64,000 bases of DNA. Source: Ruegeria atlantica. GTDB lineage: Bacteria > Pseudomonadota > Alphaproteobacteria > Rhodobacterales > Rhodobacteraceae. A program made the position numbers and the translations under genes. Shown here one piece after another: positions 1-64,000 of the stretch. How positions within the stretch are numbered: the first letter of the stretch is position 1; each line of letters starts with the position of its first letter. Under the pieces are notes generated by a model. That model saw nothing but the letters and a program-made list of their open reading frames with translations. It was not told the origin of the DNA and made no database searches. The stretch is taken from positions 186,001 to 250,000 of the forward strand of contig NZ_WQCF01000005.1 of NCBI RefSeq assembly GCF_013032455.1, given 5' to 3'.

Positions 1-518
1 GAATTGAAGACGACGCTGGCAACCCGCTGCGCGTCAGGATCGGGCTAAACAGTGGCGAGGCTCTGGTCGGCAACATAGGGTCAGAGCAGCGTTTGAATTA
101 TACTGCAATTGGCGATGTGGTGAACGTTGCCAGCCGATTAGAGGGAGCCAACAAGGATTACGATACACTGATCCTGATTGGTCCAGAAACCCGACGCCAA
201 GCGGCTGACAAAATCTTGGTGCGCGAACTGGACACGTTAACTGTATTTGGGCGCACAAAGGAGTTGGTGGTCCACGAACTGATTGCGATGGCAGATGAGA
301 TTGACGGATCGCTTGCGTGGATTGAGGCCTACGAACAAGGCCTCGCGTATTACCGAGCAGGGCAGTTTGAAAAAGCTGTTGCTGCCTTTAAGGCCGCTGA
401 TCAAGAACGAAACGGAGATCCCGCCTCGGTCGTCATGATGTCACGCGCCCAAGTTTTGTTGGAGAATCCGCCACCGGAAGATTGGAACGCAGTTACGAAC
501 ACCAATAAGAAGCAGTAG
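1..518 (+). CDS. Class III adenylate/guanylate cyclase, C-terminal part (start lies outside window)
   Basis: The frame is open from base 3, so the start codon and N-terminal part lie upstream of the window. The visible ~170 codons begin inside the cyclase catalytic domain: RIGLNSGEALVGNIG followed by YTAIGDVVNVASRLE, the late part of the class III fold that carries the conserved G-D-x-V-N-x-A-R substrate-binding segment. After about 60 further residues there is a helical C-terminal tail (EAYEQGLAYYRAGQFEKAVAAF) that looks like one TPR unit. It should make cAMP or cGMP from the nucleoside triphosphate. Sensor or membrane domains of the missing N-terminus are unknown. It converges on the cyclase-TPR gene at 729-2516 with about 210 bp between the stop codons. 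Confidence 0.85.
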   Translation, partial: IEDDAGNPLRVRIGLNSGEALVGNIGSEQRLNYTAIGDVVNVASRLEGANKDYDTLILIGPETRRQAADKILVRELDTLTVFGRTKELVVHELIAMADEIDGSLAWIEAYEQGLAYYRAGQFEKAVAAFKAADQERNGDPASVVMMSRAQVLLENPPPEDWNAVTNTNKKQ

Positions 519-728
519 TTTCCGGGACACGTAGACGCCAAATTGTCCGTTGAAGATTGGAACAGAGAGAGTTTTTGCAGCAACAAACAATTGCAAGGTA
601 CGCTTTGCTGCTGCGTCGCGTATGAGATCCGCAAAGAGCCCAAAGTGGACCATTCCAACTCATTTCGACCGGCTTCGGATTACCAGACCGCACCCGGTTT
701 TGAGGTTTCAGTCTGGACAATCATTTAT

Positions 729-2516
729 CTAATCCAGACCGGCTTCCCTCAGATTTCTGATTAATCTATCCAAACGGTGTTGCTCCTTATACGGTTGCTT
801 CTGTGCGTATTCCCGCAATTTGAAATTCGGATGTAACCTACGCACTTTTTCAATGGCCCAAAGTGCATCTTCCTTGCACTTCAATGCACCGTTGCATGCA
901 GCAAGCGCTAAATAAGGTTCAACGTTGCCACTGTCGAGGTTGATAGCGCTTTGGGCCGCTTCGATGGCCTCGTGATAACGTTCGCAACCATAGAGCGCAT
1001 TTGCGAGGATCGCCGGGTACATGGGAGGGTGAACTGGGGTCAGTCGCAGCGCGAATTGAGCGAATTCTATAGATTCGTTGGAACGGCCCAGAAAGTTCAG
1101 AACAGCAGCTTTGAGGGAATAGGCAGCAGGGCAGCTTGGTCGGGCTAATACCGCTGAATTGGCATGCGTTTCTGCGTCATCGAATTCACGGTTGCTCAAA
1201 TGAACTTGCGCTAGAACCAAGTGTGGATAACCAGTTACGTCATCGCGTCTAATGGCTTCCTGCGCTCGTGTGACTGCGAAGTCCAGTGTTTTCGACGGTG
1301 TTTCACATTGTCCAGACAAAGCCTCGAGCCAATAGGCTAAAGAGGCCGTGGCATATCCGGTGGCAGATTCAGGCTCAAGCTCAATGGACAATTCCAGTAG
1401 CCGTTGCGCCTCATTGAGTTCGGCATTGTTTTTCGAATCCCATAAGAGTGCTTCACCGTTGTAGTAACTCTGAAGGGCCATCGGATTTCGGAATGCGCCT
1501 CGCGCCAATCGGTCGGCTTCACCATGTATCAGCTGGATTTCCAAAGCCGTCACGATTTCTTCAATAATTGCATCCTGTATTTTGAACAGCCCAGAGATAT
1601 CGCCAACCTCTCGGTCAAATTGTCCTGCCCATAAGTATCGACCATTTGACACTTCCACGAGTTCAGCATTCACGCGAAGCTGACCACCCAATTTTTGCAG
1701 ATTTCCTTTGAGCACATACTGAACGCCAAAAGTCTGCCCAAACTCTTCAAGAGACATCTTTTTCGAACGTTGCATCGAAGGTGTCTCATCTCCGACAAGA
1801 ATAAGATGTGGGACTCTGATCAACGCGACGATCAACCCACTACTGATACTGTCAGCGATACTGCCTTGATCCTCTTCGGCGCTGAGGTTTTCAAATGGCT
1901 TTACCGCCAGAAAGGGTTTTCCGTATCCCAACTCCTGGAAGAGGTCAGAGCGTTTTCTTACTGCGCCAGTTCCAGCACTTGGATGAGGCATATCGGTCAA
2001 TCTGTAAACTTCCACCGGTTTCTCGATATTCTTGAGCCTTTGCTCACCGGTAAATTCGAACCGTTTGGGCAGCTTGTTTGCGATCGCCTGATGTACGGAA
2101 CCCGAGATACATACGCTCCCTGGTTCTGCCAAAGTCTCCAATCTTGCTGCGATATTTACGCCGTCGCCAAAGATGTCATCTTCATCCAGAATGACGTCGT
2201 CCAGATTGATCCCAATTCTAAGTTCAAACCGCGTGTCCGAAGAGTTGTCGGCATTTCGAACTGCCATTTCATTTTGGATTTCAATGGAACATTGCACCGC
2301 GTCGACGGCACTGTTGAACTTCACCAGTATTCCATCGCCCATCATCTTGAAAATTCTGCCGTCGTGGCTGGTAATTCTTGGTTCAATCACTTCGGCAAGG
2401 CGCTCTTTCCATGCTGCGAGCGTACCCATTTCATTCGCGCCCATAAGCTGGCTGAAACCCACAACATCCGCTGCTAGTATCGCTGCCAGCCTTCGCTTTA
2501 CGCTTTCCTCTGCCAT
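729..2516 (-). CDS. Class III nucleotide cyclase with TolB-like and TPR domains
   Basis: 595 aa from the ATG at 2516 (MAEESVKRRLAAILAADVVGFS); an upstream in-frame start at 2579 would only add 21 unlikely residues. Residues ~8-190 are a class III cyclase domain: metal-binding Asp in AADVVGFS, the second in MMGDGI, and GDGVNIAARLE for substrate contact. Residues ~205-330 match the TolB-like domain often joined to these cyclases (FLAVKPFENLS...GVQYVLKGNLQK...LWAGQFDR). The rest is TPR-type helical repeats. This architecture is common in alphaproteobacteria and is cytosolic, with no signal peptide or membrane segment. TPRs probably mediate partner binding; the signal sensed is unknown. Confidence 0.88.
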   Translation of the reverse strand: MAEESVKRRLAAILAADVVGFSQLMGANEMGTLAAWKERLAEVIEPRITSHDGRIFKMMGDGILVKFNSAVDAVQCSIEIQNEMAVRNADNSSDTRFELRIGINLDDVILDEDDIFGDGVNIAARLETLAEPGSVCISGSVHQAIANKLPKRFEFTGEQRLKNIEKPVEVYRLTDMPHPSAGTGAVRKRSDLFQELGYGKPFLAVKPFENLSAEEDQGSIADSISSGLIVALIRVPHLILVGDETPSMQRSKKMSLEEFGQTFGVQYVLKGNLQKLGGQLRVNAELVEVSNGRYLWAGQFDREVGDISGLFKIQDAIIEEIVTALEIQLIHGEADRLARGAFRNPMALQSYYNGEALLWDSKNNAELNEAQRLLELSIELEPESATGYATASLAYWLEALSGQCETPSKTLDFAVTRAQEAIRRDDVTGYPHLVLAQVHLSNREFDDAETHANSAVLARPSCPAAYSLKAAVLNFLGRSNESIEFAQFALRLTPVHPPMYPAILANALYGCERYHEAIEAAQSAINLDSGNVEPYLALAACNGALKCKEDALWAIEKVRRLHPNFKLREYAQKQPYKEQHRLDRLIRNLREAGLD

Positions 2517-2788
2517 TGTACGTTCCGATGAGACACGCGTCATAATTATATCGAAAAATCGAAAAGTTGCGACTCTCAAACCATTTCCGGCCCAACCTAC
2601 AGCTATGCGCTGGATGCCTGTTTACCATAGTCGTCCATTTTGTCCGCAGAATGGACTAAGGCAAGAAGCAATACAGCGCAGGACTATCACAGATAGTGGT
2701 CAAGTTGCCGTGCTGCGCAGCGATGCCGCCCGGTTGCGACCAGTCGCCTTAAAGCAATTGTTTTGACATGTGCGACGTTCCGCAAATT

Positions 2789-2996
2789 TTAACCGTCGAA
2801 ATTCCAGATGTCGCGCTGAACCTTCCAGCCGTTGTCACCTTTGCGGAAGTAGAGAATGTACTTCCCAGCGAGTTTTTGTCCGCCCATGAAACCAGTCAAT
2901 GTTCCCATAGTAATGGCAAAGTCTCCGCTGACATGTGCCTCGGTAAGATTGGCAACAACGTCACTTAAGCCGCCATCAATTGCTGCCTGCCAATAC
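2789..2996 (-). pseudogene. NTF2/SnoaL-like protein, C-terminal fragment cut by an IS element
   Basis: The reverse strand encodes about 69 codons ending YILYFRKGDNGWKVQRDIWN-FDG-stop, with the second half of an NTF2-like (DUF4440/ketosteroid-isomerase-type) fold: a helix, then VSGDFAITMGTLTGF and the two final strands with a conserved W. The reading frame runs straight into the inverted repeat of the IS6-family element at 2997, where a stop follows, so the N-terminal half is missing. I did not find the other half on the far side of the element (after 3814), so sequence was probably lost as well as interrupted. Too short and too generic to assign a substrate. Confidence 0.65.
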
Positions 2997-3814
2997 GGTT
3001 CCGTTGCAAAGATTTGGGTAAATCAAATAGTAATACGATCACTTCAGGTTCAGATTGCCAACTCGGCGAATTGACGAAACGGAAAGATTCCAGGCGTCAA
3101 TTTGCCATTGCGGATCATGTGTGCCACTTCGATTCCGTCGAGCGTTGCTGCCGCTGAAGCGAAGGCCTTGAACCCCAGCATTAGCCGAGAGCGCCTCTTA
3201 ATGAAACGGTGATCCTGCTCAACAATGATATTTAGGTATTTCCGCCTGACCATTTCAATCGAGATCAGGCACCCAAAGCCCTTCAGCATTTTATTGATCA
3301 CCTTGATACCAGCTGTGTTGGCACCGCTCTTGCCGATAACAATCTTCCGTAGCATACCATTGACCACAAGCATCCGAGCGAAGAAGTTCGTCGCGGCAGG
3401 CTTGTTTTGACGTGCTGATAGCATGAGATCAAGCGTCTTGCCGTATTTGTCGACGGCCCGATAGAGATATGCCCACGTACCCTTCACCTTGATGTAAGTC
3501 TCATCCATTCTCCAGGAGCGATCACATGGTTTTTTCCTGCGGCGCGCTACTTCAGCAATTGCGCCTGAGTATCGTGTCACCCAACGGTTCAATGTCGTAT
3601 GATCAACCGATACATCGCGTTCTGCCATGATTTCTTCCAAATCACGGTACGACATGCCGTATCGAACATAGAATAACACTGCGAAAAGGATAACGCCCTT
3701 CGGATACTGCGCGCCTTTGAAAGAAATCATGAGCTGGCTTTCGACCTAATTCTATCGACAGCCATTCACTCGCTAACTCCCTAAGCGTCAATCGCAAAAG
3801 TTTGCAACAGATCC
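2997..3814 (-). mobile_element. IS6-family insertion sequence (818 bp)
   Basis: A single DDE transposase gene fills the element. Its ends carry imperfect inverted repeats: GGTTCCGTTGCAAAGATTTG at 2997-3016, and on the other strand GGATCTGTTGCAAACTTTTG at 3814-3795 (16 of 20 identical), with the TGTTGCAAA core typical of IS6 ends. The total size fits the family (~0.8 kb). The 8-bp flanks (2989-2996 and 3815-3822) do not match, so there is no target-site duplication. This suggests that recombination or deletion followed insertion. Confidence 0.8.
3050..3730 (-). CDS. IS6-family transposase, probably inactive
   Basis: 226 aa, normal length for IS6 transposases. It has the N-terminal helix-turn-helix region (SYRDLEEIMAERDVSVDHTTLNRW), first catalytic Asp in WRMDETYIKVKG, and third acidic residue in VEQDHRFIKRR. 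The middle catalytic Asp, normally in the sequence IDKSGAN, is Gly here (VIGKSGAN; codon GGC near base 3335). All three acidic residues are needed for DDE chemistry, so the enzyme is predicted dead although the frame is intact. The C-terminus ends PFRQFAELAI. Confidence 0.85.
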   Translation of the reverse strand: MISFKGAQYPKGVILFAVLFYVRYGMSYRDLEEIMAERDVSVDHTTLNRWVTRYSGAIAEVARRRKKPCDRSWRMDETYIKVKGTWAYLYRAVDKYGKTLDLMLSARQNKPAATNFFARMLVVNGMLRKIVIGKSGANTAGIKVINKMLKGFGCLISIEMVRRKYLNIIVEQDHRFIKRRSRLMLGFKAFASAAATLDGIEVAHMIRNGKLTPGIFPFRQFAELAI

Positions 3815-4245
3815 CCATCGGCATCTGAGCCGGATTGACCAAAAGGAGTTCGCGACTGATAGAAAACATGGAACGGAACAATTACGTCCCCAGAAACTGG
3901 CGGCCCAGACGTTCACTCAAGACCTTGCGGCCAATGAGATCAAGTTGCGTGCGTAACCCCAACAAGGCACGGCCTGCGTTTCGATCAACAGGCCGGATGC
4001 ATATGGGCGACTGCCGAGAACATGCGAGAAAGCATTTGCGAACAGCAGCCGCTACATGCATTGGGGCCGTATTCGCTGAACCTTACAAACGACACAGCGT
4101 TTTTTATTGTTGCATTTGAGGCTAGCGCTGAGCCCTAACTATCTGTTTTCTACCGTGCACCTAAATTCCCGGTTCGCGCAAAAACCGACGCAGCTTTTCT
4201 GCTAAACTTCGTTGATCATGTAACCTCCTTTAGAAAAACAACAAA
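3815..4245. other. Intergenic stretch with a strong ribosome site but only a broken micro-ORF
   Basis: No convincing gene. On the reverse strand, just downstream of the MaoC gene, GGAGG at 4228-4224 stands 4 nt before an ATG at 4219. That frame stops after five codons (M-I-N-E-V). In another frame the sequence continues as LAEKLRRFLREPGI and stops at 4161, which looks like a natural protein tail. This may be a tiny frameshifted remnant of a former operon gene. The remainder up to the IS end shows nothing recognisable. Confidence 0.4.
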
Positions 4246-4689
4246 TTACCTGCCTTCGCAAATTGGGAGAGTGTACGTTACTGCGGTGCCTTCAACACAA
4301 ATGTCGCCCAGTGAATCCACTACACAGGTTTTCAACGTGCAAATCGGTTTGTCATCGCGTACTTCGATGACTTCGACCCGCGCCTCTATCGTTTCTCCCA
4401 CGCGCACAGCCTTTTTGAACCGCCAGTTTGTTTCAAGGAACACCGTACCTGGGCCGGGAAGATTTTCTGCGACAACTGCATTGAGCAGCCCGGTGGTCAC
4501 ACCGCCCTGAACGACCAATCCACCAAGAACGGTCTTTGCAGCTATTTCGCTGTCATAGTGGATTGGGTTCTTGTCGCCGGTCACCTTAGTAAACGCTTCG
4601 ACATCGCGCATAGAGGTTGTTCTTTCTCTGCTGGAACGTTGCCCCCGTTGGGGCTTACCATTCATGGTGCCTTTCCACCCGTTTTCCAT
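4246..4689 (-). CDS. MaoC-like dehydratase / hot-dog fold hydratase
   Basis: 147 aa. A polar N-terminal extension of ~25 residues precedes a MaoC hot-dog domain with the hydratase signature FTKVTGDKNPIHYD (Asp and His of the R-specific enoyl-CoA hydratase site), then GGLVVQGGVTTGLL and LETNWRFKKAVRVGETIEARVEV. Family members hydrate trans-2-enoyl-CoA to (R)-3-hydroxyacyl-CoA or act on related thioesters. The ATG is preceded by AAGGAG. It is the third gene of a leftward operon behind two flavoenzymes, 10 bp after the gene at 4700-5854. The context suggests an oxidative route for a hydrophobic or cyclic substrate, which is not identifiable. Confidence 0.85.
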   Translation of the reverse strand: MENGWKGTMNGKPQRGQRSSRERTTSMRDVEAFTKVTGDKNPIHYDSEIAAKTVLGGLVVQGGVTTGLLNAVVAENLPGPGTVFLETNWRFKKAVRVGETIEARVEVIEVRDDKPICTLKTCVVDSLGDICVEGTAVTYTLPICEGR

Positions 4690-4699
4690 GGTTTTCTCC

Positions 4700-5854
4700 T
4701 TAAGCTGCCTGAGCTGATGGTGTTAGAGAGCGTTGCACACAAGAAAACTCCGCTTTCATCTCGTCGTTCAAACGCATGTGCAGGCCCTTCAATTGCTCCA
4801 GCGTCCAGTCGAAGGACGCAATTTCCGAAGTAATCTGAAAAAGGTTAGCCGATAGTTGGTTGCGCGTGTGCTGGTAGTCGGACAGGTCGCCAAAACCTTT
4901 AGTCATGGCAGTTTCAACCAGGAAATGCGCATCCCGCAACGCATCGGTTATTCCGTGTGCGGTCAACGGGTCTTTGAAGTATCCAGCATCTCCGACCAGT
5001 GCCCAACCTGGGCCCGCGCAGTGCCGCATGTGTCCCGCCGCGCCCAGGTAGCGTTTGGGTTTCTCGACAAACGAACGGTGATCCAAATGTTCCGCCACTT
5101 CGGTGTCCCACCGCCGTAATTGGTCGCGAAGACCGGAGCAAACGTCAGAACCAAATCTGGTTTTGAAAGCTTGGGGAGGACAGGCAGCAAACAGGCAGTG
5201 CTGATCATTGGTTGTCGGGATCAATCCGGCGGCAGCATTCACGTCATAAAACCACCGGTAGCCGCAGTTGGGGATGCCATCCACATATGCATAGGCACAG
5301 GCTGAGTGGATATTCGAGCGGATGGTTTCCCTCGCCCTCACCAGTTTCGCGACGGTTGAGTTTCTGCCGTCGGCACCAACAATCAAGTCCGCATGGATCG
5401 GATGTCTGTTGCCGTCGCGGTCCATTAGAACGACACCGATCACACGATTATCAGGCCCCCGGAGAACGTCGCAGCAGACTGTGGCCGTCTTCAACTCCAC
5501 ACCCGCTTTTTGTGCCGCCTCGCCCAAAACCTTGTCCAGCAGCCAGCGACGGGGGGCGTAAAGCCCCTCGTATCCAGCATCCGATTTGAGCGAGATATCG
5601 AAGACGTCGTCGCCGTAGACGAATTGAGTTGCGTTGACCGCAGGGGTTGACACCTTGACTGCCTCCAACACACCCCAATGAGCAAGCAGATGGATCGCAG
5701 GACGCATCAATGCATGGGTTGAAAGCGTGTCTTGGATCTCGGTGTCCCGATCCACCAGCAGTACACGCGCTCCGCCCCGTGCCAGCAACATTGCAGTTGT
5801 GGCCCCTGCCACGCGGGCACCGACAACAATTGCATCATATTTCTGCGTTTGCAT
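4700..5854 (-). CDS. FAD-dependent monooxygenase / geranylgeranyl-reductase-type flavoprotein
   Basis: 384 aa. It has an N-terminal Rossmann dinucleotide site (IVVGARVAGATTAMLLARGG, with GxRVAG in place of the more usual GxGxxG) and the second FAD motif of the PHBH superfamily (ADLIVGADGRNSTVAKLV). The third motif, contacting the ribityl chain, is WALVGDAGYFKDPLTAHGITDALRDA. No signal peptide. Such enzymes hydroxylate or reduce small hydrophobic substrates using NAD(P)H. Strong GAGGAGG ribosome site. It sits 12 bp after the flavin monooxygenase gene and 10 bp before the MaoC gene, so the three are surely co-transcribed. The first glycine of the Rossmann motif is conserved, so FAD binding is expected. 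Confidence 0.85.
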   Translation of the reverse strand: MQTQKYDAIVVGARVAGATTAMLLARGGARVLLVDRDTEIQDTLSTHALMRPAIHLLAHWGVLEAVKVSTPAVNATQFVYGDDVFDISLKSDAGYEGLYAPRRWLLDKVLGEAAQKAGVELKTATVCCDVLRGPDNRVIGVVLMDRDGNRHPIHADLIVGADGRNSTVAKLVRARETIRSNIHSACAYAYVDGIPNCGYRWFYDVNAAAGLIPTTNDQHCLFAACPPQAFKTRFGSDVCSGLRDQLRRWDTEVAEHLDHRSFVEKPKRYLGAAGHMRHCAGPGWALVGDAGYFKDPLTAHGITDALRDAHFLVETAMTKGFGDLSDYQHTRNQLSANLFQITSEIASFDWTLEQLKGLHMRLNDEMKAEFSCVQRSLTPSAQAA

Positions 5855-5866
5855 GACATCCTCCTC

Positions 5867-7102
5867 TCATGCGGCCAAAGGTTGATTGAGTTGAATGCAA
5901 ATCTGTCGCGCCAGCGCCTTTGCGTCCCGTGTGGCGCCGTCGATATGTACGGAACGGCTGGTCCGCAGAAAGGGCAGCCCCATCACGTACAATCCGTGTT
6001 CGACGATGCCGCCTTGGTGTTGGATACGGCCCTTGTGATCAAAAACAGGAATCTGAACAAAGCGATGATCAGGGTTGAACCCGGTTGCCCAGATCACGGT
6101 GTCGATTTCGGTCAGATCGATGGCCAGCCTGGGATCAGCCGGCACAATGGTCGGTGCAAAACGCTGAGGTGGCGCGACCATATCGTCGAATCCCCGATCC
6201 GAAATCCAGGTATCAATCCTGTCTAAAAGGCGGTTCATTTTCAGTTCCGCGGAAGAGACGGAATTAAACAATCCACCGGAGAATTGCGCCTTGCTGTCTC
6301 GGATATCCATCATGCGCCCGACGAGTTCGACGCCCCGGGCCTGTAGGATATCCAGGTTCAGATCGTTGCGCTCCGGCGTTCCAATCAACGGCAGCGACGG
6401 TGTTCGCCGGACGCGTTCCAGATCGTCCACCTTGGTGAACGGCTCATCAAAAACACGAGCCAGATGCATCCACTGCAAAATATCCGCGTCGCGATAGGTG
6501 CGCGGTAAACGCCCGTGACTTCCGACGGCCAGAGTTACCTTGCGGCCGGACCACGCGAGTTCCTGCGCGATTTGAAGCCCAGATGCCGAGGCGCCAACCA
6601 CCAAGACGCTGCCTGAACGCAACTCGAGCGGACTGCGATAGGTGATCGGCGAAAACTGTTCGATACGATGGGGGAGGGCGCTGGCAAAGGCAGGAACCTT
6701 GGCGCGCGCGCAGGCGCCGGTGGCAATAACCACAGACCGGCACCGAATTGCGCCCCGGTTGGTTTCGGCAATGTATCCCTCACCAAGTCTCGACAGCGAG
6801 TTCACCGAAGTATTCGTAAAAAGCGGCGGCGCATGTCGTGTGACCCAATTGTCAAATTCGGACGCGAACCGTCGGGCTGTGGCGAATCCGTCGGGGTCCT
6901 CGGGTCCGTGCGTTTGACCGGCCAGTGTATTCATCCAGTTGGGGGTCAAAAGGCGCAGCGAGTCCCAGCGACGGCTGTGCCAGCTTTCACCGGCGCGCCC
7001 AGCATCCAGAACAAGGTGGTCAATCGAGCGTTTGCTGAGTTCAAAGCTCATGGCAAGGCCGCACTGGCCCGCCCCGATGATCAGGGTGGTTGTCGAATAC
7101 AT
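5867..7102 (-). CDS. Flavin-containing monooxygenase (FMO/NAD(P)-binding oxidoreductase)
   Basis: 411 aa from the ATG at 7102 (MYSTTTLIIGAGQCGLAMS), chosen because a TGAGG lies at the right spacing; the GTG 12 bp upstream overlaps that site. FAD site GAGQCG near residue 10; GESWHSRRWDSLRLLTPNW, typical of group B FMOs; second dinucleotide site VLVVGASASGLQIAQELA near residue 170 for NAD(P)H. WATGFNPDHRFV close to the C-terminus is the ATG motif of FMO/Baeyer-Villiger relatives. It heads the three-gene operon with the FAD enzyme and the MaoC hydratase. Substrate unknown; oxygenation of a carbonyl, S or N atom is the family chemistry. Confidence 0.85.
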   Translation of the reverse strand: MYSTTTLIIGAGQCGLAMSFELSKRSIDHLVLDAGRAGESWHSRRWDSLRLLTPNWMNTLAGQTHGPEDPDGFATARRFASEFDNWVTRHAPPLFTNTSVNSLSRLGEGYIAETNRGAIRCRSVVIATGACARAKVPAFASALPHRIEQFSPITYRSPLELRSGSVLVVGASASGLQIAQELAWSGRKVTLAVGSHGRLPRTYRDADILQWMHLARVFDEPFTKVDDLERVRRTPSLPLIGTPERNDLNLDILQARGVELVGRMMDIRDSKAQFSGGLFNSVSSAELKMNRLLDRIDTWISDRGFDDMVAPPQRFAPTIVPADPRLAIDLTEIDTVIWATGFNPDHRFVQIPVFDHKGRIQHQGGIVEHGLYVMGLPFLRTSRSVHIDGATRDAKALARQICIQLNQPLAA

Positions 7103-7163
7103 TTGGGGCCTCACAATGAAGAGGGTTATGCGAACCCCAGGGCACAGGGTTCGCCTGCGTGGT

Positions 7164-7355
7164 TTACAGAGGGAAACGACCGCCGCGATGACTTAGCGCC
7201 TTTGTGGCCTCGCGCAGTTCGCGGAACTGTTGTTGCCCGATATCGTTCAGCATTCGGTCACACAGCACGTTTGCGGGGCTGTAGGCCATGGGCGAGCCGG
7301 ACTGGGAGCCGCTGAAGGCAGCAAGGAAAGTTTTCAATGCGGCGATCATTTTCAT
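7164..7355 (-). CDS. Small basic protein of unknown function (DUF1127-like tail)
   Basis: 63 aa from the ATG at 7355, preceded by AAGGAACC 6-8 nt upstream; an ATG at 7388 has no ribosome site. The C-terminal half (DRMLNDIGQQQFRELREATKAL) resembles the short LxDIGL-R segment of DUF1127 proteins common in Rhodobacteraceae, but the match is weak. The N-terminus (MKMIAALKTFLAAFSG) is amphipathic. It lies between the OsmC gene (ends 7392) and the flavin monooxygenase (starts 7102) on the same strand, so it is probably in the same transcript. No function assigned. Confidence 0.55.
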   Translation of the reverse strand: MKMIAALKTFLAAFSGSQSGSPMAYSPANVLCDRMLNDIGQQQFRELREATKALSHRGGRFPL

Positions 7356-7391
7356 TTTTAGGTTCCTTTTGAGTATGTGCGTGGACACATG

Positions 7392-7958
7392 TCAGGTCAC
7401 AGAAACGCGCACGTTTCCTGGATTTGTGATGATGTCGAAAACGGCGGATCGCTTCTGGCTTTGAGCCACAACTGCAGCGATCTCATCCTTCGTTGCGTTT
7501 GCATCGATGTCGAAGGCCACGCGGATGCCCTTGAACCCGTTACGCACGTCAGGGTCTATGCCGAGAATGCCGTAAAGGCTCATGTCGCCTTCCACGTTCG
7601 CGACTACCGAGCGCAGCTGGATACCCCTGTTCTGGGCCACGGACGCCACACCCGCGCACAGGCAGCTTGCCAGGGCAGACAGGACGATTTCGACCGGGGT
7701 TGCGCCGTTGTCTTCGGCGGCAAAACAGGTCGGGTGGTCGGCGTCAAAGGTAAAGGTCTCGGCGTGTTCGTGTTCTTCACCAAGGCCAAAGAACCCTTTT
7801 ACGGTCGAGCGGCTATGGACCCCGTGCAGCCATTCGCATTCGGCACGCCATGTGAACTCTGCCGCTGCGGGCATCTCTGTCAGCGCTTCGCGTGCGCTCA
7901 TCAGTGCCTCGACGTTCACGCCGTTGTTGGCGGGGGGCATTTGTGTTGTCATGTTCAT
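7392..7958 (-). CDS. OsmC-family protein
   Basis: 188 aa from the ATG at 7958, with GGAG 8-9 nt upstream (an in-frame TTG 12 bp upstream overlaps that site). OsmC fold: ADHPTCFAAEDNGATPVEIVLSALASCLCAG contributes the active-site region with the peroxidatic Cys in LASCL; the second half contains the ISL-type strand GIRVAFDIDANATKDEI. The second cysteine of classical OsmC/Ohr, usually just before P-V in the C-terminal helix, is replaced (KRSAVFDIITNP), while two adjacent Cys (SCLCAG) are present. It may therefore not be a standard thiol peroxidase. Divergent from the regulator-hydrolase gene at 8141. Confidence 0.82.
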   Translation of the reverse strand: MNMTTQMPPANNGVNVEALMSAREALTEMPAAAEFTWRAECEWLHGVHSRSTVKGFFGLGEEHEHAETFTFDADHPTCFAAEDNGATPVEIVLSALASCLCAGVASVAQNRGIQLRSVVANVEGDMSLYGILGIDPDVRNGFKGIRVAFDIDANATKDEIAAVVAQSQKRSAVFDIITNPGNVRVSVT

Positions 7959-8040
7959 CTTGTTCTCCAATCTGGTTTGGGCCTCATCGCCCTGTAACCA
8001 CAGGCTTACAGACGTGCCGGTTGCAAAGCTTGGGGGGGAT

Positions 8041-8071
8041 CTTGGGATTTCTTGGGGATTTCTTGGAGAAA
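8041..8071. promoter_or_regulatory. Three tandem ~10-bp direct repeats between OsmC and the regulator-hydrolase gene
   Basis: CTTGGGATTT (8041-8050), CTTGGGGATTT (8051-8061) and CTTGGAGAAA (8062-8071) lie head to tail in the divergent region. Winged-helix proteins of the OmpR/PhoB class typically bind direct repeats with one helical turn of spacing. The neighbouring gene (8141) encodes exactly such a domain, so this is a candidate autoregulatory and OsmC-operon operator. Inferred from pattern and position only. Confidence 0.5.
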
Positions 8072-8140
8072 CCGTCGAGGTAAAGGAAATGCGGGGTTTG
8101 ACGGCCTGACAGACGCGGGTCTTCGCGGTACTGTGGCCCT

Positions 8141-9322
8141 ATGAAACATGTGTTTGACCACTTCATCGCAGACACAGCGACACGGGAATTGTCCGCCGAT
8201 GGCGAGGTAGTTCCGGTCGAGCCCAAGGTCTTTGACCTGCTGTCCTACCTGATTGCAAACAATGATCGGGTTGTTTCCAAAGACGAGTTGGTGGCCGAGA
8301 TTTGGGACGGTCGGATTATCTCTGACGCAGCGGTGTCGAGCGCGCTTTCTGCGGCGCGTCGCGCGCTAGGAGACGACGGGCAGGAACAAAAATTCCTGAA
8401 AACCGTACGCGGGCACGGGTTTCGATTTGTCGCTCCTGTCACGCAGGTTCCGGGTGAGGCACGAGAACGCGAGGCTATACCGCCGCAAGAAATCAGGATG
8501 TGCCGCAGCAGCGATGGTACGCGCATTGCCTATGCCGAAGCCGGAGAAGGTTCGACATTGGTCAAAGCGTCGAATTGGTTGACGCATCTTGAGCACGATT
8601 GGGACAGCCCTGTCTGGCGCCATTTCTATACAGCTCTGACGCAGAACCGTCGTCTTGTTCGCTACGATTCCCGTGGCAATGGCTTGTCTGATCGCGATGT
8701 GGTTGACCATTCCTTCGACCGGCAGGTGGAAGACCTTGAGGCGGTCGCCGAAGCGGCAGGCGGCGATCGTTTCTCACTGATCGGGCTATGTCAGGGGTGC
8801 ACATCTGCCGTAGCCTTTGCCGCCAAAAATCCGGACAAAGTGGATCGGCTGATCCTGATTGGCGGTTACGTCAAAGGTTGGCGCGCGCGTGGCGATACAG
8901 AAGGCTTTGTTCTGCGCAAGTCGGCACATGAGGCTCTGCCGCTATGGTGGGGCAAGGACACCACCGCCCTGAGGGACCTTTTCACGGGTATCTACATGCC
9001 CGACGCCCCGTGGGAGAGCCAACGGTGGTTTTCGGATCTTCAACGCAAAACCGCATCGGCGGAGAGTGCCGCCGCGATGATGTTTTCTGATTGTGACGAC
9101 GATATCTCAGGCTTACTGGAACGGGTTAAGGCGCCGACTTTGGTTATCCACGCAATGGGCGATCTTGCCGCGCCATATGAGCAGGGTCAGGAACTGGCGG
9201 CCGGCATAACGGGAGCGCGATTTGTGTCTCTGGACACTGCCAATCATATCCTTCCTGAAACGGACAGTGAATGGCCGCGTGCGGCACAGCTTATTGATGA
9301 CTTTCTGAGTAACCGAACCTGA
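8141..9322 (+). CDS. OmpR-type winged-helix / alpha-beta hydrolase fusion with Cys nucleophile
   Basis: 393 aa. Residues ~1-98 are a Trans_reg_C winged helix (VEPKVFDLLSYLIANNDRVV ... SALSAARRALGDDG ... TVRGHGFRFV). Residues ~115-390 are an alpha/beta hydrolase: oxyanion region, nucleophile elbow G-L-C-Q-G near residue 225 (Cys where Ser is usual), acid in VIHAMGDLAAPYEQG, His in TANHILPE. There is no receiver domain or membrane segment, so the hydrolase fold may act as ligand sensor or enzyme. The paralogue directly downstream keeps Ser at the elbow. Ligand binding or covalent thiol chemistry could drive DNA binding; the adjacent OsmC and flavoenzyme genes are plausible targets. Confidence 0.85.
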   Translation: MKHVFDHFIADTATRELSADGEVVPVEPKVFDLLSYLIANNDRVVSKDELVAEIWDGRIISDAAVSSALSAARRALGDDGQEQKFLKTVRGHGFRFVAPVTQVPGEAREREAIPPQEIRMCRSSDGTRIAYAEAGEGSTLVKASNWLTHLEHDWDSPVWRHFYTALTQNRRLVRYDSRGNGLSDRDVVDHSFDRQVEDLEAVAEAAGGDRFSLIGLCQGCTSAVAFAAKNPDKVDRLILIGGYVKGWRARGDTEGFVLRKSAHEALPLWWGKDTTALRDLFTGIYMPDAPWESQRWFSDLQRKTASAESAAAMMFSDCDDDISGLLERVKAPTLVIHAMGDLAAPYEQGQELAAGITGARFVSLDTANHILPETDSEWPRAAQLIDDFLSNRT

Positions 9323-9384
9323 GTGCCCCGATTCAAAATCTCGGACCAGATGACAAAAAAGACCGATGAAGCTAGGGTTTCTGC

Positions 9385-10575
9385 ATGAACTACAGCTTCG
9401 GAGAATTCACGCTTGATACCGCCGGGCTTGAATTGCGGGTCCGCGGCACGCCGGTATCCATAGAGCCCAAGGTTCTGGAAATCCTAATCTATCTTGTTGA
9501 AAACCGTGATCGTGTTGTTACGCGGGATGAGCTTGTTGCCCAAGTCTGGAACGGGCGCATTGTGTCGGATGCAGCGATATCCAGCGGTATCAGTTCTGCG
9601 CGTCGGGCCCTGGGAGACAATGGCAACGAGCAACGGTTTATTCGCACCTTGCACGGGCGCGGTTTTCGTTTTGCCTATAACGAAGTGTGCGAAACTACCG
9701 GTGAGACGATCACTCGGAACGAACAATCCGGCACGTGGACAAGTCAAAAAATTCAATTTTGTCACAGTTCCGACGGTACACGCATCGCGTATGCTACAGC
9801 GGGATCCGGTCCACCGCTGATTAAGGCAGCCAACTGGCTGAGTCACCTGGAATTTGATTGGGATAGCCCAATCTGGCGACACTTGTTCCAGTTGCTATCA
9901 CGCGGCAGTACATTTGTCAGATATGATGCGCGCGGCAATGGACTTTCTGATTGGAATGTAAGCGATCACTCGCTTGAGAGGCAATTGGAGGACTTCGAAG
10001 CCGTTGTCGATGCGGCAAAATTCGACAAGTTTTCGCTGATTGGCTTATCTCAGGGTTCCATTCGAAGCGTCGCCTATGCAGCACGATACCCTGATCGCGT
10101 GGATAAACTGATCCTGATTGGTGGATATACTCAAGGATGGAAACTACGCGACGATCCTGGCGGCCTCGCCTACAGGCATGCGGCACTTGAAATGATTAAA
10201 CACTGGTGGGACAGGGAAAATATTGCAATCCGTCAGATGTTTACGAACATGTATATACCTGACGCCTCTCCGGATCTGCAGCAATTGTTCTCGGAAATGC
10301 AGCGACGAATTATTTCCAAGGAAAACGCTGAAATCATGATGAAAGCGATGGCGGATGAAGATATCCGCCCACTTCTTCCGAAAGTTACGGCACCCACTCT
10401 GGTAATTCATGCCCGCAATGACGCAGCCGCCCCCTACAGTCAGGGTTTGGAGCTGGCTGCCGGTATTAGAGGGGCAGAATTTGTTACTTTGGAAACCGCG
10501 AACCATCACCTATTGGCCAGTGACCCCGTTTGGAAAAGATGTGAAACTCTAATCAGGGATTTCCTCGATGCATGA
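9385..10575 (+). CDS. OmpR-type winged-helix / alpha-beta hydrolase fusion (paralogue, Ser nucleophile)
   Basis: 396 aa, the same two-domain layout as the preceding gene and clearly its paralogue (shared PKV.E.L.YL...DRVV..DELV..W.GRI.SDAA.SS). Winged helix in residues ~1-98; hydrolase from ~118 with nucleophile elbow G-L-S-Q-G, acid in VIHARNDAAAPYSQG and His in TANHHLLA, so the Ser-Asp-His triad is complete. The gap to the first paralogue is 62 bp. A tandem duplication followed by divergence at the nucleophile suggests the two regulators read different ligands. Confidence 0.85.
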   Translation: MNYSFGEFTLDTAGLELRVRGTPVSIEPKVLEILIYLVENRDRVVTRDELVAQVWNGRIVSDAAISSGISSARRALGDNGNEQRFIRTLHGRGFRFAYNEVCETTGETITRNEQSGTWTSQKIQFCHSSDGTRIAYATAGSGPPLIKAANWLSHLEFDWDSPIWRHLFQLLSRGSTFVRYDARGNGLSDWNVSDHSLERQLEDFEAVVDAAKFDKFSLIGLSQGSIRSVAYAARYPDRVDKLILIGGYTQGWKLRDDPGGLAYRHAALEMIKHWWDRENIAIRQMFTNMYIPDASPDLQQLFSEMQRRIISKENAEIMMKAMADEDIRPLLPKVTAPTLVIHARNDAAAPYSQGLELAAGIRGAEFVTLETANHHLLASDPVWKRCETLIRDFLDA

Positions 10576-10651
10576 ATGGCTCGAGACCGGTTGGTGTGGC
10601 TCTAAAGTAAAGTTTTCAACGGGACGGTATTTTTCAGCGATTGCATCGTGC

Positions 10652-10790
10652 TTATGCCGCCAGTTCCGCGAATTGACGAAAGCGACTGAGTGCATCCATT
10701 GCATTCGGATGGCTTTGCTGAACGGTTTGAACAGTGCGGCGGCGTAAGTTGAAAGCGGTCCACACATCCTAGGCCAATCACGGCTTGCAC
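10652..10790 (-). pseudogene. Transposase C-terminal remnant (IS6-like)
   Basis: On the reverse strand a frame ending HPNAMDALSRFRQFAELAA and a stop at 10652 shares the terminal FRQFAELA with the IS6-family transposase at 3050-3730. The nucleotides GCGAATTGACGAAA are common to both. Only about 40 codons are recognisable and no start is present. Probably the tail of a decayed insertion sequence; the match is short, so the family call is tentative. Confidence 0.4.
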
Positions 10791-10818
10791 TTTCTCAACC
10801 ATTGCGCGACTTGAAGGC

Positions 10819-11433
10819 ATGGAACATTTAAACTGTCCGAATTGCGGGACCGAGAACACGATTTTGCTAAAGCGGGTCAGGGTCGCAACCTGCCCATCTT
10901 GCGGTACCACTTTGGTGCTCAATGACGCACAGGTTCGATCGGCAGGAGTACAAGGCGAGATGCACGAAGCGCCGTTGTTGTTTGGAATTGGCGATCACGT
11001 TCGATTGGGTCGCACATCCACGCTGATCCTCGGCCACGCGCGCTATTCCTACGGGCGCGGATTCTGGGATGAGTTCTGTGGGGTCGACGATGATGGGGCA
11101 TCGTGTTGGATTTCGGTCGACGAAGGGGACGTTGTTCGGCAATCAAGGCTGCAGGGTCAGGACGTGCCGAAATCCGAACCTCCCTTCAAACCGGGTGAAA
11201 CCCTGGATTTCGAGGCGACGACGTTCACGGTCACTGAAGTTGAAACCGCTGAATGCGTTGCTCTGCGCGGCCAGTTCGATGAGTTGCTACAGGTGGGTGA
11301 GAAACACAGCTTCGCCAATGCGTCGGCCGGGGATGACGCGTTGCTGTCTTGCGAGTATTGGGAGGCGAAAAGGATGTGGTTTTACGGTCGCTGGTACGAC
11401 CCGTTCGATGTAAGGGTTGATCGCCGGACATGA
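10819..11433 (+). CDS. DUF4178 protein with zinc ribbon
   Basis: 204 aa. It starts with a four-Cys zinc ribbon (CPNCGTEN ... CPSCGTTLV, residues 6-35), then a DUF4178 beta domain (FGIGDHVRLGRTSTLILGHARYSYG...WDEF...WISVDEGD) and a second similar beta segment. Cytosolic, no membrane segments. First gene of a tightly packed module (ATGA overlap with the next gene) that also holds a membrane DUF4178 protein, DUF350, spermidine synthase and AdoMet decarboxylase genes. DUF4178 proteins recur beside polyamine-synthase and DUF350 genes in many bacteria; their activity is not known. Confidence 0.82.
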   Translation: MEHLNCPNCGTENTILLKRVRVATCPSCGTTLVLNDAQVRSAGVQGEMHEAPLLFGIGDHVRLGRTSTLILGHARYSYGRGFWDEFCGVDDDGASCWISVDEGDVVRQSRLQGQDVPKSEPPFKPGETLDFEATTFTVTEVETAECVALRGQFDELLQVGEKHSFANASAGDDALLSCEYWEAKRMWFYGRWYDPFDVRVDRRT

Positions 11434-12731
11434 CCAGAAATCCCAAACTGTTGTCGGTCAATTGTACCAGTTGTGGCGCCGGTCTGGATGTGCTGGGCGG
11501 GGGCAGGGTGGTCGTGCAGATTTGCCCATATTGCGGCACCGAACTGGACGCGCAGGACAATTACAGGATTTTGCGCCAGTTCAATGATATGAAACGGCCA
11601 CAGACACCGTTTTCGATTGGCATGACCGGCACTCTGTTCGGGGTAGAATTCACCATCATCGGTCTGATCGAAAATTCCGAACGCTGGGGCGGGCGGCTCT
11701 ATACATGGGTTGATCATCAACTGTTTTCCCCAACCCACGGAAACGCCTGGCTGACGCTGGATGCCGGGCATCTGACCTTCACCCGGCGTTATCGCGGACC
11801 GGGCTGGATGTCAGAGCGATGGGTCGAGACGGCGGAAACACCACCAACCGTGAACACCGAGCACGGGCGGTTTCGGTACTATGAGACCACTACCAGTTCG
11901 ATCACCTATGTCGAAGGTGAATTCACCTGGCGCCCGAAGGTCGGTGAAAAGACGACGACGATTTCGGCAATGTCCGACACCGCGATGTTGGGCTTTTCGA
12001 CCACGGGGTCTGAACGTGAAACCTATCGCTCAGTCTATGTTCTCAAAGAAGAGGCGGAAGCCGCTTTTGGAACTGCGCTGGATCTTAGATCTTATCGTGT
12101 GCATCCGTTGCAGCCTTTTATCGCCGGGCCGAACTATCACTTTATACGCAATGCTGCTCTTGTGTTCACGGTGATCTGCCTGCTGATGGCGATGTTCTTC
12201 CATACGCGCACAGGGCAGGTGGTGCTGCGCGATTTTTTGATCGACCGAAAGCAGCTACCGGTCGAAATCACGATGCCCTTGGAGGCTGATAACCAACTCA
12301 CGCGGATTTCTTTGTCAGGGGATGTCAGGAACAGTTGGGCGTATCTGGACCTCGGATTGCTGGACCCGGAGGGAGAGCCCGTGTTCGAAGCCGGGCGTAC
12401 AATTGAGTATTATACGGGGCGGGATTCGGATGGGTCATGGAGTGAAGGTTCACAATTCGCCAGCGTGACATTTCGTCCCGAGCATACCGGTGATTACACA
12501 TTGGTGGTGGACGTACCCGATCAGGGGCTTTGGAACCATGTGACAGCAGATCGTGTGCCAAATCGACCGTTCTACAAGCTAAAGGTCAATGTCCGATCCG
12601 GTCTGCCCAGCGGTCTGTGGGCCTTTGCTCTGGCCGGGGTATTCGGGCTGTTGTTCCTGTTCCAGTTCGCGCGTAAACACCTGCACCAACGCGCAAGATG
12701 GTCCGGGACGGACTGGGTGGACGAGGACTGA
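11430..12731 (+). CDS. DUF4178 membrane protein
   Basis: 433 aa. N-terminal zinc ribbon (CTSCGAGLD ... CPYCGTEL), a DUF4178 domain (FSIGMTGTLFGVEFTIIGLIENS...WGGRLYTWVDHQLF) spanning ~residues 50-200, and a membrane segment near residue 245 (ALVFTVICLLMAMFF). Then comes an extracytoplasmic beta domain (~260-390) and a second membrane helix near 400 (LWAFALAGVFGLLFLFQ). The zinc-ribbon/DUF4178 part should be cytoplasmic and the beta domain periplasmic, linking envelope and cytosol. Start overlaps the previous stop by 4 bp. Confidence 0.8.
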   Translation: MTRNPKLLSVNCTSCGAGLDVLGGGRVVVQICPYCGTELDAQDNYRILRQFNDMKRPQTPFSIGMTGTLFGVEFTIIGLIENSERWGGRLYTWVDHQLFSPTHGNAWLTLDAGHLTFTRRYRGPGWMSERWVETAETPPTVNTEHGRFRYYETTTSSITYVEGEFTWRPKVGEKTTTISAMSDTAMLGFSTTGSERETYRSVYVLKEEAEAAFGTALDLRSYRVHPLQPFIAGPNYHFIRNAALVFTVICLLMAMFFHTRTGQVVLRDFLIDRKQLPVEITMPLEADNQLTRISLSGDVRNSWAYLDLGLLDPEGEPVFEAGRTIEYYTGRDSDGSWSEGSQFASVTFRPEHTGDYTLVVDVPDQGLWNHVTADRVPNRPFYKLKVNVRSGLPSGLWAFALAGVFGLLFLFQFARKHLHQRARWSGTDWVDED

Positions 12732-12732
12732 C

Positions 12733-12897
12733 ATGACTGTCTTCAGGATCATTTTCATCACCCTTTCAACCACGGCAGTGGCGGCCACAGGCTATGTCGC
12801 CTGGCACGGATACGGCGCGGAAAGCCGGGATCTGGATACATCAGTTCGGGTCGGCAGTGGCGGCGGCGGGTACTATCGGTCAAATCGGATAAAATAA
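12733..12897 (+). CDS. Small single-pass membrane protein of the DUF4178 module
   Basis: 54 aa: MTVFRIIFITLSTTAVAATGYVAWHG gives one membrane helix, followed by a polar, glycine-rich tail (VGSGGGGYYRSNRIK). It begins 1 nt after the stop of the DUF4178 membrane protein and ends 10 bp before the DUF350 gene, so its position inside the operon supports it as real. An in-frame start further upstream (12589) lies inside the previous gene and is unlikely. Unknown function; candidate small subunit or modulator of the membrane complex. Confidence 0.6.
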   Translation: MTVFRIIFITLSTTAVAATGYVAWHGYGAESRDLDTSVRVGSGGGGYYRSNRIK

Positions 12898-12907
12898 CGA
12901 GGTATCA

Positions 12908-13132
12908 ATGGATTATCTGGCAGCAATTCAAATTGCAGAGATCATCAGCACGATTTTTTATACGCTTCTGGGTGTTACGCTTATGTGGTGCGTGTGGAAA
13001 GTTATCGACTGGATGACACCATTCTCGGTCGTGCATGAGATCGAAAAGGATCAGAACATTGCGCTGGCCATCCTGATTGGGCTGTTGTTTGTGGCGGTGT
13101 CCATCATCATCGCGGCTGTCATCCTGTCATGA
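12908..13132 (+). CDS. DUF350 membrane protein
   Basis: 74 aa with two membrane helices (IISTIFYTLLGVTLMWCVWKVID and AILIGLLFVAVSIIIAAVIL) around a short charged loop containing EIEKDQNIALAI, the conserved N-x-A signature region of DUF350 (YjfL) proteins. Full-length members often have two such units; this is a single-unit form. It overlaps the spermidine synthase start by 4 bp (ATGA). DUF350 genes are repeatedly found with polyamine or glutathionylspermidine synthetases and AdoMet decarboxylase, as here. Confidence 0.78.
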   Translation: MDYLAAIQIAEIISTIFYTLLGVTLMWCVWKVIDWMTPFSVVHEIEKDQNIALAILIGLLFVAVSIIIAAVILS

Positions 13133-14670
13133 AAACACCCCGCGCGGTTAAGGCACGCGCCGCGTGGCTTCTGGTTGCGACGTTTCTGGTGGCCGTCGCT
13201 GGGTTGATCTATGAGCTGATCGCCGCCACGCTCTCCAGCTATCTGCTGGGGGACTCCGTGCGGCAGTTTTCGCTGGTGATCGGGGTTTTTCTGTCAGCGA
13301 TGGGGGTAGGGGCCTGGCTATCGCGGTTCGTGACGGATGCTTTCTCGGGCTTTGTCTGGGCGCAGATATTGCTGGGTATCGTCGGCGGTTTCATGGCGCC
13401 GGGGCTGTTTCTGAACTACGCGTGGATGGGGCAAGTAGCCTTGCCGCTGTATGCTGCGCTGATTTCAATTGGCATTCTGTCAGGGATGGAGATCCCTCTG
13501 ATCGCTCGCGTGCTGGAGCAGATCGGCGCATTGAAGTTCCGGTTCGAAAATGTGCTGAGTGTGGACTACATCGGTGCTCTGGTCGCCTCGTTGGCCTTTC
13601 CGCTGCTGGTGATCCCGCATCTGGGGCTGATGTCCGCCAGTCTGACCTTTGGCGCGTTAAACCTTGCCGTGGCGGGTCTGTCGCTGCTGGCGTTCCGCGA
13701 TTGGGCCACGCGGGGGCAGGTGGCTGTATGGGTGCTGGCGTTCACTGCGACGTTGGGGGCGTTGTGGCAATCCGAAAGGCTGGTGTCGATCACCGAAGCC
13801 GAGCTGTTCGAAGACGACATCGTTCTATCCGAGGCCACGCCGTATCAGCAGATCACCGTGACCCGGTACCGCGACCGGGTGCGCCTGTTTTTAAATCATT
13901 CCATTCAGTTCGATTCGCTGGACGAGCACCGCTATCACGAACCGCTTGTGCATCCGGCCATGGCACTGGCTCCGCGCCGAGGTAACGTTCTGATCCTGGG
14001 GGGCGGGGACGGCATGGCCGCCCGCGAGGTGCTGCGCTACGGCGACGTCCAGGCCGTGACGCTGGTGGACCTTGACCCGCGCGTGACCGAGCTGTTCCGG
14101 GATCACCCTGAGCTTTCTAGTTTGAACGACACCGCTCTGCGCGATCCGCGTGTAACGATTGTCAACGACGACGCGTGGAAATTTCTGGAACGCGACACGC
14201 GACTTTACGATGTCATCATCATTGATCTGCCGGACCCAAAGTCGATAGCGCTGTCGCGGCTCTATACACGGCAATTCTATGGGCTGCTTGCCGAACGGCT
14301 GAGCGGGCAGGGCGTCTTTGCCACGCAGGCCGGATCACCGTTCTTTGCCCGGCAGGCCTTTTGGTCGGTGGTCGAAACGCTCGAGGCCAGCCGCAACCCA
14401 CAACGGCCGGGACAGGGGATGTATGCGGTGCCATATCACAGCTACGTGCCCAGCTTTGGTGAATGGGGCTTCGTGCTGGCCGGGATCGAACCGTTCCGGG
14501 ATCGGCGGATCACGATGCCTGAGGGGCTGAGTTACCTTGACGATGACGTCTGGCAAGCTGCGCAAGTGTTCGGCGCTGATACAGATCGGATCGAAGCGGA
14601 GCCAAACACGCTGCAATCGCACGCCTTGATCGGTTACTACCTAGACGGTTGGGACTACTGGTTCCGTTGA
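13129..14670 (+). CDS. Membrane-bound spermidine synthase-like aminopropyltransferase
   Basis: 513 aa. Residues ~1-215 hold about seven membrane helices; residues ~225-500 form a spermidine-synthase domain: entry strands (QQITVTRYRDRVRLFLNHSIQFDSLDEHRYHEPLVHPA), AdoMet-type nucleotide site ILGGGDGMAAREVL, VDLDPRV, and the D-x-P region IIIDLPDPKSIAL, with YHSYVPSFGEWGFVLA at the end. Known enzymes transfer aminopropyl from decarboxylated AdoMet to putrescine or another amine; the membrane anchor may direct it to a membrane-bound acceptor. The convergent AdoMet decarboxylase gene would supply its co-substrate. The two genes overlap by 30 bp at their 3' ends. Confidence 0.87.
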   Translation: MKTPRAVKARAAWLLVATFLVAVAGLIYELIAATLSSYLLGDSVRQFSLVIGVFLSAMGVGAWLSRFVTDAFSGFVWAQILLGIVGGFMAPGLFLNYAWMGQVALPLYAALISIGILSGMEIPLIARVLEQIGALKFRFENVLSVDYIGALVASLAFPLLVIPHLGLMSASLTFGALNLAVAGLSLLAFRDWATRGQVAVWVLAFTATLGALWQSERLVSITEAELFEDDIVLSEATPYQQITVTRYRDRVRLFLNHSIQFDSLDEHRYHEPLVHPAMALAPRRGNVLILGGGDGMAAREVLRYGDVQAVTLVDLDPRVTELFRDHPELSSLNDTALRDPRVTIVNDDAWKFLERDTRLYDVIIIDLPDPKSIALSRLYTRQFYGLLAERLSGQGVFATQAGSPFFARQAFWSVVETLEASRNPQRPGQGMYAVPYHSYVPSFGEWGFVLAGIEPFRDRRITMPEGLSYLDDDVWQAAQVFGADTDRIEAEPNTLQSHALIGYYLDGWDYWFR

Positions 14671-15015
14671 TCCGCGCTGAATGCGGGTGATGGTAGACCG
14701 GGCAGGGCGCAGTTGGTCTTCAAGATACGCAACCGCTTTGTCCGGGCGCGCATCGCCGCACATGAAGATGTCGATGGCGGCATAGCCTTGTTCGGGCCAG
14801 GTGTGGATTGAGATATGTGACTCGGCCAACAGCATTACCCCGGTTACACCGCCATGCCCGCCGAATTTGTGAAAACTGCCGGACAAAACGGTGGCTCCGG
14901 CGGCTATTGCTGCACCGGTCAGGGCGCCCTCAATCCGGGCGGCGTCGGTAAGCGCTTGACCCCCATAATAGTCAACCAAAATATGAATGCCCGAGGTGGC
15001 GATCTTTAAAGTCAT
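14641..15015 (-). CDS. speH: S-adenosylmethionine decarboxylase proenzyme
   Basis: 124 aa, the usual length of the short bacterial SpeH/SpeD class. The self-cleavage site is in LLAESHISIHTWPEQG (Ser becomes the pyruvoyl cofactor after E-S cleavage), followed by YAAIDIFMCGD with the conserved Cys. It decarboxylates AdoMet to the aminopropyl donor used by the synthase encoded opposite. The last 30 bp overlap the synthase gene tail to tail, an unusual arrangement that ties the pair together. Cytosolic. Confidence 0.9.
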   Translation of the reverse strand: MTLKIATSGIHILVDYYGGQALTDAARIEGALTGAAIAAGATVLSGSFHKFGGHGGVTGVMLLAESHISIHTWPEQGYAAIDIFMCGDARPDKAVAYLEDQLRPARSTITRIQRGSTEPVVPTV

Positions 15016-15099
15016 GCCCGGCGTTTACGCGGAAACCTAGCGGTTTGAAAGGCGGGTGTCACTGTGTCCTTAATTTTGGGCACATCTACATTCCCGGAC

Positions 15100-15762
15100 G
15101 ATATTGCCAAATTGTTCTCACCCTTTCTCTGCGATAGCCGGAAGCAATGACCACACCGACTTTTATGCCGCGCCTAAGAGGCTTCCGTTTCCCGCTTGAA
15201 ATCATTGCCTATGCGGTGTGGGTATATCATCGGTTTGCTCTCAGCATGCCGGATATCGCGGATCTCCTGGCGGAACGTGCGTCATCGTCAGTCGGGATGC
15301 GGATTCGTCTCTGGGTGAACCGTTTCGGGTCCCAGTTTGCGGCTTGTATCCGACGCGGTCGGCCCTGGCCGCACGACAATTGGCATAAGGACGAAGTGGC
15401 CGTCCCGATAAACGGCGTGAAACATTGGCTGCGGCGGGCAATCGATGGCAATAGAGATGTACCCGACAGTCTGATCCAGCCTCGCCGTAATGCCAAAGCC
15501 GCAAAGCGTTTCTTCGGCCGACTGGTTGCTGCCAATGGCGAACGGCCTTTCGTGATCAAAGACAAGTTGCACAGCTATACCAAGCTGATCAAGCCCATCG
15601 CGCCGGGCGCCGACCATCGGCGCACAAGGGACTCAACAATCGGACTGAAGCGTCACATCGGTCGACGCGTTCAAGCTGTGGGAAGGTTATGCTGCCGAAC
15701 TATCGGCCTGATTGCGCGGGTTCGCGCTTATTCCAATCCACGTCAGATAACTTGGCAATGCC
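15100..15762 (+). mobile_element. Defective IS6-like element, copy 1 (full ends, internal deletion)
   Basis: Left end GATATTGCCAAATTGTT at 15100-15116; right end, read inward on the other strand from 15762, GGCATTGCCAAGTTATCTGA. The shared core ATTGCCAAxTT marks the inverted repeats. The transposase gene inside is broken (see pseudogene). Bases 15279-15761 recur in inverted orientation at 22912-23394 with the same internal deletion. No target duplication was seen in the flanks. Confidence 0.6.
15147..15711 (+). pseudogene. IS6-like transposase pseudogene, copy 1
   Basis: Begins like a normal IS6/IS240-type transposase (RFPLEIIAYAVWVYHRF...IRLWVNRFGSQFAACIRRGRP...HKDEVAVPINGVKHWL) and reaches KDKLHSYTKLIKPIAPGADHR. 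The frame then shifts near 15620; the expected HKGLNNRAEASHRPTR block is garbled. The natural C-terminus (VDAFKLWEGYAAELSA and stop at 15711) appears in another frame after loss of about 45 codons. Not functional. Confidence 0.75.
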
Positions 15763-15793
15763 ATTTCATCCGGTCAAAGTGGGCTACTCTCGA

Positions 15794-16138
15794 TCAATCA
15801 CATGATGCGGTGACAATCATTTCGACCTTGAGCACATCACGGGCCAGTTTGGCTTCACCACAGGCGCGGGCCGGGGCGTGACCTTCTGGTACCCAAGCGT
15901 CCCAAACAGTGTTCATTTCGGCAAAGTCCGCCATGTCTGCCAGCCAGATCACACATTGCAGAATGCGGGTTTTGTCGCTGCCCGCCTTATCCAGCAGATC
16001 CTCGACCTTGGACAGGATTTCGCGGGTCTGCTCTGCAATTGTTGCGGCGCCCGAGGTTTGGCCGCACAGATACGCAACGCCATTATGCTTGACGATCTTG
16101 CTCATGCGTTGGCCAGTTTCGATACGGGTGATTGTCAT
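15794..16138 (-). CDS. RidA/YjgF-family enamine/imine deaminase
   Basis: 114 aa, single RidA domain: GVAYLCGQTSG...EQTREILSKVEDLLDKAGSDKTRILQCVIWLADM and the C-terminal CGEAKLARDVLKVEMIVTA. The Arg that anchors the substrate carboxylate in active RidA proteins (the R in PARACGEA) is present. It would hydrolyse the reactive imine/enamine produced by the neighbouring flavin amine dehydrogenase, detoxifying or channelling it to the oxo-acid. GGAG precedes the ATG. 14 bp after the oxidase gene on the same strand, so it is the last gene of that operon. Confidence 0.9.
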   Translation of the reverse strand: MTITRIETGQRMSKIVKHNGVAYLCGQTSGAATIAEQTREILSKVEDLLDKAGSDKTRILQCVIWLADMADFAEMNTVWDAWVPEGHAPARACGEAKLARDVLKVEMIVTASCD

Positions 16139-16152
16139 CTCGGATATCTCCT

Positions 16153-17268
16153 TTACAGAACCTTGCGGTCAAATCGGTCGATGCGGAAGGGCGATAGATT
16201 GAACTGGCATTGCCCACCCATCACCAAATCCGCCAGAATCTGCCCCACGACAGGCCCCATCTGAAATCCATGCGCAGAGAAGCCAAACGCGTGGAAGGCA
16301 CGTGGCGCGTTAACGGCAGTGCCGATGACGGGGAGGTTGTCGGGCAGGTACGCCTCCAGCCCGGCCCACATCCGATTGATGCTGGCCTTGCGCATGATCG
16401 GAAAAAACTCTGCCGTGGTGCGGCAGGCTGCGGCCAGCTTGGCATAATCCAGCCGTGTGCGATTGTTGGCGCGATCAGCAAATCCCTTGGCACCACCGCC
16501 GATCAACACCGTGCCATTCTCGAACTGCTTGAAACTCAATTGTCGGCTGATCGCACCAACGACCGGCTTGGCAAAATGCGGCATCCGGGCGGTGATCATC
16601 AACATCGGAGCGGCATGGCTGAGGGGAACGTTGTCACCGATCATTAGCGCGATTTTATCCGCCCAGGCCCCGGCGCAATTGACGACGGTTTCGGCCTCGT
16701 ACCTGTGCCGGGCGCCCTGCGCCAACCACGCATCGCCCACGCGGCGGAGCCCCATAACCTCTTCGCCTTCGATCACCTGAGCGCCATAGTTTTCGGCCGC
16801 AAGGCGAAATGCAGACGTCGCCTTGAAAGGGATCGCGTACCCGTCTAGCTCCGAGATCATCCCACCAACGCAATTGGGATTCACATGAGGCAATCGTTCC
16901 CTGAGTTCGACCTGATCGATGATCCGTTCATGTGTAAATCCGGCGTCATGCATCTTGGCCTCGCGGGCCTGTACGGTCGCCAGGTCCATCTCATCCACTG
17001 CGATGTTGACCAGCGTCTGACGGCGAAACCCGGTGTCATGACCCAGTTCTTCATCCAGTGTCTGCCACATTGCCATCGATGCTTTTGACAAAGGAACCTC
17101 GGCCATGTCACGCCCCAACAGCCGAACCCCACCTGCGTTGACGCCCGAGGCATGCCGTCCGGAGTAGTCTTTTTCGACCACAATCACCGATGCGCCTTTG
17201 CGCGCCAGATGGTAAGCCGTTGCGCAGCCTTGAATGCCACCGCCAATGATCAGAACATCCGCTTTCAT
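16153..17268 (-). CDS. FAD-dependent amine/D-amino-acid dehydrogenase, catalytic subunit (HcnC/DAO type)
   Basis: 371 aa. It opens with the FAD Rossmann site VLIIGGGIQGCATAYHLARKG and matches the DAO family through YSGRHASGVNAGGVR, SELDGYAIPFKATSAF, VVNCAGAWADKIA and the closing FAFHAFGFSAHGFQMGPVVG-type segment. With the HcnB-like and [2Fe-2S] genes upstream (4-bp overlap with the former) it forms a three-subunit dehydrogenase of the type found for D-hydroxyproline, opine or glycine oxidation. The RidA gene next door fits imine chemistry. The exact substrate is not determined; no hydroxyproline epimerase is present in the window. Confidence 0.87.
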   Translation of the reverse strand: MKADVLIIGGGIQGCATAYHLARKGASVIVVEKDYSGRHASGVNAGGVRLLGRDMAEVPLSKASMAMWQTLDEELGHDTGFRRQTLVNIAVDEMDLATVQAREAKMHDAGFTHERIIDQVELRERLPHVNPNCVGGMISELDGYAIPFKATSAFRLAAENYGAQVIEGEEVMGLRRVGDAWLAQGARHRYEAETVVNCAGAWADKIALMIGDNVPLSHAAPMLMITARMPHFAKPVVGAISRQLSFKQFENGTVLIGGGAKGFADRANNRTRLDYAKLAAACRTTAEFFPIMRKASINRMWAGLEAYLPDNLPVIGTAVNAPRAFHAFGFSAHGFQMGPVVGQILADLVMGGQCQFNLSPFRIDRFDRKVL

Positions 17269-18662
17269 TCCGCTGCCTCCGCCTGAACCGTGTCGTACCG
17301 GCCCAACTCATCCAAGGTCAGCAGGCGCTGAGGGCTGCGCAGCCGGTAGTACCCGACCTCTTCAGGGCTTTCCGCACGCCACTGCGCCAACAACCCGGCC
17401 ACGACATGGCCGCATTGCCGGCCCTGACATGGACCCATTCCACACCGTGTCAGGGATTTCAGGGCGTTCGGGTCTCGCGCGCCTTGCTCGAACCCCTTGC
17501 GCAAGTCGCCCAATGACTGCTCTTCGCAACGGCAAACCAGAGTTTCTGCATCACGCGGCAAACGCAACGCTTCGGTCGGGCGATACAGGCAGTCGATGAA
17601 CCGGCGAAACGGTTTCAAGGCCGACAAGTCGTTCAGATCGGCGCGTACCCTTTGATCCCTGTCGGCCTGTGAAATCCGGCCAAGGCGAAACAGGATATTC
17701 TGCGCGGCCACACGCCCGGCCGCACGCGCGCCATCTGCACCAATAATTCCAGCGCCATCGCCGGCAACCGAAACATGCGGAACCGAGCTTTGGCCAAACG
17801 CATCAACCGAAACCTGCCAGCACATCTGTGCGCTGTTCCAATGATGCGCCAACCCCATCGCCCGGGACATGTTCAGGTTGGGCTGGACGCCATGATGTAG
17901 AAATACAGTATTGGCCGAAACCTCGTGCTGCCGGCCCGATGCCGCAAACCGAAGCCCCGCGGCCCTGTTATCACCTATCACCTTTAAGTTCTTGGCGTAT
18001 CGGAAGGTGGGAATGCCTGAAGCGCGGATTTCCCGCAACAAAGACAAACCCTTGCGTAGATTCCCAACCTGCTGCAGGGCGCGCGGCATAAGGGGTGCTG
18101 CGTCGAGATAATGCTGACGCGGGGTCGTATCGACAAGCGCGGCAACCTGTACGCCCAATCGCAGGTATTGTGCCACTATCAGGTACAGCAATGGGCCGGA
18201 CCCGGCAAAGACAGCTCCGTCCGCAACAACCGCGTCCGACTTGAGCATCACTTGCGCCGCACCAGCTGTCATGACGCCGGGCAAGGTCCAGCCAGGTATT
18301 GGCATGGGTCGCTCCATGGCGCCGAGGCACAACAGCATCTCACGGCAATGCAATTCTCGGGTTTCACTCTGATAAGAGAACAGAATGCGACCATCATCCC
18401 CCAGATGCCAAACATCTGCTCCGGCAAGATATGTCGCGCCCGATTGCTCGAAGCGAGTGATCAGATCAGCACCTGCCGTATAATCCGGTCCGAGGCTTGC
18501 TACATCCGGCAGAGCGCTGTCTGCCGCAGAGCGATAGATCTGCCCCCCTGCCCGATCGGCCCGGTCCAGAACAACAACATTCGTTCCAGCCTGTGCCAAT
18601 TCAATGGCGGCCGACATACCAGCAGGGCCAGCCCCAATGATCGCGCAATCAAAGGCCTTCAT
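17265..18662 (-). CDS. FAD/NAD(P)-binding dehydrogenase subunit with BFD-type [2Fe-2S] site (HcnB type)
   Basis: 465 aa from the ATG at 18662 (MKAFDCAIIGAGPAGMSAAIELA), chosen because it begins with the FAD site; an upstream ATG would add 14 residues inside the previous gene. Second dinucleotide site near residue 165 (VVADGAVFAGSGPLLYL) and a BFD-like C-terminal cluster domain: CRCEEQSLGDL ... CGMGPCQGRQC, four Cys. It probably passes electrons from the catalytic subunit. The start overlaps the end of the ferredoxin-like gene by 14 bp and the stop overlaps the catalytic subunit start by 4 bp. Confidence 0.88.
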   Translation of the reverse strand: MKAFDCAIIGAGPAGMSAAIELAQAGTNVVVLDRADRAGGQIYRSAADSALPDVASLGPDYTAGADLITRFEQSGATYLAGADVWHLGDDGRILFSYQSETRELHCREMLLCLGAMERPMPIPGWTLPGVMTAGAAQVMLKSDAVVADGAVFAGSGPLLYLIVAQYLRLGVQVAALVDTTPRQHYLDAAPLMPRALQQVGNLRKGLSLLREIRASGIPTFRYAKNLKVIGDNRAAGLRFAASGRQHEVSANTVFLHHGVQPNLNMSRAMGLAHHWNSAQMCWQVSVDAFGQSSVPHVSVAGDGAGIIGADGARAAGRVAAQNILFRLGRISQADRDQRVRADLNDLSALKPFRRFIDCLYRPTEALRLPRDAETLVCRCEEQSLGDLRKGFEQGARDPNALKSLTRCGMGPCQGRQCGHVVAGLLAQWRAESPEEVGYYRLRSPQRLLTLDELGRYDTVQAEAAE

Positions 18663-18960
18663 CAATTTCCTCGGAGTCTTCGGTAATGTCCTGTGTCGCG
18701 ACACTCATGCCATTCGCCACGCGGCGCAAACAGGCTTGTTGGTTGGGGAGGCCATCGATTTCGACCATGCATTCGAAACAGACGCCCATGGCGCAATAAG
18801 CGCTTCGCTCTTCACCCGACAAGGCTGCCTTGCGGGTCACGACCTGACCTGCCACGGCCATCGCAGACCAAACCGACTGGCCTTTGCGCGCATTGACCGG
18901 TCGACCATTAACGCTCAGCGTCACCAGGTCGTGGTCATCGTCTTGCAAGGATCTGAACAT
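18649..18960 (-). CDS. [2Fe-2S] subunit of the amine dehydrogenase (HcnA type)
   Basis: 103 aa from the ATG at 18960 (MFRSLQDDDHDLVTLSVNGRPV); longer forms would run through the hairpin upstream and have no ribosome site. Plant-ferredoxin-like fold as in sarcosine oxidase alpha N-termini, with the cluster ligands C-A-M-G-V-C-F-E-C followed by QQACL. First gene of the catabolic set after the TRAP transporter, it overlaps the next gene by 14 bp. Electron transfer subunit, cytosolic. Confidence 0.82.
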   Translation of the reverse strand: MFRSLQDDDHDLVTLSVNGRPVNARKGQSVWSAMAVAGQVVTRKAALSGEERSAYCAMGVCFECMVEIDGLPNQQACLRRVANGMSVATQDITEDSEEIDEGL

Positions 18961-18983
18961 GGCTGATCTCCGTGGACTGGCGG

Positions 18984-19015
18984 GGGCAAGGCGCGGGGAG
19001 GAGCGCGCCTTGCCC
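18984..19015 (-). terminator. Perfect stem-loop between TRAP binding-protein and dehydrogenase genes
   Basis: Arms GGGCAAGGCGCG (18984-18995) and CGCGCCTTGCCC (19004-19015) pair perfectly over 12 bp with an 8-nt loop. There is no T-run behind it, so partial termination or 3'-end stabilisation of the abundant binding-protein mRNA is more likely than full termination. Confidence 0.65.
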
Positions 19016-19034
19016 ATTCGTGGGGCCTGATCGA

Positions 19035-20027
19035 TTAATTGCCGATCTTGTCGAGGATGGACTGGCCCCAATCCTGACCCACGTCCTCGAGGACCTGCGG
19101 CCAGACTTGAGCACGCACATGGGCAGCGGTGGCGGCAAGCTCTTCGTTCGTCAGTGACACAATGGTTGCACCATTTTCAGCCAGCTTTTGCTCGAACGCG
19201 CCCTGATCGGCCTCGGCGGTGTCCCAGCGCTTGGATTCGAACGCCAGTGCCGCGCTTTCCAACGCGGCGCGATCTTCATCGCTCAGCTCGGCCAGAGTGC
19301 CCGAGTTGATGATCATGTACCAAACTTCGAAATGCGTGTTCACGGGCACGTAAGACGTGGTCACATCCCGGAACGAGGCATAGTAGCCCTCGGCACCCGA
19401 GCCGACGACACCGTCAACAACACCAGTTTGTACGGCAGTGAACGCCTCGGAGAACGGAATGGGCGACGAGATGTACCCCAGAGCATCCGCGGTCAGCTGA
19501 AAGCTCTTGATGCCCGGTACGCGAACCTTGATACCTTTTGCGGTTGTCGGATCGCCCGGGTTCACCGCGTCGGTATTCAGGGCAACGCCGCCGAAATACA
19601 CCGGATAGGCTGCCAGCATGGTGATATCCTGCTTGGCATAAAGATCCTTCATGGCCGTGTGGATCGCGCCACCGGGACCGTAGATCTTTTTCGCTTCGTC
19701 CCAGTTTGCCGCAACATAGGGGAATGCCGAGATTTGCATACGGCGATCAACCGCTGTGGCGGCGGGCTGCACAGCCATGTCGATGGCACCAACCGAAATC
19801 CGTTCTTGAACCGAAGTGTAGTCACCCAAGGCGGATGCCGGGAACAGGTTCAGCTCCAGCGAGCCGTTGGTGGCAGCCTTCAACTCATCAGCAAAAGCAC
19901 TCAGTTCATTGTCGATGGTCGCACCCTGAGGGCGAATATGGCTGATCTTCAGCGTGTCGGCGGCGGCGATGCCCGCAGTTGCGACAACTGCTGCAGCCAG
20001 ACAGGTGGATTTCAGAAAGTTCATCAT
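19035..20027 (-). CDS. TRAP transporter solute-binding protein (DctP family)
   Basis: 330 aa. Signal peptide MMNFLKSTCLAAAVVATAGIAAADT, then the DctP fold: LKISHIRPQGATIDNELSAFADELK, LELNLFPASALGDYTSVQERISVGAIDMAV and the carboxylate-binding region IKVRVPGIKSFQLTADALGY with the conserved Arg. FSEAFTAVQTGVVDGVVG follows. Periplasmic. GGAGGAG precedes the ATG. It lies between its permease genes (20064-21850) and the dehydrogenase genes, implying the transported organic acid or amino acid is the dehydrogenase substrate. A strong hairpin follows the stop. Confidence 0.92.
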   Translation of the reverse strand: MMNFLKSTCLAAAVVATAGIAAADTLKISHIRPQGATIDNELSAFADELKAATNGSLELNLFPASALGDYTSVQERISVGAIDMAVQPAATAVDRRMQISAFPYVAANWDEAKKIYGPGGAIHTAMKDLYAKQDITMLAAYPVYFGGVALNTDAVNPGDPTTAKGIKVRVPGIKSFQLTADALGYISSPIPFSEAFTAVQTGVVDGVVGSGAEGYYASFRDVTTSYVPVNTHFEVWYMIINSGTLAELSDEDRAALESAALAFESKRWDTAEADQGAFEQKLAENGATIVSLTNEELAATAAHVRAQVWPQVLEDVGQDWGQSILDKIGN

Positions 20028-20063
20028 GGATAAGTCTCCTCCGTGAATGATGAAAGGGGTGGC

Positions 20064-21362
20064 TTAGTAGCCAAAGAAACGGGGCAGCCACATCGACAGA
20101 TCCGGCCAAAAGCTGGTCAGGAAGACGACAGGCAGATATCCCAGCAGGATCAGGGTCATGGCCGGGCGGATCACCTTGGTGACCGGCACCCGACCGATGC
20201 GCGCGCCCAGATACAGGATCGAAGCGTAAGGCGGGGTGACGCCGCCCATGGCAGTATTCACACCCATGATCGCGGCAAACTGGATCGGGCTGACCCCGAT
20301 GGCCTGCATCAGCGGCAACAACAGCGGAGCGATCAAGATGATGGCGGTGACGTCATTCACAACCATTCCGACCAGAAAAAGCAGGATGTTGATCAGCACC
20401 AACAGCAGGGCTTTGTTTTCGGTTACAGAAAAGATGGCCTGCACGATGGCCTGCGGCACGCTTTCCAACACGAACATCTGGCTGAGGATCATCGAGAACA
20501 GGATCATCAGCATAATTGCACCGACCGACGTGGCGGCCTCTTTGCCCGCACCAAAGAAAGTTTTGATGTCCAATCCCTTATAGATCAGGAAACCCACCGG
20601 GATCGCATAGATCACAGCCACGGCGGCGGCCTCGGTCGGTGTCATGATACCACCATAGATACCGCCCAGAATGATCACCGGCATCAACAACGCGGGCGTC
20701 GCCTTGAAACCGCGCGAGGATGCCTCGGACACAAAAGCCTGCCCTTTCAGCGGCTCGTTCAATTGCAGGGGAAATTTTCGGGCCATGCGAATATTGACGG
20801 CCGAAAAACTTGCCATGATCAGCAGGCCGGGGCCCAGAGTGGCAAGGAAGCAGGCCAGAATGGACGTGTCAGTCACCCAACCATAGACGATCATCGTCAC
20901 CGAAGGCGGGATCAGCAGACCCAGCAGCGAAGCGTTGGCAATCAGCGCCGTTGCGTATTCGCGAGGATAGCCCTGTTTCTCCATCTCGGGGATTAGCAAG
21001 GGACCAATCGCGGCAACGCCGGTTAGCCCTGAACCCGAGATGGCACCAATCAGCGCACAAGAGACGGTGGCGACCACACCCAGACCGCCCCGCAGGTGGC
21101 CGATGAAGATATTGACGAAGTTCAGCAGGCTCGCAGCGATGCCCGAGACGGACATGATCGTCCCGGCCAGAACAAACAGCGGAATGGCCAGCAGCACCGG
21201 ATTGCCAAGCTGCTGAAAGCCCCACAGCATGTTGCCCTTCATGACAACGTCACCGGCGAAATACATCACCATCAGCCCGGCCCCGAAACAGTAGGGCAGC
21301 GGCACGCCCAACGTCAGAAGGATGACCAGAACCAGGACGGCGAACAGCGCGATCTCGATCAT
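20064..21362 (-). CDS. TRAP transporter large permease (DctM family)
   Basis: 432 aa with about twelve membrane helices; starts MIEIALFAVLVLVILLTLGVPLPYCFGAG and shows the DctM features PLFVLAGTIMSVSGIA, IGAISGSGLTGVAAIGPLLIPEM, LGLLIPPSVTMIVYG and GGVTPPYASILYLG. It mediates Na+-coupled uptake of the bound organic solute. The 4-bp overlap with the small subunit (21359-21362) and the short gap to the binding-protein gene show one operon. Confidence 0.93.
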   Translation of the reverse strand: MIEIALFAVLVLVILLTLGVPLPYCFGAGLMVMYFAGDVVMKGNMLWGFQQLGNPVLLAIPLFVLAGTIMSVSGIAASLLNFVNIFIGHLRGGLGVVATVSCALIGAISGSGLTGVAAIGPLLIPEMEKQGYPREYATALIANASLLGLLIPPSVTMIVYGWVTDTSILACFLATLGPGLLIMASFSAVNIRMARKFPLQLNEPLKGQAFVSEASSRGFKATPALLMPVIILGGIYGGIMTPTEAAAVAVIYAIPVGFLIYKGLDIKTFFGAGKEAATSVGAIMLMILFSMILSQMFVLESVPQAIVQAIFSVTENKALLLVLINILLFLVGMVVNDVTAIILIAPLLLPLMQAIGVSPIQFAAIMGVNTAMGGVTPPYASILYLGARIGRVPVTKVIRPAMTLILLGYLPVVFLTSFWPDLSMWLPRFFGY

Positions 21363-21850
21363 TGCGCGTCTCCTTCAAGGGTAATAGCGACCGGAGCGAA
21401 CAGCGCTCGTAGATGCGTCAGCAGGTGCCAGGCGGTGAAGATCATCATCAGCACCATGCCGACAAACAACGCGACATCGACATAGAAGGTCGGAAGGTAC
21501 AGGGTTGGACTCTCGCGCCAAACACGTATCGAGTATTTGGTGAAATCCCAGGCCCAGGTGGTCAGCCAGAGGCCGACGATCAGGCTGATAACCTCTCCGA
21601 TTACCGCAAGCACCTGATGCTGCCGTTCGGTGGAGAGAAAGATCTCAAGCACGTTTGCACGGATATGAGTGTTCTCGCGCGAGGCATTGACGGCACCCAT
21701 CATGTACAGCCACAGCGTGGGATAAAGCAGGCTTTCCTCCAGCCCCATAACGGGGATTTCAAGCACGTACCGCGTGATCACCTGCACGAATTGCCCAATG
21801 GCAACCAGGCAGATCAGGACTGTTAGCAGGACACTTGCAAAGCGTGTCAT
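21359..21850 (-). CDS. TRAP transporter small permease (DctQ family)
   Basis: 163 aa from the ATG at 21850 (MTRFASVLLTVLICLVAIGQFVQV), chosen because GGAGGGGAAA stands directly in front; a longer frame to 21910 lacks this. Four membrane helices with the DctQ-type RYVLEIPVMGLEESLLYPTLWLYMMGAVNASRENTHIRANVL. First gene of the leftward TRAP/dehydrogenase operon, reading away from the LysR gene. Confidence 0.9.
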   Translation of the reverse strand: MTRFASVLLTVLICLVAIGQFVQVITRYVLEIPVMGLEESLLYPTLWLYMMGAVNASRENTHIRANVLEIFLSTERQHQVLAVIGEVISLIVGLWLTTWAWDFTKYSIRVWRESPTLYLPTFYVDVALFVGMVLMMIFTAWHLLTHLRALFAPVAITLEGDAQ

Positions 21851-21946
21851 TTTCCCCTCCGTCGGACCGAATGCAGGTGGTGCATTCGTGGCGGGAAAAA
21901 TTGCTAGCACAGCGCATTAAGTCAAAACGATTAAATTGATTATAAG

Positions 21947-21961
21947 ATAAAGTTACTTTAT
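21947..21961. promoter_or_regulatory. Palindromic LysR-type box ATAAAGT-T-ACTTTAT
   Basis: A perfect 7-bp inverted repeat around one base, containing the T-N11-A form of LysR-type sites. It sits between the divergent dctQ (starts 21850) and lysR (21995) genes, about 35 bp before the regulator start. Probable autoregulatory and TRAP-operon control site. Confidence 0.6.
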
Positions 21962-21994
21962 GCTATGCCGAAAAACTTAAGGTTATCAAAGACA

Positions 21995-22909
21995 ATGAAT
22001 CTCAGCTTTCGCCAATTACAGGCCTTTCGTGAGGTCATGCGGACAGGTTCAGTGTCCGAGGCTGCCCGAATCCTAGGTCGCACCCAACCGGCCGTCAGCG
22101 CGCTGATCGCGAACCTCGAAGCAGAATTGGGGATCGCCCTGTTCCGTCGGCAGCGCAACAAAATGGCCCCTACCCCAGAGGCTCGGTACTTCGTCACTGA
22201 GGCTGAGGCGATTCTGGATCGTCTGTCGCTTTCAACCCGGACGATGCGCGAGATTGGTGCACTGACTAAAGGGCGCTTGAACATAGCGTGCATGCCAGCA
22301 GCCAGCAGCCTTTTGATGCCACAGCTTCTGGGTGAGTTTTTGTTGGATAAACCAGATGTAAAAGCTTCACTGATGATGCGCGCATCTCCAGTGATCGAAG
22401 AGTGGATTGCTTCCCAACAGTACGACATCGGATTGGGTGAAACTCCGAAACCCACCGCAGCAATTGATACCATAGACTTCGACATGAAATGCGTATGTGC
22501 GATCCCAGCGGGAGATCCACTGGCCGAACATGATACAGTCCAGGCGCATCACCTGTCGGGCCGTCCTATGGCAGGATTGCAGGAGGGGCACCCGAACCTG
22601 ATTGCGACCCAGAGGGCATTCGCCAACCAAAAAGCCAGTTTTGCACAACGGTTCGAACTAAGGACCTTTCACCCAGCATTAACTTTGGTGGAAAAAGGAC
22701 TTTGCTACTGTATCTGCGATCCGATTACCGCAGCCGGATACGCCAATATGCAACCCGAACCGAGACCTATCGTTTTTCGGGCGTTTCATCCCCAAGTCGT
22801 TTTAAAGGTCTCGATCATGCAACCTGCACATCGTCCTCCATCTGCGTTGGCAAATGAATTTGTTTTGCAATTGAAGGCAGCTCTCGAACAGATCAACAAT
22901 CAGCTTTGA
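21995..22909 (+). CDS. LysR-family transcriptional regulator
   Basis: 304 aa from the ATG at 21995 (MNLSFRQLQAFREVMRTGSVSEAARILGRTQPAVSALIANLEAELG), the usual LysR N-terminus; an ATG at 21965 would add ten residues and overlap the palindrome's edge. HTH in residues ~5-65, then the periplasmic-binding-like sensor domain. Divergent from the TRAP/amine-dehydrogenase operon it likely controls, with the TRAP substrate or its oxidation product as effector. The second copy of the defective IS6-like element starts 1-2 bp after its stop. Confidence 0.9.
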   Translation: MNLSFRQLQAFREVMRTGSVSEAARILGRTQPAVSALIANLEAELGIALFRRQRNKMAPTPEARYFVTEAEAILDRLSLSTRTMREIGALTKGRLNIACMPAASSLLMPQLLGEFLLDKPDVKASLMMRASPVIEEWIASQQYDIGLGETPKPTAAIDTIDFDMKCVCAIPAGDPLAEHDTVQAHHLSGRPMAGLQEGHPNLIATQRAFANQKASFAQRFELRTFHPALTLVEKGLCYCICDPITAAGYANMQPEPRPIVFRAFHPQVVLKVSIMQPAHRPPSALANEFVLQLKAALEQINNQL

Positions 22910-22910
22910 G

Positions 22911-23412
22911 AGCATTGCCAAGTTATCTGACATGGATTGGAATAAGCGTGAGCCCGCGCAATCAGGCCGATAGTTCGGCAGCATAACCTTCCCACAGCTT
23001 GAACGCGTCGGTCGATGTGACGCTTCAGTCCGATTGTTGAGTCCCTTGTGCGCCCGATGGTCGGCGCCCGGCGCGATGGCCTTGATCAGCTTGGTATAGC
23101 TGCGCAGCTTGTCTGTGATCACGACAGGCGGTTCGCCATTGACAGCAACCAGTCGGCCGAAGAAACGCGTTGCGGCTTTGGCATTACGGCGAGGCTGGAT
23201 CAGACTGTCGAGTACATCTCCATTGCCATCGATTGCACGCCACAGCCAATGTTTTACGCCGTTGATCGGGGCGATCACTTAGTCCATATGCCATTTGTCG
23301 TGCGGCCGGGGCCGGCCGCGTCGGATACAAACCGCAAACTGAGACCCGAAACGGTTCACCCAGTGATAAACCGCATCCCGACTGACGATGACGCGATCAA
23401 CTGGGCAATGCC
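22911..23412 (-). mobile_element. Defective IS6-like element, copy 2 (doubly deleted, ~500 bp)
   Basis: Ends carry GCATTGCCAAGTTATCTGAC (22912 inward) and, on the other strand, GGCATTGCCCAGTTGATC (from 23412 inward), so both inverted repeats survive. The internal 22912-23394 matches 15279-15761 of copy 1 in inverted orientation, but the 5' part of the gene is also gone. Small size with intact ends makes it look like a non-autonomous, MITE-like derivative. Confidence 0.55.
22962..23394 (-). pseudogene. IS6-like transposase pseudogene, copy 2
   Basis: Reverse-strand translation gives VIVSRDAVYHWVNRFGSQF, IRRGRPRPHDKWHMD, a stop where Glu is expected (GAA to TAA), then APINGVKHWLWRAIDGNGD and TDKLRSYTKLIKAIAPGADHRAHKGLNNRTEASHR. 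It then jumps to the same out-of-frame C-terminus as copy 1 (stop at 22962). The middle part is better preserved than in copy 1. Confidence 0.75.
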
Positions 23413-23585
23413 GAAGCATCTTCTAATTTCTAGACCTAGCTAGGCTCAGGACCCATTGAATTCCGTAGAGTTTGCCCAGAGCGGCATTCGTTGGTGTAAC
23501 AGTGAGTGACCCCGACACGCGATATTAAAAGGTCGCATGTCGGGAGACCAGAGCATCCTAGATGAAGAACGCTTTGGGAGGGAAC

Positions 23586-24551
23586 CTATTTTTTGTTGTG
23601 GAAGATAAACCCGATGAAGTTCAGCAAAAGCTGCGCTGCAAGGATCTGTGTGCTTTCGGCGGGATCGTAGGCGGGGGCAACCTCGACCAGATCGATGCCA
23701 ACAACGTCTCCACGTTTGCTTAGTCCCTGAAGAATCTCTAAGACATCATAGTACTGGAACCCGCCGTGGCTGGGTGTGCCGGTACCCGGCGCGATCGACG
23801 GACAGAAGGCGTCGATATCGATGGTGACGTAATAGCGGCTGCCCTCAGGAATGCGATCCAGAACGCCCTGCGTCCCAAGCTTGCGGACCTGTCGTACTGA
23901 CAAGATGTCCGAACCGCGCGCACGAGCATCGTCATAACCTTCTTTCGCGGTCGAGGATACGTTGCGGATGCCCAACTGGGTCATGCCCGAAACATAGTCT
24001 TTCTCGATAGCCCGGCGCATCGGGTTTCCATGGCCTTCCGTCACACCGTGGCGTTCATCGACAAAATCAAGGTGAGCGTCGATCTGGATCACATGGATCG
24101 GGCCATTTTTAGCGCAATCCTCTTCGTAGGCTCGTATGCATGGGATGTTCACCGAATGATCGCCACCGATGGTGACCGGTATGGCGCCTGCATCCAGGAT
24201 TTTCTTGACCCCGTATTCGATGTTGGCGTGGCTTTCCTCGGTCTTGGTGTGGATGATATCCGCATCACCCAGATCGACGATGCGCACGTCGCTGCCCAAG
24301 TAGGTGGCATCGTCTTCGTGATCATAAGCACCTGCGTGGCCAAAGCTGAACAATGTCGATGCCTCGCGCACCGCGCGCGGGCCAAACCGCGCTCCGGAAC
24401 GGAACTGACATCCGAAATCGTACGGCGCACCAAGGATTGCCACATCGGCATCGATCTCGTCCCAGTTCTCCACGTAAGGTTTCTTGCCAAAGGTCGAGAT
24501 GCCGACAAAAGGCAAGTTCAGACGACCAGCTTCATAACCATGTCCTGACAT
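23586..24551 (-). CDS. Agmatinase/ureohydrolase-family enzyme
   Basis: 321 aa, typical length. The binuclear metal site is intact: GGDHSV (His), IDAHLDFVD (Asp-His-Asp) and TIDIDAFCPSIAPGTGTP (Asp-x-Asp). Ureohydrolases split guanidino compounds to urea (or guanidine to urea and ammonia). The loop sequence IDAFCPSIAPGTG differs from the arginase and SpeB consensus (FDVDGLDP), so agmatine is only one option; guanidinobutyrate or guanidinopropionate are others. GGAG before the ATG. Last gene of a leftward set, 22 bp after a TRAP large permease, so the transported solute may be its substrate. Cytosolic. Confidence 0.88.
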   Translation of the reverse strand: MSGHGYEAGRLNLPFVGISTFGKKPYVENWDEIDADVAILGAPYDFGCQFRSGARFGPRAVREASTLFSFGHAGAYDHEDDATYLGSDVRIVDLGDADIIHTKTEESHANIEYGVKKILDAGAIPVTIGGDHSVNIPCIRAYEEDCAKNGPIHVIQIDAHLDFVDERHGVTEGHGNPMRRAIEKDYVSGMTQLGIRNVSSTAKEGYDDARARGSDILSVRQVRKLGTQGVLDRIPEGSRYYVTIDIDAFCPSIAPGTGTPSHGGFQYYDVLEILQGLSKRGDVVGIDLVEVAPAYDPAESTQILAAQLLLNFIGFIFHNKK

Positions 24552-24573
24552 GATTTCTCCGTTTCATTATTGG

Positions 24574-25854
24574 TTAACGATAAGCCAGTTCCGGCAGGAA
24601 CAGGGCGATTTGAGGGAAGGCGACCAGCAGCCCGGTCACAATTAGCAGTATGATCAGGAACGGCGGTACGCCGCGCACAACTTCGACAAAGGGTCGGCGG
24701 AAAACTGCGATTGCTGTGAACAAGTTGCAGCCGAACGGGGGTGTTGCCGCTCCGATGGCGACCTGCAGGGTGATCAGCACACCAACCAGCACCGAATCAA
24801 GCCCGGCTGCTTTGATCATGGGGGCAAAGATTGGCACCAGGATCAGGATGACCACGATCGAATCCACGAACATACAGCCAACAAAGAACGCAATGTTGAC
24901 GGCCAGCAGGGTCATCAGTGGCCCAGCCTCGGACAGTCCCAGCGATGCAATGATCTGTTGCGGCACCTGGGCAAAGCTGAGCGTCCAGCTAAATGCCGCT
25001 CCGGCTGCGATCAGGATGAAGACAACAGAGGTGATCGCACCTGTAGACAGGGCGATATCCCATAGATCGGACAGTTTAACCGAACGGAAAATCACCAGTT
25101 CCAGCACCACAGCGTAGAGCACGCAAATTGCTGCCGCCTCGGTGGGTGAGAATATTCCGCCGTAAATACCGCCAACGATGATTGCGGGAAAGCCCATCGG
25201 CCACAAGGCCCGACGCATGGCAGTAAAGCGCTTTCCCCAGTCTTCACGGGGAAGGACTGGAATGTCGTAGCGATAGGCATAGACCATGCAATAGACCGAG
25301 AACAGCACCACGATCAGGAGGCCGGGAACGATGCCCGCTATGAACAGTTGCGAGATAGAAGTGCCCGAAACCACACCATAGATGATCATGCCGATGGATG
25401 GGGGGATCAGGTAGGCCAGATCGGCCGCATTCACGATCAGTCCGATGGAAAAGCTGTCGGAATAACCCGATTTCAGCATGCGCGGACGCATGGCGCCACC
25501 AATGGCAACAACGGTTGCCTGTGTCGATCCGCAGACCGCTCCGAACAGGGCGCAGGCCGACGTGACCGAAATTGCCAGCCCGCCCTTGATATGCCCCATA
25601 AAGCTCATGACCACGTCAATCAGGCGGTTGGCCGAATGGCCGCGGGTTATGATGTCAGCAGCCAGAATGAACATCGGGACCGCAATCAACGCTGCGGGTT
25701 TAACCCCGCCAATCATTTGTTGGATCAGGATTTGCATGTTCATGTCCGGGAAATATATCAAAAACCCAAGCACCGCCGCCGAGATCAGCGGCATTTTCAT
25801 CGGAAACCCCGCCAGTAGAAGCAATACCATCACTGCCAACATCAACTCGGTCAT
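24574..25854 (-). CDS. TRAP transporter large permease (DctM family), second system
   Basis: 426 aa, about twelve membrane helices; DctM signatures PMFILAADIITRG, ACALFGAVCGSTQATVVAIGG, LAYLIPPSIGMIIYG and QVAIGAATPPFGCNLFT. It starts within the stop of the small subunit (ATGA, 25851-25854). Forms a transporter with the genes at 25851 and 26533; the adjoining ureohydrolase suggests a guanidino or related nitrogen-rich acid as cargo. Confidence 0.92.
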   Translation of the reverse strand: MTELMLAVMVLLLLAGFPMKMPLISAAVLGFLIYFPDMNMQILIQQMIGGVKPAALIAVPMFILAADIITRGHSANRLIDVVMSFMGHIKGGLAISVTSACALFGAVCGSTQATVVAIGGAMRPRMLKSGYSDSFSIGLIVNAADLAYLIPPSIGMIIYGVVSGTSISQLFIAGIVPGLLIVVLFSVYCMVYAYRYDIPVLPREDWGKRFTAMRRALWPMGFPAIIVGGIYGGIFSPTEAAAICVLYAVVLELVIFRSVKLSDLWDIALSTGAITSVVFILIAAGAAFSWTLSFAQVPQQIIASLGLSEAGPLMTLLAVNIAFFVGCMFVDSIVVILILVPIFAPMIKAAGLDSVLVGVLITLQVAIGAATPPFGCNLFTAIAVFRRPFVEVVRGVPPFLIILLIVTGLLVAFPQIALFLPELAYR

Positions 25855-26465
25855 AGCTTCGCCTCCTCTGAATTTTCTGATTCCTCATGTCGGCGAATTG
25901 CCGCGGCAGTCTCGGGGTCCTCGTAGCTGTCTATTTCCAGATACGAGACATAGACCTCTTCTTCTGCAAAGTTCAAATTTCGGATCGCGGTCAGAAGATA
26001 TTGGAAGGATGTCAGGGCCAAGCCGATCACCACCCAGACATATGTCAGATAAAGCGGTAATTGCAGCGCGGGAGTGATGCGGCCGCGCGATGCGACTTTC
26101 TGAACATATTCAAGCGCGTACCAGGCCAGGACGGCCATCACCAGCGACGTGGTTGCCGCGATGATTACCATCAACCCCTTGCGCGCTTTGATTGGCAGAG
26201 CATCATAGATTGCCGACATCCGGATGTGGATACCTTTGCGGGTGGCATATCCGAGCCCCATGAAAGTCACGATCACAATCAGGAATTCGTTGAGTTCTTC
26301 AGAGAAATAGATGGACTGGTTGAACACGTAACGCCCAAAGACATTGGCGATCGTATTCGCGGCCATCAGGATTATCCCCCAGCTCAGGATCCAGACCTCG
26401 ACCCGTCCGATGACGGCATCAATCTTACCCAAAAAGCCGAAAGGAGTGGCAGTACCGCTTTGCAT
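25851..26465 (-). CDS. TRAP transporter small permease (DctQ family), second system
   Basis: 204 aa, four membrane helices: RVEVWILSWGIILMAANTIANVF, SEELNEFLIVIVTFMGLGYATR, the segment around MVIIAATTSLVMAVLAWYAL, and PLYLTYVWVVIGLALTSFQYLL. The charged C-terminal tail (~45 residues, rich in Glu) is longer than in the first system. GGGAGGGA ribosome site before the ATG. It follows the binding-protein gene after a 67-bp gap that holds a strong hairpin. Confidence 0.9.
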   Translation of the reverse strand: MQSGTATPFGFLGKIDAVIGRVEVWILSWGIILMAANTIANVFGRYVFNQSIYFSEELNEFLIVIVTFMGLGYATRKGIHIRMSAIYDALPIKARKGLMVIIAATTSLVMAVLAWYALEYVQKVASRGRITPALQLPLYLTYVWVVIGLALTSFQYLLTAIRNLNFAEEEVYVSYLEIDSYEDPETAAAIRRHEESENSEEAKL

Positions 26466-26486
26466 GGTGTCCCTCCCTTTTGAAAA

Positions 26487-26511
26487 TCCTCACGCGTCGT
26501 GCGCGTGAGGA
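26487..26511 (-). terminator. Perfect stem-loop after the second TRAP binding-protein gene
   Basis: Arms TCCTCACGCG (26487-26496) and CGCGTGAGGA (26502-26511) pair over 10 bp with a 5-nt loop, between the binding-protein stop (26533) and the small permease start (26465). No clear T-run follows, so a leaky terminator or mRNA-stabilising element. Confidence 0.62.
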
Positions 26512-26532
26512 CGTTTTGTGAGTGGTATGGGA

Positions 26533-27546
26533 TCAGTTGCCCAGTTCGGTCTGAAGCGCGTCCAGCAATTCCTGGCCGCGGGCACCTACGATTTCGACAT
26601 AGGCAGCCGAGGTATCCGTGCTTTGGGCGCGGAAGACATCACGCTCTTCTTCGGTCAGAACAACCAGTCCGATATCGGGCTTGGCTTCCTTGATGATGTC
26701 GAGACGCTTTTGGTTGAAGTCGGATACAACACCATCGATGAAACCGGTCATGTCGGCCATGGTATTGCGCACAAGCTGCTGGCGGTCTGGGCTGAGCGTT
26801 TCAAACCAGTCAGACCCTGCCACGACTGTAGTGACCAGTTCCTGTTCACCGGCCCAGATCAGGTGGCTGGTGACTTCGTAGAACTTCATTTCTTCAATGG
26901 TCGGAATCGGATTTACCTGACCGTCGACAGCCCCCAGCTGCAGCGCTCCAAAAACCTCGCCGAATGGCAACGGGGTCGGGCTGGCCCCCATGTTTTTGTA
27001 GGTTTCCAGCAGGATCGGAGACACCATCACGCGCATCTTGAAGTTCTCAAAATCCTCAGGTGTACGGATTTCGCGGTTGGTGGTCCAAACCTGCGGGCCT
27101 TCCGAATACATTGTCAGAACTTCCAGGCCGCGCTGGCGGAAGTCTTCGTTCAAAGGCCCGTAGATGGTTTCCGAGCTGCTAAGGATATTCGATGTCGCAG
27201 CCGGGTCGGACGGCAACAAGTAAGGCAGCAGGAAGACCTGGCTTTCAGGTACGATGGTGCCAAGGTTGCCAATCGATACGTTGGTGAACTGGATGATGCC
27301 GTCGGCCGCCTGCTCAACAGTTTCGGTGGGTGTTCCCAGAGTGCCCATCGGGTAGACGGTTACGGTCACTTCGCCATCGGTCGCCGCTTCGATGCGCGAT
27401 TTGAACTCCTGCGCATAGGCATCCATGATCGAGCCCGGGATTTCTTCGATGGCAAACTTCCAGTCTTCTGCGAGAGCGCAGATTGGTGCCAGGCTGAACA
27501 GTGCTGCCGCAACTGTCATTTTGGATTTGTTAAAAGAGAAACTCAC
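26533..27546 (-). CDS. TRAP transporter solute-binding protein (DctP family), second system
   Basis: 337 aa from a GTG at 27546, chosen because GGGAGGA lies 7 nt upstream; a longer frame from 27579 would place this site inside the gene. Signal peptide SKMTVAAALFSLAPICALA, then WKFAIEEIPGSIMDAYAQEFKSRIEAATDGEVTV and NREIRTPEDFENFKMRVMVSPILLETYKNMGASPTPLPFGE, including the conserved Arg of the carboxylate site, then GALQLGAVDGQVNPI. First gene of the second TRAP/ureohydrolase operon, divergent from a LysR gene. Confidence 0.91.
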   Translation of the reverse strand: MSFSFNKSKMTVAAALFSLAPICALAEDWKFAIEEIPGSIMDAYAQEFKSRIEAATDGEVTVTVYPMGTLGTPTETVEQAADGIIQFTNVSIGNLGTIVPESQVFLLPYLLPSDPAATSNILSSSETIYGPLNEDFRQRGLEVLTMYSEGPQVWTTNREIRTPEDFENFKMRVMVSPILLETYKNMGASPTPLPFGEVFGALQLGAVDGQVNPIPTIEEMKFYEVTSHLIWAGEQELVTTVVAGSDWFETLSPDRQQLVRNTMADMTGFIDGVVSDFNQKRLDIIKEAKPDIGLVVLTEEERDVFRAQSTDTSAAYVEIVGARGQELLDALQTELGN

Positions 27547-27636
27547 GCGAATGTCCTCCCATTTCGCTTTGCTAACCAAGGATGGATGAGGACAAAAACA
27601 GCACGGTTTATTTCATGAAAAAATACTATCTTGATT

Positions 27637-27653
27637 ATCTTTACATAAAAGAT
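27637..27653. promoter_or_regulatory. LysR-type inverted repeat ATCTTT-ACATA-AAAGAT
   Basis: A 6-bp perfect inverted repeat with a 5-bp centre, in the 140-bp region between the divergent dctP-type gene (start 27546) and lysR gene (27687). Probable binding site of that regulator. Confidence 0.55.
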
Positions 27654-27686
27654 TCTCATGTAACTAAAGTCTGAACGGACATACAA

Positions 27687-28580
27687 TTGAAACTGCTCAG
27701 AAATACACTTCTCGAAACTTTTGTTGCCGTCGTGGATTGTGGCGGTTTTACCGATGCTCAGTTCACTTTGGGCATCACGCAATCTGCCATCAGCATTCGA
27801 ATACGCGATCTGGAAACGGCACTTGGTTACAGGGTGTGCGAACGTGGGCGCGGAGGATTCCGTCTTACAGAACGGGGTGAGATTGCCTATCAAAAGGCAA
27901 GAGATATCCTACGCAGTGCACGTGATTTCGATGCGGAGCTACTGGAACTACGGGATGTTACGACCGGTGATTTGAGGATCGGCGTCGTAGATGCTGTCAA
28001 CACTCTCGCCGATTTGAACTTTGGAAAGTCGCTAAAACGATTCCTGGATCGACCAAACGATGTTCGCCTGGAAATCGTCGTCGCCTCGCCCACAGAACTT
28101 ACACAACAGTTGATTACTGGTGAATTGCATGTTGCGATAGCACCTTTCCGTAATCAAGTTTCCGAACTTACCTATACCAAGCTATGCGAGGAAGAGCACA
28201 GGCTCTATTGCGGCCGCGACCACCCTTTGTTCGAATTGCCAAATGACCAGATCGATCTCAACGTCATCTCGGGCTATCAGATTTGTCAAAGGTCCTACAG
28301 CATGCTGGTATCTCCCGAGCTTCAATCCACTGACCCGAAGGCAATCGTGGCGAATATGGAGGCAATGGCGACACTCATTGAAACCGGACACTTCCTTGGG
28401 CCATTGCCTGTCCACTTTGTGGAAAGCAGAGCGCAGAACGTGATGCTCCGCGAACTGGCGCCGAACAGGCTGCATTGGACCTCTACCTTCTACTTGGCAA
28501 CACGATCCACAAGCCTCCTCCGGCGGTCAGTCGAACTTTTCGTTGAAGATGTGGTTCAGTCTTGTGGGGGGAACACCTAG
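27687..28580 (+). CDS. LysR-family transcriptional regulator, second TRAP/ureohydrolase cluster
   Basis: 297 aa starting from a TTG at 27687 (MKLLRNTLLETFVAVVDCGGFTDAQFTLGITQSAISIRIRDLE) with GGAC upstream; no better ATG is near the HTH. HTH residues ~5-62, then the effector domain. Divergent from the TRAP operon, so probably its activator or repressor. Confidence 0.87.
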   Translation: MKLLRNTLLETFVAVVDCGGFTDAQFTLGITQSAISIRIRDLETALGYRVCERGRGGFRLTERGEIAYQKARDILRSARDFDAELLELRDVTTGDLRIGVVDAVNTLADLNFGKSLKRFLDRPNDVRLEIVVASPTELTQQLITGELHVAIAPFRNQVSELTYTKLCEEEHRLYCGRDHPLFELPNDQIDLNVISGYQICQRSYSMLVSPELQSTDPKAIVANMEAMATLIETGHFLGPLPVHFVESRAQNVMLRELAPNRLHWTSTFYLATRSTSLLRRSVELFVEDVVQSCGGNT

Positions 28581-29010
28581 CTACAAAAATGTCGGAGTAA
28601 AATCTGACCAGCCGATGTCGCTTACCAAAGGCTGCTTTGAGGCGTCTATCAACCATTAGATGAGCCTGCAGAAACGGTCGAGTTGGGCTCAGAGCCACCA
28701 TTGGATCAATCGCAACATCTATTCGACTGCCCTACCTCACTCAGGTTTGGAACGGCTTTTGGCTGCTATTGGTCGGCCAGTATGTTCTCAGCGGTGCACG
28801 CCTTTGGAAAAGACATTCGCTGCACGCGCGAAAACAGTTACTGGCGAATTCAAAGGCTGTGTGACTAAGCCACCGTATGGCAGCACAGCTTGGGCTGTTT
28901 CATACGACCTAAATGGGTATGAAATATTAAGCGAATGGAGACCGCATTCGCTTTGAAATGCCAACCAAAGCAGACTATATTCCTGCAGAAAAAAAATGAG
29001 ACCACCCGAT
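28581..29010. other. Intergenic stretch without a recognisable gene
   Basis: 430 bp between the converging LysR gene and the nitrate reductase gene. Short open frames exist (for example 28660-28956 on the plus strand) but their translations have no recognisable motif, no ribosome site and uneven composition. I see no clear intrinsic terminator here. Confidence 0.5.
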
Positions 29011-31662
29011 TTATTCTTGTGGGCAATGTTTTGTTTTTTTGTGAATCAATTTCGAATGCTTAATGACCAAATCAGTCAATTCTGGTCGGCATGACCCGCA
29101 GTTCGTTCCAGCCTGAAGGGTATCCCCGATTTCGTCCACACTCATCAAATGTTTGTCGTGAATAGCACGGATGATAGTTCTTAGTCCGACATCGAAACAC
29201 GAACAGACGATTGGTCCGCAATCTTCCGAAGATGCGGATGAACGACCAGACAAAATTTGCTGGGGCGCAACCTCTGGCAAAGCTGCCAAGTAATCTCGCA
29301 TCAGTGTGATAGGTTCGCGGGATACGAAGAGCACCGCTAAAATACGCTGCCCTTTAGACAGCGCAATTCTGAACGTGCCACGCTTTGCATCTTCTATAGA
29401 AGTGGCCACGGCATCGGGTAACCCAAACCAGTCCCGGGCAGTGCTTTCCCAATCTTTGATGATTTGTTTTCCTGCGATTTCCATCCTGTAGCCGCTGGTC
29501 GTTTTGGCGATTGCCCAATACTCTGCTTCAGGCGAGGCGGCATCGACTGAAACAGCAAAACCATACCAAGCAGCATTCATACGTCGTATAGAAACTACTG
29601 TTGCCTTACTCTCCGGTTGCCCGGAAACCGGATCGGTCACACTCGGAACAAGCGCATTTACGCGAGCAGCAGGGGCCGTTTCGCCCGTCCAGTGAATAGG
29701 CGCGAACACTTGACCGGGTGCGATAGCTTCCGTGACACGAAGCCGAAAGATACCGCTTCCAATGGAACTGCTAATTTCGACCAAATCGGCTGTACTGAGA
29801 CCCAACCGACCAACGTCCTTCGGGTTAACTTCCACATATGGCTCGGCAAGATGGGCTGATAGACGAGGCGACAATCCAGAACGGGTCATAGTGTGCCACT
29901 GATCCCGATTTCGCCCTGTGTTCAATTTGTACGGGTATTGTTCTGACGTTTCCGCCTTGGGCGGCCTGTAGGTTACGGCTACGAAACGCGCTTTCTTATC
30001 AGGATGAAAAAACTGCCCGTCACCGAAAAACCGACCATCCGCAGGGTGCGATCTTGTCGGCCAACGTGTCGGGCTAAGCGCCTCATATTCCTCATCTTCA
30101 ATGTTGGAAAGTTTTGCAACGTCGAGATCCTTGCCAAATGACACGGCAAGAGAAGTCATATCTGCATATTCACGAAAAATCTGCGCCGGAGACTCATAGC
30201 AGAAAGCTTTAGTCCACCCCATTCGGCGACCCACCTCAGCCAAGATCTCCCAATCGAAACGCGCTTGACCCGGAGGCTCTAAGACGGCGCGTTGTCTGCT
30301 GATCGTGCGGTCGGAATTAGTTACTGTACCGCTTTTTTCGCCCCAACCGGCCGCCGGCAGCAACACATCTGCGATACGCGCGGTGTCTGTTTCGGCAGTC
30401 AGGTCGCTTACAACCGTGAAGGGGCAATTTTCGATAGCTGCCCCCACTCTGTCTGCGTCTGGCATCGTGGCCGCTGGGTTGGTGTGGATGATCCAAAGCG
30501 CCTTGATCTGCCCGTCCTCGATAGACTGGAACAGATCGACCGCTTTCAATCCCTGCTTTTGGGGGACTTTTGGCGAATTCCAGAAATGTTGGACCGCCCG
30601 GCGATGGTCGTCATTTTCAATATCCAGATGGCAAGCGAGCATGTTGGCCAAACCACCCACCTCTCGACCACCCATCGCGTTGGGTTGGCCGGTGACAGAA
30701 AACGGACCCATACCTTCGCGTCCGATCCGGCCGGTGGCGAGATGGCAATTCAGAATGGCATTCACCTTATCCGTCCCACTGGAGGATTGGTTGACGCCTT
30801 GACTGAAAACAGTCACCACACGCTCTGTTTTGATCCAGAGATCGCAAAATGCCTTGATGTTGCGGGGGTCCAAACCCGTGACCGCCGGATCATCATTCAG
30901 GGCAGCATTTACGGCATCAGCAAACCCGACGGTTCGACTTAAAAACGGTGTATCAAACTTCCCGTCCGCGTGAATTCTGGTCAATAGATAATTGAACAGG
31001 GCCACATCGCTGCCGGATTTGAGCGCTAGGTGTAGGTCCGCTTGATCGCAACTTGCGGTGCGACGCGGGTCTATGACGACTATCTTTGTACCTCGTGACT
31101 GTCGCGCCACCAGAATTCGCTGATAAAGAACCGGGTGACACCACGCGAGATTGGACCCTACCAGAACAACAAGATCCGCCTGGTCCAAATCCTCGTAGGT
31201 GCCAGGTACCGTGTCCGTCCCAAACGCACGTTTGTGCCCTGCCACAGTCGATGCCATGCAAAGCCGAGAGTTGGTGTCAATGTTGGCCGAACCGATGAAC
31301 CCCTTCATTAGCTTATTTGCGACGTAGTAGTCCTCTGTCAGCAATTGGCCAGAGACATAGAAGGCGACGCTATCGGGGCCGTAAGCTTCAATTGTTGAGG
31401 AGAAGCGATCTGCCACCAATTGCAGCGCTTCATCCCAAGAGGCGTCCTTCCCATAAGCACGCGGGGCGAGCAGGCGGTGATCCTGTCCGACGGTTTCACC
31501 CAACGCCATGCCTTTTGAACACAAACGACCATAATTCGCTGGGTGATCCGGATCGCCACGAACAGCCAACCCTCCAGCGCCGTCCGGGCGTAGAAGAACG
31601 CCGCATCCGACACCGCAATAAGCGCAGGTCGAACGAACCTCGGGAAAGCCACTGCCGTCCAT
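29011..31662 (-). CDS. nasA: Assimilatory nitrate reductase, catalytic subunit
   Basis: 883 aa molybdopterin enzyme reducing nitrate to nitrite in the cytoplasm. N-terminal [4Fe-4S] site STCAYCGVGCGV ... RLCSKGM (C-x2-C-x3-C-xn-C), then bis-MGD-binding domains (VVLVGSNLAWCHPVLYQRI, HTNPAATMPDADRV, and a molydop-binding C-terminal domain near residues 560-680). The final ~60 residues are a BFD-like [2Fe-2S] domain (CSCFDVGLRTI ... TNCGSCRPEL), as in the Klebsiella-type NasA that takes electrons from a separate reductase. No Tat signal, as expected for the assimilatory enzyme. It overlaps nirD by 1 bp; last gene of the nas operon. Confidence 0.95.
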   Translation of the reverse strand: MDGSGFPEVRSTCAYCGVGCGVLLRPDGAGGLAVRGDPDHPANYGRLCSKGMALGETVGQDHRLLAPRAYGKDASWDEALQLVADRFSSTIEAYGPDSVAFYVSGQLLTEDYYVANKLMKGFIGSANIDTNSRLCMASTVAGHKRAFGTDTVPGTYEDLDQADLVVLVGSNLAWCHPVLYQRILVARQSRGTKIVVIDPRRTASCDQADLHLALKSGSDVALFNYLLTRIHADGKFDTPFLSRTVGFADAVNAALNDDPAVTGLDPRNIKAFCDLWIKTERVVTVFSQGVNQSSSGTDKVNAILNCHLATGRIGREGMGPFSVTGQPNAMGGREVGGLANMLACHLDIENDDHRRAVQHFWNSPKVPQKQGLKAVDLFQSIEDGQIKALWIIHTNPAATMPDADRVGAAIENCPFTVVSDLTAETDTARIADVLLPAAGWGEKSGTVTNSDRTISRQRAVLEPPGQARFDWEILAEVGRRMGWTKAFCYESPAQIFREYADMTSLAVSFGKDLDVAKLSNIEDEEYEALSPTRWPTRSHPADGRFFGDGQFFHPDKKARFVAVTYRPPKAETSEQYPYKLNTGRNRDQWHTMTRSGLSPRLSAHLAEPYVEVNPKDVGRLGLSTADLVEISSSIGSGIFRLRVTEAIAPGQVFAPIHWTGETAPAARVNALVPSVTDPVSGQPESKATVVSIRRMNAAWYGFAVSVDAASPEAEYWAIAKTTSGYRMEIAGKQIIKDWESTARDWFGLPDAVATSIEDAKRGTFRIALSKGQRILAVLFVSREPITLMRDYLAALPEVAPQQILSGRSSASSEDCGPIVCSCFDVGLRTIIRAIHDKHLMSVDEIGDTLQAGTNCGSCRPELTDLVIKHSKLIHKKTKHCPQE

Positions 31663-31994
31663 CAGGCTGCACTCCTCCGGGTTACCGCACTATCATCCAA
31701 CAAGATTCGACCGCCTTCGAGGCGCACCGGATAAGTGTCGATCCTGCCACTATCGGTCCCCTGAGCTTCTCCTGAATTCAAGTCGAAGACCCAGTTGTGC
31801 AGAGGGCAGGTGACCGATTGCCCATGCACGATGCCCTCGGACAGCGGCCCGCCCTTGTGAGGACAACTGTTGGTGGCGGCGAAGACCTCGGCCTCGGCGG
31901 TGCGAAAGACAGCAATGCAGCCAAAATGTGTTTTCACGAGCCGCGCTCCGCGCAGGGGAACCTCGTCGATATGTCCAATGTCGATCCAGCTCAT
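31662..31994 (-). CDS. nirD: Nitrite reductase [NAD(P)H] small subunit
   Basis: 110 aa Rieske-like fold (VKTHFGCIAVFRTAEAEVFAATNSCPHKGGPLSEGIVHGQSVTCPLHNWVFDL). Both halves of the Rieske motif are recognisable with C-P-H and C-P-L-H; the first Cys-x-His pair is preserved as C-P-H. NirD proteins of many bacteria lack the cluster, but this one may bind it. It overlaps nirB by 4 bp and nasA by 1 bp, so translation of the reductases is coupled. Confidence 0.92.
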   Translation of the reverse strand: MSWIDIGHIDEVPLRGARLVKTHFGCIAVFRTAEAEVFAATNSCPHKGGPLSEGIVHGQSVTCPLHNWVFDLNSGEAQGTDSGRIDTYPVRLEGGRILLDDSAVTRRSAA

Positions 31995-34426
31995 TCGGCG
32001 GCCTCCAGTGTGAAATCTGCAATCGGCGCATAGCTCTGCGCTTTTTCATTAACGTGTTCAGCCCACGGGTCTTTGCGGTAGATGCTTTGCGACAGTTCAA
32101 ACCGGGCGACCAACGCGGCGCGGTTTTCAAGGTTGTCTACGACCTGAGCCTTGGCCCAGTCTATGCCCACTTTGCCCAGCCATTTGTAAAGCCTATCCAG
32201 GTACTTGCCGCCTTCGCGATAGGCCTGCGTGACGGCCATTACGACCTCAATCGCTTCGTCTTCGGTGGGGACCTGGCACAGCAGTTCGGTCTCTTTTACG
32301 TCCATACCTGCGGCTCCGCCGATGCTGATCTGATAACCCGAGTCTACACAAACAACGCCGATGTCCTTGCACGTCGCCTCAGCGCAGTTTCGAGGGCAAC
32401 CGGACACGGCAAGCTTCAACTTATGGGGCGTCCAAGATCCCCACAGGATTTTCTCGAGCTTGATACCAAGGCCGGTGCTGTCCTGCGTTCCAAACCGGCA
32501 ATGATCTGTCCCGACACAGGTTTTGACCGTACGCAGACCTTTGGAATAAGCGTGACCCGAGACCAGACCCGCTTTGTTCAGATCCGACCAAATCGCTGGC
32601 AGGTCCTCACCCTTCACGCCCAGCAGGTCGATGCGCTGACCACCGGTGACTTTCACTGTGGGCACATCATACCTGTCTGCAGCATCCGCAATCGCGCGCA
32701 GTTCTTCAGGGGTGGTGATTCCGCCCCACATGCGCGGAACGACGCTGAAGGTGCCATCCTTCTGGATGTTGGCGTGTTTGCGTTCGTTGACGAACCGGCT
32801 TTGTGGATCGTCCTGATATTCCAGTGGCCAGTCCGCCAGTAGGTAGTAGTTGATCGCCGGGCGGCAGACATGGCAGCCGTTTGGTGTGGTCCAACCGAGT
32901 TCCTGCCAGACAGCGGCCTGACTTTTTAGCTCCTGCCCTTTGATCAGACGGCGTACATCTTCATGTGTTAGATCGGTGCAACCACAGATCGGTTGCGCCG
33001 CTGGCATCTGGAAGTCATCGCCCAGAGTGACTTGCAAGACTTGCTCAACCAGCCCCGTACAGGTCCCGCAGGAAGCGCTGGCCTTGGTGCATGCACGCAC
33101 CGCGCCCAGATCGCTGGCCCCTGCATTGATCGCCTCAACAATCTCGCCTTTGCATACGCCGTTGCAGCCGCAAATCTCCGCCTCAGGCGGCAATGCTGCA
33201 ACGGCTGAGAGAGGGTCCGCAGTGTCGCCTCCCTGATAGGCCGGGCCAAAAATCAGCGTCTCACGCATGTCTTCGATGCAGGTGCCATCCTTGATCAGGC
33301 CAAAGAACCAGCTGCCATCGGCGGTATCGCCATACATGACAGCACCCACCAGCCGATCCTCTTCGACCACAAGGCGTTTGTAGACGCCGCGCGAGGGGTC
33401 GCGGAATACGATATCCTCTCGTCCTGGCCGGTCCGCGAAATCCCCCGCGCTGAACAGATCGCAGCCGGTCACTTTCAGCTTGGTCGAGAGCGTTTTCTGT
33501 ACGAACGCAGCCTCTTCCACAAGCAACGATTGCGCTGCGACCTTGGCTTGATCGTAAAGCGGCGCAACAAGACCGAAGATTTCTCCGTCATGCTCGACGC
33601 ACTCACCCACTGCGTAGACGTCCGGGTCCGAAGTCAGCATCTGGTCGTCCACATGGATACCGCGCCCTGTGGCCAGACCAGCCTCTTGCGCCAGTGTGGT
33701 GTTGGGTCTGATACCCACTGCCATGACCAACAGGTCACAGGGCAGTTCGGTTCCGTCTTCCAGCAATAGCGCGCGGACCTTTCCATTCCGGCCGAGGATT
33801 TCTTTGGAGTTCGCCTGCAGGCAAATCTTGATGCCTTTGTCTTCCAGTGATTTCTTCAGCAGGTAGCCTGCGGCTTCGTCCAACTGGCGCTCCATGAGGT
33901 GGCCCATGATGTGCACCACGGTGACATCAACGCCATGTGCTGCCATACCGGCCGCGGCCTCAAGACCCAGTAACCCGCCGCCAATGACGACCACCTTATT
34001 GTCAGGGCCCATGCCCATCATCCGCTGGGTGTCTTCCAGATCGCGATAGGCGATCACTCCCTCCAGATCGTGGCCGGGCAGAGGGATGATGAACGGGTTC
34101 GACCCGGTCGCGATCACCAGTTTATCGTAGGGCACATGTCCGTTGACGCCCTCGACCACCTTCATCTCACGGTCGATCTTGGCCACCTGTTCGCCAAAGC
34201 GGCAGGAGATACCGCGCTCGGCATACCAGGCGTCGTCATGGGTGATGATCTCTTCAAAGGTTTTCTCACCCGACAGAACCGGGCTGAGCATGATGCGGTT
34301 GTAGTTGCCGCGTGGCTCTGCGTTGAAAAGGGTGATGTCGAACGCATCTGGTGCGGCGTCGGTCAGGTGTTCCAGCATCCGGCCTGATGCCATTCCGGCA
34401 CCTATGACAACAAGTCTTTGTTTCAT
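31991..34426 (-). CDS. nirB: Nitrite reductase [NAD(P)H] large subunit
   Basis: 811 aa from the ATG at 34426 (MKQRLVVIGAGMASGRMLEHL); the extra 33 residues of a longer frame lie inside the preceding gene. FAD site at the N-terminus, NAD(P)H site KVVVIGGGLLGLEAAAGMAAHG near residue 150, BFD-type [2Fe-2S] region (CGCNGVCKGEIVEAI ... CGTCTGLV), and the siroheme/[4Fe-4S] domain with CVGTDHCRFG and SGCPRNCAEATC. Reduces nitrite to ammonium in six-electron steps. Middle gene of the nas operon; 4 bp overlap with nirD and 4 bp gap from the ATPase gene. Confidence 0.95.
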   Translation of the reverse strand: MKQRLVVIGAGMASGRMLEHLTDAAPDAFDITLFNAEPRGNYNRIMLSPVLSGEKTFEEIITHDDAWYAERGISCRFGEQVAKIDREMKVVEGVNGHVPYDKLVIATGSNPFIIPLPGHDLEGVIAYRDLEDTQRMMGMGPDNKVVVIGGGLLGLEAAAGMAAHGVDVTVVHIMGHLMERQLDEAAGYLLKKSLEDKGIKICLQANSKEILGRNGKVRALLLEDGTELPCDLLVMAVGIRPNTTLAQEAGLATGRGIHVDDQMLTSDPDVYAVGECVEHDGEIFGLVAPLYDQAKVAAQSLLVEEAAFVQKTLSTKLKVTGCDLFSAGDFADRPGREDIVFRDPSRGVYKRLVVEEDRLVGAVMYGDTADGSWFFGLIKDGTCIEDMRETLIFGPAYQGGDTADPLSAVAALPPEAEICGCNGVCKGEIVEAINAGASDLGAVRACTKASASCGTCTGLVEQVLQVTLGDDFQMPAAQPICGCTDLTHEDVRRLIKGQELKSQAAVWQELGWTTPNGCHVCRPAINYYLLADWPLEYQDDPQSRFVNERKHANIQKDGTFSVVPRMWGGITTPEELRAIADAADRYDVPTVKVTGGQRIDLLGVKGEDLPAIWSDLNKAGLVSGHAYSKGLRTVKTCVGTDHCRFGTQDSTGLGIKLEKILWGSWTPHKLKLAVSGCPRNCAEATCKDIGVVCVDSGYQISIGGAAGMDVKETELLCQVPTEDEAIEVVMAVTQAYREGGKYLDRLYKWLGKVGIDWAKAQVVDNLENRAALVARFELSQSIYRKDPWAEHVNEKAQSYAPIADFTLEAAE

Positions 34427-34430
34427 GGGT

Positions 34431-36119
34431 TCACTCCGCTGCAATCGCCTTGGGGGCGGGTGTTTTTGGCTTGGCGCCATTTTCATATTCTTCAAGGAAG
34501 TCGAGGACTTCCTGCCGGTAAGCATAGTAATCCGGGTGCTCCAGCAGGGCTTTGCGCGTGCGCGGACGCGGCAGGTCGACCTTGGTGATCTTGCCGATCG
34601 TTGCCTGCGGTCCGTTGGTCATCATCACGACGCGATCGGCCAGAAGGATCGCCTCATCCACGTCATGGGTCACACAGATCGCGGTGACTTTAGTGCGTGA
34701 CCAGACCTCCATCAGGACTTCCTGCAATTCCCAGCGTGTGAGGCTGTCGAGCATCCCAAATGGCTCGTCCAGCAACAGCAGCTTGGGGGACAGAGCAAAG
34801 GCGCGGGCGATGCCGACGCGTTGCTTCATACCGTTCGAGAGATCCGAGGCAGATTTGTCCATCGCGTCAGCCAGGCCGACGCGTTCCAGATAGTATTCAA
34901 CAACATCCTGCCGCTCGGCCATGCTGGCCTTGGGATAGACCTTGTCGACGCCAATCGCGACGTTCTCCTTGGCGGTCAGCCATGGGAACAGGTTCGGCGA
35001 TTGGAACACTACAGCGCGCTCAGGATCGGCCCCTTCGACGTGACGGCCATCCAACTTGATCGCGCCTTTCGAGATGTCGTTCAGCCCTGCCGCCATGGTC
35101 AAAACCGTGGACTTGCCGCAGCCGGAATGGCCGATCAGCGAGATGAACTCACCCTTGTTGATCTTCAGGTCAAAATCCTCGACCACAGTCAACGGACCTT
35201 TGGGCGTCGGGTAAACCTTGTGCAGTTGCGAGAAGTCGAGGAAACGGCTCTCGATCATCCCCTTTTGCGCCTCGGCCACCGCCGTTGGAACCCCGTGTAT
35301 TGGAGTGACATCCGGAAGAATACGAGAGCCTTCGACCTTGGCCTCGATCCCAACATCCATCAGGTACTTGGTGACGTCCGCGCGCAGGCTCTTGAAGGTC
35401 TCATCGTTGTTCATTGCGCCCCGATCACGGGGGCGGGGGATCGAAACGTGGAATTCTTGCCCCAACGTGCCATCGGGGTTCAGGGCGATGATGCGATCTG
35501 CCAGAATGATCGCCTCGTCCACGTCATTGGTGATCAGAACGCAGGTTTTCTTGTCGGCTTGCCAGATATGTTCGATTTCGTCGGCCAGATTGGCGCGGGT
35601 GAGGGCGTCAAGCGCCGACAGAGGCTCGTCCAGCAATAATACCTCAGGGTTCATAGCCAGTGCGCGCGCGACGTTGACCCGTTGACGCATCCCACCAGAC
35701 AGCTCGGCTGGGCGGCGCGTGGCAGCATGGTTGAGACCTACCATTTTGACAAAATGCGCCACTTTTTCCGCTTTCTCGGCCTTGGTGTGGCCGGGAAAGA
35801 CCGTATCCACTGCCAAGCCAACGTTGCCACTAACGGTCAACCATGGCATCAGCGAATAGTTCTGGAAGATCACGCCACGCTCAGGACCCGGTCCTTTGAT
35901 CGGGGCGCCTTTGAACGTGACCTCCCCGCCGGTGGGCGTATCCAGCCCAGCCATCAAGTTGATCAGCGTGGTTTTGCCGGTACCCGAAAAGCCGAGGATC
36001 ACCAGAAACTCACCCTCTTGCACGTCAAGGTCTATGCCTTTCAACACATCCGTGCGCGCGGTGCCTTCACCAAAGGATTTCGAGGCGTTCTTGAAGCTCA
36101 GAATGCTCATCTCGATCAC
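34431..36119 (-). CDS. Nitrate ABC transporter ATPase, two ATPase domains fused
   Basis: 562 aa carrying two complete ABC domains in tandem, roughly residues 5-250 and 285-540. First: Walker A GFSGTGKTT, signature LSGGMRQRVNVARAL, Walker B VLLLDEPLSALD. Second: Walker A GHSGCGKST, signature LSNGMKQRVGIARAF, Walker B LLLLDEPFGMLD. In cyanobacteria the two are separate proteins (NrtC, NrtD); here one polypeptide can supply both sites to the permease. The second signature is L-S-N-G-M rather than L-S-G-G-Q. It overlaps the permease gene by 4 bp. Confidence 0.92.
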   Translation of the reverse strand: MIEMSILSFKNASKSFGEGTARTDVLKGIDLDVQEGEFLVILGFSGTGKTTLINLMAGLDTPTGGEVTFKGAPIKGPGPERGVIFQNYSLMPWLTVSGNVGLAVDTVFPGHTKAEKAEKVAHFVKMVGLNHAATRRPAELSGGMRQRVNVARALAMNPEVLLLDEPLSALDALTRANLADEIEHIWQADKKTCVLITNDVDEAIILADRIIALNPDGTLGQEFHVSIPRPRDRGAMNNDETFKSLRADVTKYLMDVGIEAKVEGSRILPDVTPIHGVPTAVAEAQKGMIESRFLDFSQLHKVYPTPKGPLTVVEDFDLKINKGEFISLIGHSGCGKSTVLTMAAGLNDISKGAIKLDGRHVEGADPERAVVFQSPNLFPWLTAKENVAIGVDKVYPKASMAERQDVVEYYLERVGLADAMDKSASDLSNGMKQRVGIARAFALSPKLLLLDEPFGMLDSLTRWELQEVLMEVWSRTKVTAICVTHDVDEAILLADRVVMMTNGPQATIGKITKVDLPRPRTRKALLEHPDYYAYRQEVLDFLEEYENGAKPKTPAPKAIAAE

Positions 36120-37198
36120 CGATTATTCGTGAAGGTAAACAGGGATTGCAGCGCGTACATCACCCGGTCCAGTAGGAAGCCGATGATGCCGATTGTGAAA
36201 ACCGCAACCATGATCTTGGCGAGCGAGCTGGACGAGCCGTTCTGGAACTCATCCCAGACAAACTTGCCCAGGCCGGGGTTCTGCGCCAGCATTTCAGCCG
36301 CGATCAAGACCATCCAGCCAACACCAAGCGACAGGCGCAGACCGGTAAAGATCAACGGCAGGGCCGAAGGCAGCACCAGCTTGGTGATCTTGGTATAGGT
36401 GGTCATTTTCAGGACCTTGGAGACGTTAACTAGGTCCTTGTCGATAGAGGCTACACCCAGTGAAGTGTTGATCAGCGTTGGCCACAGCGAGCACAGGGTC
36501 ACGGTGATGGCCGAGATCAGGAAGGACTTGGCAAACCACCCGTCATTGGTGACATAAACTGCCGAGACGATCATGGTAACGATCGGCAGCCATGCCAGTG
36601 GAGACACGGGTTTGAATATCTGGATCAGCGGGTTCAGCGCAGCGTTTGCTGTTGGCGACAGACCCGCCGCAATGCCAAGCGGGACGGCCACCACCGTTGC
36701 GATCAGAAACCCGAAGAACACGGTTTTGATCGAGGTCCAGATCTGCAGGTAGTAGGATGGCGCGCCCGTGTAAGCGACCTGCTTGACCTCTTCCGCGCGG
36801 CCCGCGTCGATCAGCTTTTGGTTTCGCTTCTCGACCATCGCCTCGAACTTGGCGCGCTTGGCGGCCTTGGCCTGTGCGTCTTCGTTCAGGCTGACCATCT
36901 CGCTCCAGACTTGCGCAGGTCCGGGGACCGCACCAAGTGAAGTCTGCACCTTGGGGGCCAGTGTGGCCCAGAGAAGCAGGAAGGCACAGATCGACAGCAG
37001 GGGAACGATCAACAACCGCCAAATCTCGGTCATCTGGGCGCGTGGGTTGTCGCCAGCGGCGGCCTTCAGGACTGGCGTGGCCCAGCTGAGACCCAGAACC
37101 TGGAACCATTTGTCGGCGGCATTGATGCGGGTAAAAAGGCGGGCATGACGTTCCTCTCGGGCGGCGTCTGCGTTGAATTCGGGGTCGACCGTTGTCAT
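36116..37198 (-). CDS. nrtB: Nitrate ABC transporter permease
   Basis: 360 aa. A long N-terminal cytoplasmic part and one early membrane helix (LLIVPLLSICAFLLLWATL) precede a periplasmic insert (~residues 85-150) and the BPD_transp_1 domain with about five further helices (TVFFGFLIATVVAVPLGIAAGLS, PLAWLPIVTMIVSAVYV, TNDGWFAKSFLISAITVTLCSL). The EAA-type loop is STYTKITKLVLPSALPLIF-like (MTTYTKITKLVLPSALPLIF). Works with the fused ATPase and the periplasmic NrtA. Confidence 0.92.
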   Translation of the reverse strand: MTTVDPEFNADAAREERHARLFTRINAADKWFQVLGLSWATPVLKAAAGDNPRAQMTEIWRLLIVPLLSICAFLLLWATLAPKVQTSLGAVPGPAQVWSEMVSLNEDAQAKAAKRAKFEAMVEKRNQKLIDAGRAEEVKQVAYTGAPSYYLQIWTSIKTVFFGFLIATVVAVPLGIAAGLSPTANAALNPLIQIFKPVSPLAWLPIVTMIVSAVYVTNDGWFAKSFLISAITVTLCSLWPTLINTSLGVASIDKDLVNVSKVLKMTTYTKITKLVLPSALPLIFTGLRLSLGVGWMVLIAAEMLAQNPGLGKFVWDEFQNGSSSSLAKIMVAVFTIGIIGFLLDRVMYALQSLFTFTNNR

Positions 37199-37234
37199 CT
37201 CATGTATCCTTGCGCTGGCAGGGCACTGTTGGGG

Positions 37235-37260
37235 TCACGCCCGACTGTTGTCGGGCGTGA
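37235..37260 (-). terminator. Perfect stem-loop between nrtA and nrtB
   Basis: TCACGCCCGAC (37235-37245) and GTCGGGCGTGA (37250-37260) form an 11-bp perfect stem with a 4-nt loop, 12 bp after the nrtA stop. As no U-run follows on the reverse strand, it probably protects or partly terminates the transcript so that the binding protein is made in excess over the permease and enzymes. Confidence 0.68.
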
Positions 37261-37271
37261 AGTTTGCTGGA

Positions 37272-38636
37272 TTATCCTTGAACGTCTGAACCGACGATTT
37301 TCTGATCGCCCTTCAGTCCGATGGACAGGCTTTCGAGATAGGCATTGGGTGTGCGGCCGTCGTAGGCGATACCATCAATGATATCTTCGGCCGGGGTAGG
37401 TGCTTTGTAGCCGTCGCTGTCCCAAGGGAAGTCAGCCTCATTTGCCAGCCCTTCATCCACCAGCAGGCGCGCGGCTTCCAGGTAGATCTCGGGCTTGTAG
37501 ACCGACTTGGCCACTTCGTCGTACCAGCTGTCCGGCTTCGCATCCGCGATCTGACCCCAGCGGCGCATCTGGGTCAGATACCAAATAGCGTCCGAGTAGA
37601 ACGGATAGGTTGCATTGTAGCGGAAGAACACGTTGAAATCGGGAACGTCTCGCTTGTCGCCTTTCTCATATTCAAATGTGCCGGTCATAGAGTTGGCGAT
37701 GACGTCATAATCAGCGCCCACATATTCCGGGCGGCTGAGGATTTCGACTGCCTCGGGACGGTTGGCATTGTCGTTCTCGTCCAGCCACATTGCGGCGCGG
37801 ATCAGCGCCTTGGTCACGGCCAGGGTGGTGTTTGGGTATTCCTCGGCGAATTCGGCGTTGATGCCAAAGACCTTCTCGGGGTTGTTCTTCCACAGCTCAT
37901 AATCAGTGATGACCGGAACACCAATGCCTTTGAACACGGCCTGCTGGTTCCAAGGCTCACCCACGCAATAGCCATAGATCGTACCGGCCTCGAGCGTCGC
38001 GGGCATCTGCGGCGGCGGGGTCACGGACAGGAACACGTCCGCACCAATCTGGCCGGTCACGTTGTCAGGGCTGTAGTAGCCGGGATGCAGGCCACCTGCC
38101 GCCAGCCAGTAGCGCAGTTCGTAATTATGGGTCGATACAGGGAAAACCATGCCCATGTTGAAGGGCTTGCCCTCGGATTTGTATTTCTCGACCACCGGGG
38201 CCAATGCTTCGGCGCTGATCGGGTGCTGCGGGCGGCCATCTTCCATGACCGGGATGTTCGGCTTCATCTCTTCCCAGATTTCGTTGGACACGGTGATACC
38301 GTTACCGTTCAGATCCATTGAAAACGGAGTTACGATATGCGCCTCTGTCCCATAGCCAATTGTCGCTGCCAAAGGTTGGCCAGCCAGCATGTGCGCACCG
38401 TCCAGCTGTCCGTCGATTACGCCATCCAGAAGAACCTTCCAGTTGGCCTGGGCCTCGAGCGTCACGAACAGACCTTCGTCCAGAAAATAACCCTGTTCAT
38501 AGGCGACGGCCAAAGGTGCCATATCGGTCAGTTTGATAAAGCCAAAGGTCAGTTCGTCTTTTTCAAGCTCCAGCTCGGCAATGGCCGGAGACACAAGTGC
38601 TGTCGCTGCAGCCAAGCTCAGAAGTAGCTTTTTCAT
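37272..38636 (-). CDS. nrtA: Nitrate ABC transporter substrate-binding protein
   Basis: 454 aa. Signal peptide [20 protein letters not shown], no lipobox Cys, so a soluble periplasmic protein. NrtA/NasF-type features: [83 protein letters not shown], and the C-terminal [30 protein letters not shown] precedes the ATG, which follows the attenuator leader. First structural gene of the nas operon. Confidence 0.95.
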
Positions 38637-38906
38637 TTCGATCCCTTTCGGTTCAGCCCAACCCCTTGGGCAAACAAAAAAGCCGCCGACACAAACCGCC
38701 GGGAGGAGATGGCGGTTGGTCGAGCGGCTTTGCTCTTGTGAGTTGCCCTAGATTTTGGGCGAATTCTGTCGGTGAGCGTCGTTGCCTTCCGATGGGCTCA
38801 TTAAGACAGTCACGCATCGAGGCGTCATCAGTTTTCGCGAGTTCAGCGCGGAAAATTCTGCGATGCAGCGCAAATCAATGCTGCAGTGCAAAAAAAATGT
38901 GCAGAC
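38637..38906 (-). ncRNA. nas operon leader RNA (NasT antitermination target, predicted)
   Basis: 270 bp between nasS and nrtA, read leftward. It contains several short possible hairpins, for example ACGC-CTCGAT-GCGT and GCCC-AAAATCTA-GGGC, upstream of the terminator at 38732-38674. ANTAR proteins such as NasT bind two adjacent small hairpins with six-base loops, which prevents termination. I could not assign the two hairpins with certainty, but position, the terminator and the nasST genes upstream make a leader mechanism very likely. Confidence 0.6.
38674..38732 (-). terminator. Intrinsic terminator/attenuator upstream of nrtA
   Basis: On the reverse strand, AAGCCGC (38730-38724) pairs with GCGGCTT (38686-38680). 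Inside it AACCGCC (38717-38711) pairs with GGCGGTT (38700-38694) around a 10-nt loop. TTTTTGTTTG follows at once (38679 down). A two-tier GC stem plus U-run placed ~40 nt before a start codon is the standard layout of a transcription attenuator. Confidence 0.85.
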
Positions 38907-40076
38907 TTATCCGACCGGCTCGAAAATGCGCCGGTCGAAAAACACGTTTCGTGGTAGAATCAGACTGCCATTGGTCGAAGCGACAGCGGTTGACTCGGGC
39001 AACGCACCTTCCAGTTTCTCTGATGCACCCGGTGTTTCGACCCCCAAACTGTGCAACTCACGACGATACAGATCGCTACGAAATACCTTTGCTGCCTGAC
39101 GCTCTGCAGTACTAGCGTCCAGTCCGTTTCGAATCGCGAGTTGATGCGCAACCCATTTCGCCTGACTACGCCAGGGGAAAGTGGCGGCACCATCGAAGAA
39201 CTCTACAAACCCTTCCACCTGACGCTGCTCTCCGCTCGGTAAAATCGTAAATTCTCCGGTAAGAGCTCTATCGATCAACTCGGGTGAGACATTCAGGTAA
39301 GCCTTGCGCGATAGCATCTCAGACGCGGTAGTCCGACTTTCTGGGTTGGAAAGCCAACGCGCCGCATGCCAAACGGCCCGCATGAGACTGCCCAATAGGC
39401 GGGGTTCGCTTTCGGCCCAATCGTTTCTAACCGCCAAAACTTTTTCCGGTGCGCAAGTCCAAATCGCATGACCCGGCAGTAGCAAAGCCCCAACATTGTC
39501 ATCAACGGCGAAAGACCCCCAAGGCTCTCCTACGCAAAACGCATCGATTTCTCCGCTCGCAAGGGCCTGAGCCATCAAAGGCGGTGGGACTGTCCGAATT
39601 TCAACTTTTTTCGAGGCAAGCTCGGTTCCTGCAACCCAATAACGGACCAATTCAACATGCATGGAAAATGGGAAAGGTACCCCGAAGACAAGTATATTAT
39701 CGGCAGCTTTGGCTAAGACTGCTGCCGCTAATTCGGCATTCATGAAATCGAAGTCATACCCCAGATCGGCTAGCCGTCTCGCCAATTTAGTACCAACGCC
39801 AATCACGTTGCCATTCAGGGACAGGACGGAAACGGCGGACAGCGGAGTCGAGATGCCACCCAAACCCAATGCCATCGCCACAGGGATCGCGGAAAGCAAA
39901 TGCGCCGCATCGACGTGGCCAAAGGCTAGCATATCGCGCAGTGATGACCACGAGGGAGCCGGCTGCAGGTCTAATGAGATGCCTTCAGCATGATCAAACC
40001 CCATCTCACGCGCCACGATCAATGGCGCTGCATCGACCAAAGGCATATAGGCTACGGGCAAAGTTATTGTTCTCAC
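38907..40076 (-). CDS. nasS: Nitrate sensor NasS
   Basis: 389 aa, NrtA-like binding fold but no signal peptide (MRTITLPVAYMPLVDAAPLIVAREMGF), so cytoplasmic. Shared features: FGHVDAAHLLSAIPVAMALGLGG, PPPLMAQALASGEIDAFCVGEPWGSF. In the known system NasS holds NasT inactive until nitrate or nitrite binds. Its start overlaps nasT by 4 bp, which supports a fixed stoichiometry. The upstream position relative to the attenuator and nrtA fits the alphaproteobacterial nasTS arrangement. Confidence 0.93.
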   Translation of the reverse strand: MRTITLPVAYMPLVDAAPLIVAREMGFDHAEGISLDLQPAPSWSSLRDMLAFGHVDAAHLLSAIPVAMALGLGGISTPLSAVSVLSLNGNVIGVGTKLARRLADLGYDFDFMNAELAAAVLAKAADNILVFGVPFPFSMHVELVRYWVAGTELASKKVEIRTVPPPLMAQALASGEIDAFCVGEPWGSFAVDDNVGALLLPGHAIWTCAPEKVLAVRNDWAESEPRLLGSLMRAVWHAARWLSNPESRTTASEMLSRKAYLNVSPELIDRALTGEFTILPSGEQRQVEGFVEFFDGAATFPWRSQAKWVAHQLAIRNGLDASTAERQAAKVFRSDLYRRELHSLGVETPGASEKLEGALPESTAVASTNGSLILPRNVFFDRRIFEPVG

Positions 40077-40657
40077 GACAGCAACCCAGACGCGGTTACT
40101 AAGGCTTCGGCGACATCGGCTACGCGCCGGTTCTGGTTCATCGCGGTTTTGCGCAGCAGGGCATAGGCTTCATCCTCCTGGAGACCCTTTGCCCTCATGA
40201 TCAATCCCTTGGCTCGATCGATCAACTTACGCTCTTCAAGTGCGCGTCGCGTTTCCTCCAATTCCACGCGCATCTGACGCAGCACCTGAAACCGTGCGAT
40301 AGCGATATCCATGACGGGTTTAATTCGATCGGCTTGAAGGCCATCTACAACATATGCGGACATGCCAGCTTCAACTGCCGCCTTCGCCAATCCACCTGCC
40401 GCTCCGGACACAAACATTGCCACGGGGCGTTCCATTGGACCCGAAGCAACGGTCAACTCTTCCAGCATATCGCGTGATGGATTGTCTATATCGATCAGAA
40501 CAATGTCCGGGCTATGCGTCGCAATTTGACGTGCCAGCCCTGAAACATTACCGATTACAAAGACATCTACATCCCCGGACTCTTTTAAGGCATCCACAAT
40601 TGCGAATGCGCGTTCTTGGTTCTGCTCGACTACAACGACTGTAAGGTGTTGTTTCAT
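40073..40657 (-). CDS. nasT: ANTAR-domain antiterminator NasT
   Basis: 194 aa from the ATG at 40657 (MKQHLTVVVVEQNQERAF); a longer frame adds 17 unlikely residues. Receiver-like N-terminal domain (residues ~1-120; IVLIDIDNPS holds the Asp region) and a C-terminal ANTAR RNA-binding domain with the coiled coil LRQMRVELEETRRALEERKLIDRAKGLIM and the A-x3-L-R-x3-M-x2-N core (AYALLRKTAMNQNRRVADVAEALV). Binds the nas leader and blocks the attenuator when nitrate frees it from NasS. Confidence 0.94.
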   Translation of the reverse strand: MKQHLTVVVVEQNQERAFAIVDALKESGDVDVFVIGNVSGLARQIATHSPDIVLIDIDNPSRDMLEELTVASGPMERPVAMFVSGAAGGLAKAAVEAGMSAYVVDGLQADRIKPVMDIAIARFQVLRQMRVELEETRRALEERKLIDRAKGLIMRAKGLQEDEAYALLRKTAMNQNRRVADVAEALVTASGLLS

Positions 40658-41309
40658 GGAGACCCAATTGAACTGAAGCTTTTTTGACCACAATTCGAAA
40701 GCTACCAAAGTCTTTGGCAGACAGTTTGTTCGCCCAATATATCAGCGTTTTTAAACGTATGGTGGAGTGACTGCACAATTTTTCTGCGTGCCATTAAGTC
40801 AAATCCCCTTGAGCGCCGTCTTCGTGTATTGAGCCTAGACTATTGCTCTTATCGCAGGCCTTTACATCAAGCGGCGTACGTTCACTACCATTCGCATTGA
40901 TGAGGCAGAATGTCGTTTCGCGTGATGTGCCTGCAGACGTTGCAGAGTTGAGCTACACAAGCCCTGGATTTGGTCAATTTTGTAAGTTAGCTCCGGCAAC
41001 TCGACTTAAATATTCCCGCAATCGCGGCAAATGAGCGCTTTCCACCCCTCTGTGCAAAAGTCGCACTGTTTTGCCGCCTCCATATACAAGAAGATGACGT
41101 TCGCTGCATAATGTGGCTGTGTAATGCTCAACCTAGTAGTTCACCCAAAAAACTGTAGAGCGCCCACCAACCTTAGACCGCTTTAATGCGTCCAGATTTC
41201 CATTGAAAGCAAATCTCTGGACGCGGTTACCGGTGAGGTACCGCTAATCTTCCAGAATGCAATACAACTGATACCCAGATCAACACGCGCAGAGCTTTGT
41301 TCGAACTAC
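40658..41309. other. Intergenic stretch without a recognisable gene
   Basis: About 650 bp upstream of nasT. The part next to nasT should hold its promoter but no sigma-54 (GG-N10-GC) or clear -35/-10 pair stands out. Open frames such as 40843-41034 (+) have no recognised motif. The right half leads into the transposon remnant at 41310 and is probably transposon-derived or decayed. Confidence 0.45.
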
Positions 41310-41830
41310 GTGCGCAGAACATGTTCCTGCCACGCGCTAAGCTGCGACCTTAATCGCAGAAGGAACCAAATTGTGGAGCGCCCCTTAGAAGGTGACCAAA
41401 TAGATTACACCTTGGCTGACATCATTCTTGTCGATCAATTCGAACGTAGACCTTTGGGGCGACCTTGGTTGACTCTCGCAATCGATTTCGCGACCCGCGT
41501 TGTTCTGGGCGTACATGTGATTTTTGACACGCCGTCCGCCTTGTCCATCGGTTTGTGTCAGCACCATTGCGTGCGAACGAAGTCGATCCGCGCGCCAGAG
41601 ATACTGGATGAGTTGTATTGGCCCGCTGCTGGGATTCCGCAAACTGTTCATGTTGGCAACGGGCGGGGTTTCCGCAGCGACGCCTTCCAGTCGGCCTGCG
41701 CAGATTGGGGAATTTCAGTCGGGTACAGGCCACCGGATCGGGCGCATTATGGCCGCCATATCGAATGTCTTATAAGGTCAATCATGGGCGCAGTTCATGT
41801 GCTTCCGGGAACAACGCAATCATCCCCCAA
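41310..41830 (+). pseudogene. TniA/TnsB-type transposase remnant
   Basis: Translation matches the integrase core of Tn402/Tn7-like TniA: DQIDYTLADIILVDQFERRPLGRPWLTLAIDFATRVVLG, VFDTPSALSIGLCQHHCV, then GYRPPDRAHYGRHIECLI and GAVHVLPGTT. The N-terminal ~180 residues and the whole C-terminal domain of a ~550-residue TniA are missing. The middle catalytic Asp of the D-D-E triad is Gly (HVGNGRGFRS in place of HVDNGxxF). At 41830 the similarity jumps directly to TniB, so there has been an internal deletion. Confidence 0.78.
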
Positions 41831-41835
41831 GGACA

Positions 41836-42075
41836 GGGGGGATGCGGGGTCTCATGGTTTACGGCAGTTCAGGGATAGGAAAGACCAAGATCGCGAAGCG
41901 TATAGAAAGCCTGTACTCAACCCAATACGTGGCAGATATCGGCTTCGCCCGAACACCGATTATATTATTGCAGGCGTCTCCAGCGCCCGATGAGAGGCTT
42001 TTTTATCAGCACATTCTGGTGTCGATCGGCGCGCCTAACCAACTGCTCTTGCCCCCCGCTATCATCCTGGATTAA
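41836..42075 (+). pseudogene. TniB-type transposition ATPase remnant
   Basis: GMRGLMVYGSSGIGKTKIAKRI is the Walker A region of TniB (GSSGIGKT), followed by RTPIILLQASPAPDERLFYQHILVSIGAPNQ. The upstream ~60 residues and everything after the first third of the AAA domain are lost; a stop falls at 42075. Lies one frame away from the TniA remnant, consistent with the usual tniA-tniB order. Confidence 0.75.
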
Positions 42076-42096
42076 CACAGTGAATCCCTCGACGCT

Positions 42097-42112
42097 TTCG
42101 TGCAATAAAGCC
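42097..42112 (-). repeat. IS5-type terminal inverted repeat, outward half
   Basis: Read on the reverse strand, GGCTTTATTGCACGAA matches the IS5-family end GGCTTTGTTGCACAAA found at 49741-49756 on the plus strand (14 of 16 identical). The two face away from each other across the glycan island. Confidence 0.5.
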
Positions 42113-42166
42113 CTTCCCCGCTATAATAATACCAATTGTTTACGCGATTAACTGTCGAAGTTGAGT

Positions 42167-42433
42167 TTACCGCGCCGCGTCAAGGTCGAGAAGCCCCGGC
42201 ACCACAAGGTCTATGCCCTTGAGCTTGATAGCCGATCGCACGAAGCTCTGAGTTTGCCTGAGCGCAAGTCGAAACACGACCCGCAGCGTGAGGCAGATCT
42301 CGATTGCCAAATCAGAGTACCGCGACTGACCACCGCGTGTTTTTCGGCTTGGTGACGCCCAGTTCTGCGCTAGGTCATCAGAAACCCAGATTGTCATGTC
42401 ACCTCGACGAGCATCATTGAATTTATTTGGCAA
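42167..42433 (-). pseudogene. IS5-family transposase, N-terminal fragment
   Basis: MPNKFNDARR then GDMTIWVSDDLAQNWASP, TRGGQSRYSDLAIEICLTL and LRQTQSFVRSAIKLKGIDLVVP are characteristic of the N-terminal part of IS5-family transposases. About 24 residues normally between NDARR and GDMTIW are missing, and the frame is lost near 42185 before the catalytic core. A C-terminal IS5 fragment on the same strand lies across the island at 49790-49960. Confidence 0.75.
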
Positions 42434-42465
42434 CTACCGGCGCTCATGTCAGAAGAGATGCCTAA

Positions 42466-42696
42466 AATACCGCGACACATCGGTTTATTCAACAAGGCTG
42501 GGATTTACCTTATTACAACCTAATTCGGTGCACTAAAGAGTCCACCTTGCAACAATTCACTGTCGGCCAAGTCGCCGCTGTACCAAAACTCCATTCCGAT
42601 GGGATTATTGCGTCAGATGTTTATCGGGGCAAGTTTAACGGAAAAAGGTTCCGGATTCAGCATGTTGAACATCAACGAGCCCTGCGCCAAAATTAA
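42466..42696 (+). pseudogene. Unrecognised coding-like fragment
   Basis: An open frame of 76 codons without a good start, ending GKFNGKRFRIQHVEHQRALR-QN and a stop at 42694-42696. The composition (RCTKESTLQQFTVGQVAAVP) looks protein-like, but I do not recognise a family. It sits between the IS5 fragment and the first island gene (convergent, stop at 42710), so it may be the tail of a gene cut when the island entered. It could also be chance. Confidence 0.3.
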
Positions 42697-42709
42697 CGGC
42701 AGAAACTGT

Positions 42710-43612
42710 TCAACTTGTTTTGGAAAGAGCATGCCTTAAGCCCACACGCTCAATGCAATCTAGCGAACCGGCCTTGCTCAGGTTGTAGAGTTTGATGCCT
42801 CGCTCTTGCAAGATCTTGTTTGCTCGCTCAAAGCCCAAATACATTTTTTCGGCATTTTTCTTGCTCCTCGACTCAGAGTCGCTAATTTCTCTTCGGTTTG
42901 AAGCATAAAAATGCGGGTTCTTACCGCCAAAACTAAGATCAACGCCCGCGATATTTATCGATGTAAAACCCATGTATACGGCAATCTGAATTGCTACATG
43001 CATAACCGTATGAGAGGAAAAAACAGGTTGGGTCAGGTCGAACTGAAAGGCACCCTCATGCATCTTCGGTTGCTTGTACGAATCGAATATAAAGGCTTCC
43101 TTTAGATGCACCGGATTGGTGATGTTAGCTGTTGAGTTGATGAAAGTATGATCGATCCTTGATATGTCAATTTCATGATTATAGTCGCGGTAGAAAACCG
43201 GATCAGCCACGACATAGCCACAGATATTGTCCAACTGATTACCTAGTAGGTTGAGACCACCATTCACAGTGATAACCTTCTCTCCCCTGAGAGCGGCGAA
43301 ATCCAACTTCGATAGCGAAGGTGCAGTACCCAAAAGAAAGCATCTTTGACCAGAAAACTTACCTTCAATCTCTTTGAATTTGTCGGGCGTCGATTTAATC
43401 ATTCTCGGCGCTATTTCAGGAATCTTCCGATTCAGGTCGCTCTGTAATTTCTTGAGATTTTTTTCAATGTCGTCCAGTTTCGAGAGTTTAGCCTCAATGC
43501 TATTAAGAAGTCGTACATCCGCCCCAGGTAAATAGGTACTTGTTCGACCTTTCCCAAATAGGAGCCTAGCCAGTTTCGTGGAACTCGTATTTCTGCCTTG
43601 CTTCTCGCCCAT
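42710..43612 (-). CDS. MptE-like/DUF115-type protein of a surface-glycan island
   Basis: 300 aa. A coiled-coil-like stretch (residues ~35-65, LLNSIEAKLSKLDDIEKNLKKLQ) precedes a Rossmann-like domain: GTAPSLSKLDFAALRGEKVITVNGG, YVVADPVFY, HVAIQIAVYMGFTSINIAGVDLSFGG. This is the pattern of DUF115/MptE-like proteins often found in glycan-modification loci, where some act as glycosyltransferases. 10 bp after the pyruvyl transferase gene, same strand. AT-richer than the flanking metabolic genes, consistent with transfer. Exact activity unknown. Confidence 0.7.
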   Translation of the reverse strand: MGEKQGRNTSSTKLARLLFGKGRTSTYLPGADVRLLNSIEAKLSKLDDIEKNLKKLQSDLNRKIPEIAPRMIKSTPDKFKEIEGKFSGQRCFLLGTAPSLSKLDFAALRGEKVITVNGGLNLLGNQLDNICGYVVADPVFYRDYNHEIDISRIDHTFINSTANITNPVHLKEAFIFDSYKQPKMHEGAFQFDLTQPVFSSHTVMHVAIQIAVYMGFTSINIAGVDLSFGGKNPHFYASNRREISDSESRSKKNAEKMYLGFERANKILQERGIKLYNLSKAGSLDCIERVGLRHALSKTS

Positions 43613-43622
43613 CGCTTATCCC

Positions 43623-44531
43623 CTATACTAAATGCCGAATTTTATTGAACATCCGGTCCATGTCCTTTCTTCCTTGAAGGACATAATTTCGCGATTTGGC
43701 GATAAAATCAGTATGATCTTGCTTTGCGAACTCGTTCACGCGCTTTTCAGTAAGGTCCTCACTATTCACCAACAGATATGAAGAAAGATCGATTCCCAGA
43801 TCAGAAAGCAACGCGCCTATCTTGTGTGTATTCGACTCGATGCATAGCATTGGTTTTCCAGCTGAGAGACCTAGACACAATGCATGAAAACGGCCTCCAA
43901 CGATGGCATCAGCGTTTGTGATCCTGTCCAAAGTCAACGGGTTAGGGGTCCCATTTGCCATTGCGTATGACGGCAAATCCATGCCAGCAGAAAGCGTTTT
44001 TAGCTTTGCGCTCACATCGTGCAATACGCTGTCTGTGAATATTAGATTCCCCTTAGGGCTTTGAACGCTTTCAATGTGTTTGTAGAGGCTTAGATCGGGG
44101 ACACATATGGCCTCTTTTGCACCATCGGCGGAGGCTAGCTTCATCGACGTGGATTCTCGGAACGCCGTGAGCTTAAAAAGCTGTAAATACTCCTTGGTTT
44201 TTGGGTTTGACTGCCAAACAGAATTGACCAAAACAACAGGTTTTCCGGCGTCAGCCGCAAGGGCGGCCTGTTCAAAAAGACCGATGCCTCGATCATGGTG
44301 CAGGCTCCCTTCACCGTTTAAGATAACGATGTCCGCACCACGAATACGCTTCTGGAATGTCGCCTTCTGCGGTTTTTTTTTGCTTTGTATCGTGCGAGAT
44401 ACATTGATCCCATGCCGGGTGCAAAGTTCGATTAGATTCCCCATTACGAAATGGCACCCCAAGTGATCACCATCGCGCCGAGTATCGTTTAGAATTACGG
44501 CTTTTGGCTTTCGAAACAGGTATTTCATCAC
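43623..44531 (-). CDS. Polysaccharide pyruvyl transferase family protein
   Basis: 302 aa. Features of the PS_pyruv_trans family: ILNDTRRDGDHLGCHFVMGNLIELC at the start, DIVILNGEGSLHHDRGIGL, KPVVLVNSVWQ, RITNADAIVGGRFHALCLGLSAGKPMLCIES with the conserved G-G-R-x-H, and a final HKIGALLSDLG. Adds pyruvate ketals to sugars of an exopolysaccharide or capsule, or acts as a related GT-B transferase. Cytosolic; co-directional with the DUF115-type gene. Confidence 0.85.
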   Translation of the reverse strand: MMKYLFRKPKAVILNDTRRDGDHLGCHFVMGNLIELCTRHGINVSRTIQSKKKPQKATFQKRIRGADIVILNGEGSLHHDRGIGLFEQAALAADAGKPVVLVNSVWQSNPKTKEYLQLFKLTAFRESTSMKLASADGAKEAICVPDLSLYKHIESVQSPKGNLIFTDSVLHDVSAKLKTLSAGMDLPSYAMANGTPNPLTLDRITNADAIVGGRFHALCLGLSAGKPMLCIESNTHKIGALLSDLGIDLSSYLLVNSEDLTEKRVNEFAKQDHTDFIAKSRNYVLQGRKDMDRMFNKIRHLV

Positions 44532-44595
44532 AGAAGTCCGATCGCTTTGCTTTGTCTAGTTGGCATCCGTATCTAGAAACCAGTTCGAAGCCTAA

Positions 44596-45174
44596 TCATG
44601 ATGTCTGCACCGGTCGTTCATAACCCAGAAAGTCAAAATCGCTTTGGTAATAGTCTATGATTCGACACCAGGCGCGATCGGAGCTTTCAAGCAGATCTTG
44701 GAAACTCTCTCCTTTGGTATGACGGATTCGAGGGAAATCACCGGCCTCTTTTCCAACGGCCTCCAGAACCTTGTTGAGATCTTTCTCATAGTTTTCATAT
44801 CGGCCAACAAAATCAGCCTCTTCCAAGCAGTTGTAAGGGTGAGTTTGAGGGATCGTATGGTGGCGCACGCTGATCTCAACATTGCCGCCTGCTCGGCCAT
44901 AAGGGATATTTTCATCCAGAACGATATCAAGAAACTTGTGAAAGCCTCCGTCAAATCGCCGTATATCCCTGAAATCGCGATAGGCCGACGCAAGTCGCTC
45001 AAGAGGGTGGCGCACAAAGGCGAACTTGTAATGTCTTTTCCAGTCGGCCGGGATCTCGCCGAAGATCGGGCCAGTATATTTGCGTTCCCAGAGTCCGACG
45101 CGGATAGTTGATCCTCCGGTTTTGGGAATGTGAATAAAAACCGCATCAGGATCGGATAGCAAAAAATTAGACAA
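44596..45174 (-). CDS. Sulfotransferase family 2 protein
   Basis: 192 aa. PAPS 5'-phosphosulfate loop FIHIPKTGGST (residues ~13-23) and 3'-phosphate site FAFVRHPLERLASAYRDF, then the Sulfotransfer_2 core with D-F-V-G-R-Y-E. Transfers sulfate from PAPS to a carbohydrate. Short for the family (usually ~230-300), but both PAPS motifs are intact. It follows the GT29-like gene by 18 bp. Suggests that the island makes a sulfated glycan, which fits a marine host. Confidence 0.85.
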   Translation of the reverse strand: MSNFLLSDPDAVFIHIPKTGGSTIRVGLWERKYTGPIFGEIPADWKRHYKFAFVRHPLERLASAYRDFRDIRRFDGGFHKFLDIVLDENIPYGRAGGNVEISVRHHTIPQTHPYNCLEEADFVGRYENYEKDLNKVLEAVGKEAGDFPRIRHTKGESFQDLLESSDRAWCRIIDYYQSDFDFLGYERPVQTS

Positions 45175-45192
45175 ATCCTCAATTCTCCGTTT

Positions 45193-45780
45193 TCAGTTTT
45201 GATCGGATATAGCGGCCTGTTCCCAGTCGCAATTCAATTTCCAGCCCAGCCTCGCCGCTGTGTCACGAACATAGTTTTCCTCACCCTGGAAGTCATGCGG
45301 TCCGAAGTGTTGCTTGGCTGAGTAGTTGGTCAGCGTCCGTTTGAAATCAAACCCAAAGATCGAAACGTGTCGTGGATTTAAGCACGAAATCAAATCTACC
45401 GTCATCGCGCCCACGCTTGGTCTTGCGGTCAACCTTTGGTGCAAGTGCTCCCATCTTTCTAAGGGATAAAAGCTCATACCATCCAACTTGGTCTGAGCGC
45501 TTTGCTCGCGAAGTTTCGGCGACATCCATATCAAGCGACGGGCATCGAACTCAAGATAAACATCTTCGATAATCCGGGGCGTACTGAATGCCAGAATGTC
45601 AGTTCTCGTTCCCTGCGAAATAAAGGACTTGGGAACACCGCGATTCATCCTAACGACAATATCGCAACTATCGATGGCGTGCCCGTGCCGCATGGATAAC
45701 AGTGAGGCCGCATTGCCCACGATGGCGACAGAGCGCAGGCTCCAGTCCGCGAATTGACTTAGGTCGGCAGTAATATCCAA
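45193..45780 (-). CDS. GT29-like (sialyltransferase-fold) glycosyltransferase
   Basis: 195 aa. All four motifs of GT29 are visible: sialylmotif L (SVAIVGNAASLL ... IDSCDIVVRMNRG ... GTRTDILAF), motif S (PSVGAMTVDLISCLNPRHVSIFGFDF), motif III (KQHFGP) and motif VS as H-x4-E (HDFQGE). No membrane anchor or signal peptide, unlike the eukaryotic Golgi enzymes. No CMP-sialic acid synthesis genes are in the window, so the donor may be sialic acid or another CMP-ulosonic acid made elsewhere. Same strand as the sulfotransferase and probably in one transcript. Confidence 0.78.
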   Translation of the reverse strand: MDITADLSQFADWSLRSVAIVGNAASLLSMRHGHAIDSCDIVVRMNRGVPKSFISQGTRTDILAFSTPRIIEDVYLEFDARRLIWMSPKLREQSAQTKLDGMSFYPLERWEHLHQRLTARPSVGAMTVDLISCLNPRHVSIFGFDFKRTLTNYSAKQHFGPHDFQGEENYVRDTAARLGWKLNCDWEQAAISDQN

Positions 45781-46017
45781 GATTCGATTTCCTCACCTTC
45801 GATACTGTGACTGAGGTATGGAACTGTCGCTAAAGCTGGTTTCGTGACAAATGTCTAGGGGCTAATCGCGCACCGTTTGCAATCTAGCGGAGCAGATGGC
45901 CATCCAAGTATTCTGGGGTTTGTCCCAGTTTTCTACGACTTTCCAGCCTAGACAGGCTGCAGAATATTTGATTGGTAGGATGTGAAATGGTCGCAGAATG
46001 CCAGAAGTCACTGCTAA

Positions 46018-46821
46018 CTACTTGAATAAAAAATGAAACTTGACCTTTTCCCATAATTTTCTTGCGGACCCCAGTTTCTGTGTCTCTGCCACCCATTCTT
46101 CTGGGAAACGCTTGCGACAACAGGCTTGTATATATGAGCGGACGGAATCGGCGGCGTATTTCTGAACCTCTGCACTCTGACTATCGGCAAAAAGTAGTGC
46201 GGCACCAGGGCGGCTTCCTTTGAGCAGACCATCAATCAATTCTCGCGGATCCTTGTCCTGCGCTGCATTTTGATGAGGAACCTCACCTGAAAAATCCAAC
46301 CCTATAAAGCTCACGAGCTTGCTTCTGGCTTCTTGATCATTCCAGCAGATTTCAATGAAGTTTTCGGAACCTGAAAAATACTCTCGCACTTCCTCGATAT
46401 GGCGCAGGTAAAACTCCTTTAACTCTGCCGCGTTCTGCGCTGGCAGATAGCCGTTAAGCGACATAAGTTGATTGTCTTTAGGGCCTTGCCGAAGATTGTG
46501 CGTATTTAAAGACTTCCACCAAGTATCAGGGTTTTCCCTCTTGGTCAGCACAAATTTGGCATCTGGATATTTTTCATGCATCACCCGATAAAGGAACGGC
46601 CACGGGTAATCATCAAAGCTATCGAACATCTCGGAAATCCTGAAAAGGGTTTCGAGGTCTTGAACCTTGAAAGCGGCAAGTCCTATGTGAACCGGGCCTT
46701 CCGAATGCTTGTAGCCACATTGACGCATGATTTCGCCAAACGTTGAAGTGCCCGTTTTGCCGAGACCTATACAAAACACCTTCGTCTTGGGCTCGCATCC
46801 CGGCTGGCTAATGGTTTGCAT
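46018..46821 (-). CDS. Sulfotransferase (P-loop, family 3-like)
   Basis: 267 aa from the ATG at 46821 (MQTISQPGCEPKTKVFCIGLGKTGTSTFGEIM); an in-frame ATG at 46863 is an alternative. PAPS loop GLGKTGTS, then the pattern DAKFVLTKRENPDTWWKSL (3'-phosphate site) and the typical late HIEEVREYFSG ... CWNDQEARSKLVSFIGLDF. The family includes sulfotransferases of nodulation factors and surface sugars. Separated from the GT29-like gene by ~240 bp without clear coding content. Confidence 0.82.
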   Translation of the reverse strand: MQTISQPGCEPKTKVFCIGLGKTGTSTFGEIMRQCGYKHSEGPVHIGLAAFKVQDLETLFRISEMFDSFDDYPWPFLYRVMHEKYPDAKFVLTKRENPDTWWKSLNTHNLRQGPKDNQLMSLNGYLPAQNAAELKEFYLRHIEEVREYFSGSENFIEICWNDQEARSKLVSFIGLDFSGEVPHQNAAQDKDPRELIDGLLKGSRPGAALLFADSQSAEVQKYAADSVRSYIQACCRKRFPEEWVAETQKLGSARKLWEKVKFHFLFK

Positions 46822-46863
46822 TCTCTTCTCATCTGTTCGCATCGGTGTTCGGTTAGTGTACAC

Positions 46864-47344
46864 GTTAGACGCATCCCGGCTGGTGTACTAGTCCATCTCC
46901 TTCTTGCAGTCTATCCGGTTTTTACAAGACAATTGGGTTGGTCCTCGTACCTCTTTCTATGCTTAGGACTGTTTTGTTTGAGCTCTTGCAGTCCCTGCTT
47001 TCACGACCCCTAAGTATTTTGTGCTGCAGGTGGCGAGAAAGATGATCTTACATCCTGACTTGCGTGCATTTAGGGTCAATCGCCAATGATCCTTCCCGAT
47101 TGAGATGCTGTTGTGGCTTTGGACTCCCACTCCGTCATGGCTACAAACATGAGGTACTGCATCGAGGGTCTTCTCGATGCCGGATCATATGGCCTTGCGT
47201 CCAACAAAAAGATTTTTTAGTAGCGCGAAGATGGAATTCTCGACCTTTGCCCTATCATACAAAGATGTTCTGGCATCCTCGAGCGCATATCGATAAAGCT
47301 ACCAACAAAATTTAGTTAAAACTGCATCGATCAGAAAACACAAG
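46864..47344. other. Divergent intergenic stretch of the glycan island
   Basis: About 480 bp between the sulfotransferase and GT4 genes, transcribed away from each other, so promoters for both must lie here. Short open frames (46816-47013 and 47064-47315 on the plus strand) have high Cys and no recognisable motif. Nothing else seen. Confidence 0.45.
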
Positions 47345-48544
47345 ATGAGCTCATTAAAGCTACCGGCGAACTACATTGCGCTTGACGACTTCGGGGGATT
47401 GCAAACCCTTTATGCTGGCTTTGCCGAAGCAGTCACCGCGAAGGGATATCAAGTTTTTACCGTCAACAGAGCGAATTCACTTCCGCTTCAGCATTTTTCT
47501 GCGACGCTGGAGCAAATTGGCGGGTCGGTGCAGTCGCCTCAAACTTATCGGGTCGCGAATGTGTTGCCGGGAACACGGCGCCTGGTGCAGCACACTCTTT
47601 TGAACTGGCGATTTGGCAGCTCGAATCTGGATCATGTGTTGTGCTGGAACGCCCCACCCGATTCGTACATGAAGTCAAAGCGGCGAAAATTCGCTTTCTA
47701 TGATCATGGCTTCTCTTCAATCAGGAAAGTGAACAACTGGCGACAACAGCAACTGGCTCGGATGAATGGGATCATTAGCGTCTCCGAGTCCAATAAACGC
47801 TTACTTAAGGATTTATGGCATTATGAGGGCAAAGTTCATGTTGTTCGAAACCCGCTGCGTCAGGAAATCGCCAAGCAAAGTTTGAAAAAAAAGAGGAATC
47901 CGGAAGACAATTTTAGAATCTCTTGCGCGTCGCGTTTGGTTTCTTTCAAAGGAATTGTAAGTGTTATACACGCAACTGCTCTGCTTGTGCACCGAGGTTA
48001 CCCGGTAACACTTACAATCGCTGGAGAAGGACCCGAGGCGCGCATTTTGGAAGATACCGCACGGCAACTTCTTCCAATCGACAAAGTGGCGTTTCCCGGT
48101 CTAGTAAAAGATATGTGCTCGTTTTTCGAAGAAACTGACATCTTCGTCGCACCATCGCTCCGTGAACCATTCGGGCTTTCTCCGCTGGAAGCACTGGCTT
48201 CAGGTGTCCCAACAGTTCTATCGAACATCGATGGTCATCCAGAAACTCTACCGTTCGTCGGAGCTGCGACACTAGTTGAGCCGGAATTGTCACTAACAGA
48301 GTACGCCCAATTGGGTTCAACAAACACAAAGCTGCCAGAATACGTTTACTTTCCTTCTCTGCAGATGATTGCCGAGCCAAAGGCGCTTGCGCCCGATACG
48401 CTAGCCGATGCCCTGTCTCAGGTAATCAATTCATACACTGAACACGCTAACACGGCCTTCGCCGCAGCGGAGCAGGTGCGCCGAAAATTTAGTATTGAAA
48501 AATACACTGATGAACTCCTGGAAGTTCTTGGAGAAGTTTTTTGA
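47345..48544 (+). CDS. Glycosyltransferase family 4 protein
   Basis: 399 aa GT-B enzyme. N-terminal acceptor domain begins LPANYIALDDFGGLQTLYAGFAEAV. The donor domain carries ISCASRLVSFKGIVSVIHAT, VTLTIAGEGPEARILED and the E-x7-E motif EPFGLSPLEALASGVPTVLSN. Transfers a sugar from a nucleotide sugar during surface polysaccharide assembly. The stop overlaps the start of the next gene by 4 bp (TTGA). Confidence 0.9.
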   Translation: MSSLKLPANYIALDDFGGLQTLYAGFAEAVTAKGYQVFTVNRANSLPLQHFSATLEQIGGSVQSPQTYRVANVLPGTRRLVQHTLLNWRFGSSNLDHVLCWNAPPDSYMKSKRRKFAFYDHGFSSIRKVNNWRQQQLARMNGIISVSESNKRLLKDLWHYEGKVHVVRNPLRQEIAKQSLKKKRNPEDNFRISCASRLVSFKGIVSVIHATALLVHRGYPVTLTIAGEGPEARILEDTARQLLPIDKVAFPGLVKDMCSFFEETDIFVAPSLREPFGLSPLEALASGVPTVLSNIDGHPETLPFVGAATLVEPELSLTEYAQLGSTNTKLPEYVYFPSLQMIAEPKALAPDTLADALSQVINSYTEHANTAFAAAEQVRRKFSIEKYTDELLEVLGEVF

Positions 48545-49713
48545 ATCTCGTATCTAGACGCCGCAGCGTATATGTTAGGGCGATCAGTAAGCTTTGCAAA
48601 ATGTCGCCAACCTGTCTCAAGTTCTTTCGAGATGTATTTTGGAATAAGCAGCGCGTTTTTGTCGTAGGTGGGCACGGGGGTACAGCCTTTGATGATAACG
48701 GCCGAGCTGTTGCTCTTCATCTTGCTCATGACAATGGGAACTTGGTTTACTGGATCTTCAAATCAGGCGAACTCGCAGGACTGGATCATGGCAATATCCG
48801 ACCGCTCGAACGCGGAACTTTAAAAGCGCAGATTGCGCTCGAATTGTGTCATGCCTGTTTGTATTCACATGGATGGACAGACGTCACTAGTGATCGCCAC
48901 CGATCAAGGTCGTGGCGAATTGACGTTTTTCTAAGCCATGGAGTCTATGGTTTAAAACGTGCGGCGCGTTACATCGATTGTCCGCCTAATACGCCATTCG
49001 ATGTGACGATTTGCAGTTCGGACTGGGAACGTAAGGTTAGAGCGCGGCTGTTTGGTGTGGCTGAACACAAAGTCCTGCCTGTGGGCCTTCCGAAACATGA
49101 TACCTACTTGGAAGCGCAGAAAAACGGTCGGGACACCATCACGCATCGGGTAGTTTATATGCCGACTTGGCGAGATTGGTTGCAGGCCAAACCGACCCAG
49201 CGAGCCACCGATAATCATATTGCCGGCCTTTCCGGCCTCATAACTTCTATGCCGAAGAAAGATTCTAGTGGTCGTGAATTCGCACTTACGCTTGTAATCC
49301 ATAAAAACATAAAATCTTCCCTATCGAGCTTCGCTGCAGCATTCTCAGAGGATCGTGTCCGTGTTGTTCAAAGCGACGAAGTCGATTTGCAAGAGCTGCT
49401 GGTTTCTTCCGAAACGCTTATAACAGACTACTCATCAGTATTTTGGGATTTCTCACTTACCGGGCGAAAAGCAGCCAGATACATCTTCGATAAGGAAGTT
49501 TATGAATGGATTACCGGCGAATATCCGGAAGCTTCTGAGCTCACGGCGCCGATTACGTTCTTTGACCCATTGCAGATTTGGAACTTCCTACGAGACGATA
49601 ACAATTCGGACCTGTCAAAACGTATGGCACAGGAATGGGCAATCTACTCGCGCGGAGACGCTTGCTCCCAGATTGAGATGTACCTGTTGGAAAACCTGGA
49701 GACATTTCGTTGA
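48541..49713 (+). CDS. CDP-glycerol glycerophosphotransferase-like protein (TagB/TagF type)
   Basis: 390 aa from a TTG overlapping the previous stop; an ATG at 48601 is an alternative start. Glyphos_transf features: DVFLSHGVYGLKRAARY, FDVTICSSDWERKVRA, VGLPKHD, VVYMPTWRDW, TLVIHKNIKSSL, VDLQELLVSSETLITDYSSVFWDF and a late FDKEVYEWITGEYPEA. Family members polymerise or attach glycerol- or ribitol-phosphate in teichoic-acid-like polymers and capsules. Together with the GT4 gene this points to a phosphate-containing surface polymer. Confidence 0.86.
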   Translation: MNLVSRRRSVYVRAISKLCKMSPTCLKFFRDVFWNKQRVFVVGGHGGTAFDDNGRAVALHLAHDNGNLVYWIFKSGELAGLDHGNIRPLERGTLKAQIALELCHACLYSHGWTDVTSDRHRSRSWRIDVFLSHGVYGLKRAARYIDCPPNTPFDVTICSSDWERKVRARLFGVAEHKVLPVGLPKHDTYLEAQKNGRDTITHRVVYMPTWRDWLQAKPTQRATDNHIAGLSGLITSMPKKDSSGREFALTLVIHKNIKSSLSSFAAAFSEDRVRVVQSDEVDLQELLVSSETLITDYSSVFWDFSLTGRKAARYIFDKEVYEWITGEYPEASELTAPITFFDPLQIWNFLRDDNNSDLSKRMAQEWAIYSRGDACSQIEMYLLENLETFR

Positions 49714-49740
49714 TCCACGCCAGTTCTTATAGCCGCGCAC

Positions 49741-49960
49741 GGCTTTGTTGCACAAATCGCGGCGTAAGCACACTTCCCCTATTTATCCTACAGGCTCGGT
49801 GACGGGTATGCCAAGAGCGGTGTAGCGGTTGAGAACAGCGATGCGAACCTAGAGCTCAGCGACCTGCCGTTCGAAGTCGCGGACCATGAGGCCTTGGCCA
49901 AGGAGTTAGACGCAGTTCATCTTTGCCTCTGCGCGTCTTACGCTTGATGCCCCTGACCAA
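49741..49960 (-). pseudogene. IS5-family remnant: terminal repeat and transposase C-terminus
   Basis: Plus-strand GGCTTTGTTGCACAAATC at 49741 is an IS5-type end. The reverse strand then reads GIKRKTRR in one frame, and in another EAKMNCV-stop-LLGQGLMVRDFERQVAEL-stop-VRIAVLNRYTALGIPVTEPV-stop, the C-terminus of an IS5-family transposase with two nonsense codons (Lys to TAA, Gln to TAG). Its N-terminal counterpart fragment lies on the left of the island at 42167-42433. Confidence 0.7.
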
Positions 49961-49989
49961 CTTGTTAGCGGCGTCATTCGACGTTCCGG

Positions 49990-50525
49990 ATTTCTTGTTA
50001 ATCTTCGTTCCATATAGGCTTCGATGAACCAGAAATCCTCCGCTGCTCATCAGACATTCGCGGCTGTGTTCGTTGAGGGTGATAAACGTGCGAAACACCT
50101 TTCCATCATCTGTGCGACAATGAACGAGGTCATAGCTTCAGACTGGTTACGTCGCTCGGGGCGCAACCGGACGCCTGACCCATCATTCAGCCAGAGCCGC
50201 CCCTTCTTCGGTTGCTTCATTGGCACTTTCAGCCCCTTACGACGCCACAGACGTTCCACAAGCTTGTCGTTGATTGGCCCGCCCGCATCTCTCAGCAATG
50301 CCGCGATCCGGCGGTAAACTTATCGGCCATACTGACGAGCCAGTTCGATCATGTCCGCGACTAATCCGCCTTTGTCAGCTCGGCCCCTCGATGGCTTGCG
50401 TTGCGTGGATCGATGCTGCCTCAGCACCCGACAAGCACCTCAACCTGCCGCAATGTCGGGACAATTTCTTCGGGTTTGCGTCGCTTGTTTCCTATCGTGA
50501 ACCCTCGTTCTCCTAAACATAACGG
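49990..50525 (-). pseudogene. IS3-family (orfA/orfB) remnant
   Basis: Reverse strand: KRRKPEEIVPTLRQVEVLVG is the start of an IS3-type orfA; then LRQHRSTQRKPSRGRADKGG, DMIELARQYGR, VYRRIAALLRDAGGPINDKLVERLWRRKGLKVPMKQPKKGRLWLNDGSGVRLRPER and FRTFITLNEHSRECL follow orfB in broken frames with several stops. The catalytic C-terminal half is missing. Marks the right border zone of the glycan island. Confidence 0.78.
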
Positions 50526-50662
50526 CGGACCACTTTAGTGTGGGAGAATCAGGACCACGTTGTCTTTCAAAAGAATCGGAGGAAAGCTGCCTTTCGCTGC
50601 GACTGCAAAACACTTGTTTTGAATTGGAGCCAAATACCTTTAGATTTTATGCTTCTTTGCTA

Positions 50663-51532
50663 TCAAAAGCGATAGAAGCGTTTTGATGTGCCATGGAACA
50701 CGTCTTCTTGGTTTGAGCTCGGGATGAGTTTCTGGTGCCGGGAAACAACCTCGTTGTAAGTTGAAGTGAGGCTATCGACCGGGAAATTCGATCCGAACAT
50801 GCAGCGATCGGCGCCAAACTGGGACAAGCAAGTCGAAACAACAGGCGCGACGCTATCAACGCTCCAGTTGTGGTCGAACATTCCGAGGCCGGAGAGTTTG
50901 CAATAAACTTGCGGCAGGCTCGACAATGCTGTCAGTTCATCCGCCCACCTTTGCAAACCTTGTGGTGACCTGTCGTGTGGTGAACCTGCGTGACACAGGG
51001 CAATCCGGGTTTCCGGGGATTGCGCAAGAACATCTGCAGCTTGATCCATTAGTTCGGGCAGGAGTTGAAGGTCAAAGGAAAGGCCGCGAGTGCCCAATTG
51101 CTTTAGACCAGCCAAAAACGCTGGGTCTTTAAGCAACGCGTTTGTGCCAGTTGACGCATCTTCACCCGGAGCACGTCCAATGATCTGACGAACGCCGCGC
51201 ACAGAAGGCAGGGTTTGAAGACGGTCGAGTTGCTTGCTCAGATCATCAGCAGTCAGATCGCAGAAAGCCACTTGTACCAACGGCCAGTCAGAAAACTGGT
51301 CAGCAATGGTTTGCACCCATTGAGCTTCGGCCCAGTGGTCAGCCGCACCGACCTGAATGTGTACCGAAGCGCCGAAGCCCATGGCCTCGGCATCAGCGCG
51401 AAATTCCGGCAGCAAATAGTCCCGCTGAATTGAAGCCGGGTCGCCAAAAAAACGAACGATACCTTTCTCCATGAGCCATGGATAGGTCACTGCCGAGAGG
51501 TCCCATAGGTGGTGATGCGCATCGATCTTCAT
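50663..51532 (-). CDS. Amidohydrolase/lactonase of the COG3618 family
   Basis: 289 aa TIM-barrel metal hydrolase. Metal-binding N-terminus MKIDAHHHLWDL (D-x-H-H-H), later LCHAGSP, VYCKLSGLGMFD and DRCMFGSNFPVDS near the end, with the catalytic Asp/Asn region. Relatives include L-fuconolactonase, rhamnonolactonase and 2-pyrone-4,6-dicarboxylate hydrolase, so opening of a lactone or pyrone is likely. Overlaps the SnoaL gene before it by 4 bp. Cytosolic; last gene of the leftward arm of the LacI-type regulon. Confidence 0.87.
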   Translation of the reverse strand: MKIDAHHHLWDLSAVTYPWLMEKGIVRFFGDPASIQRDYLLPEFRADAEAMGFGASVHIQVGAADHWAEAQWVQTIADQFSDWPLVQVAFCDLTADDLSKQLDRLQTLPSVRGVRQIIGRAPGEDASTGTNALLKDPAFLAGLKQLGTRGLSFDLQLLPELMDQAADVLAQSPETRIALCHAGSPHDRSPQGLQRWADELTALSSLPQVYCKLSGLGMFDHNWSVDSVAPVVSTCLSQFGADRCMFGSNFPVDSLTSTYNEVVSRHQKLIPSSNQEDVFHGTSKRFYRF

Positions 51533-52542
51533 GGTGTTTCGATCCCTGTGGTGCGGGCCAGAATATCAACACCTTGCCCATTCCAGAAATGGAGAAGGTC
51601 GATAAAGATCCAGTTTTCGGCCAGTTTGTCACCAGCGCGGCGATAGATGTCGATCACCCTAAACTCTCCGGGTTTATCAGTGGCAGGCATACCCATAAAC
51701 CCTCCCGTCGGAGTGGCCGTGAAGTTGGGCCAGCCAAAGAAGCCGCCATAATGCCCTTCGGCCAGTCGGCAGACATGTTTGGTTTTTGATCGATCTTTGA
51801 AACCTGCACGGAACGGTCCAGAGTGTTGCTTGGCATAGCGTTCTATCGTGTAAGTAGCGCCGATCCCCTCAGGGCCCCACCAGATCATGTCCTGGTGCCA
51901 GGTCCGGGCCAATTCATCCTCGAGCGACACTCCACTATCCCATTGGCCAAGATCCGTGATCATCGCATTGATGACCGCCAGCGTCTTCTCGCCTTCTTCA
52001 ACGGGTTGTTCGTTCAACAGCAGGCCGTCATGGGGCATTGGTCCGGGTTGCACCAAATGTGCTGCCGTTTGTGGGGGAAACGGATTCTGTCCTGCTTGCA
52101 CCATCAGGTGAGGTATGTCGAAGTACATTGCTGTTTCGACAATCCTGCCATTGGAAACTTTGTGGAACACGCAATATCGCAGGAATGCCAATTTACCAGT
52201 TGGGCGAATACCCAACCAAGGTCGGTCGAACAGGCCCATCAAGTGCCCCATGGACACGACCCAAACGTCAGCCTGGTCTCCCAGTGAGTTTTGCCCCGCG
52301 AACAATATATCCACACGGTTTTGCATGTGGGTAAGGCTGCTTTTCAGCGGCTTCCAGAATTGCCGGGCAACCTGCTCGGCACTGTTGATTTCGTGGAATG
52401 GATGAAAGCCGCGCCACTTCAGGTCCGGAGCGCAGAATTGGCTCATGACTGTGGGGGATTCGTGCTCTGTCGCGGACACCAGGGCGGTGTGAAACGCAGA
52501 GACCAGTTTTTTTTCTGTCTGAAAGTTCACAGTGTTTACCAT
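51529..52542 (-). CDS. Two-domain SnoaL-like (ester cyclase-type) protein
   Basis: 337 aa from the ATG at 52542 (MVNTVNFQTEKKLVSAFHTAL); a longer frame to 52617 would run across the operator. Two SnoaL/NTF2-like domains: residues ~10-165 with LGIRPTGKLAFLRYCVFHKVSNGRI and DIPHLMVQAGQNPFPP, and ~190-330 with MGMPATDKPGEFRVIDIYRR and IFIDLLHFWNGQGVDIL. Homologous along its length to the protein at 59271-60323, so a duplication within the regulon. SnoaL folds catalyse aldol-type cyclisation, isomerisation or hydration. First gene leftward of the divergent promoter; coupled to the amidohydrolase. Confidence 0.8.
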   Translation of the reverse strand: MVNTVNFQTEKKLVSAFHTALVSATEHESPTVMSQFCAPDLKWRGFHPFHEINSAEQVARQFWKPLKSSLTHMQNRVDILFAGQNSLGDQADVWVVSMGHLMGLFDRPWLGIRPTGKLAFLRYCVFHKVSNGRIVETAMYFDIPHLMVQAGQNPFPPQTAAHLVQPGPMPHDGLLLNEQPVEEGEKTLAVINAMITDLGQWDSGVSLEDELARTWHQDMIWWGPEGIGATYTIERYAKQHSGPFRAGFKDRSKTKHVCRLAEGHYGGFFGWPNFTATPTGGFMGMPATDKPGEFRVIDIYRRAGDKLAENWIFIDLLHFWNGQGVDILARTTGIETP

Positions 52543-52599
52543 TGTAATCAGGGTTTTACGAGAGGCACGAGGCCGGTGTGAGTCGGAAGTCAGCGGTAG

Positions 52600-52619
52600 T
52601 TTTGCATACGTATGCAAAA
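52600..52619. promoter_or_regulatory. LacI-type operator O1 (perfect 20-bp palindrome)
   Basis: TTTTGCATACGTATGCAAAA is a perfect palindrome with a central CG, the usual form of LacI/GalR operators. It lies in the divergent region between the SnoaL gene (start 52542) and the ABC ATPase gene (start 52695). The regulator is probably the LacI protein encoded at 61087-62130. Confidence 0.85.
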
Positions 52620-52624
52620 AAGTC

Positions 52625-52654
52625 TTGCCTGATTTGGTATATGCGAATTACAGT
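52625..52654 (+). promoter_or_regulatory. Candidate promoter of the ABC-transporter operon
   Basis: TTGCCT at 52625-52630 and TACAGT at 52649-52654, 18 bp apart, resemble -35 and -10 boxes and lie exactly between the two operators, so a bound repressor pair would cover it. Weak -10 match. Confidence 0.35.
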
Positions 52655-52673
52655 TTTGCAAACGTATGCAAAA
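52654..52673. promoter_or_regulatory. LacI-type operator O2
   Basis: TTTTGCAAACGTATGCAAAA differs from O1 at one base. Centres of O1 and O2 are 54 bp apart, about five helical turns, compatible with cooperative or looped binding. It ends 21 bp before the ATPase start codon. Confidence 0.83.
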
Positions 52674-52694
52674 TGATTCCTTGCAGGGGGCACC

Positions 52695-53741
52695 ATGGCG
52701 GAAATTCAATTGCGGAACGTCGGTAAACGATGGGGCTCATTCGTTGGGGTTCACAATTTCGACCTGACGATCGCGGATCGCGAGTTTCTGGTGCTGCTCG
52801 GGCCCTCGGGCTGCGGCAAGACCACAACGATGCGTATGATCGCTGGCCTTGAGGACGTGACCGAGGGCGAAATCCTAGTCGACGGCAAGGTGGTCAATGA
52901 CCTTGAGCCCAAGGACCGCGACGTGGCGATGGTGTTCCAGAGCTACGCGCTTTATCCCAACATGAACGTCTATGAAAACATCCGTTTTCCGCTGAAGGTG
53001 CGCGGCATCGACGCCTCGACGCATGACGACAAGGTGCGCCGTGCCAGCGCGATGGTCGAGCTGGACGATTTCCTGCACCGGAAGCCTGCCGAGTTGTCGG
53101 GCGGTCAGCGACAGCGTGTGGCACTGGCCCGCGCCATTGTACGCGAGCCGAACGTGTTCCTGATGGATGAGCCACTATCAAACTTGGACGCTAAGCTTCG
53201 GGTTTCGACGCGGGCACAGATCAAGAACCTCAGCCACGAACTGGCGGTGACGACCATCTATGTGACCCATGACCAGATCGAAGCCATGACTCTGGCCGAC
53301 CGTGTCGTAGTTATGAAGCAGGGTGTGGTGCAGCAGGTCGGCAGCCCGACCGAAATTTATGACCGCCCAGCGAATACTTTCGTAGCCAGCTTTATCGGCT
53401 CGCCCGCGATGAACCTGATGGATGGTAAGGTTTTGGACGGCGTTTTCCGTGCAGAGCACGTCGAAATTCCGGTCGATGCGCTGGACGGCCCGATGACGCT
53501 GGGCTTTAGGGCCGAGGATGCCAGCCTTGCCGAAGGAAAAGGCCAGATTACCGCGCCGATCTACACGCTGGAATTGCTAGGCGACGCGACCATGATCTCG
53601 GTCCGGGTCGGTGGGGCTCTGGTCTCGGTCAAAGCGGACAAAGCCTTCCGTGCCGAAATTGGCGAGCCGGTCTCATTCTCGGTGCCAACAGAAATCTGTC
53701 ACCTCTTTGAAGCTGAAAGTGGTGCGCGGATCGGGGGTTAA
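52695..53741 (+). CDS. ABC importer ATPase, sugar type (MsmX/UgpC/MalK-like)
   Basis: 348 aa. Walker A GPSGCGKTT, signature LSGGQRQRVALARAI, Walker B VFLMDEPLSNLDAKLR and the H-loop VTHDQIEAM; a shorter-than-usual C-terminal OB/TOBE region from ~235. Supplies energy for the CUT1-type permease encoded downstream. First gene of the rightward operon, with AGGGGG before the ATG. A small hairpin (CGGTCCG/CGGACCG, 53772-53796) separates it from the binding-protein gene, so the ATPase comes first in the operon, not last as is common. Confidence 0.93.
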   Translation: MAEIQLRNVGKRWGSFVGVHNFDLTIADREFLVLLGPSGCGKTTTMRMIAGLEDVTEGEILVDGKVVNDLEPKDRDVAMVFQSYALYPNMNVYENIRFPLKVRGIDASTHDDKVRRASAMVELDDFLHRKPAELSGGQRQRVALARAIVREPNVFLMDEPLSNLDAKLRVSTRAQIKNLSHELAVTTIYVTHDQIEAMTLADRVVVMKQGVVQQVGSPTEIYDRPANTFVASFIGSPAMNLMDGKVLDGVFRAEHVEIPVDALDGPMTLGFRAEDASLAEGKGQITAPIYTLELLGDATMISVRVGGALVSVKADKAFRAEIGEPVSFSVPTEICHLFEAESGARIGG

Positions 53742-53816
53742 CCCCAAAAACTGCCCGCATGGGCATAACAACGGTCCGGACGTCGACGACGGACCGATCC
53801 TGACAGGGAGAAACGC

Positions 53817-55028
53817 ATGAAACTCAAGACGATCCTTATGGCAGGTGCCATGTCCATCGCCTCCACCGGTGCGTGGGCTGATTGCGCCTTTGAAAATGAT
53901 GTACCGCTGAAATCGCTCTCTGCTGGGTTCGAGGCCTGGAAAGCGGTAACCGATGCGATGGCGGAATGCGGCAATTTCAGCGCCTCGCTGGACCAGGAAT
54001 TCCGCGAAAAGCAACCCGAAGCGTTTGCAGCCGATCCGGCGCTGTATCAGATTGGTGGTGTTTCAAATGCCACGTTGGTGCCGTTGCTAAATGCGGGCAC
54101 GATCCGCCCGCTGGACGATCTGGTCGAGAAGTACGGTCAGGATTTGCTGCCTAACCAGTTGATCAAGGTGGATGGCAAGACCATGGCCATCGCGATGATG
54201 GTGAATGCTCAGCACTTGATGTATCGCGACGACGTTCTGGCCGAATTGGGCATCGAAGAACCAAAATCCTACGCCGACGTTCTGGCCGCAGCTGCTAAGA
54301 TCAAAGAAGCCGGTGTCATGGATTATCCGATTGGCGGCACGTTTAAGACCGGTTGGAACCTCGGTCAGGAATTCGTCAATATGTATCTCGGTGAAGGGGG
54401 GACGTTCTTTGGCGACGGCAACATGCCCGCAATCAACAATGAGCAGGGCGTTGCCGCGCTGGAAACCCTGAAAGCCATGACCGAATACATGGATCCAGAA
54501 TATTTGGTCTCTGACTCGACTTATGTTCAGCAGCAGTTCCAACAGGGCAAGATTGCCATGGCGAACCTATGGGCCAGCCGTGCAGCCGCCATGAACGACG
54601 AAGCCGAAAGCCAGGTTGTTGGCAAAGTGACTATGGCCGCAGCGCCGATGGGTTCGGCGGTGCCAGCGACTACCATCTGGTGGGACGGTATCGTTTTGGC
54701 CTCGAACATGAGCGACGAAGAGGCCGATGCTGCCTTCCGCGTCGCGCTTGAGGGGATGGACAGCGATATGGTCAGCGCGAACAACGATGTCGCTGTATGG
54801 TTGAGCCCGGCCTACTCAGCAGGTGAATTGGCCGCCGGTGCTGCAGCTTCCGCAGAAGGGGGCGCCAAGGCGTACCCGGCTTCGGGTCCGATGGGGATCA
54901 TGCACACAGCCTTAGGTAATGGTCTGGCCGACTACCTGACCGGTGCCAAGGATGCGCAGACTACACTGGCCGATATCGAGGCAGATTACATCACCGCCGC
55001 GAAAGAAGCTGGCCTGATCAGCAACTGA
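53817..55028 (+). CDS. Extracellular solute-binding protein (sugar-type family 1)
   Basis: 403 aa. Signal peptide MKLKTILMAGAMSIASTGAWA; mature protein begins DCAFENDVPLKSLSAGF. SBP family 1 fold: LYQIGGVSNATLVPLLNAGTIRPLDDLVEKYG, AIAMMVNAQHLMYRDDVLAELGIEEPKSYADVLAAA, FQQGKIAMANLWASRA. No lipobox, so periplasmic and soluble. Binds the unknown substrate of this regulon. Several Trp/Tyr and acidic residues suggest a carbohydrate- or polyol-like ligand, but family membership alone does not fix this. Confidence 0.9.
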   Translation: MKLKTILMAGAMSIASTGAWADCAFENDVPLKSLSAGFEAWKAVTDAMAECGNFSASLDQEFREKQPEAFAADPALYQIGGVSNATLVPLLNAGTIRPLDDLVEKYGQDLLPNQLIKVDGKTMAIAMMVNAQHLMYRDDVLAELGIEEPKSYADVLAAAAKIKEAGVMDYPIGGTFKTGWNLGQEFVNMYLGEGGTFFGDGNMPAINNEQGVAALETLKAMTEYMDPEYLVSDSTYVQQQFQQGKIAMANLWASRAAAMNDEAESQVVGKVTMAAAPMGSAVPATTIWWDGIVLASNMSDEEADAAFRVALEGMDSDMVSANNDVAVWLSPAYSAGELAAGAAASAEGGAKAYPASGPMGIMHTALGNGLADYLTGAKDAQTTLADIEADYITAAKEAGLISN

Positions 55029-55037
55029 TCCTTCCTG

Positions 55038-55059
55038 CGGGAGGGCTGCGGCCCTCCCG
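55038..55059 (+). terminator. Perfect stem-loop after the ABC binding-protein gene
   Basis: CGGGAGGGC (55038-55046) and GCCCTCCCG (55051-55059) pair over 9 bp with a TGCG loop, 10 bp after the binding-protein stop. Followed by TCCTTTACC and not by a T-run; likely a leaky terminator or mRNA 3'-end protector. Confidence 0.6.
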
Positions 55060-55094
55060 TCCTTTACCTTGAGAACCATGAGAAAGGCAGAGCC

Positions 55095-56117
55095 ATGAAT
55101 TTCCGGACATTTGCCGCTTTTGTCGGCCCCTCTGTCTTTATGATGCTTCTCTTCATCGCGTTTCCGCTAGTCAGCGTGTTCAAGCAAAGCTTCTATGTCA
55201 CCCAACCAATCTATGAGACGGTTGAAAAGGAAACCTGTACGCCCGGTTTCCTGACGCAGATTTGTGTGACCGAGCAAGTGTCGCAGCCTATGCTGGATGA
55301 GCATGGTGAGATTATCACGCAGACCCAATATGTCGGGCTGCAAAGCTATCGCAATGTGTTGGAGCCTGAGCGGGCATGGCGCGCCATAAGCGATGGCAGT
55401 TGGCATGTGCTGTCGACGATTAACTTCTGGAAAGCCCTGCGGTTTACGTTGACCTTCACGCTGATCACTTTGCCGCTGGTGGTCGGGTGCGGTCTTGGAA
55501 TTGCAATCCTTATCAACAACGCCGCTCGATCAATCCGTGGACCGGTGATCTTTATCTCGTTGCTGCCGTTCATCATCACGCCGGTGATTGGTGTGCTTTC
55601 GATCAATTGGCTGTTCCGCGGCGACGGTATCCTGACCGCGATGATGGAATGGTGGCTGAACCGCGACATAGCTCTGTTCGCGCAGGCTTGGACCATCGAG
55701 GTTCTGATGATGCTCTACCGCGTCTGGCACGTCGCCCCCTTTGCAGCGATCATCTTCTATGCCGGTCTTCAAACGGTCAATCAGGACAGTTTGGAAAGCG
55801 CGGTGATTGACGGGGCAACCCGCTGGCAGCGTTTGAAATACATCGTCATCCCGCACCTGATGCCCTTGATCATCTTTGTTGCGATGATCCACCTGATGGA
55901 CAGCTATCGTGTCTTCGAAGAAATCGTTGGTTTCTCGAGTCAGGGCTACGTCATCTCGCTTCAGTGGCTGACCTTCGACTACCTGACGCCTGATCAGGCG
56001 GGCAACCGGTCGATCAGCCGTGCCTCGGCGAACTCGATGCTGACCATGATCGGTGTCGTCATCTTGCTTATCCTGCCGCTGCGCCGCACCTGGCGCGATC
56101 ATAAAGGAGGTCACTGA
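55095..56117 (+). CDS. ABC transporter permease (MalF type)
   Basis: 340 aa, about six membrane helices. After the first helix there is a periplasmic insert (~residues 35-110) with two Cys (ETCTPGFLTQICVTEQ), unusual for MalF homologues, which could form a disulfide. EAA loop: ESAVIDGATRWQRLKYIVIPHLMPLI. Starts with a clear ribosome site and is followed 1 bp later by the second permease gene. Confidence 0.9.
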   Translation: MNFRTFAAFVGPSVFMMLLFIAFPLVSVFKQSFYVTQPIYETVEKETCTPGFLTQICVTEQVSQPMLDEHGEIITQTQYVGLQSYRNVLEPERAWRAISDGSWHVLSTINFWKALRFTLTFTLITLPLVVGCGLGIAILINNAARSIRGPVIFISLLPFIITPVIGVLSINWLFRGDGILTAMMEWWLNRDIALFAQAWTIEVLMMLYRVWHVAPFAAIIFYAGLQTVNQDSLESAVIDGATRWQRLKYIVIPHLMPLIIFVAMIHLMDSYRVFEEIVGFSSQGYVISLQWLTFDYLTPDQAGNRSISRASANSMLTMIGVVILLILPLRRTWRDHKGGH

Positions 56118-56118
56118 T

Positions 56119-57273
56119 ATGTCCTCACGCGCGCTTCGCCAACCTTTCAGCTTGCGGTTGACCTCGAACATCTTTTTGGCGCTTTGGTGTCTGATCGCAG
56201 CTTTCCCGATCTTCTGGATCGTAGTGATGAGCTTCAAGTCACCCGTCGATGCATTCGACAGCAACGCGCTTAACGTGATCTTTGGTCCAGCCACGCTAGG
56301 CGTCGGCAAAGGATTGTCACTGCTCGACATCATTCTGGGCATCGCGGTCATCTGGGGTACGATCCTCGCGGCTACCAAGACCCTACCTTCCATGGTGAAG
56401 TCCTACACCAAATCCGGGCAGGAGTGGTTTGGCTGGCTAGTCGGCGTGCTGGCTTTGTTGGTGGGCTTCCTGCTGGCCTTCTTCGTCATACTGCCTGCGA
56501 TCCTGAACGTGTTGAACCCGCTCTTTGGCCCTCTCGGACGGGATGTACTTGGTCTGACGACGGAACACTACAAGACCGTTTGGATCGACCGGGGCTTTTC
56601 GAACAACTTCAAGAATTCGCTGATCGTGACGACTGGCGTGGTGACGGTATCGCTGACTGTGGGCACGTTGGCAGGGTACGGTCTGGCTCGGTCAGGTTCG
56701 ACTTTGGCATTCTGGATTCTGATCGTCGCGCTGGTCTTTCGCGCCTTGCCGCACTCGGTGCTTGTCGCGGGCTATCTGCCAGTATTCATCAACTCGGCTG
56801 AGTGGCTTAGCCCAATACTGGGTGAAAATGCGCCGACCCTTTACGGTAAGCCTTTCGCGGTGATCGCTGTATTAGTTGCCATCAACCAGCCCTTCACCAT
56901 CTGGATGCTGCGGTCGTTCTTTCAGAACATCCCGGCAGAGTTGGACGAGGCCGCCCGCGTTGACGGATGCAGCCATTTCCAGGCGTTCCGCCGTGTCATC
57001 ATGCCGGTGATGTGGCCGGGGGTTATCACGACGGGCCTGTTCAGCTTCTTGCTGGCCTATAACGATTTTCTGGTCACAGCGTTGCTACTAGACGCGCAGA
57101 ACCAGACCATGGTTCCCGCCATCGTCGGCATGTTCAATCGCGAAACGACCACAACCGACCAAGTCGTCGCCGTGGCCGCCGCCGTGTCGATCACCGCGCC
57201 ACTAATCTTCCTTGTTCTGATCTTCCAGCGCCAGATCGTCAGCGGTCTGACAGCCGGGGCGGTGAAAGGCTGA
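56119..57273 (+). CDS. ABC transporter permease (MalG type) with extra membrane insert
   Basis: 384 aa from the ATG at 56119, which has AAAGGAGG in front; an upstream frame start at 56053 is inside the previous gene. MalG-like core (SNIFLALWCLIAAFPIFWIVVMSFKSP ... LDEAARVDGCSHFQAFRRVIMPVMWPGV EAA loop). Between residues ~55 and 150 it has an extra ~90 residues with two added helices (LSLLDIILGIAVIWGTILAATK, WLVGVLALLVGFLLAFFVILPAIL), so it is longer than the usual ~280 aa. Confidence 0.88.
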   Translation: MSSRALRQPFSLRLTSNIFLALWCLIAAFPIFWIVVMSFKSPVDAFDSNALNVIFGPATLGVGKGLSLLDIILGIAVIWGTILAATKTLPSMVKSYTKSGQEWFGWLVGVLALLVGFLLAFFVILPAILNVLNPLFGPLGRDVLGLTTEHYKTVWIDRGFSNNFKNSLIVTTGVVTVSLTVGTLAGYGLARSGSTLAFWILIVALVFRALPHSVLVAGYLPVFINSAEWLSPILGENAPTLYGKPFAVIAVLVAINQPFTIWMLRSFFQNIPAELDEAARVDGCSHFQAFRRVIMPVMWPGVITTGLFSFLLAYNDFLVTALLLDAQNQTMVPAIVGMFNRETTTTDQVVAVAAAVSITAPLIFLVLIFQRQIVSGLTAGAVKG

Positions 57274-57398
57274 TGAGTAACCACGCCCGCCATAACGCCA
57301 TGTCGCGCCACCCGGCGCTGAACAGGATGCCCAGGGATTTTCTGAGCTTTGGGGGCCTTTCCCCCAATCTCTTCCCTGCAATACCTGAAAGGACATGA
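57273..57398 (+). CDS. Possible 41-residue coupled small ORF
   Basis: Starts at the ATG that overlaps the permease stop (TGATG) and ends at 57398, 3 bp before the next gene. Translation MSNHARHNAMSRHPALNRMP..., then FLSFGGLSPNLFPAIPERT. No family recognised. The close fit between two genes with stop-start coupling supports translation, but the length is also within chance for a GC-rich spacer. Could be a leader that couples the two genes. Confidence 0.3.
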   Translation: MSNHARHNAMSRHPALNRMPRDFLSFGGLSPNLFPAIPERT

Positions 57399-57401
57399 CA
57401 C

Positions 57402-57932
57402 ATGAAAGGTTCCCGCCCCGCACAAGCGGTTCTGACCCGCGACACGGATCTCAGCAAAACCGAAGACACACGCCGAGTGATTGAAACCATGGTGGATGGT
57501 CTGAATGACCATCGCATCGACGATATTGGCGAGTTTTTCGCCAGTGGCTTTCGCTGGATGGGCAATCAGGGCTGCGGTACCAAGACCGGCCTGAAAGAAT
57601 TTCAAGACAACTGGCAGCGCCCGTTTCAGGCCGCGTTCTCGGACAAGACCTGTATCGACGAGGCGCGTCTTTATATGGGTGAATGGGCGGCTGCCTTTGG
57701 CCGTCAGGAAGCCACCCATTCGGGCGAGTTTCTGGGCATCGCCCCCACCGGCAAGCGCGTCGAGATTCGCTACATGGACTTCTGGAAAGTGGTCGACGGC
57801 AAGATCGTCGACAACTGGGTGAATGTCGATTTCGCCCATGTCGCCGCGCAGCTGGGCGTGGACCTGTTCAACGGCCAAGGCTGGGAAGCATTTGACCGGG
57901 GGGAAAAGGCTCCGCCCCGGCCCAAAAACTGA
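57402..57932 (+). CDS. SnoaL-like protein, single domain (ester cyclase type)
   Basis: 176 aa. One SnoaL fold: TRRVIETMVDGLNDHRIDDIGEFFASGFRW at the start, FLGIAPTGKRVEIRYMDFWKVVDGKIVDNWVNVDFAHVAAQLGVDLF at the end, including the G-I-x-P-T-G-K turn and final D-x3-L-x-Q-L-G block of the family. Ribosome site GAAAGGACATGACACATG. Sits directly before the HpsN-like dehydrogenase (10 bp gap). Probably isomerises or dehydrates a pathway intermediate. Confidence 0.85.
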   Translation: MKGSRPAQAVLTRDTDLSKTEDTRRVIETMVDGLNDHRIDDIGEFFASGFRWMGNQGCGTKTGLKEFQDNWQRPFQAAFSDKTCIDEARLYMGEWAAAFGRQEATHSGEFLGIAPTGKRVEIRYMDFWKVVDGKIVDNWVNVDFAHVAAQLGVDLFNGQGWEAFDRGEKAPPRPKN

Positions 57933-57942
57933 GGATTGAAAA

Positions 57943-59274
57943 ATGGCAATCGAGTATCTCAAACGCGGTAAGTCTGACGCTGACCGGGCTGAAGACGACG
58001 CCAAAACCCGTGCCGTGGTCGAGGCGACGCTGAAAGACATCGAAACCCGCGGCGATGCCGCCGTGCGCGAGCTGAGCGAGAAGTTCGACAACTATTCGCC
58101 CGCGTCTTTCCGCCTGTCGCAGCAAGAGATTGACGACCTGATTGGTCAGCTGACCGAGCGTGAACTGGCGGACATCAAGTTTGCGCAGGAACAAGTGCGC
58201 AACTTCGCACAGGCGCAACGCGATTCCATGCTGGATATTGAGGTCGAAACCCTGCCGGGTGTGATCCTGGGTCACAAGAACATCCCCGTTCAGTCCGTGG
58301 GCTGTTATGTACCCGGCGGCAAGTTCCCGATGGTGGCCTCGGCACATATGTCCGTCGCCACCGCCTCGGTCGCCGGTGTTCCGCGTATCATCGCCTGTAC
58401 GCCGCCGTTCAACGGCAAGCCGAATGGGGCTGTAATCGCAGCGATGCATCTGGGCGGCGCGCATGAGATCTATGTCATGGGCGGCATTCAGGCCATAGGC
58501 GCCATGGCGCTGGGAACCGAGACCATCGATCCGGTTCACATGCTGGTTGGCCCCGGCAACGCCTTTGTAGCCGAAGCCAAGCGCCAGTTGTTTGGGCGTG
58601 TCGGTATCGATCTTTTCGCTGGTCCGACCGAGACGATGGTCATCGCTGACGAGTCCGCCGCAGACGCAGAGCTTTGCGCCACTGACCTGCTGGGGCAGGC
58701 CGAGCACGGCTATAACAGCCCCTGCGTGCTGCTGACCAACTCGCGCAAACTGGCTGAGGACACCTTGGCCGAGGTGGACCGCCTGCTGGGCATCCTACCG
58801 ACTGCAGGGACCGCGAAAGTGTCGTGGGAAGAATATGGCGAGGTGATCGTCTGTGACACCTATGACGAGATGCTGCAGGTTGCCGATGACATCGCCTCGG
58901 AGCACGTCCAGGTCATGACCGACCGTGACGACTGGTTCCTTGAGAACATGACCTGCTATGGCGCTTTGTTCCTTGGACCGCGCACCAATGTGTCGAATGG
59001 CGATAAGGTGATTGGGACCAACCATACGCTGCCAACGAAGAAAGCCGGGCGTTACACCGGTGGGCTATGGGTCGGTAAGTATCTGAAGACGCACAGCTAT
59101 CAAAAAGTTCTGACTGATGAGGCGGCGACATTGATCGGCGAATATGGTTCACGCCTATGTATGTTGGAAGGTTTTGTCGGCCATGCGGAGCAATGCAACA
59201 TCCGTGTGCGCCGCTATGGCGGCATCAACGTGCCCTATGGCGAACCGGCACCTTACCGGGACGCAGCCGAATGA
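57943..59274 (+). CDS. Histidinol-dehydrogenase-family enzyme, HpsN-like
   Basis: 443 aa. HisD fold with zinc and catalytic residues in place: [12 protein letters not shown] (Gln and His ligands), ASEHVQV (Glu-His pair), [14 protein letters not shown] (Asp ligand), LEGFVGHAE (His). G-D-K instead of G-D-Y, and Y-T-G-G-L afterwards, are shared with sulfopropanediol dehydrogenase HpsN and not with biosynthetic HisD. Family chemistry: NAD-dependent four-electron oxidation of a primary alcohol to a carboxylate. Within a catabolic regulon with no other histidine genes, so a polyol-type substrate is likely; sulfopropanediol itself is possible but no other hps genes are visible. Confidence 0.88.
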
Positions 59275-60323
59275 GTGACAAGCATACCCAGCACAAGGCC
59301 CTGATCGCTCCGCTTAGGGCTGCAATGTATGATTTTTCCGAGGCCAGTGTGCGAAAGGCACTGGCCGAGGTCACGACTTCGGATGCCGTGTTCCATCTGT
59401 GCCACCCCTTTGGCGACAGCACTGGCAGTGACACGTACTACGATATCGCCTACAAAGACCTGCTGTCCGCCTGGCCCGATCTGGAACGCCGCGACTATAT
59501 CGTCATGGCTGGCCCGGATGAGCATGGGGCCGATTGGGTCGGGTGCGGCGGCTACTATACCGGCACCTTTACCGGGCCATGGCTGGATATCCCGCCGACC
59601 GGCCATCAGGTGACCATGCGCTTCCACGAATTCTACCGTTTTCTAGACGGCAAAGTGGTCGAGATGCAGGCCCTGTGGGACATCCCCGAGGTGATGATGC
59701 AGGCAAATGCCTGGCCGATGGCCCCCAGTCTGGGCCGTGAATGGCATGTGCCCGGACCGGCCACGCAGGACGGCTTGGTGCCCGGCCCCTATGATGCGGC
59801 CAAGGGGCAGGCGGCCTGTCAGCATATCATCGACATGCTTGAACACCTCAAGAAGCACCCCTCGCAAGGCGGGCCGGAGGTGATGGAGCCCGACCGGTTC
59901 TGGCATCCCCGCATGAATTGGTACGGCCCGGCGGGCATCGGCACCGGGCGCGGGTTTTCCGGGTTTCGCAACTGGCACCAGATTCCGTTCCTCAACGGGA
60001 TGCCGGATCGCGGGCAATATATCGACGACATCACCTATCACTTCTTCGGGGATGGCGATTATGCCGCCGTGACCGGCTGGCCCAACATGATCCAGACCGT
60101 AACCCATGATGGCTGGATGGGGATCGCGCCCTCGGGCAAACGGATCACCATGCGCAGTCTCGATTTCTGGCGGCTGGAAAACGGGCGAATCCGGGAAAAC
60201 TGGGTATTGGTCGATTTGTTGGACGCCTACCGGCAGCTTGGCGTTGACGTCTTTGCCCGTCTGCGGGAATTCAACAAGGCCCGCAACATGGGCCGCATTG
60301 AAATACCGGATGGAATGACCTGA
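59271..60323 (+). CDS. Two-domain SnoaL-like protein
   Basis: 350 aa from the ATG at 59271 ([19 protein letters not shown]), which overlaps the dehydrogenase stop by 4 bp. Domain 1 (~20-170): [45 protein letters not shown]; domain 2 (~195-340): [46 protein letters not shown]. Same architecture as the protein at 51529-52542. Two SnoaL folds in one chain mimic the usual homodimer. Stop overlaps the SDR start. Confidence 0.85.
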
Positions 60324-61087
60324 TGACCGACTTGCCGCGCACACCTTCGTTTTCCCTGAACGGAAAAACCGCCCTTGTTACCGGAGCCTCCTCGGGGATC
60401 GGGCAGGGATGTGCGGTAGCTTTGGCCGAGGCAGGCGCGCATGTCGTCTGCGCGGCCCGCGGTGCGGATCGGTTGAACGACACAGTGGCTGCACTTAAGG
60501 CGCAGGGTTGGTCAGCCGAGGCTCTTATGCTGGATCAGAGCGATCTGGACGCGTTAAAACAACTTTTTGAAACGCGCGCCTTTGATATCGTGGTGAACTC
60601 GGCCGGGGTCGCTCGGCACAGTGCAGCAATTGAGACAACGCCAGAGGATTTCGATGCCGTCACCAGCGTCAATCTGCGCTCGGCTTATTTCCTCTCAAGC
60701 TATGCTGCCCGCGCTTTGATCGAAGCCGGCAAACCCGGCTCGATTATCCACATCTCCAGCCAGATGGGGCATGTCGGCGGGGTCGACCGGGCGCTTTACT
60801 GCGCCACCAAGCATGGGCTGGAGGGCATGGTCAAATCCATGGCCATCGAATGGGGCAAACAAGGCATACGGATCAATACCGTCTGCCCGACTTTCATCCG
60901 AACGCCTCTGACCCAATCTACCTTTGACAACCCCGAACGCGCCGCGTGGATCATGGAAAAGATCAAGCTGGACCGGGTGGGCGAGGTCGAGGACATCATG
61001 GGCGCGGTGCGCTACCTCGCCTCAGACGCTTCAGCGCTGGTCACCGGCACCTCGATGTTGATTGACGGAGGTTGGACGGCAGACTGA
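60323..61087 (+). CDS. Short-chain dehydrogenase/reductase (SDR)
   Basis: 254 aa classical SDR: NAD(P) site VTGASSGIGQG, N-S-A-G in place of N-N-A-G, IHISSQMGHVG with the catalytic Ser, Y-C-A-T-K-H (Tyr-x3-Lys), and INTVCPTFIRTPL. ASDASALVTGTSMLIDGGWTAD at the end is typical. Oxidises an alcohol to a ketone or the reverse. Its start and stop each overlap neighbouring genes by one base (TGATG), showing strict operon packing. Confidence 0.92.
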   Translation: MTDLPRTPSFSLNGKTALVTGASSGIGQGCAVALAEAGAHVVCAARGADRLNDTVAALKAQGWSAEALMLDQSDLDALKQLFETRAFDIVVNSAGVARHSAAIETTPEDFDAVTSVNLRSAYFLSSYAARALIEAGKPGSIIHISSQMGHVGGVDRALYCATKHGLEGMVKSMAIEWGKQGIRINTVCPTFIRTPLTQSTFDNPERAAWIMEKIKLDRVGEVEDIMGAVRYLASDASALVTGTSMLIDGGWTAD

Positions 61088-62130
61088 TGGCTGAGAAAGT
61101 AACATCACTTCAGGTCGCCCAGCTTGCAGGGGTCAGCCAGTCAGCGGTTAGCCGAGTCTTTACGCCCGGAGCTTCGGTCAGCAAGAAGACTGAAGAGAAA
61201 GTGCGCAAGGCCGCAGCCGAACTGGGTTATCGCCCCAATGTGTTGGCGCGTGCAATGGTATCCGGAAAAAGCCGCATCATCGGTTTGGTGGTCGCCTATC
61301 TGGATAACTATTTCTATCCCGAAGCACTCGAGAAGTTGTCGAACGAGTTGCAGGAGCAGGGGTATCACGTCCTGATCTTCATGGCCTCCAGAACAGCGGG
61401 AAACATTGACGACGTGATGGAGGAAATCCTCGATTACCAGGTTGATGGCGTCATTCTGGCCTCGGTCGCGATGTCGTCTGATATCGCAACGCGCTGCCAA
61501 CAGGCCGGTGTGCCAGTGGTGCTGTTCAACCGTAGTCAGGACATCGACGGGATCACGTCGGTCACTTCCGACAACTATGCGGGCGGTCGCAAAGTGGCCG
61601 AGTTCCTTATCGCAGCCGGTCACAGCCGCATCGCTTACATTGCCGGGTGGCAGGGCGCATCAACCCAGCGAGACCGCGAAGCTGGCTTCCGGGCAGCTCT
61701 GAGCGATGCGGGCCAGGACCTGTACGCTCATGAGATCGGAGAGTTTCACACCGAGAATGCGCGCTTAGCGGCACGTCGTATGTTCGATGTCGAACCGCAG
61801 AAACGGCCAGACGCGGTATTTGTTGCCAATGACCACATGGCTCTTGCCGTCATGGATGTCATCCGGTTCGAGTTGGGAATGCGTGTGCCCGAAGACGTTT
61901 CGGTCGTTGGATATGATGACGTCCCGCAGGCCGCATGGCTTGCCTATAACCTCACCACCATTCGTCAGCGCGCCAACCTGATGGTTGCCGAGACCGTTGA
62001 CGCCCTTTTGGGCCATATTGAAAACCCGACAGCCGCTATGGCACGCAAGGTCGCAATTGATGGGCCTCTGATTGTGCGCACATCGGCACGGCTGCCCAAA
62101 GGCTGGACGCCGCAAAGGATGAAAACATGA
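61087..62130 (+). CDS. LacI/GalR-family transcriptional regulator
   Basis: 347 aa from the ATG at 61087. LacI HTH with hinge (VTSLQVAQLAGVSQSAVSRVFTPGASVSKKTEEKVRKAAAELGYRPNVLARAM), then the periplasmic-binding-like effector domain (IGLVVAYLDNYFYPEALEKLSNELQEQGYHVLIF, VGYDDVPQAAWL). Operators of this family are palindromes like those at 52600 and 52654. Embedded in the operon it probably represses. It overlaps the SDR by one base and the next gene by 4 bp. Confidence 0.93.
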   Translation: MAEKVTSLQVAQLAGVSQSAVSRVFTPGASVSKKTEEKVRKAAAELGYRPNVLARAMVSGKSRIIGLVVAYLDNYFYPEALEKLSNELQEQGYHVLIFMASRTAGNIDDVMEEILDYQVDGVILASVAMSSDIATRCQQAGVPVVLFNRSQDIDGITSVTSDNYAGGRKVAEFLIAAGHSRIAYIAGWQGASTQRDREAGFRAALSDAGQDLYAHEIGEFHTENARLAARRMFDVEPQKRPDAVFVANDHMALAVMDVIRFELGMRVPEDVSVVGYDDVPQAAWLAYNLTTIRQRANLMVAETVDALLGHIENPTAAMARKVAIDGPLIVRTSARLPKGWTPQRMKT

Positions 62131-63116
62131 AAGGTTTCGATCCCAAGTTTCGTGACTTCCCCGACTATATCATCGGTATCACCAAAGAGATTTGGGAAGA
62201 CCGGGGTATCGCGACCCTGCACGACTATTACAGCGAGGATATCGTCGTGCGATCGCCCGGTTCGGTGGTTTTGGGCAATCAGAACGTAATCGGCGCGACC
62301 ATGGCAACACTGGCCGAGTTTCCGGATCGGCAGCTGTTGGGCGAGGACGTGATCTGGTCTGGTACACCCGAAGACGGGATGCTGAGTTCGCATCGTATCA
62401 TTTCAACGGCCACGCATTTGGCCGAGGGCGTTTACGGCAAGCCAACCGGAACCAAGCTGCGCTATCGGATACTGGCCGATTGCCACGCCATCGACAATCA
62501 GATCAACGACGAATGGCTTATCCGCGATCAGGGTGCCATCGTCCGCCAGATGGGATGGGACCCGAAGGAATACGCCGCCGATCTCATCGCCCGCGAAGGA
62601 GGCCCGGACAACTGTGTCAAACCCCTAACTCCCGAAATCGATCAGTCGGGGCCGTACAAGGGCCGTGGAAACGACAACGAGTGGGGTCAGCGCTACGCCG
62701 ACATTTTGACCCGGATCATGAACGCAGATATGGGCGCGATCGAGTCCGAGTATGACCGGGCTGTTCAATCGGAATATGTGGGCGGCGTAACTGGACATGG
62801 TTGGGATGCGGTTGACCGTTTCTGGATGGGCCTACGGGCGAGTTTCCCGAATGCCAAATTTAGGATCGAGCACCAGATCGGGCGCGACGATCCGGATATG
62901 CCACCCCGCGCCGCGATCCGCTGGAGTCTGTGGGGCAAACATGACGGCTGGGGCGTGTTTGGCGCACCGACGGGTGCACAGGTGTATGTCCTCGGCATCA
63001 GCCACGCAGAGATCGGCGCGCTGATTGGCGGCCAGCCGCAGTTGCGCCGTGAATATACTCTGTTTGATGAAACCTCGGTCTGGAAGCAGATCCTGCTGCA
63101 GAGCGGAGAGGTTTGA
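62127..63116 (+). CDS. SnoaL-like two-domain protein, divergent form
   Basis: 329 aa. Two NTF2-like halves (residues ~10-150: YIIGITKEIWEDRGIATLHDYYSEDIVVRSPGSVVLG ... ILADCHAIDNQINDEWLIRDQGAIVRQMGW; ~190-320: RYADILTRIMNADMGAIESEYDRAVQSEYVGG ... DRFWMGLRASFPNAKFRIEHQIGRDD). Less like the other three: the P-T-G-K turn is altered (TGTKLRYRI). Coupled to lacI by a 4-bp overlap. Probably acts in the same pathway on another step, or is non-catalytic. Confidence 0.78.
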   Translation: MKGFDPKFRDFPDYIIGITKEIWEDRGIATLHDYYSEDIVVRSPGSVVLGNQNVIGATMATLAEFPDRQLLGEDVIWSGTPEDGMLSSHRIISTATHLAEGVYGKPTGTKLRYRILADCHAIDNQINDEWLIRDQGAIVRQMGWDPKEYAADLIAREGGPDNCVKPLTPEIDQSGPYKGRGNDNEWGQRYADILTRIMNADMGAIESEYDRAVQSEYVGGVTGHGWDAVDRFWMGLRASFPNAKFRIEHQIGRDDPDMPPRAAIRWSLWGKHDGWGVFGAPTGAQVYVLGISHAEIGALIGGQPQLRREYTLFDETSVWKQILLQSGEV

Positions 63117-63308
63117 GTGGCGCGCCCGGTCGCATATCGCATCCTTGTGGATGGCCTGAGTGAGACCGGGACTCTTCGGCGTTACCATATGCACCGTCAA
63201 AGCCTGCGTGCACGGCGTTTGAACCTGCGTCCGCCAGGGGAGTGAGAGAGTGTGCTGCAAACGCACGCAGACCACCATTCCTGCAAACGTCGTATCGGAA
63301 CTTACAAA
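63117..63308. other. Spacer before the cupin gene
   Basis: 192 bp with no gene; it holds the weaker operator-like site described separately, and further half-sites (TGCAAACG at 63282). Possibly a second promoter for the cupin gene. Confidence 0.4.
63253..63272. promoter_or_regulatory. Weaker LacI-type operator-like site O3
   Basis: TGCTGCAAACGCACGCAGAC agrees with O2 at 14 of 20 bases, including GCAAACG and GCA in register. It precedes the cupin gene, so may give that gene its own control by the same LacI regulator. Weaker than O1/O2 and not a full palindrome. Confidence 0.45.
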
Positions 63309-64000
63309 ATGTCGAAATCAACCATCTCTTCCCGCATTGTTCGCTATGGTGAACTCCAGCCCTGCAAAACCGCTTTTATCGACGCCCATACCCCCGGCAG
63401 CGATCAGAAAGAGAACTTTACAATCATCGGCGGTGGTGTCTCGGAATCCCCGGATCAGCACGTGCACATCACTGACAAGATCGGCTTTAACATCGGCGCT
63501 GCGGGCCAGCCGCCGAAGTGCCGGAACTCTTTGCACAGCCACACGACGGCCGAGGTCTTCTTCGTCGCCAAAGGACGTTGGCGGTTTTTCTGGGGCCGCT
63601 ATGGCACTGCAGGAGAGTTCATCGCCGAGGAGGGTGATATCTTCAACATCCCGACCGGCATTTTCCGTGGTTTCGAAAATGTCGGTCAGGATTATGGGAT
63701 GATCATGTCGATCTTGGGCGGTGACGACGCGGGCGGCGGAGTGACGTGGGCACCTCAAGTTATCGAAGATGCGCAGGCACATGGATTGATGCTGGGCGAC
63801 AATGGTGTGCTTTACGACTCCAAAAAGGGGCAGGAACTGCCTCACAACGTCCGACCAATGCCTTTGCTGACCGAAGAGCAGTTGAAAGGCTACCCCGAGG
63901 TTCCGGTTGAGGATGTCGTTGGTAAATACGTCGCGCGGTATTGGGACCTGATGGCGTTTTCGGCCAACAAGCCCGCGCAGGTGATTGGCGAAAACGGAAT
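63309..64000 (+). CDS. Cupin-domain protein (truncated by the window end)
   Basis: At least 230 codons, open to the window end. Starts MSKSTISSRIVRYGELQPC. Cupin motif 1 (SLHSHTTAEVFFVAKGRWRFFW) supplies two His and a Glu for metal; motif 2 (GDIFNIPTGIFRGFEN) follows; a second helical part leads to the cut end. Metal-dependent dioxygenase, isomerase or binding proteins share this fold. Follows the SnoaL gene by 192 bp, same strand, and belongs by position to the same regulon. Confidence 0.8.
   Translation, partial: MSKSTISSRIVRYGELQPCKTAFIDAHTPGSDQKENFTIIGGGVSESPDQHVHITDKIGFNIGAAGQPPKCRNSLHSHTTAEVFFVAKGRWRFFWGRYGTAGEFIAEEGDIFNIPTGIFRGFENVGQDYGMIMSILGGDDAGGGVTWAPQVIEDAQAHGLMLGDNGVLYDSKKGQELPHNVRPMPLLTEEQLKGYPEVPVEDVVGKYVARYWDLMAFSANKPAQVIGENG

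Follow-up and report, generated by a model that had tools for sequence, protein, structure and literature searches.

Two adjacent genes of Ruegeria atlantica raise the question of whether an enzyme fold joined to a DNA-binding domain acts as a catalyst or as a receptor, and what a cysteine in place of its catalytic serine would mean. The genes lie in the 64,000-nucleotide stretch of contig NZ_WQCF01000005.1 analyzed here (hereafter the window). P0001 (8141–9322, + strand, 393 aa) consists of a winged helix (residues ~1–97) followed by an α/β hydrolase (residues ~116–390) with a Cys nucleophile, and its paralogue P0002 (9385–10575, + strand, 396 aa) combines the same two parts with a Ser nucleophile, Ser222 (10048–10050). 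A preliminary description of the locus had interpreted the pair as two paralogues joining an OmpR-type winged helix to an α/β hydrolase, and the coordinates, the Pfam matches and the 55% identity between the two proteins agree with it. Pfam Trans_reg_C was matched at 5.4e-16 in P0001 and 4.3e-16 in P0002 (58.9 and 59.2 bits, exceeding the PF00486 gathering score of 26.2), and Abhydrolase_1 at 4.2e-16 and 3.5e-18, respectively. Both proteins have the fold and the nucleophile–acid–His order of α/β hydrolases, with Cys as the nucleophile in P0001. Structure prediction, which the same description had proposed, likewise yielded a hydrolase fold for P0001: an AlphaFold2 model of medium confidence (pLDDT 67, four-row alignment) places Cys217 between strand 211–216 and helix 219–229, and the best Foldseek matches to this model are hydrolases, e.g., 3om8 and the enol-lactonase 2xua (E 2.3e-15). 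Judged by sequence, P0001 and P0002 are confirmed as fusions of an OmpR/CadC-type winged helix with an α/β hydrolase.

The nucleophile elbow reads GLCQG in P0001 (Cys217; codon TGT, 8789–8791) and GLSQG in P0002 (Ser222). Asp341 (9161–9163, + strand) and His369 (9245–9247, + strand), the triad acid and base of P0001, align with the Asp and His of P0002, so that the alignment bears out the earlier statement that both residues are kept in the two paralogues. A further feature, absent from that statement, is that Cys217 is followed by Cys220, forming a CXXC motif at the strand–helix turn (Cys217-Gln-Gly-Cys220, TGT CAG GGG TGC, 8789–8800, + strand). In a comparison of 168 hydrolase domains, a Cys three positions beyond a Ser nucleophile proved frequent (37 rows); cysteines at both positions occur only in the P0001 gene and its orthologue in genome G007. 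Between these two orthologues dN is 0.031 and dS 0.425, and both Cys codons are retained. The genomes searched gave no further P0001 orthologue whose elbow can be read, and the P0001 lineage is known from two genomes only. R. arenilitoris HKCCD6430 has a 94% orthologue of P0001, and its contig ends 63 residues into an adjoining P0002 orthologue (95%). In Ruegeria sp. 2205SS24-7 (locus L071), the first gene has decayed to a remnant (4063–4482) and the second (4594–5775) is intact and mosaic-looking, its first ~50 residues being close to P0002 and the rest about half identical.

Divergent from P0001 lies the operon that the preliminary description had called OsmC/flavoenzyme, and it does consist of osmC and two flavoenzyme genes, all on the − strand: an OsmC-like protein encoded by the first gene (7392–7970; PF02566, 2.1e-15), a flavin-dependent oxidoreductase resembling MSMEG_0569/ArsO (5867–7114; below the NCBIfam cut-offs) and an FAD-binding monooxygenase-like protein (4700–5854; PF01494). 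The same order of osmC, flavoprotein and FAD monooxygenase genes, divergent from the regulator, is found in the window, in L070 and L071, and in G592, which belongs to another family. On the other side of the pair, the downstream genes (window 10819–12731) include one for a DUF4178 protein and another whose 433-aa product has no Pfam match at 0.001. An IS6-family transposase adjoins the cluster (window 3050–3730), and R. arenilitoris has one of similar appearance, judged by eye, at the corresponding side (L070:1080–1787); the window also holds a cyclase–TPR gene (729–2579). Among the sampled genomes, the closest relative of the P0001/P0002 pair outside Ruegeria is the one in G592. The cluster may have moved between lineages. 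A plasmid origin was rejected, as none of 72,556 plasmid records matched the cluster closely, and a defence role was dropped after PADLOC gave only a weak partial TAP-like match (E 5e-5).

Winged helices of the PhoB type bind tandem direct repeats about 11 bp apart. The 170-base intergenic region between osmC and P0001 contains a predicted operator of this kind, identified by a repeat search and a trained model: four direct repeats, CTTGGGG/CTTGGGA/CTTGGGG/CTTGGAG (8029–8072, + strand), starting at 8029, 8041, 8051 and 8062 with steps of 12, 10 and 11, a spacing that is the same in L070 and L071. The lag-11 self-match of this region was equalled by 0.15% of 2000 shuffles. Base-level conservation between the intergenic regions of the window and G592 is poor. 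The periodicity extends to the wider family: a lag-11 self-match of at least 14/20 was found in 24 of 106 upstream regions of winged-helix fusions, compared with 1.3 per 106 in 1806 controls, and in the same 106 regions lag 22 occurred in 7 and other lags in 0–3. Upstream of SARP-type genes, 12-base repeats were seen in 5/19 at the same threshold of at least 14/20, a lag at which controls are elevated too (5.2 per 106).

We described the array by a model with an 11-bp period, CTTGRGAWWYC repeated three times. Alignment A4 comprises 42 hand-picked arrays that include the window's own; the 41 others were drawn from 59 with a preceding TTGAAG match of at least 5/6. At 12 bits or more, the model recognized 74/106 winged-helix fusion genes, an in-sample figure given that it was trained on the genes it scored; the corresponding rate was 0.72% among 1806 upstream controls and 0.28% among 1060 shuffles, and 32/106 fusion genes fell below 12 bits. 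The median array position is −86.5 from the start codon. Fairer tests are provided by cross-clade training and by six Ruegeria sites outside A4 (G045, G053, G006, G030, G052:C18 and G043). When the model was trained on one main clade and scored on the other, arrays were recovered in 10/20 and 44/85 genes versus 0.25% and 0.12% of shuffles, and the other-clade model scored the window array at 27.4 bits and the G592 array at 23.6 bits. The 54 Ruegeria genomes yielded 18 sites with E<1e-3, every one of them directly before a gene of the winged-helix/hydrolase family; in 17 cases both domains can be seen, and in the other (G045) the contig ends inside the gene, leaving only the first codons readable. 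The 12 weaker sites (E 0.007–0.06, in a scan up to 0.1) had no family gene in their loci. The genus listing contains 21 winged-helix fusions; 16 of them have a site, and the remaining five, P0002 among them, had none at E≤0.1. Since P0002 has no array of its own upstream, it is probably co-transcribed with P0001. A scan of the window genome returned a single strong site, the window array itself (E 4.2e-5, a member of the training set), and a second site at E 0.195, before a winged-helix TPR gene. With one strong genomic site, a genome-wide regulon was set aside in favor of a local switch.

Could the array belong to another regulator, the winged helix of these hydrolases serving dimerization or localization instead? 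We regard this as highly improbable. Its basis is that, among 12 winged-helix genes lacking a hydrolase match, two are also preceded by the array, L004 (a TPR protein in the window genome) and L245; L056 and L094 were excluded from the 12, as their hydrolase is present in another, overlapping frame. The winged helices of L004 and L245 are, however, close to that of the fusion family, arrays precede winged-helix fusions whatever the neighbors (37/52 codirectional and 35/50 divergent genes), and 11-base repeats were found before 0/23 cyclase fusions, which have no DNA-binding domain. Because the 2 of 12 hydrolase-less genes carry it, the array is suggested to go with the DNA-binding domain. DNA binding by the winged-helix fusions is thus strongly predicted: the DNA-binding part of the preliminary description holds with respect to sequence, to the operator-like array between osmC and P0001 and to the family-wide parallels, and binding itself keeps the standing of a prediction.

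The hydrolase domain is used well beyond the winged-helix fusions. Relatives with the same hydrolase and any output were detected in 30/54 genomes of the genus (1e-50), 86/394 of the family (1e-60), 29/385 of the class and 25/398 of the phylum (both 1e-45), each count including its own genome and the samples overlapping. The 168 distinct domains comprise 108 attached to a winged helix, 23 to a class III cyclase, 19 to a SARP-like N-terminus, 11 to a LuxR helix and 7 unclassified; the SARP label was given by resemblance, the unclassified L168 matching BTAD and the sampled SARP-labelled L067 showing no DNA-binding Pfam match. Since it is joined to winged-helix, SARP-like, LuxR and class III cyclase partners, the hydrolase appears to be a module coupled to differing outputs. 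One cyclase–hydrolase fusion, L003, is found elsewhere in the window genome, and another, L251 (G022), lies ~5 kb from an osmC–flavoprotein pair with a cyclase–TPR gene between them. Tandem arrangements recur: L097 (G331:C1:770310-775108) has four tandem winged-helix/hydrolase fusions with differing elbows, and further tandem pairs are present in L095 and L117. A search for a common ligand among neighboring genes was abandoned; for 105 genes upstream of the fusions, called crudely as longest open frames (alignment A5 for the scanned set), 58 of them scanned, the commonest family among the 25 of 48 listed was a glutamine amidotransferase domain, in 5/58 genes upstream of winged-helix fusions, a local neighbor unlike OsmC.

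Is the nucleophile of the fused hydrolase of any consequence? Ser, Asp and His are intact in 79 of the 108 winged-helix fusions. In 18/108 the nucleophile is replaced by Phe, Leu or Met, with Asp and/or His altered in all 18, and these proteins form two clades of 10 and 8 rows within a main clade of 88 rows. The Phe-type clade retains the operator array in 9/9 members scanned. The Leu-nucleophile clade (L109, L123, L114, L115, L128, L129, L136 and L139; Asp and/or His lost) has it in 0/7 scanned at 12 bits, one scoring 10.3, and may use another operator. The gibberellin receptor GID1 is a hydrolase-fold receptor that works by binding. The fused hydrolase could likewise be a pure binding pseudo-enzyme, for which it would hardly matter which residue takes the nucleophile position, the Cys being drift without consequence; the loss of the nucleophile with Asp and/or His in two clades, and the array kept in the Phe-type one, speak for this. 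The losses are nevertheless confined to the main clade that does not contain the window proteins; in the clade that does, 76/76 rows have Ser or Cys, and both Asp and His are kept in 71/76 (four with Glu for Asp, one with Asn for His). Together with the conservation of Cys described below, in LuxR-type genes and in both P0001 genes, this distribution makes drift in a pure receptor an unlikely account of P0001.

Cys occupies the nucleophile position in 2 winged-helix and 3 LuxR rows of the 168, and Asp and His are retained in 5/5 of these members of the first survey. In an 80-row tree the Cys rows require two changes, with a single origin in 0/200 bootstrap trees, a result that uses both bootstrap and branch support (4/168 hydrolase rows were dropped from the first tree and 4 long rows from the second); the P0001 Cys is placed among the Ser-type relatives P0002, G592 and L071. 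For the LuxR lineage, whose genus belongs to another class, 163 genomes of its family were searched, with matches in 13. Thirteen LuxR-type genes with a readable elbow were recovered in 11 genomes, 61–100% identical to the query and one (G1256) split across two frames, and all 13 have Cys (GLCQG, GVCQG or GICQG); the same search also gave one partial gene lacking the elbow and one SARP-type match with Ser. CXXC is missing in the LuxR-type Cys members. A sporadic Cys among paralogues, which the preliminary description had named as evidence against a role for it, is not the pattern found: on this phylogeny Cys is rare but not sporadic, with at least two origins, and it is retained wherever orthologues were found, two genomes in the case of the P0001 lineage. 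The Ser-to-Cys swap arose separately in LuxR-type regulators, which are likewise often found beside OsmC genes, a type linked to peroxide defence.

OsmC lies within 1.5 kb of 6/122 hydrolase-fusion genes, namely four in the clade of the window proteins (P0001, P0002, G592 and L071) and two LuxR-type Cys genes, a count that covers genes with at least 1.4 kb of flank and two OsmC query proteins, so that a distant OsmC could escape it. The other 116/122 have none within that distance, among them a third LuxR-type Cys gene, which is an additional copy within G942. OsmC also adjoins the P0001 orthologue of G007, a gene excluded from the 122 for its short flank. In the wider LuxR set, an OsmC match was present in the 1.5-kb flank of 8/13 Cys genes, one of them a 72-residue frame only, and 5/13 had none in their 1.5-kb flanks. 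The OsmC proteins of the two Cys lineages differ in subfamily and are only distantly alike (22.6 bits), for which reason the two linkages are probably independent. OsmC of the window type is found in 7/54 Ruegeria genomes (E≤1e-40). Two related operons add a further thiol-linked gene: a cysteine synthase–glutaredoxin fusion gene follows the osmC operon of G592 on the same strand, and the osmC–flavoprotein pair of G031 is likewise followed by one on the same strand; in G017, a nitronate monooxygenase gene and not the glutaredoxin gene comes after the flavoprotein gene. Ser-type relatives keep the osmC linkage as well (GLSQG in G592, GISQA in L071 of Ruegeria sp. 2205SS24-7), and since they share the same operon, Cys is not needed for it. 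The suggestion that a redox-sensitive Cys fits the OsmC/flavoenzyme operon is upheld in part: the CXXC, the OsmC genes beside members of both Cys lineages and the glutaredoxin genes of two related operons strengthen it, whereas a Cys-specific role is weakened by the Ser-type G592 and L071 beside the same operon and by the two clades without a nucleophile.

The retention of Asp and His in 5/5 Cys members means that ordinary Cys-His-Asp catalysis fits as well as a redox switch. Dienelactone hydrolase uses a Cys nucleophile, and P0001 might similarly be an active lactonase or thioesterase whose turnover sets the state of the regulator, Cys being a catalytic adaptation with no redox role. Of the named enzyme models, those of 3-oxoadipate enol-lactonases come nearest (TIGR02427, 4.8e-23; PDB 2xua and 3om8), and the 13/13 LuxR-type genes retain Cys without CXXC. 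However, the TIGR02427 (PcaD) scores, 81.8 and 83.2 bits for P0001 and P0002, are far from the cut-off of 255.85; there is no match to PF01738, the dienelactone hydrolase family, among the families listed, though Cys, Asp and His are present; and OsmC beside both Cys lineages, with the glutaredoxin fusion in two sister operons, suggests thiol chemistry. We consider purely catalytic use of the Cys possible but doubtful.

Based on these findings, we propose, as the reading we hold somewhat probable, that P0001/P0002 form a local cytosolic one-component regulator of the osmC/flavoenzyme operon, with the hydrolase pocket as sensor and, in P0001, a likely thiol-reactive signal. The winged helix of P0001/P0002 would occupy the four-unit array at 8029–8072 and control both the divergent osmC–flavoprotein–FAD monooxygenase operon and the transcription of its own genes. 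A small molecule bound in the pocket of the C-terminal PcaD/LipJ-like hydrolase would then alter oligomerization on DNA. For P0001, the signal could be an electrophile, a hydroperoxide or a thiol-reactive acyl or lactone compound that modifies Cys217, either as an adduct or through a C217–C220 disulfide; for P0002, with Ser222, the ligand would be a related one, either sensed or turned over. A thiol-reactive signal is our first choice because of the Cys and its CXXC, the OsmC genes found with both lineages that have Cys, and the glutaredoxin genes of two related operons. In this scheme, binding of the array by the pair, the sensor role of the hydrolase, a chemical modification of the Cys and the direction of regulation are all inferred. 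A broader and more tentative proposal, which we put forward at somewhat less than even confidence, is that the hydrolase active site was rebuilt into a thiol sensor at least twice, its Ser becoming Cys in lineages beside OsmC whose DNA-binding domains are unrelated; that in the Ruegeria lineage the change completed a CXXC at the elbow, which could control a four-site operator as a disulfide of the thioredoxin kind or by trapping electrophiles; and that the wider family would consist of hydrolase-as-receptor regulators with a shared operator code.

The N-terminal Trans_reg_C domain of P0001/P0002 is reminiscent of CadC/ToxR/HilA-type regulators, and CadC (PDB 5ju7) and HilA/EilA models match P0001, with scores below the respective NCBIfam cut-offs (CadC, 55.4 of 400 bits; HilA/EilA, 45 of 589); no equivalog cut-off was reached among the families listed (best 25 of 51 and 49). 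Unlike CadC and HilA, the sensor here is a soluble α/β hydrolase, reached through a linker that by eye has no membrane segment. LipJ (Rv1900c), a lipase/adenylate cyclase, carries a related hydrolase on a signaling output (NF058673, 1.8e-18), but the hydrolase comes first in the LipJ model (matched positions 20–264 of 449), the output of P0001/P0002 is DNA binding, and the match reaches 66.5 of 800 bits with no cyclase domain. The plant receptors D14/KAI2 and GID1 act by partner recruitment, and D14 forms covalent ligand states; they have in common with the proposed P0001 sensor the hydrolase fold as receptor, whereas P0001 has Cys and a DNA-binding domain of its own. Behavior of the OxyR/OhrR kind, with DNA binding altered by reversible oxidation of a Cys, is a candidate property of P0001, and the sequence features bearing on it are the CXXC and the OsmC linkage. 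In the accessible part of the study by Nadezhdin et al. (PMC3183031), RsbQ and PAS domains couple to phosphatase, kinase and diguanylate cyclase outputs, and DNA-binding domains are not among the outputs given there; the RsbQ/RsbP-PAS system thus likewise places an α/β hydrolase at the input of diverse outputs, but as a separate protein acting via a PAS domain, in contrast to the direct fusion to DNA-binding or cyclase modules seen here. Hydrolase domains joined to cyclases are mentioned in PMC4886424. The open-access literature yielded no described bacterial regulator that fuses a hydrolase directly to a DNA-binding domain, winged-helix/hydrolase proteins included; hydrolase receptors are already known from plants and from RsbQ signaling, and such a direct fusion appears undescribed. 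In the present set, a single sensor on a single DNA-binding scaffold occurs naturally with Ser, with Cys and without a nucleophile, and an operator is predicted for it, which opens to direct testing the question of when an enzyme turns into a receptor. Overall, these proteins resemble CadC-type regulators in their output and RsbQ, D14 and LipJ in their input.
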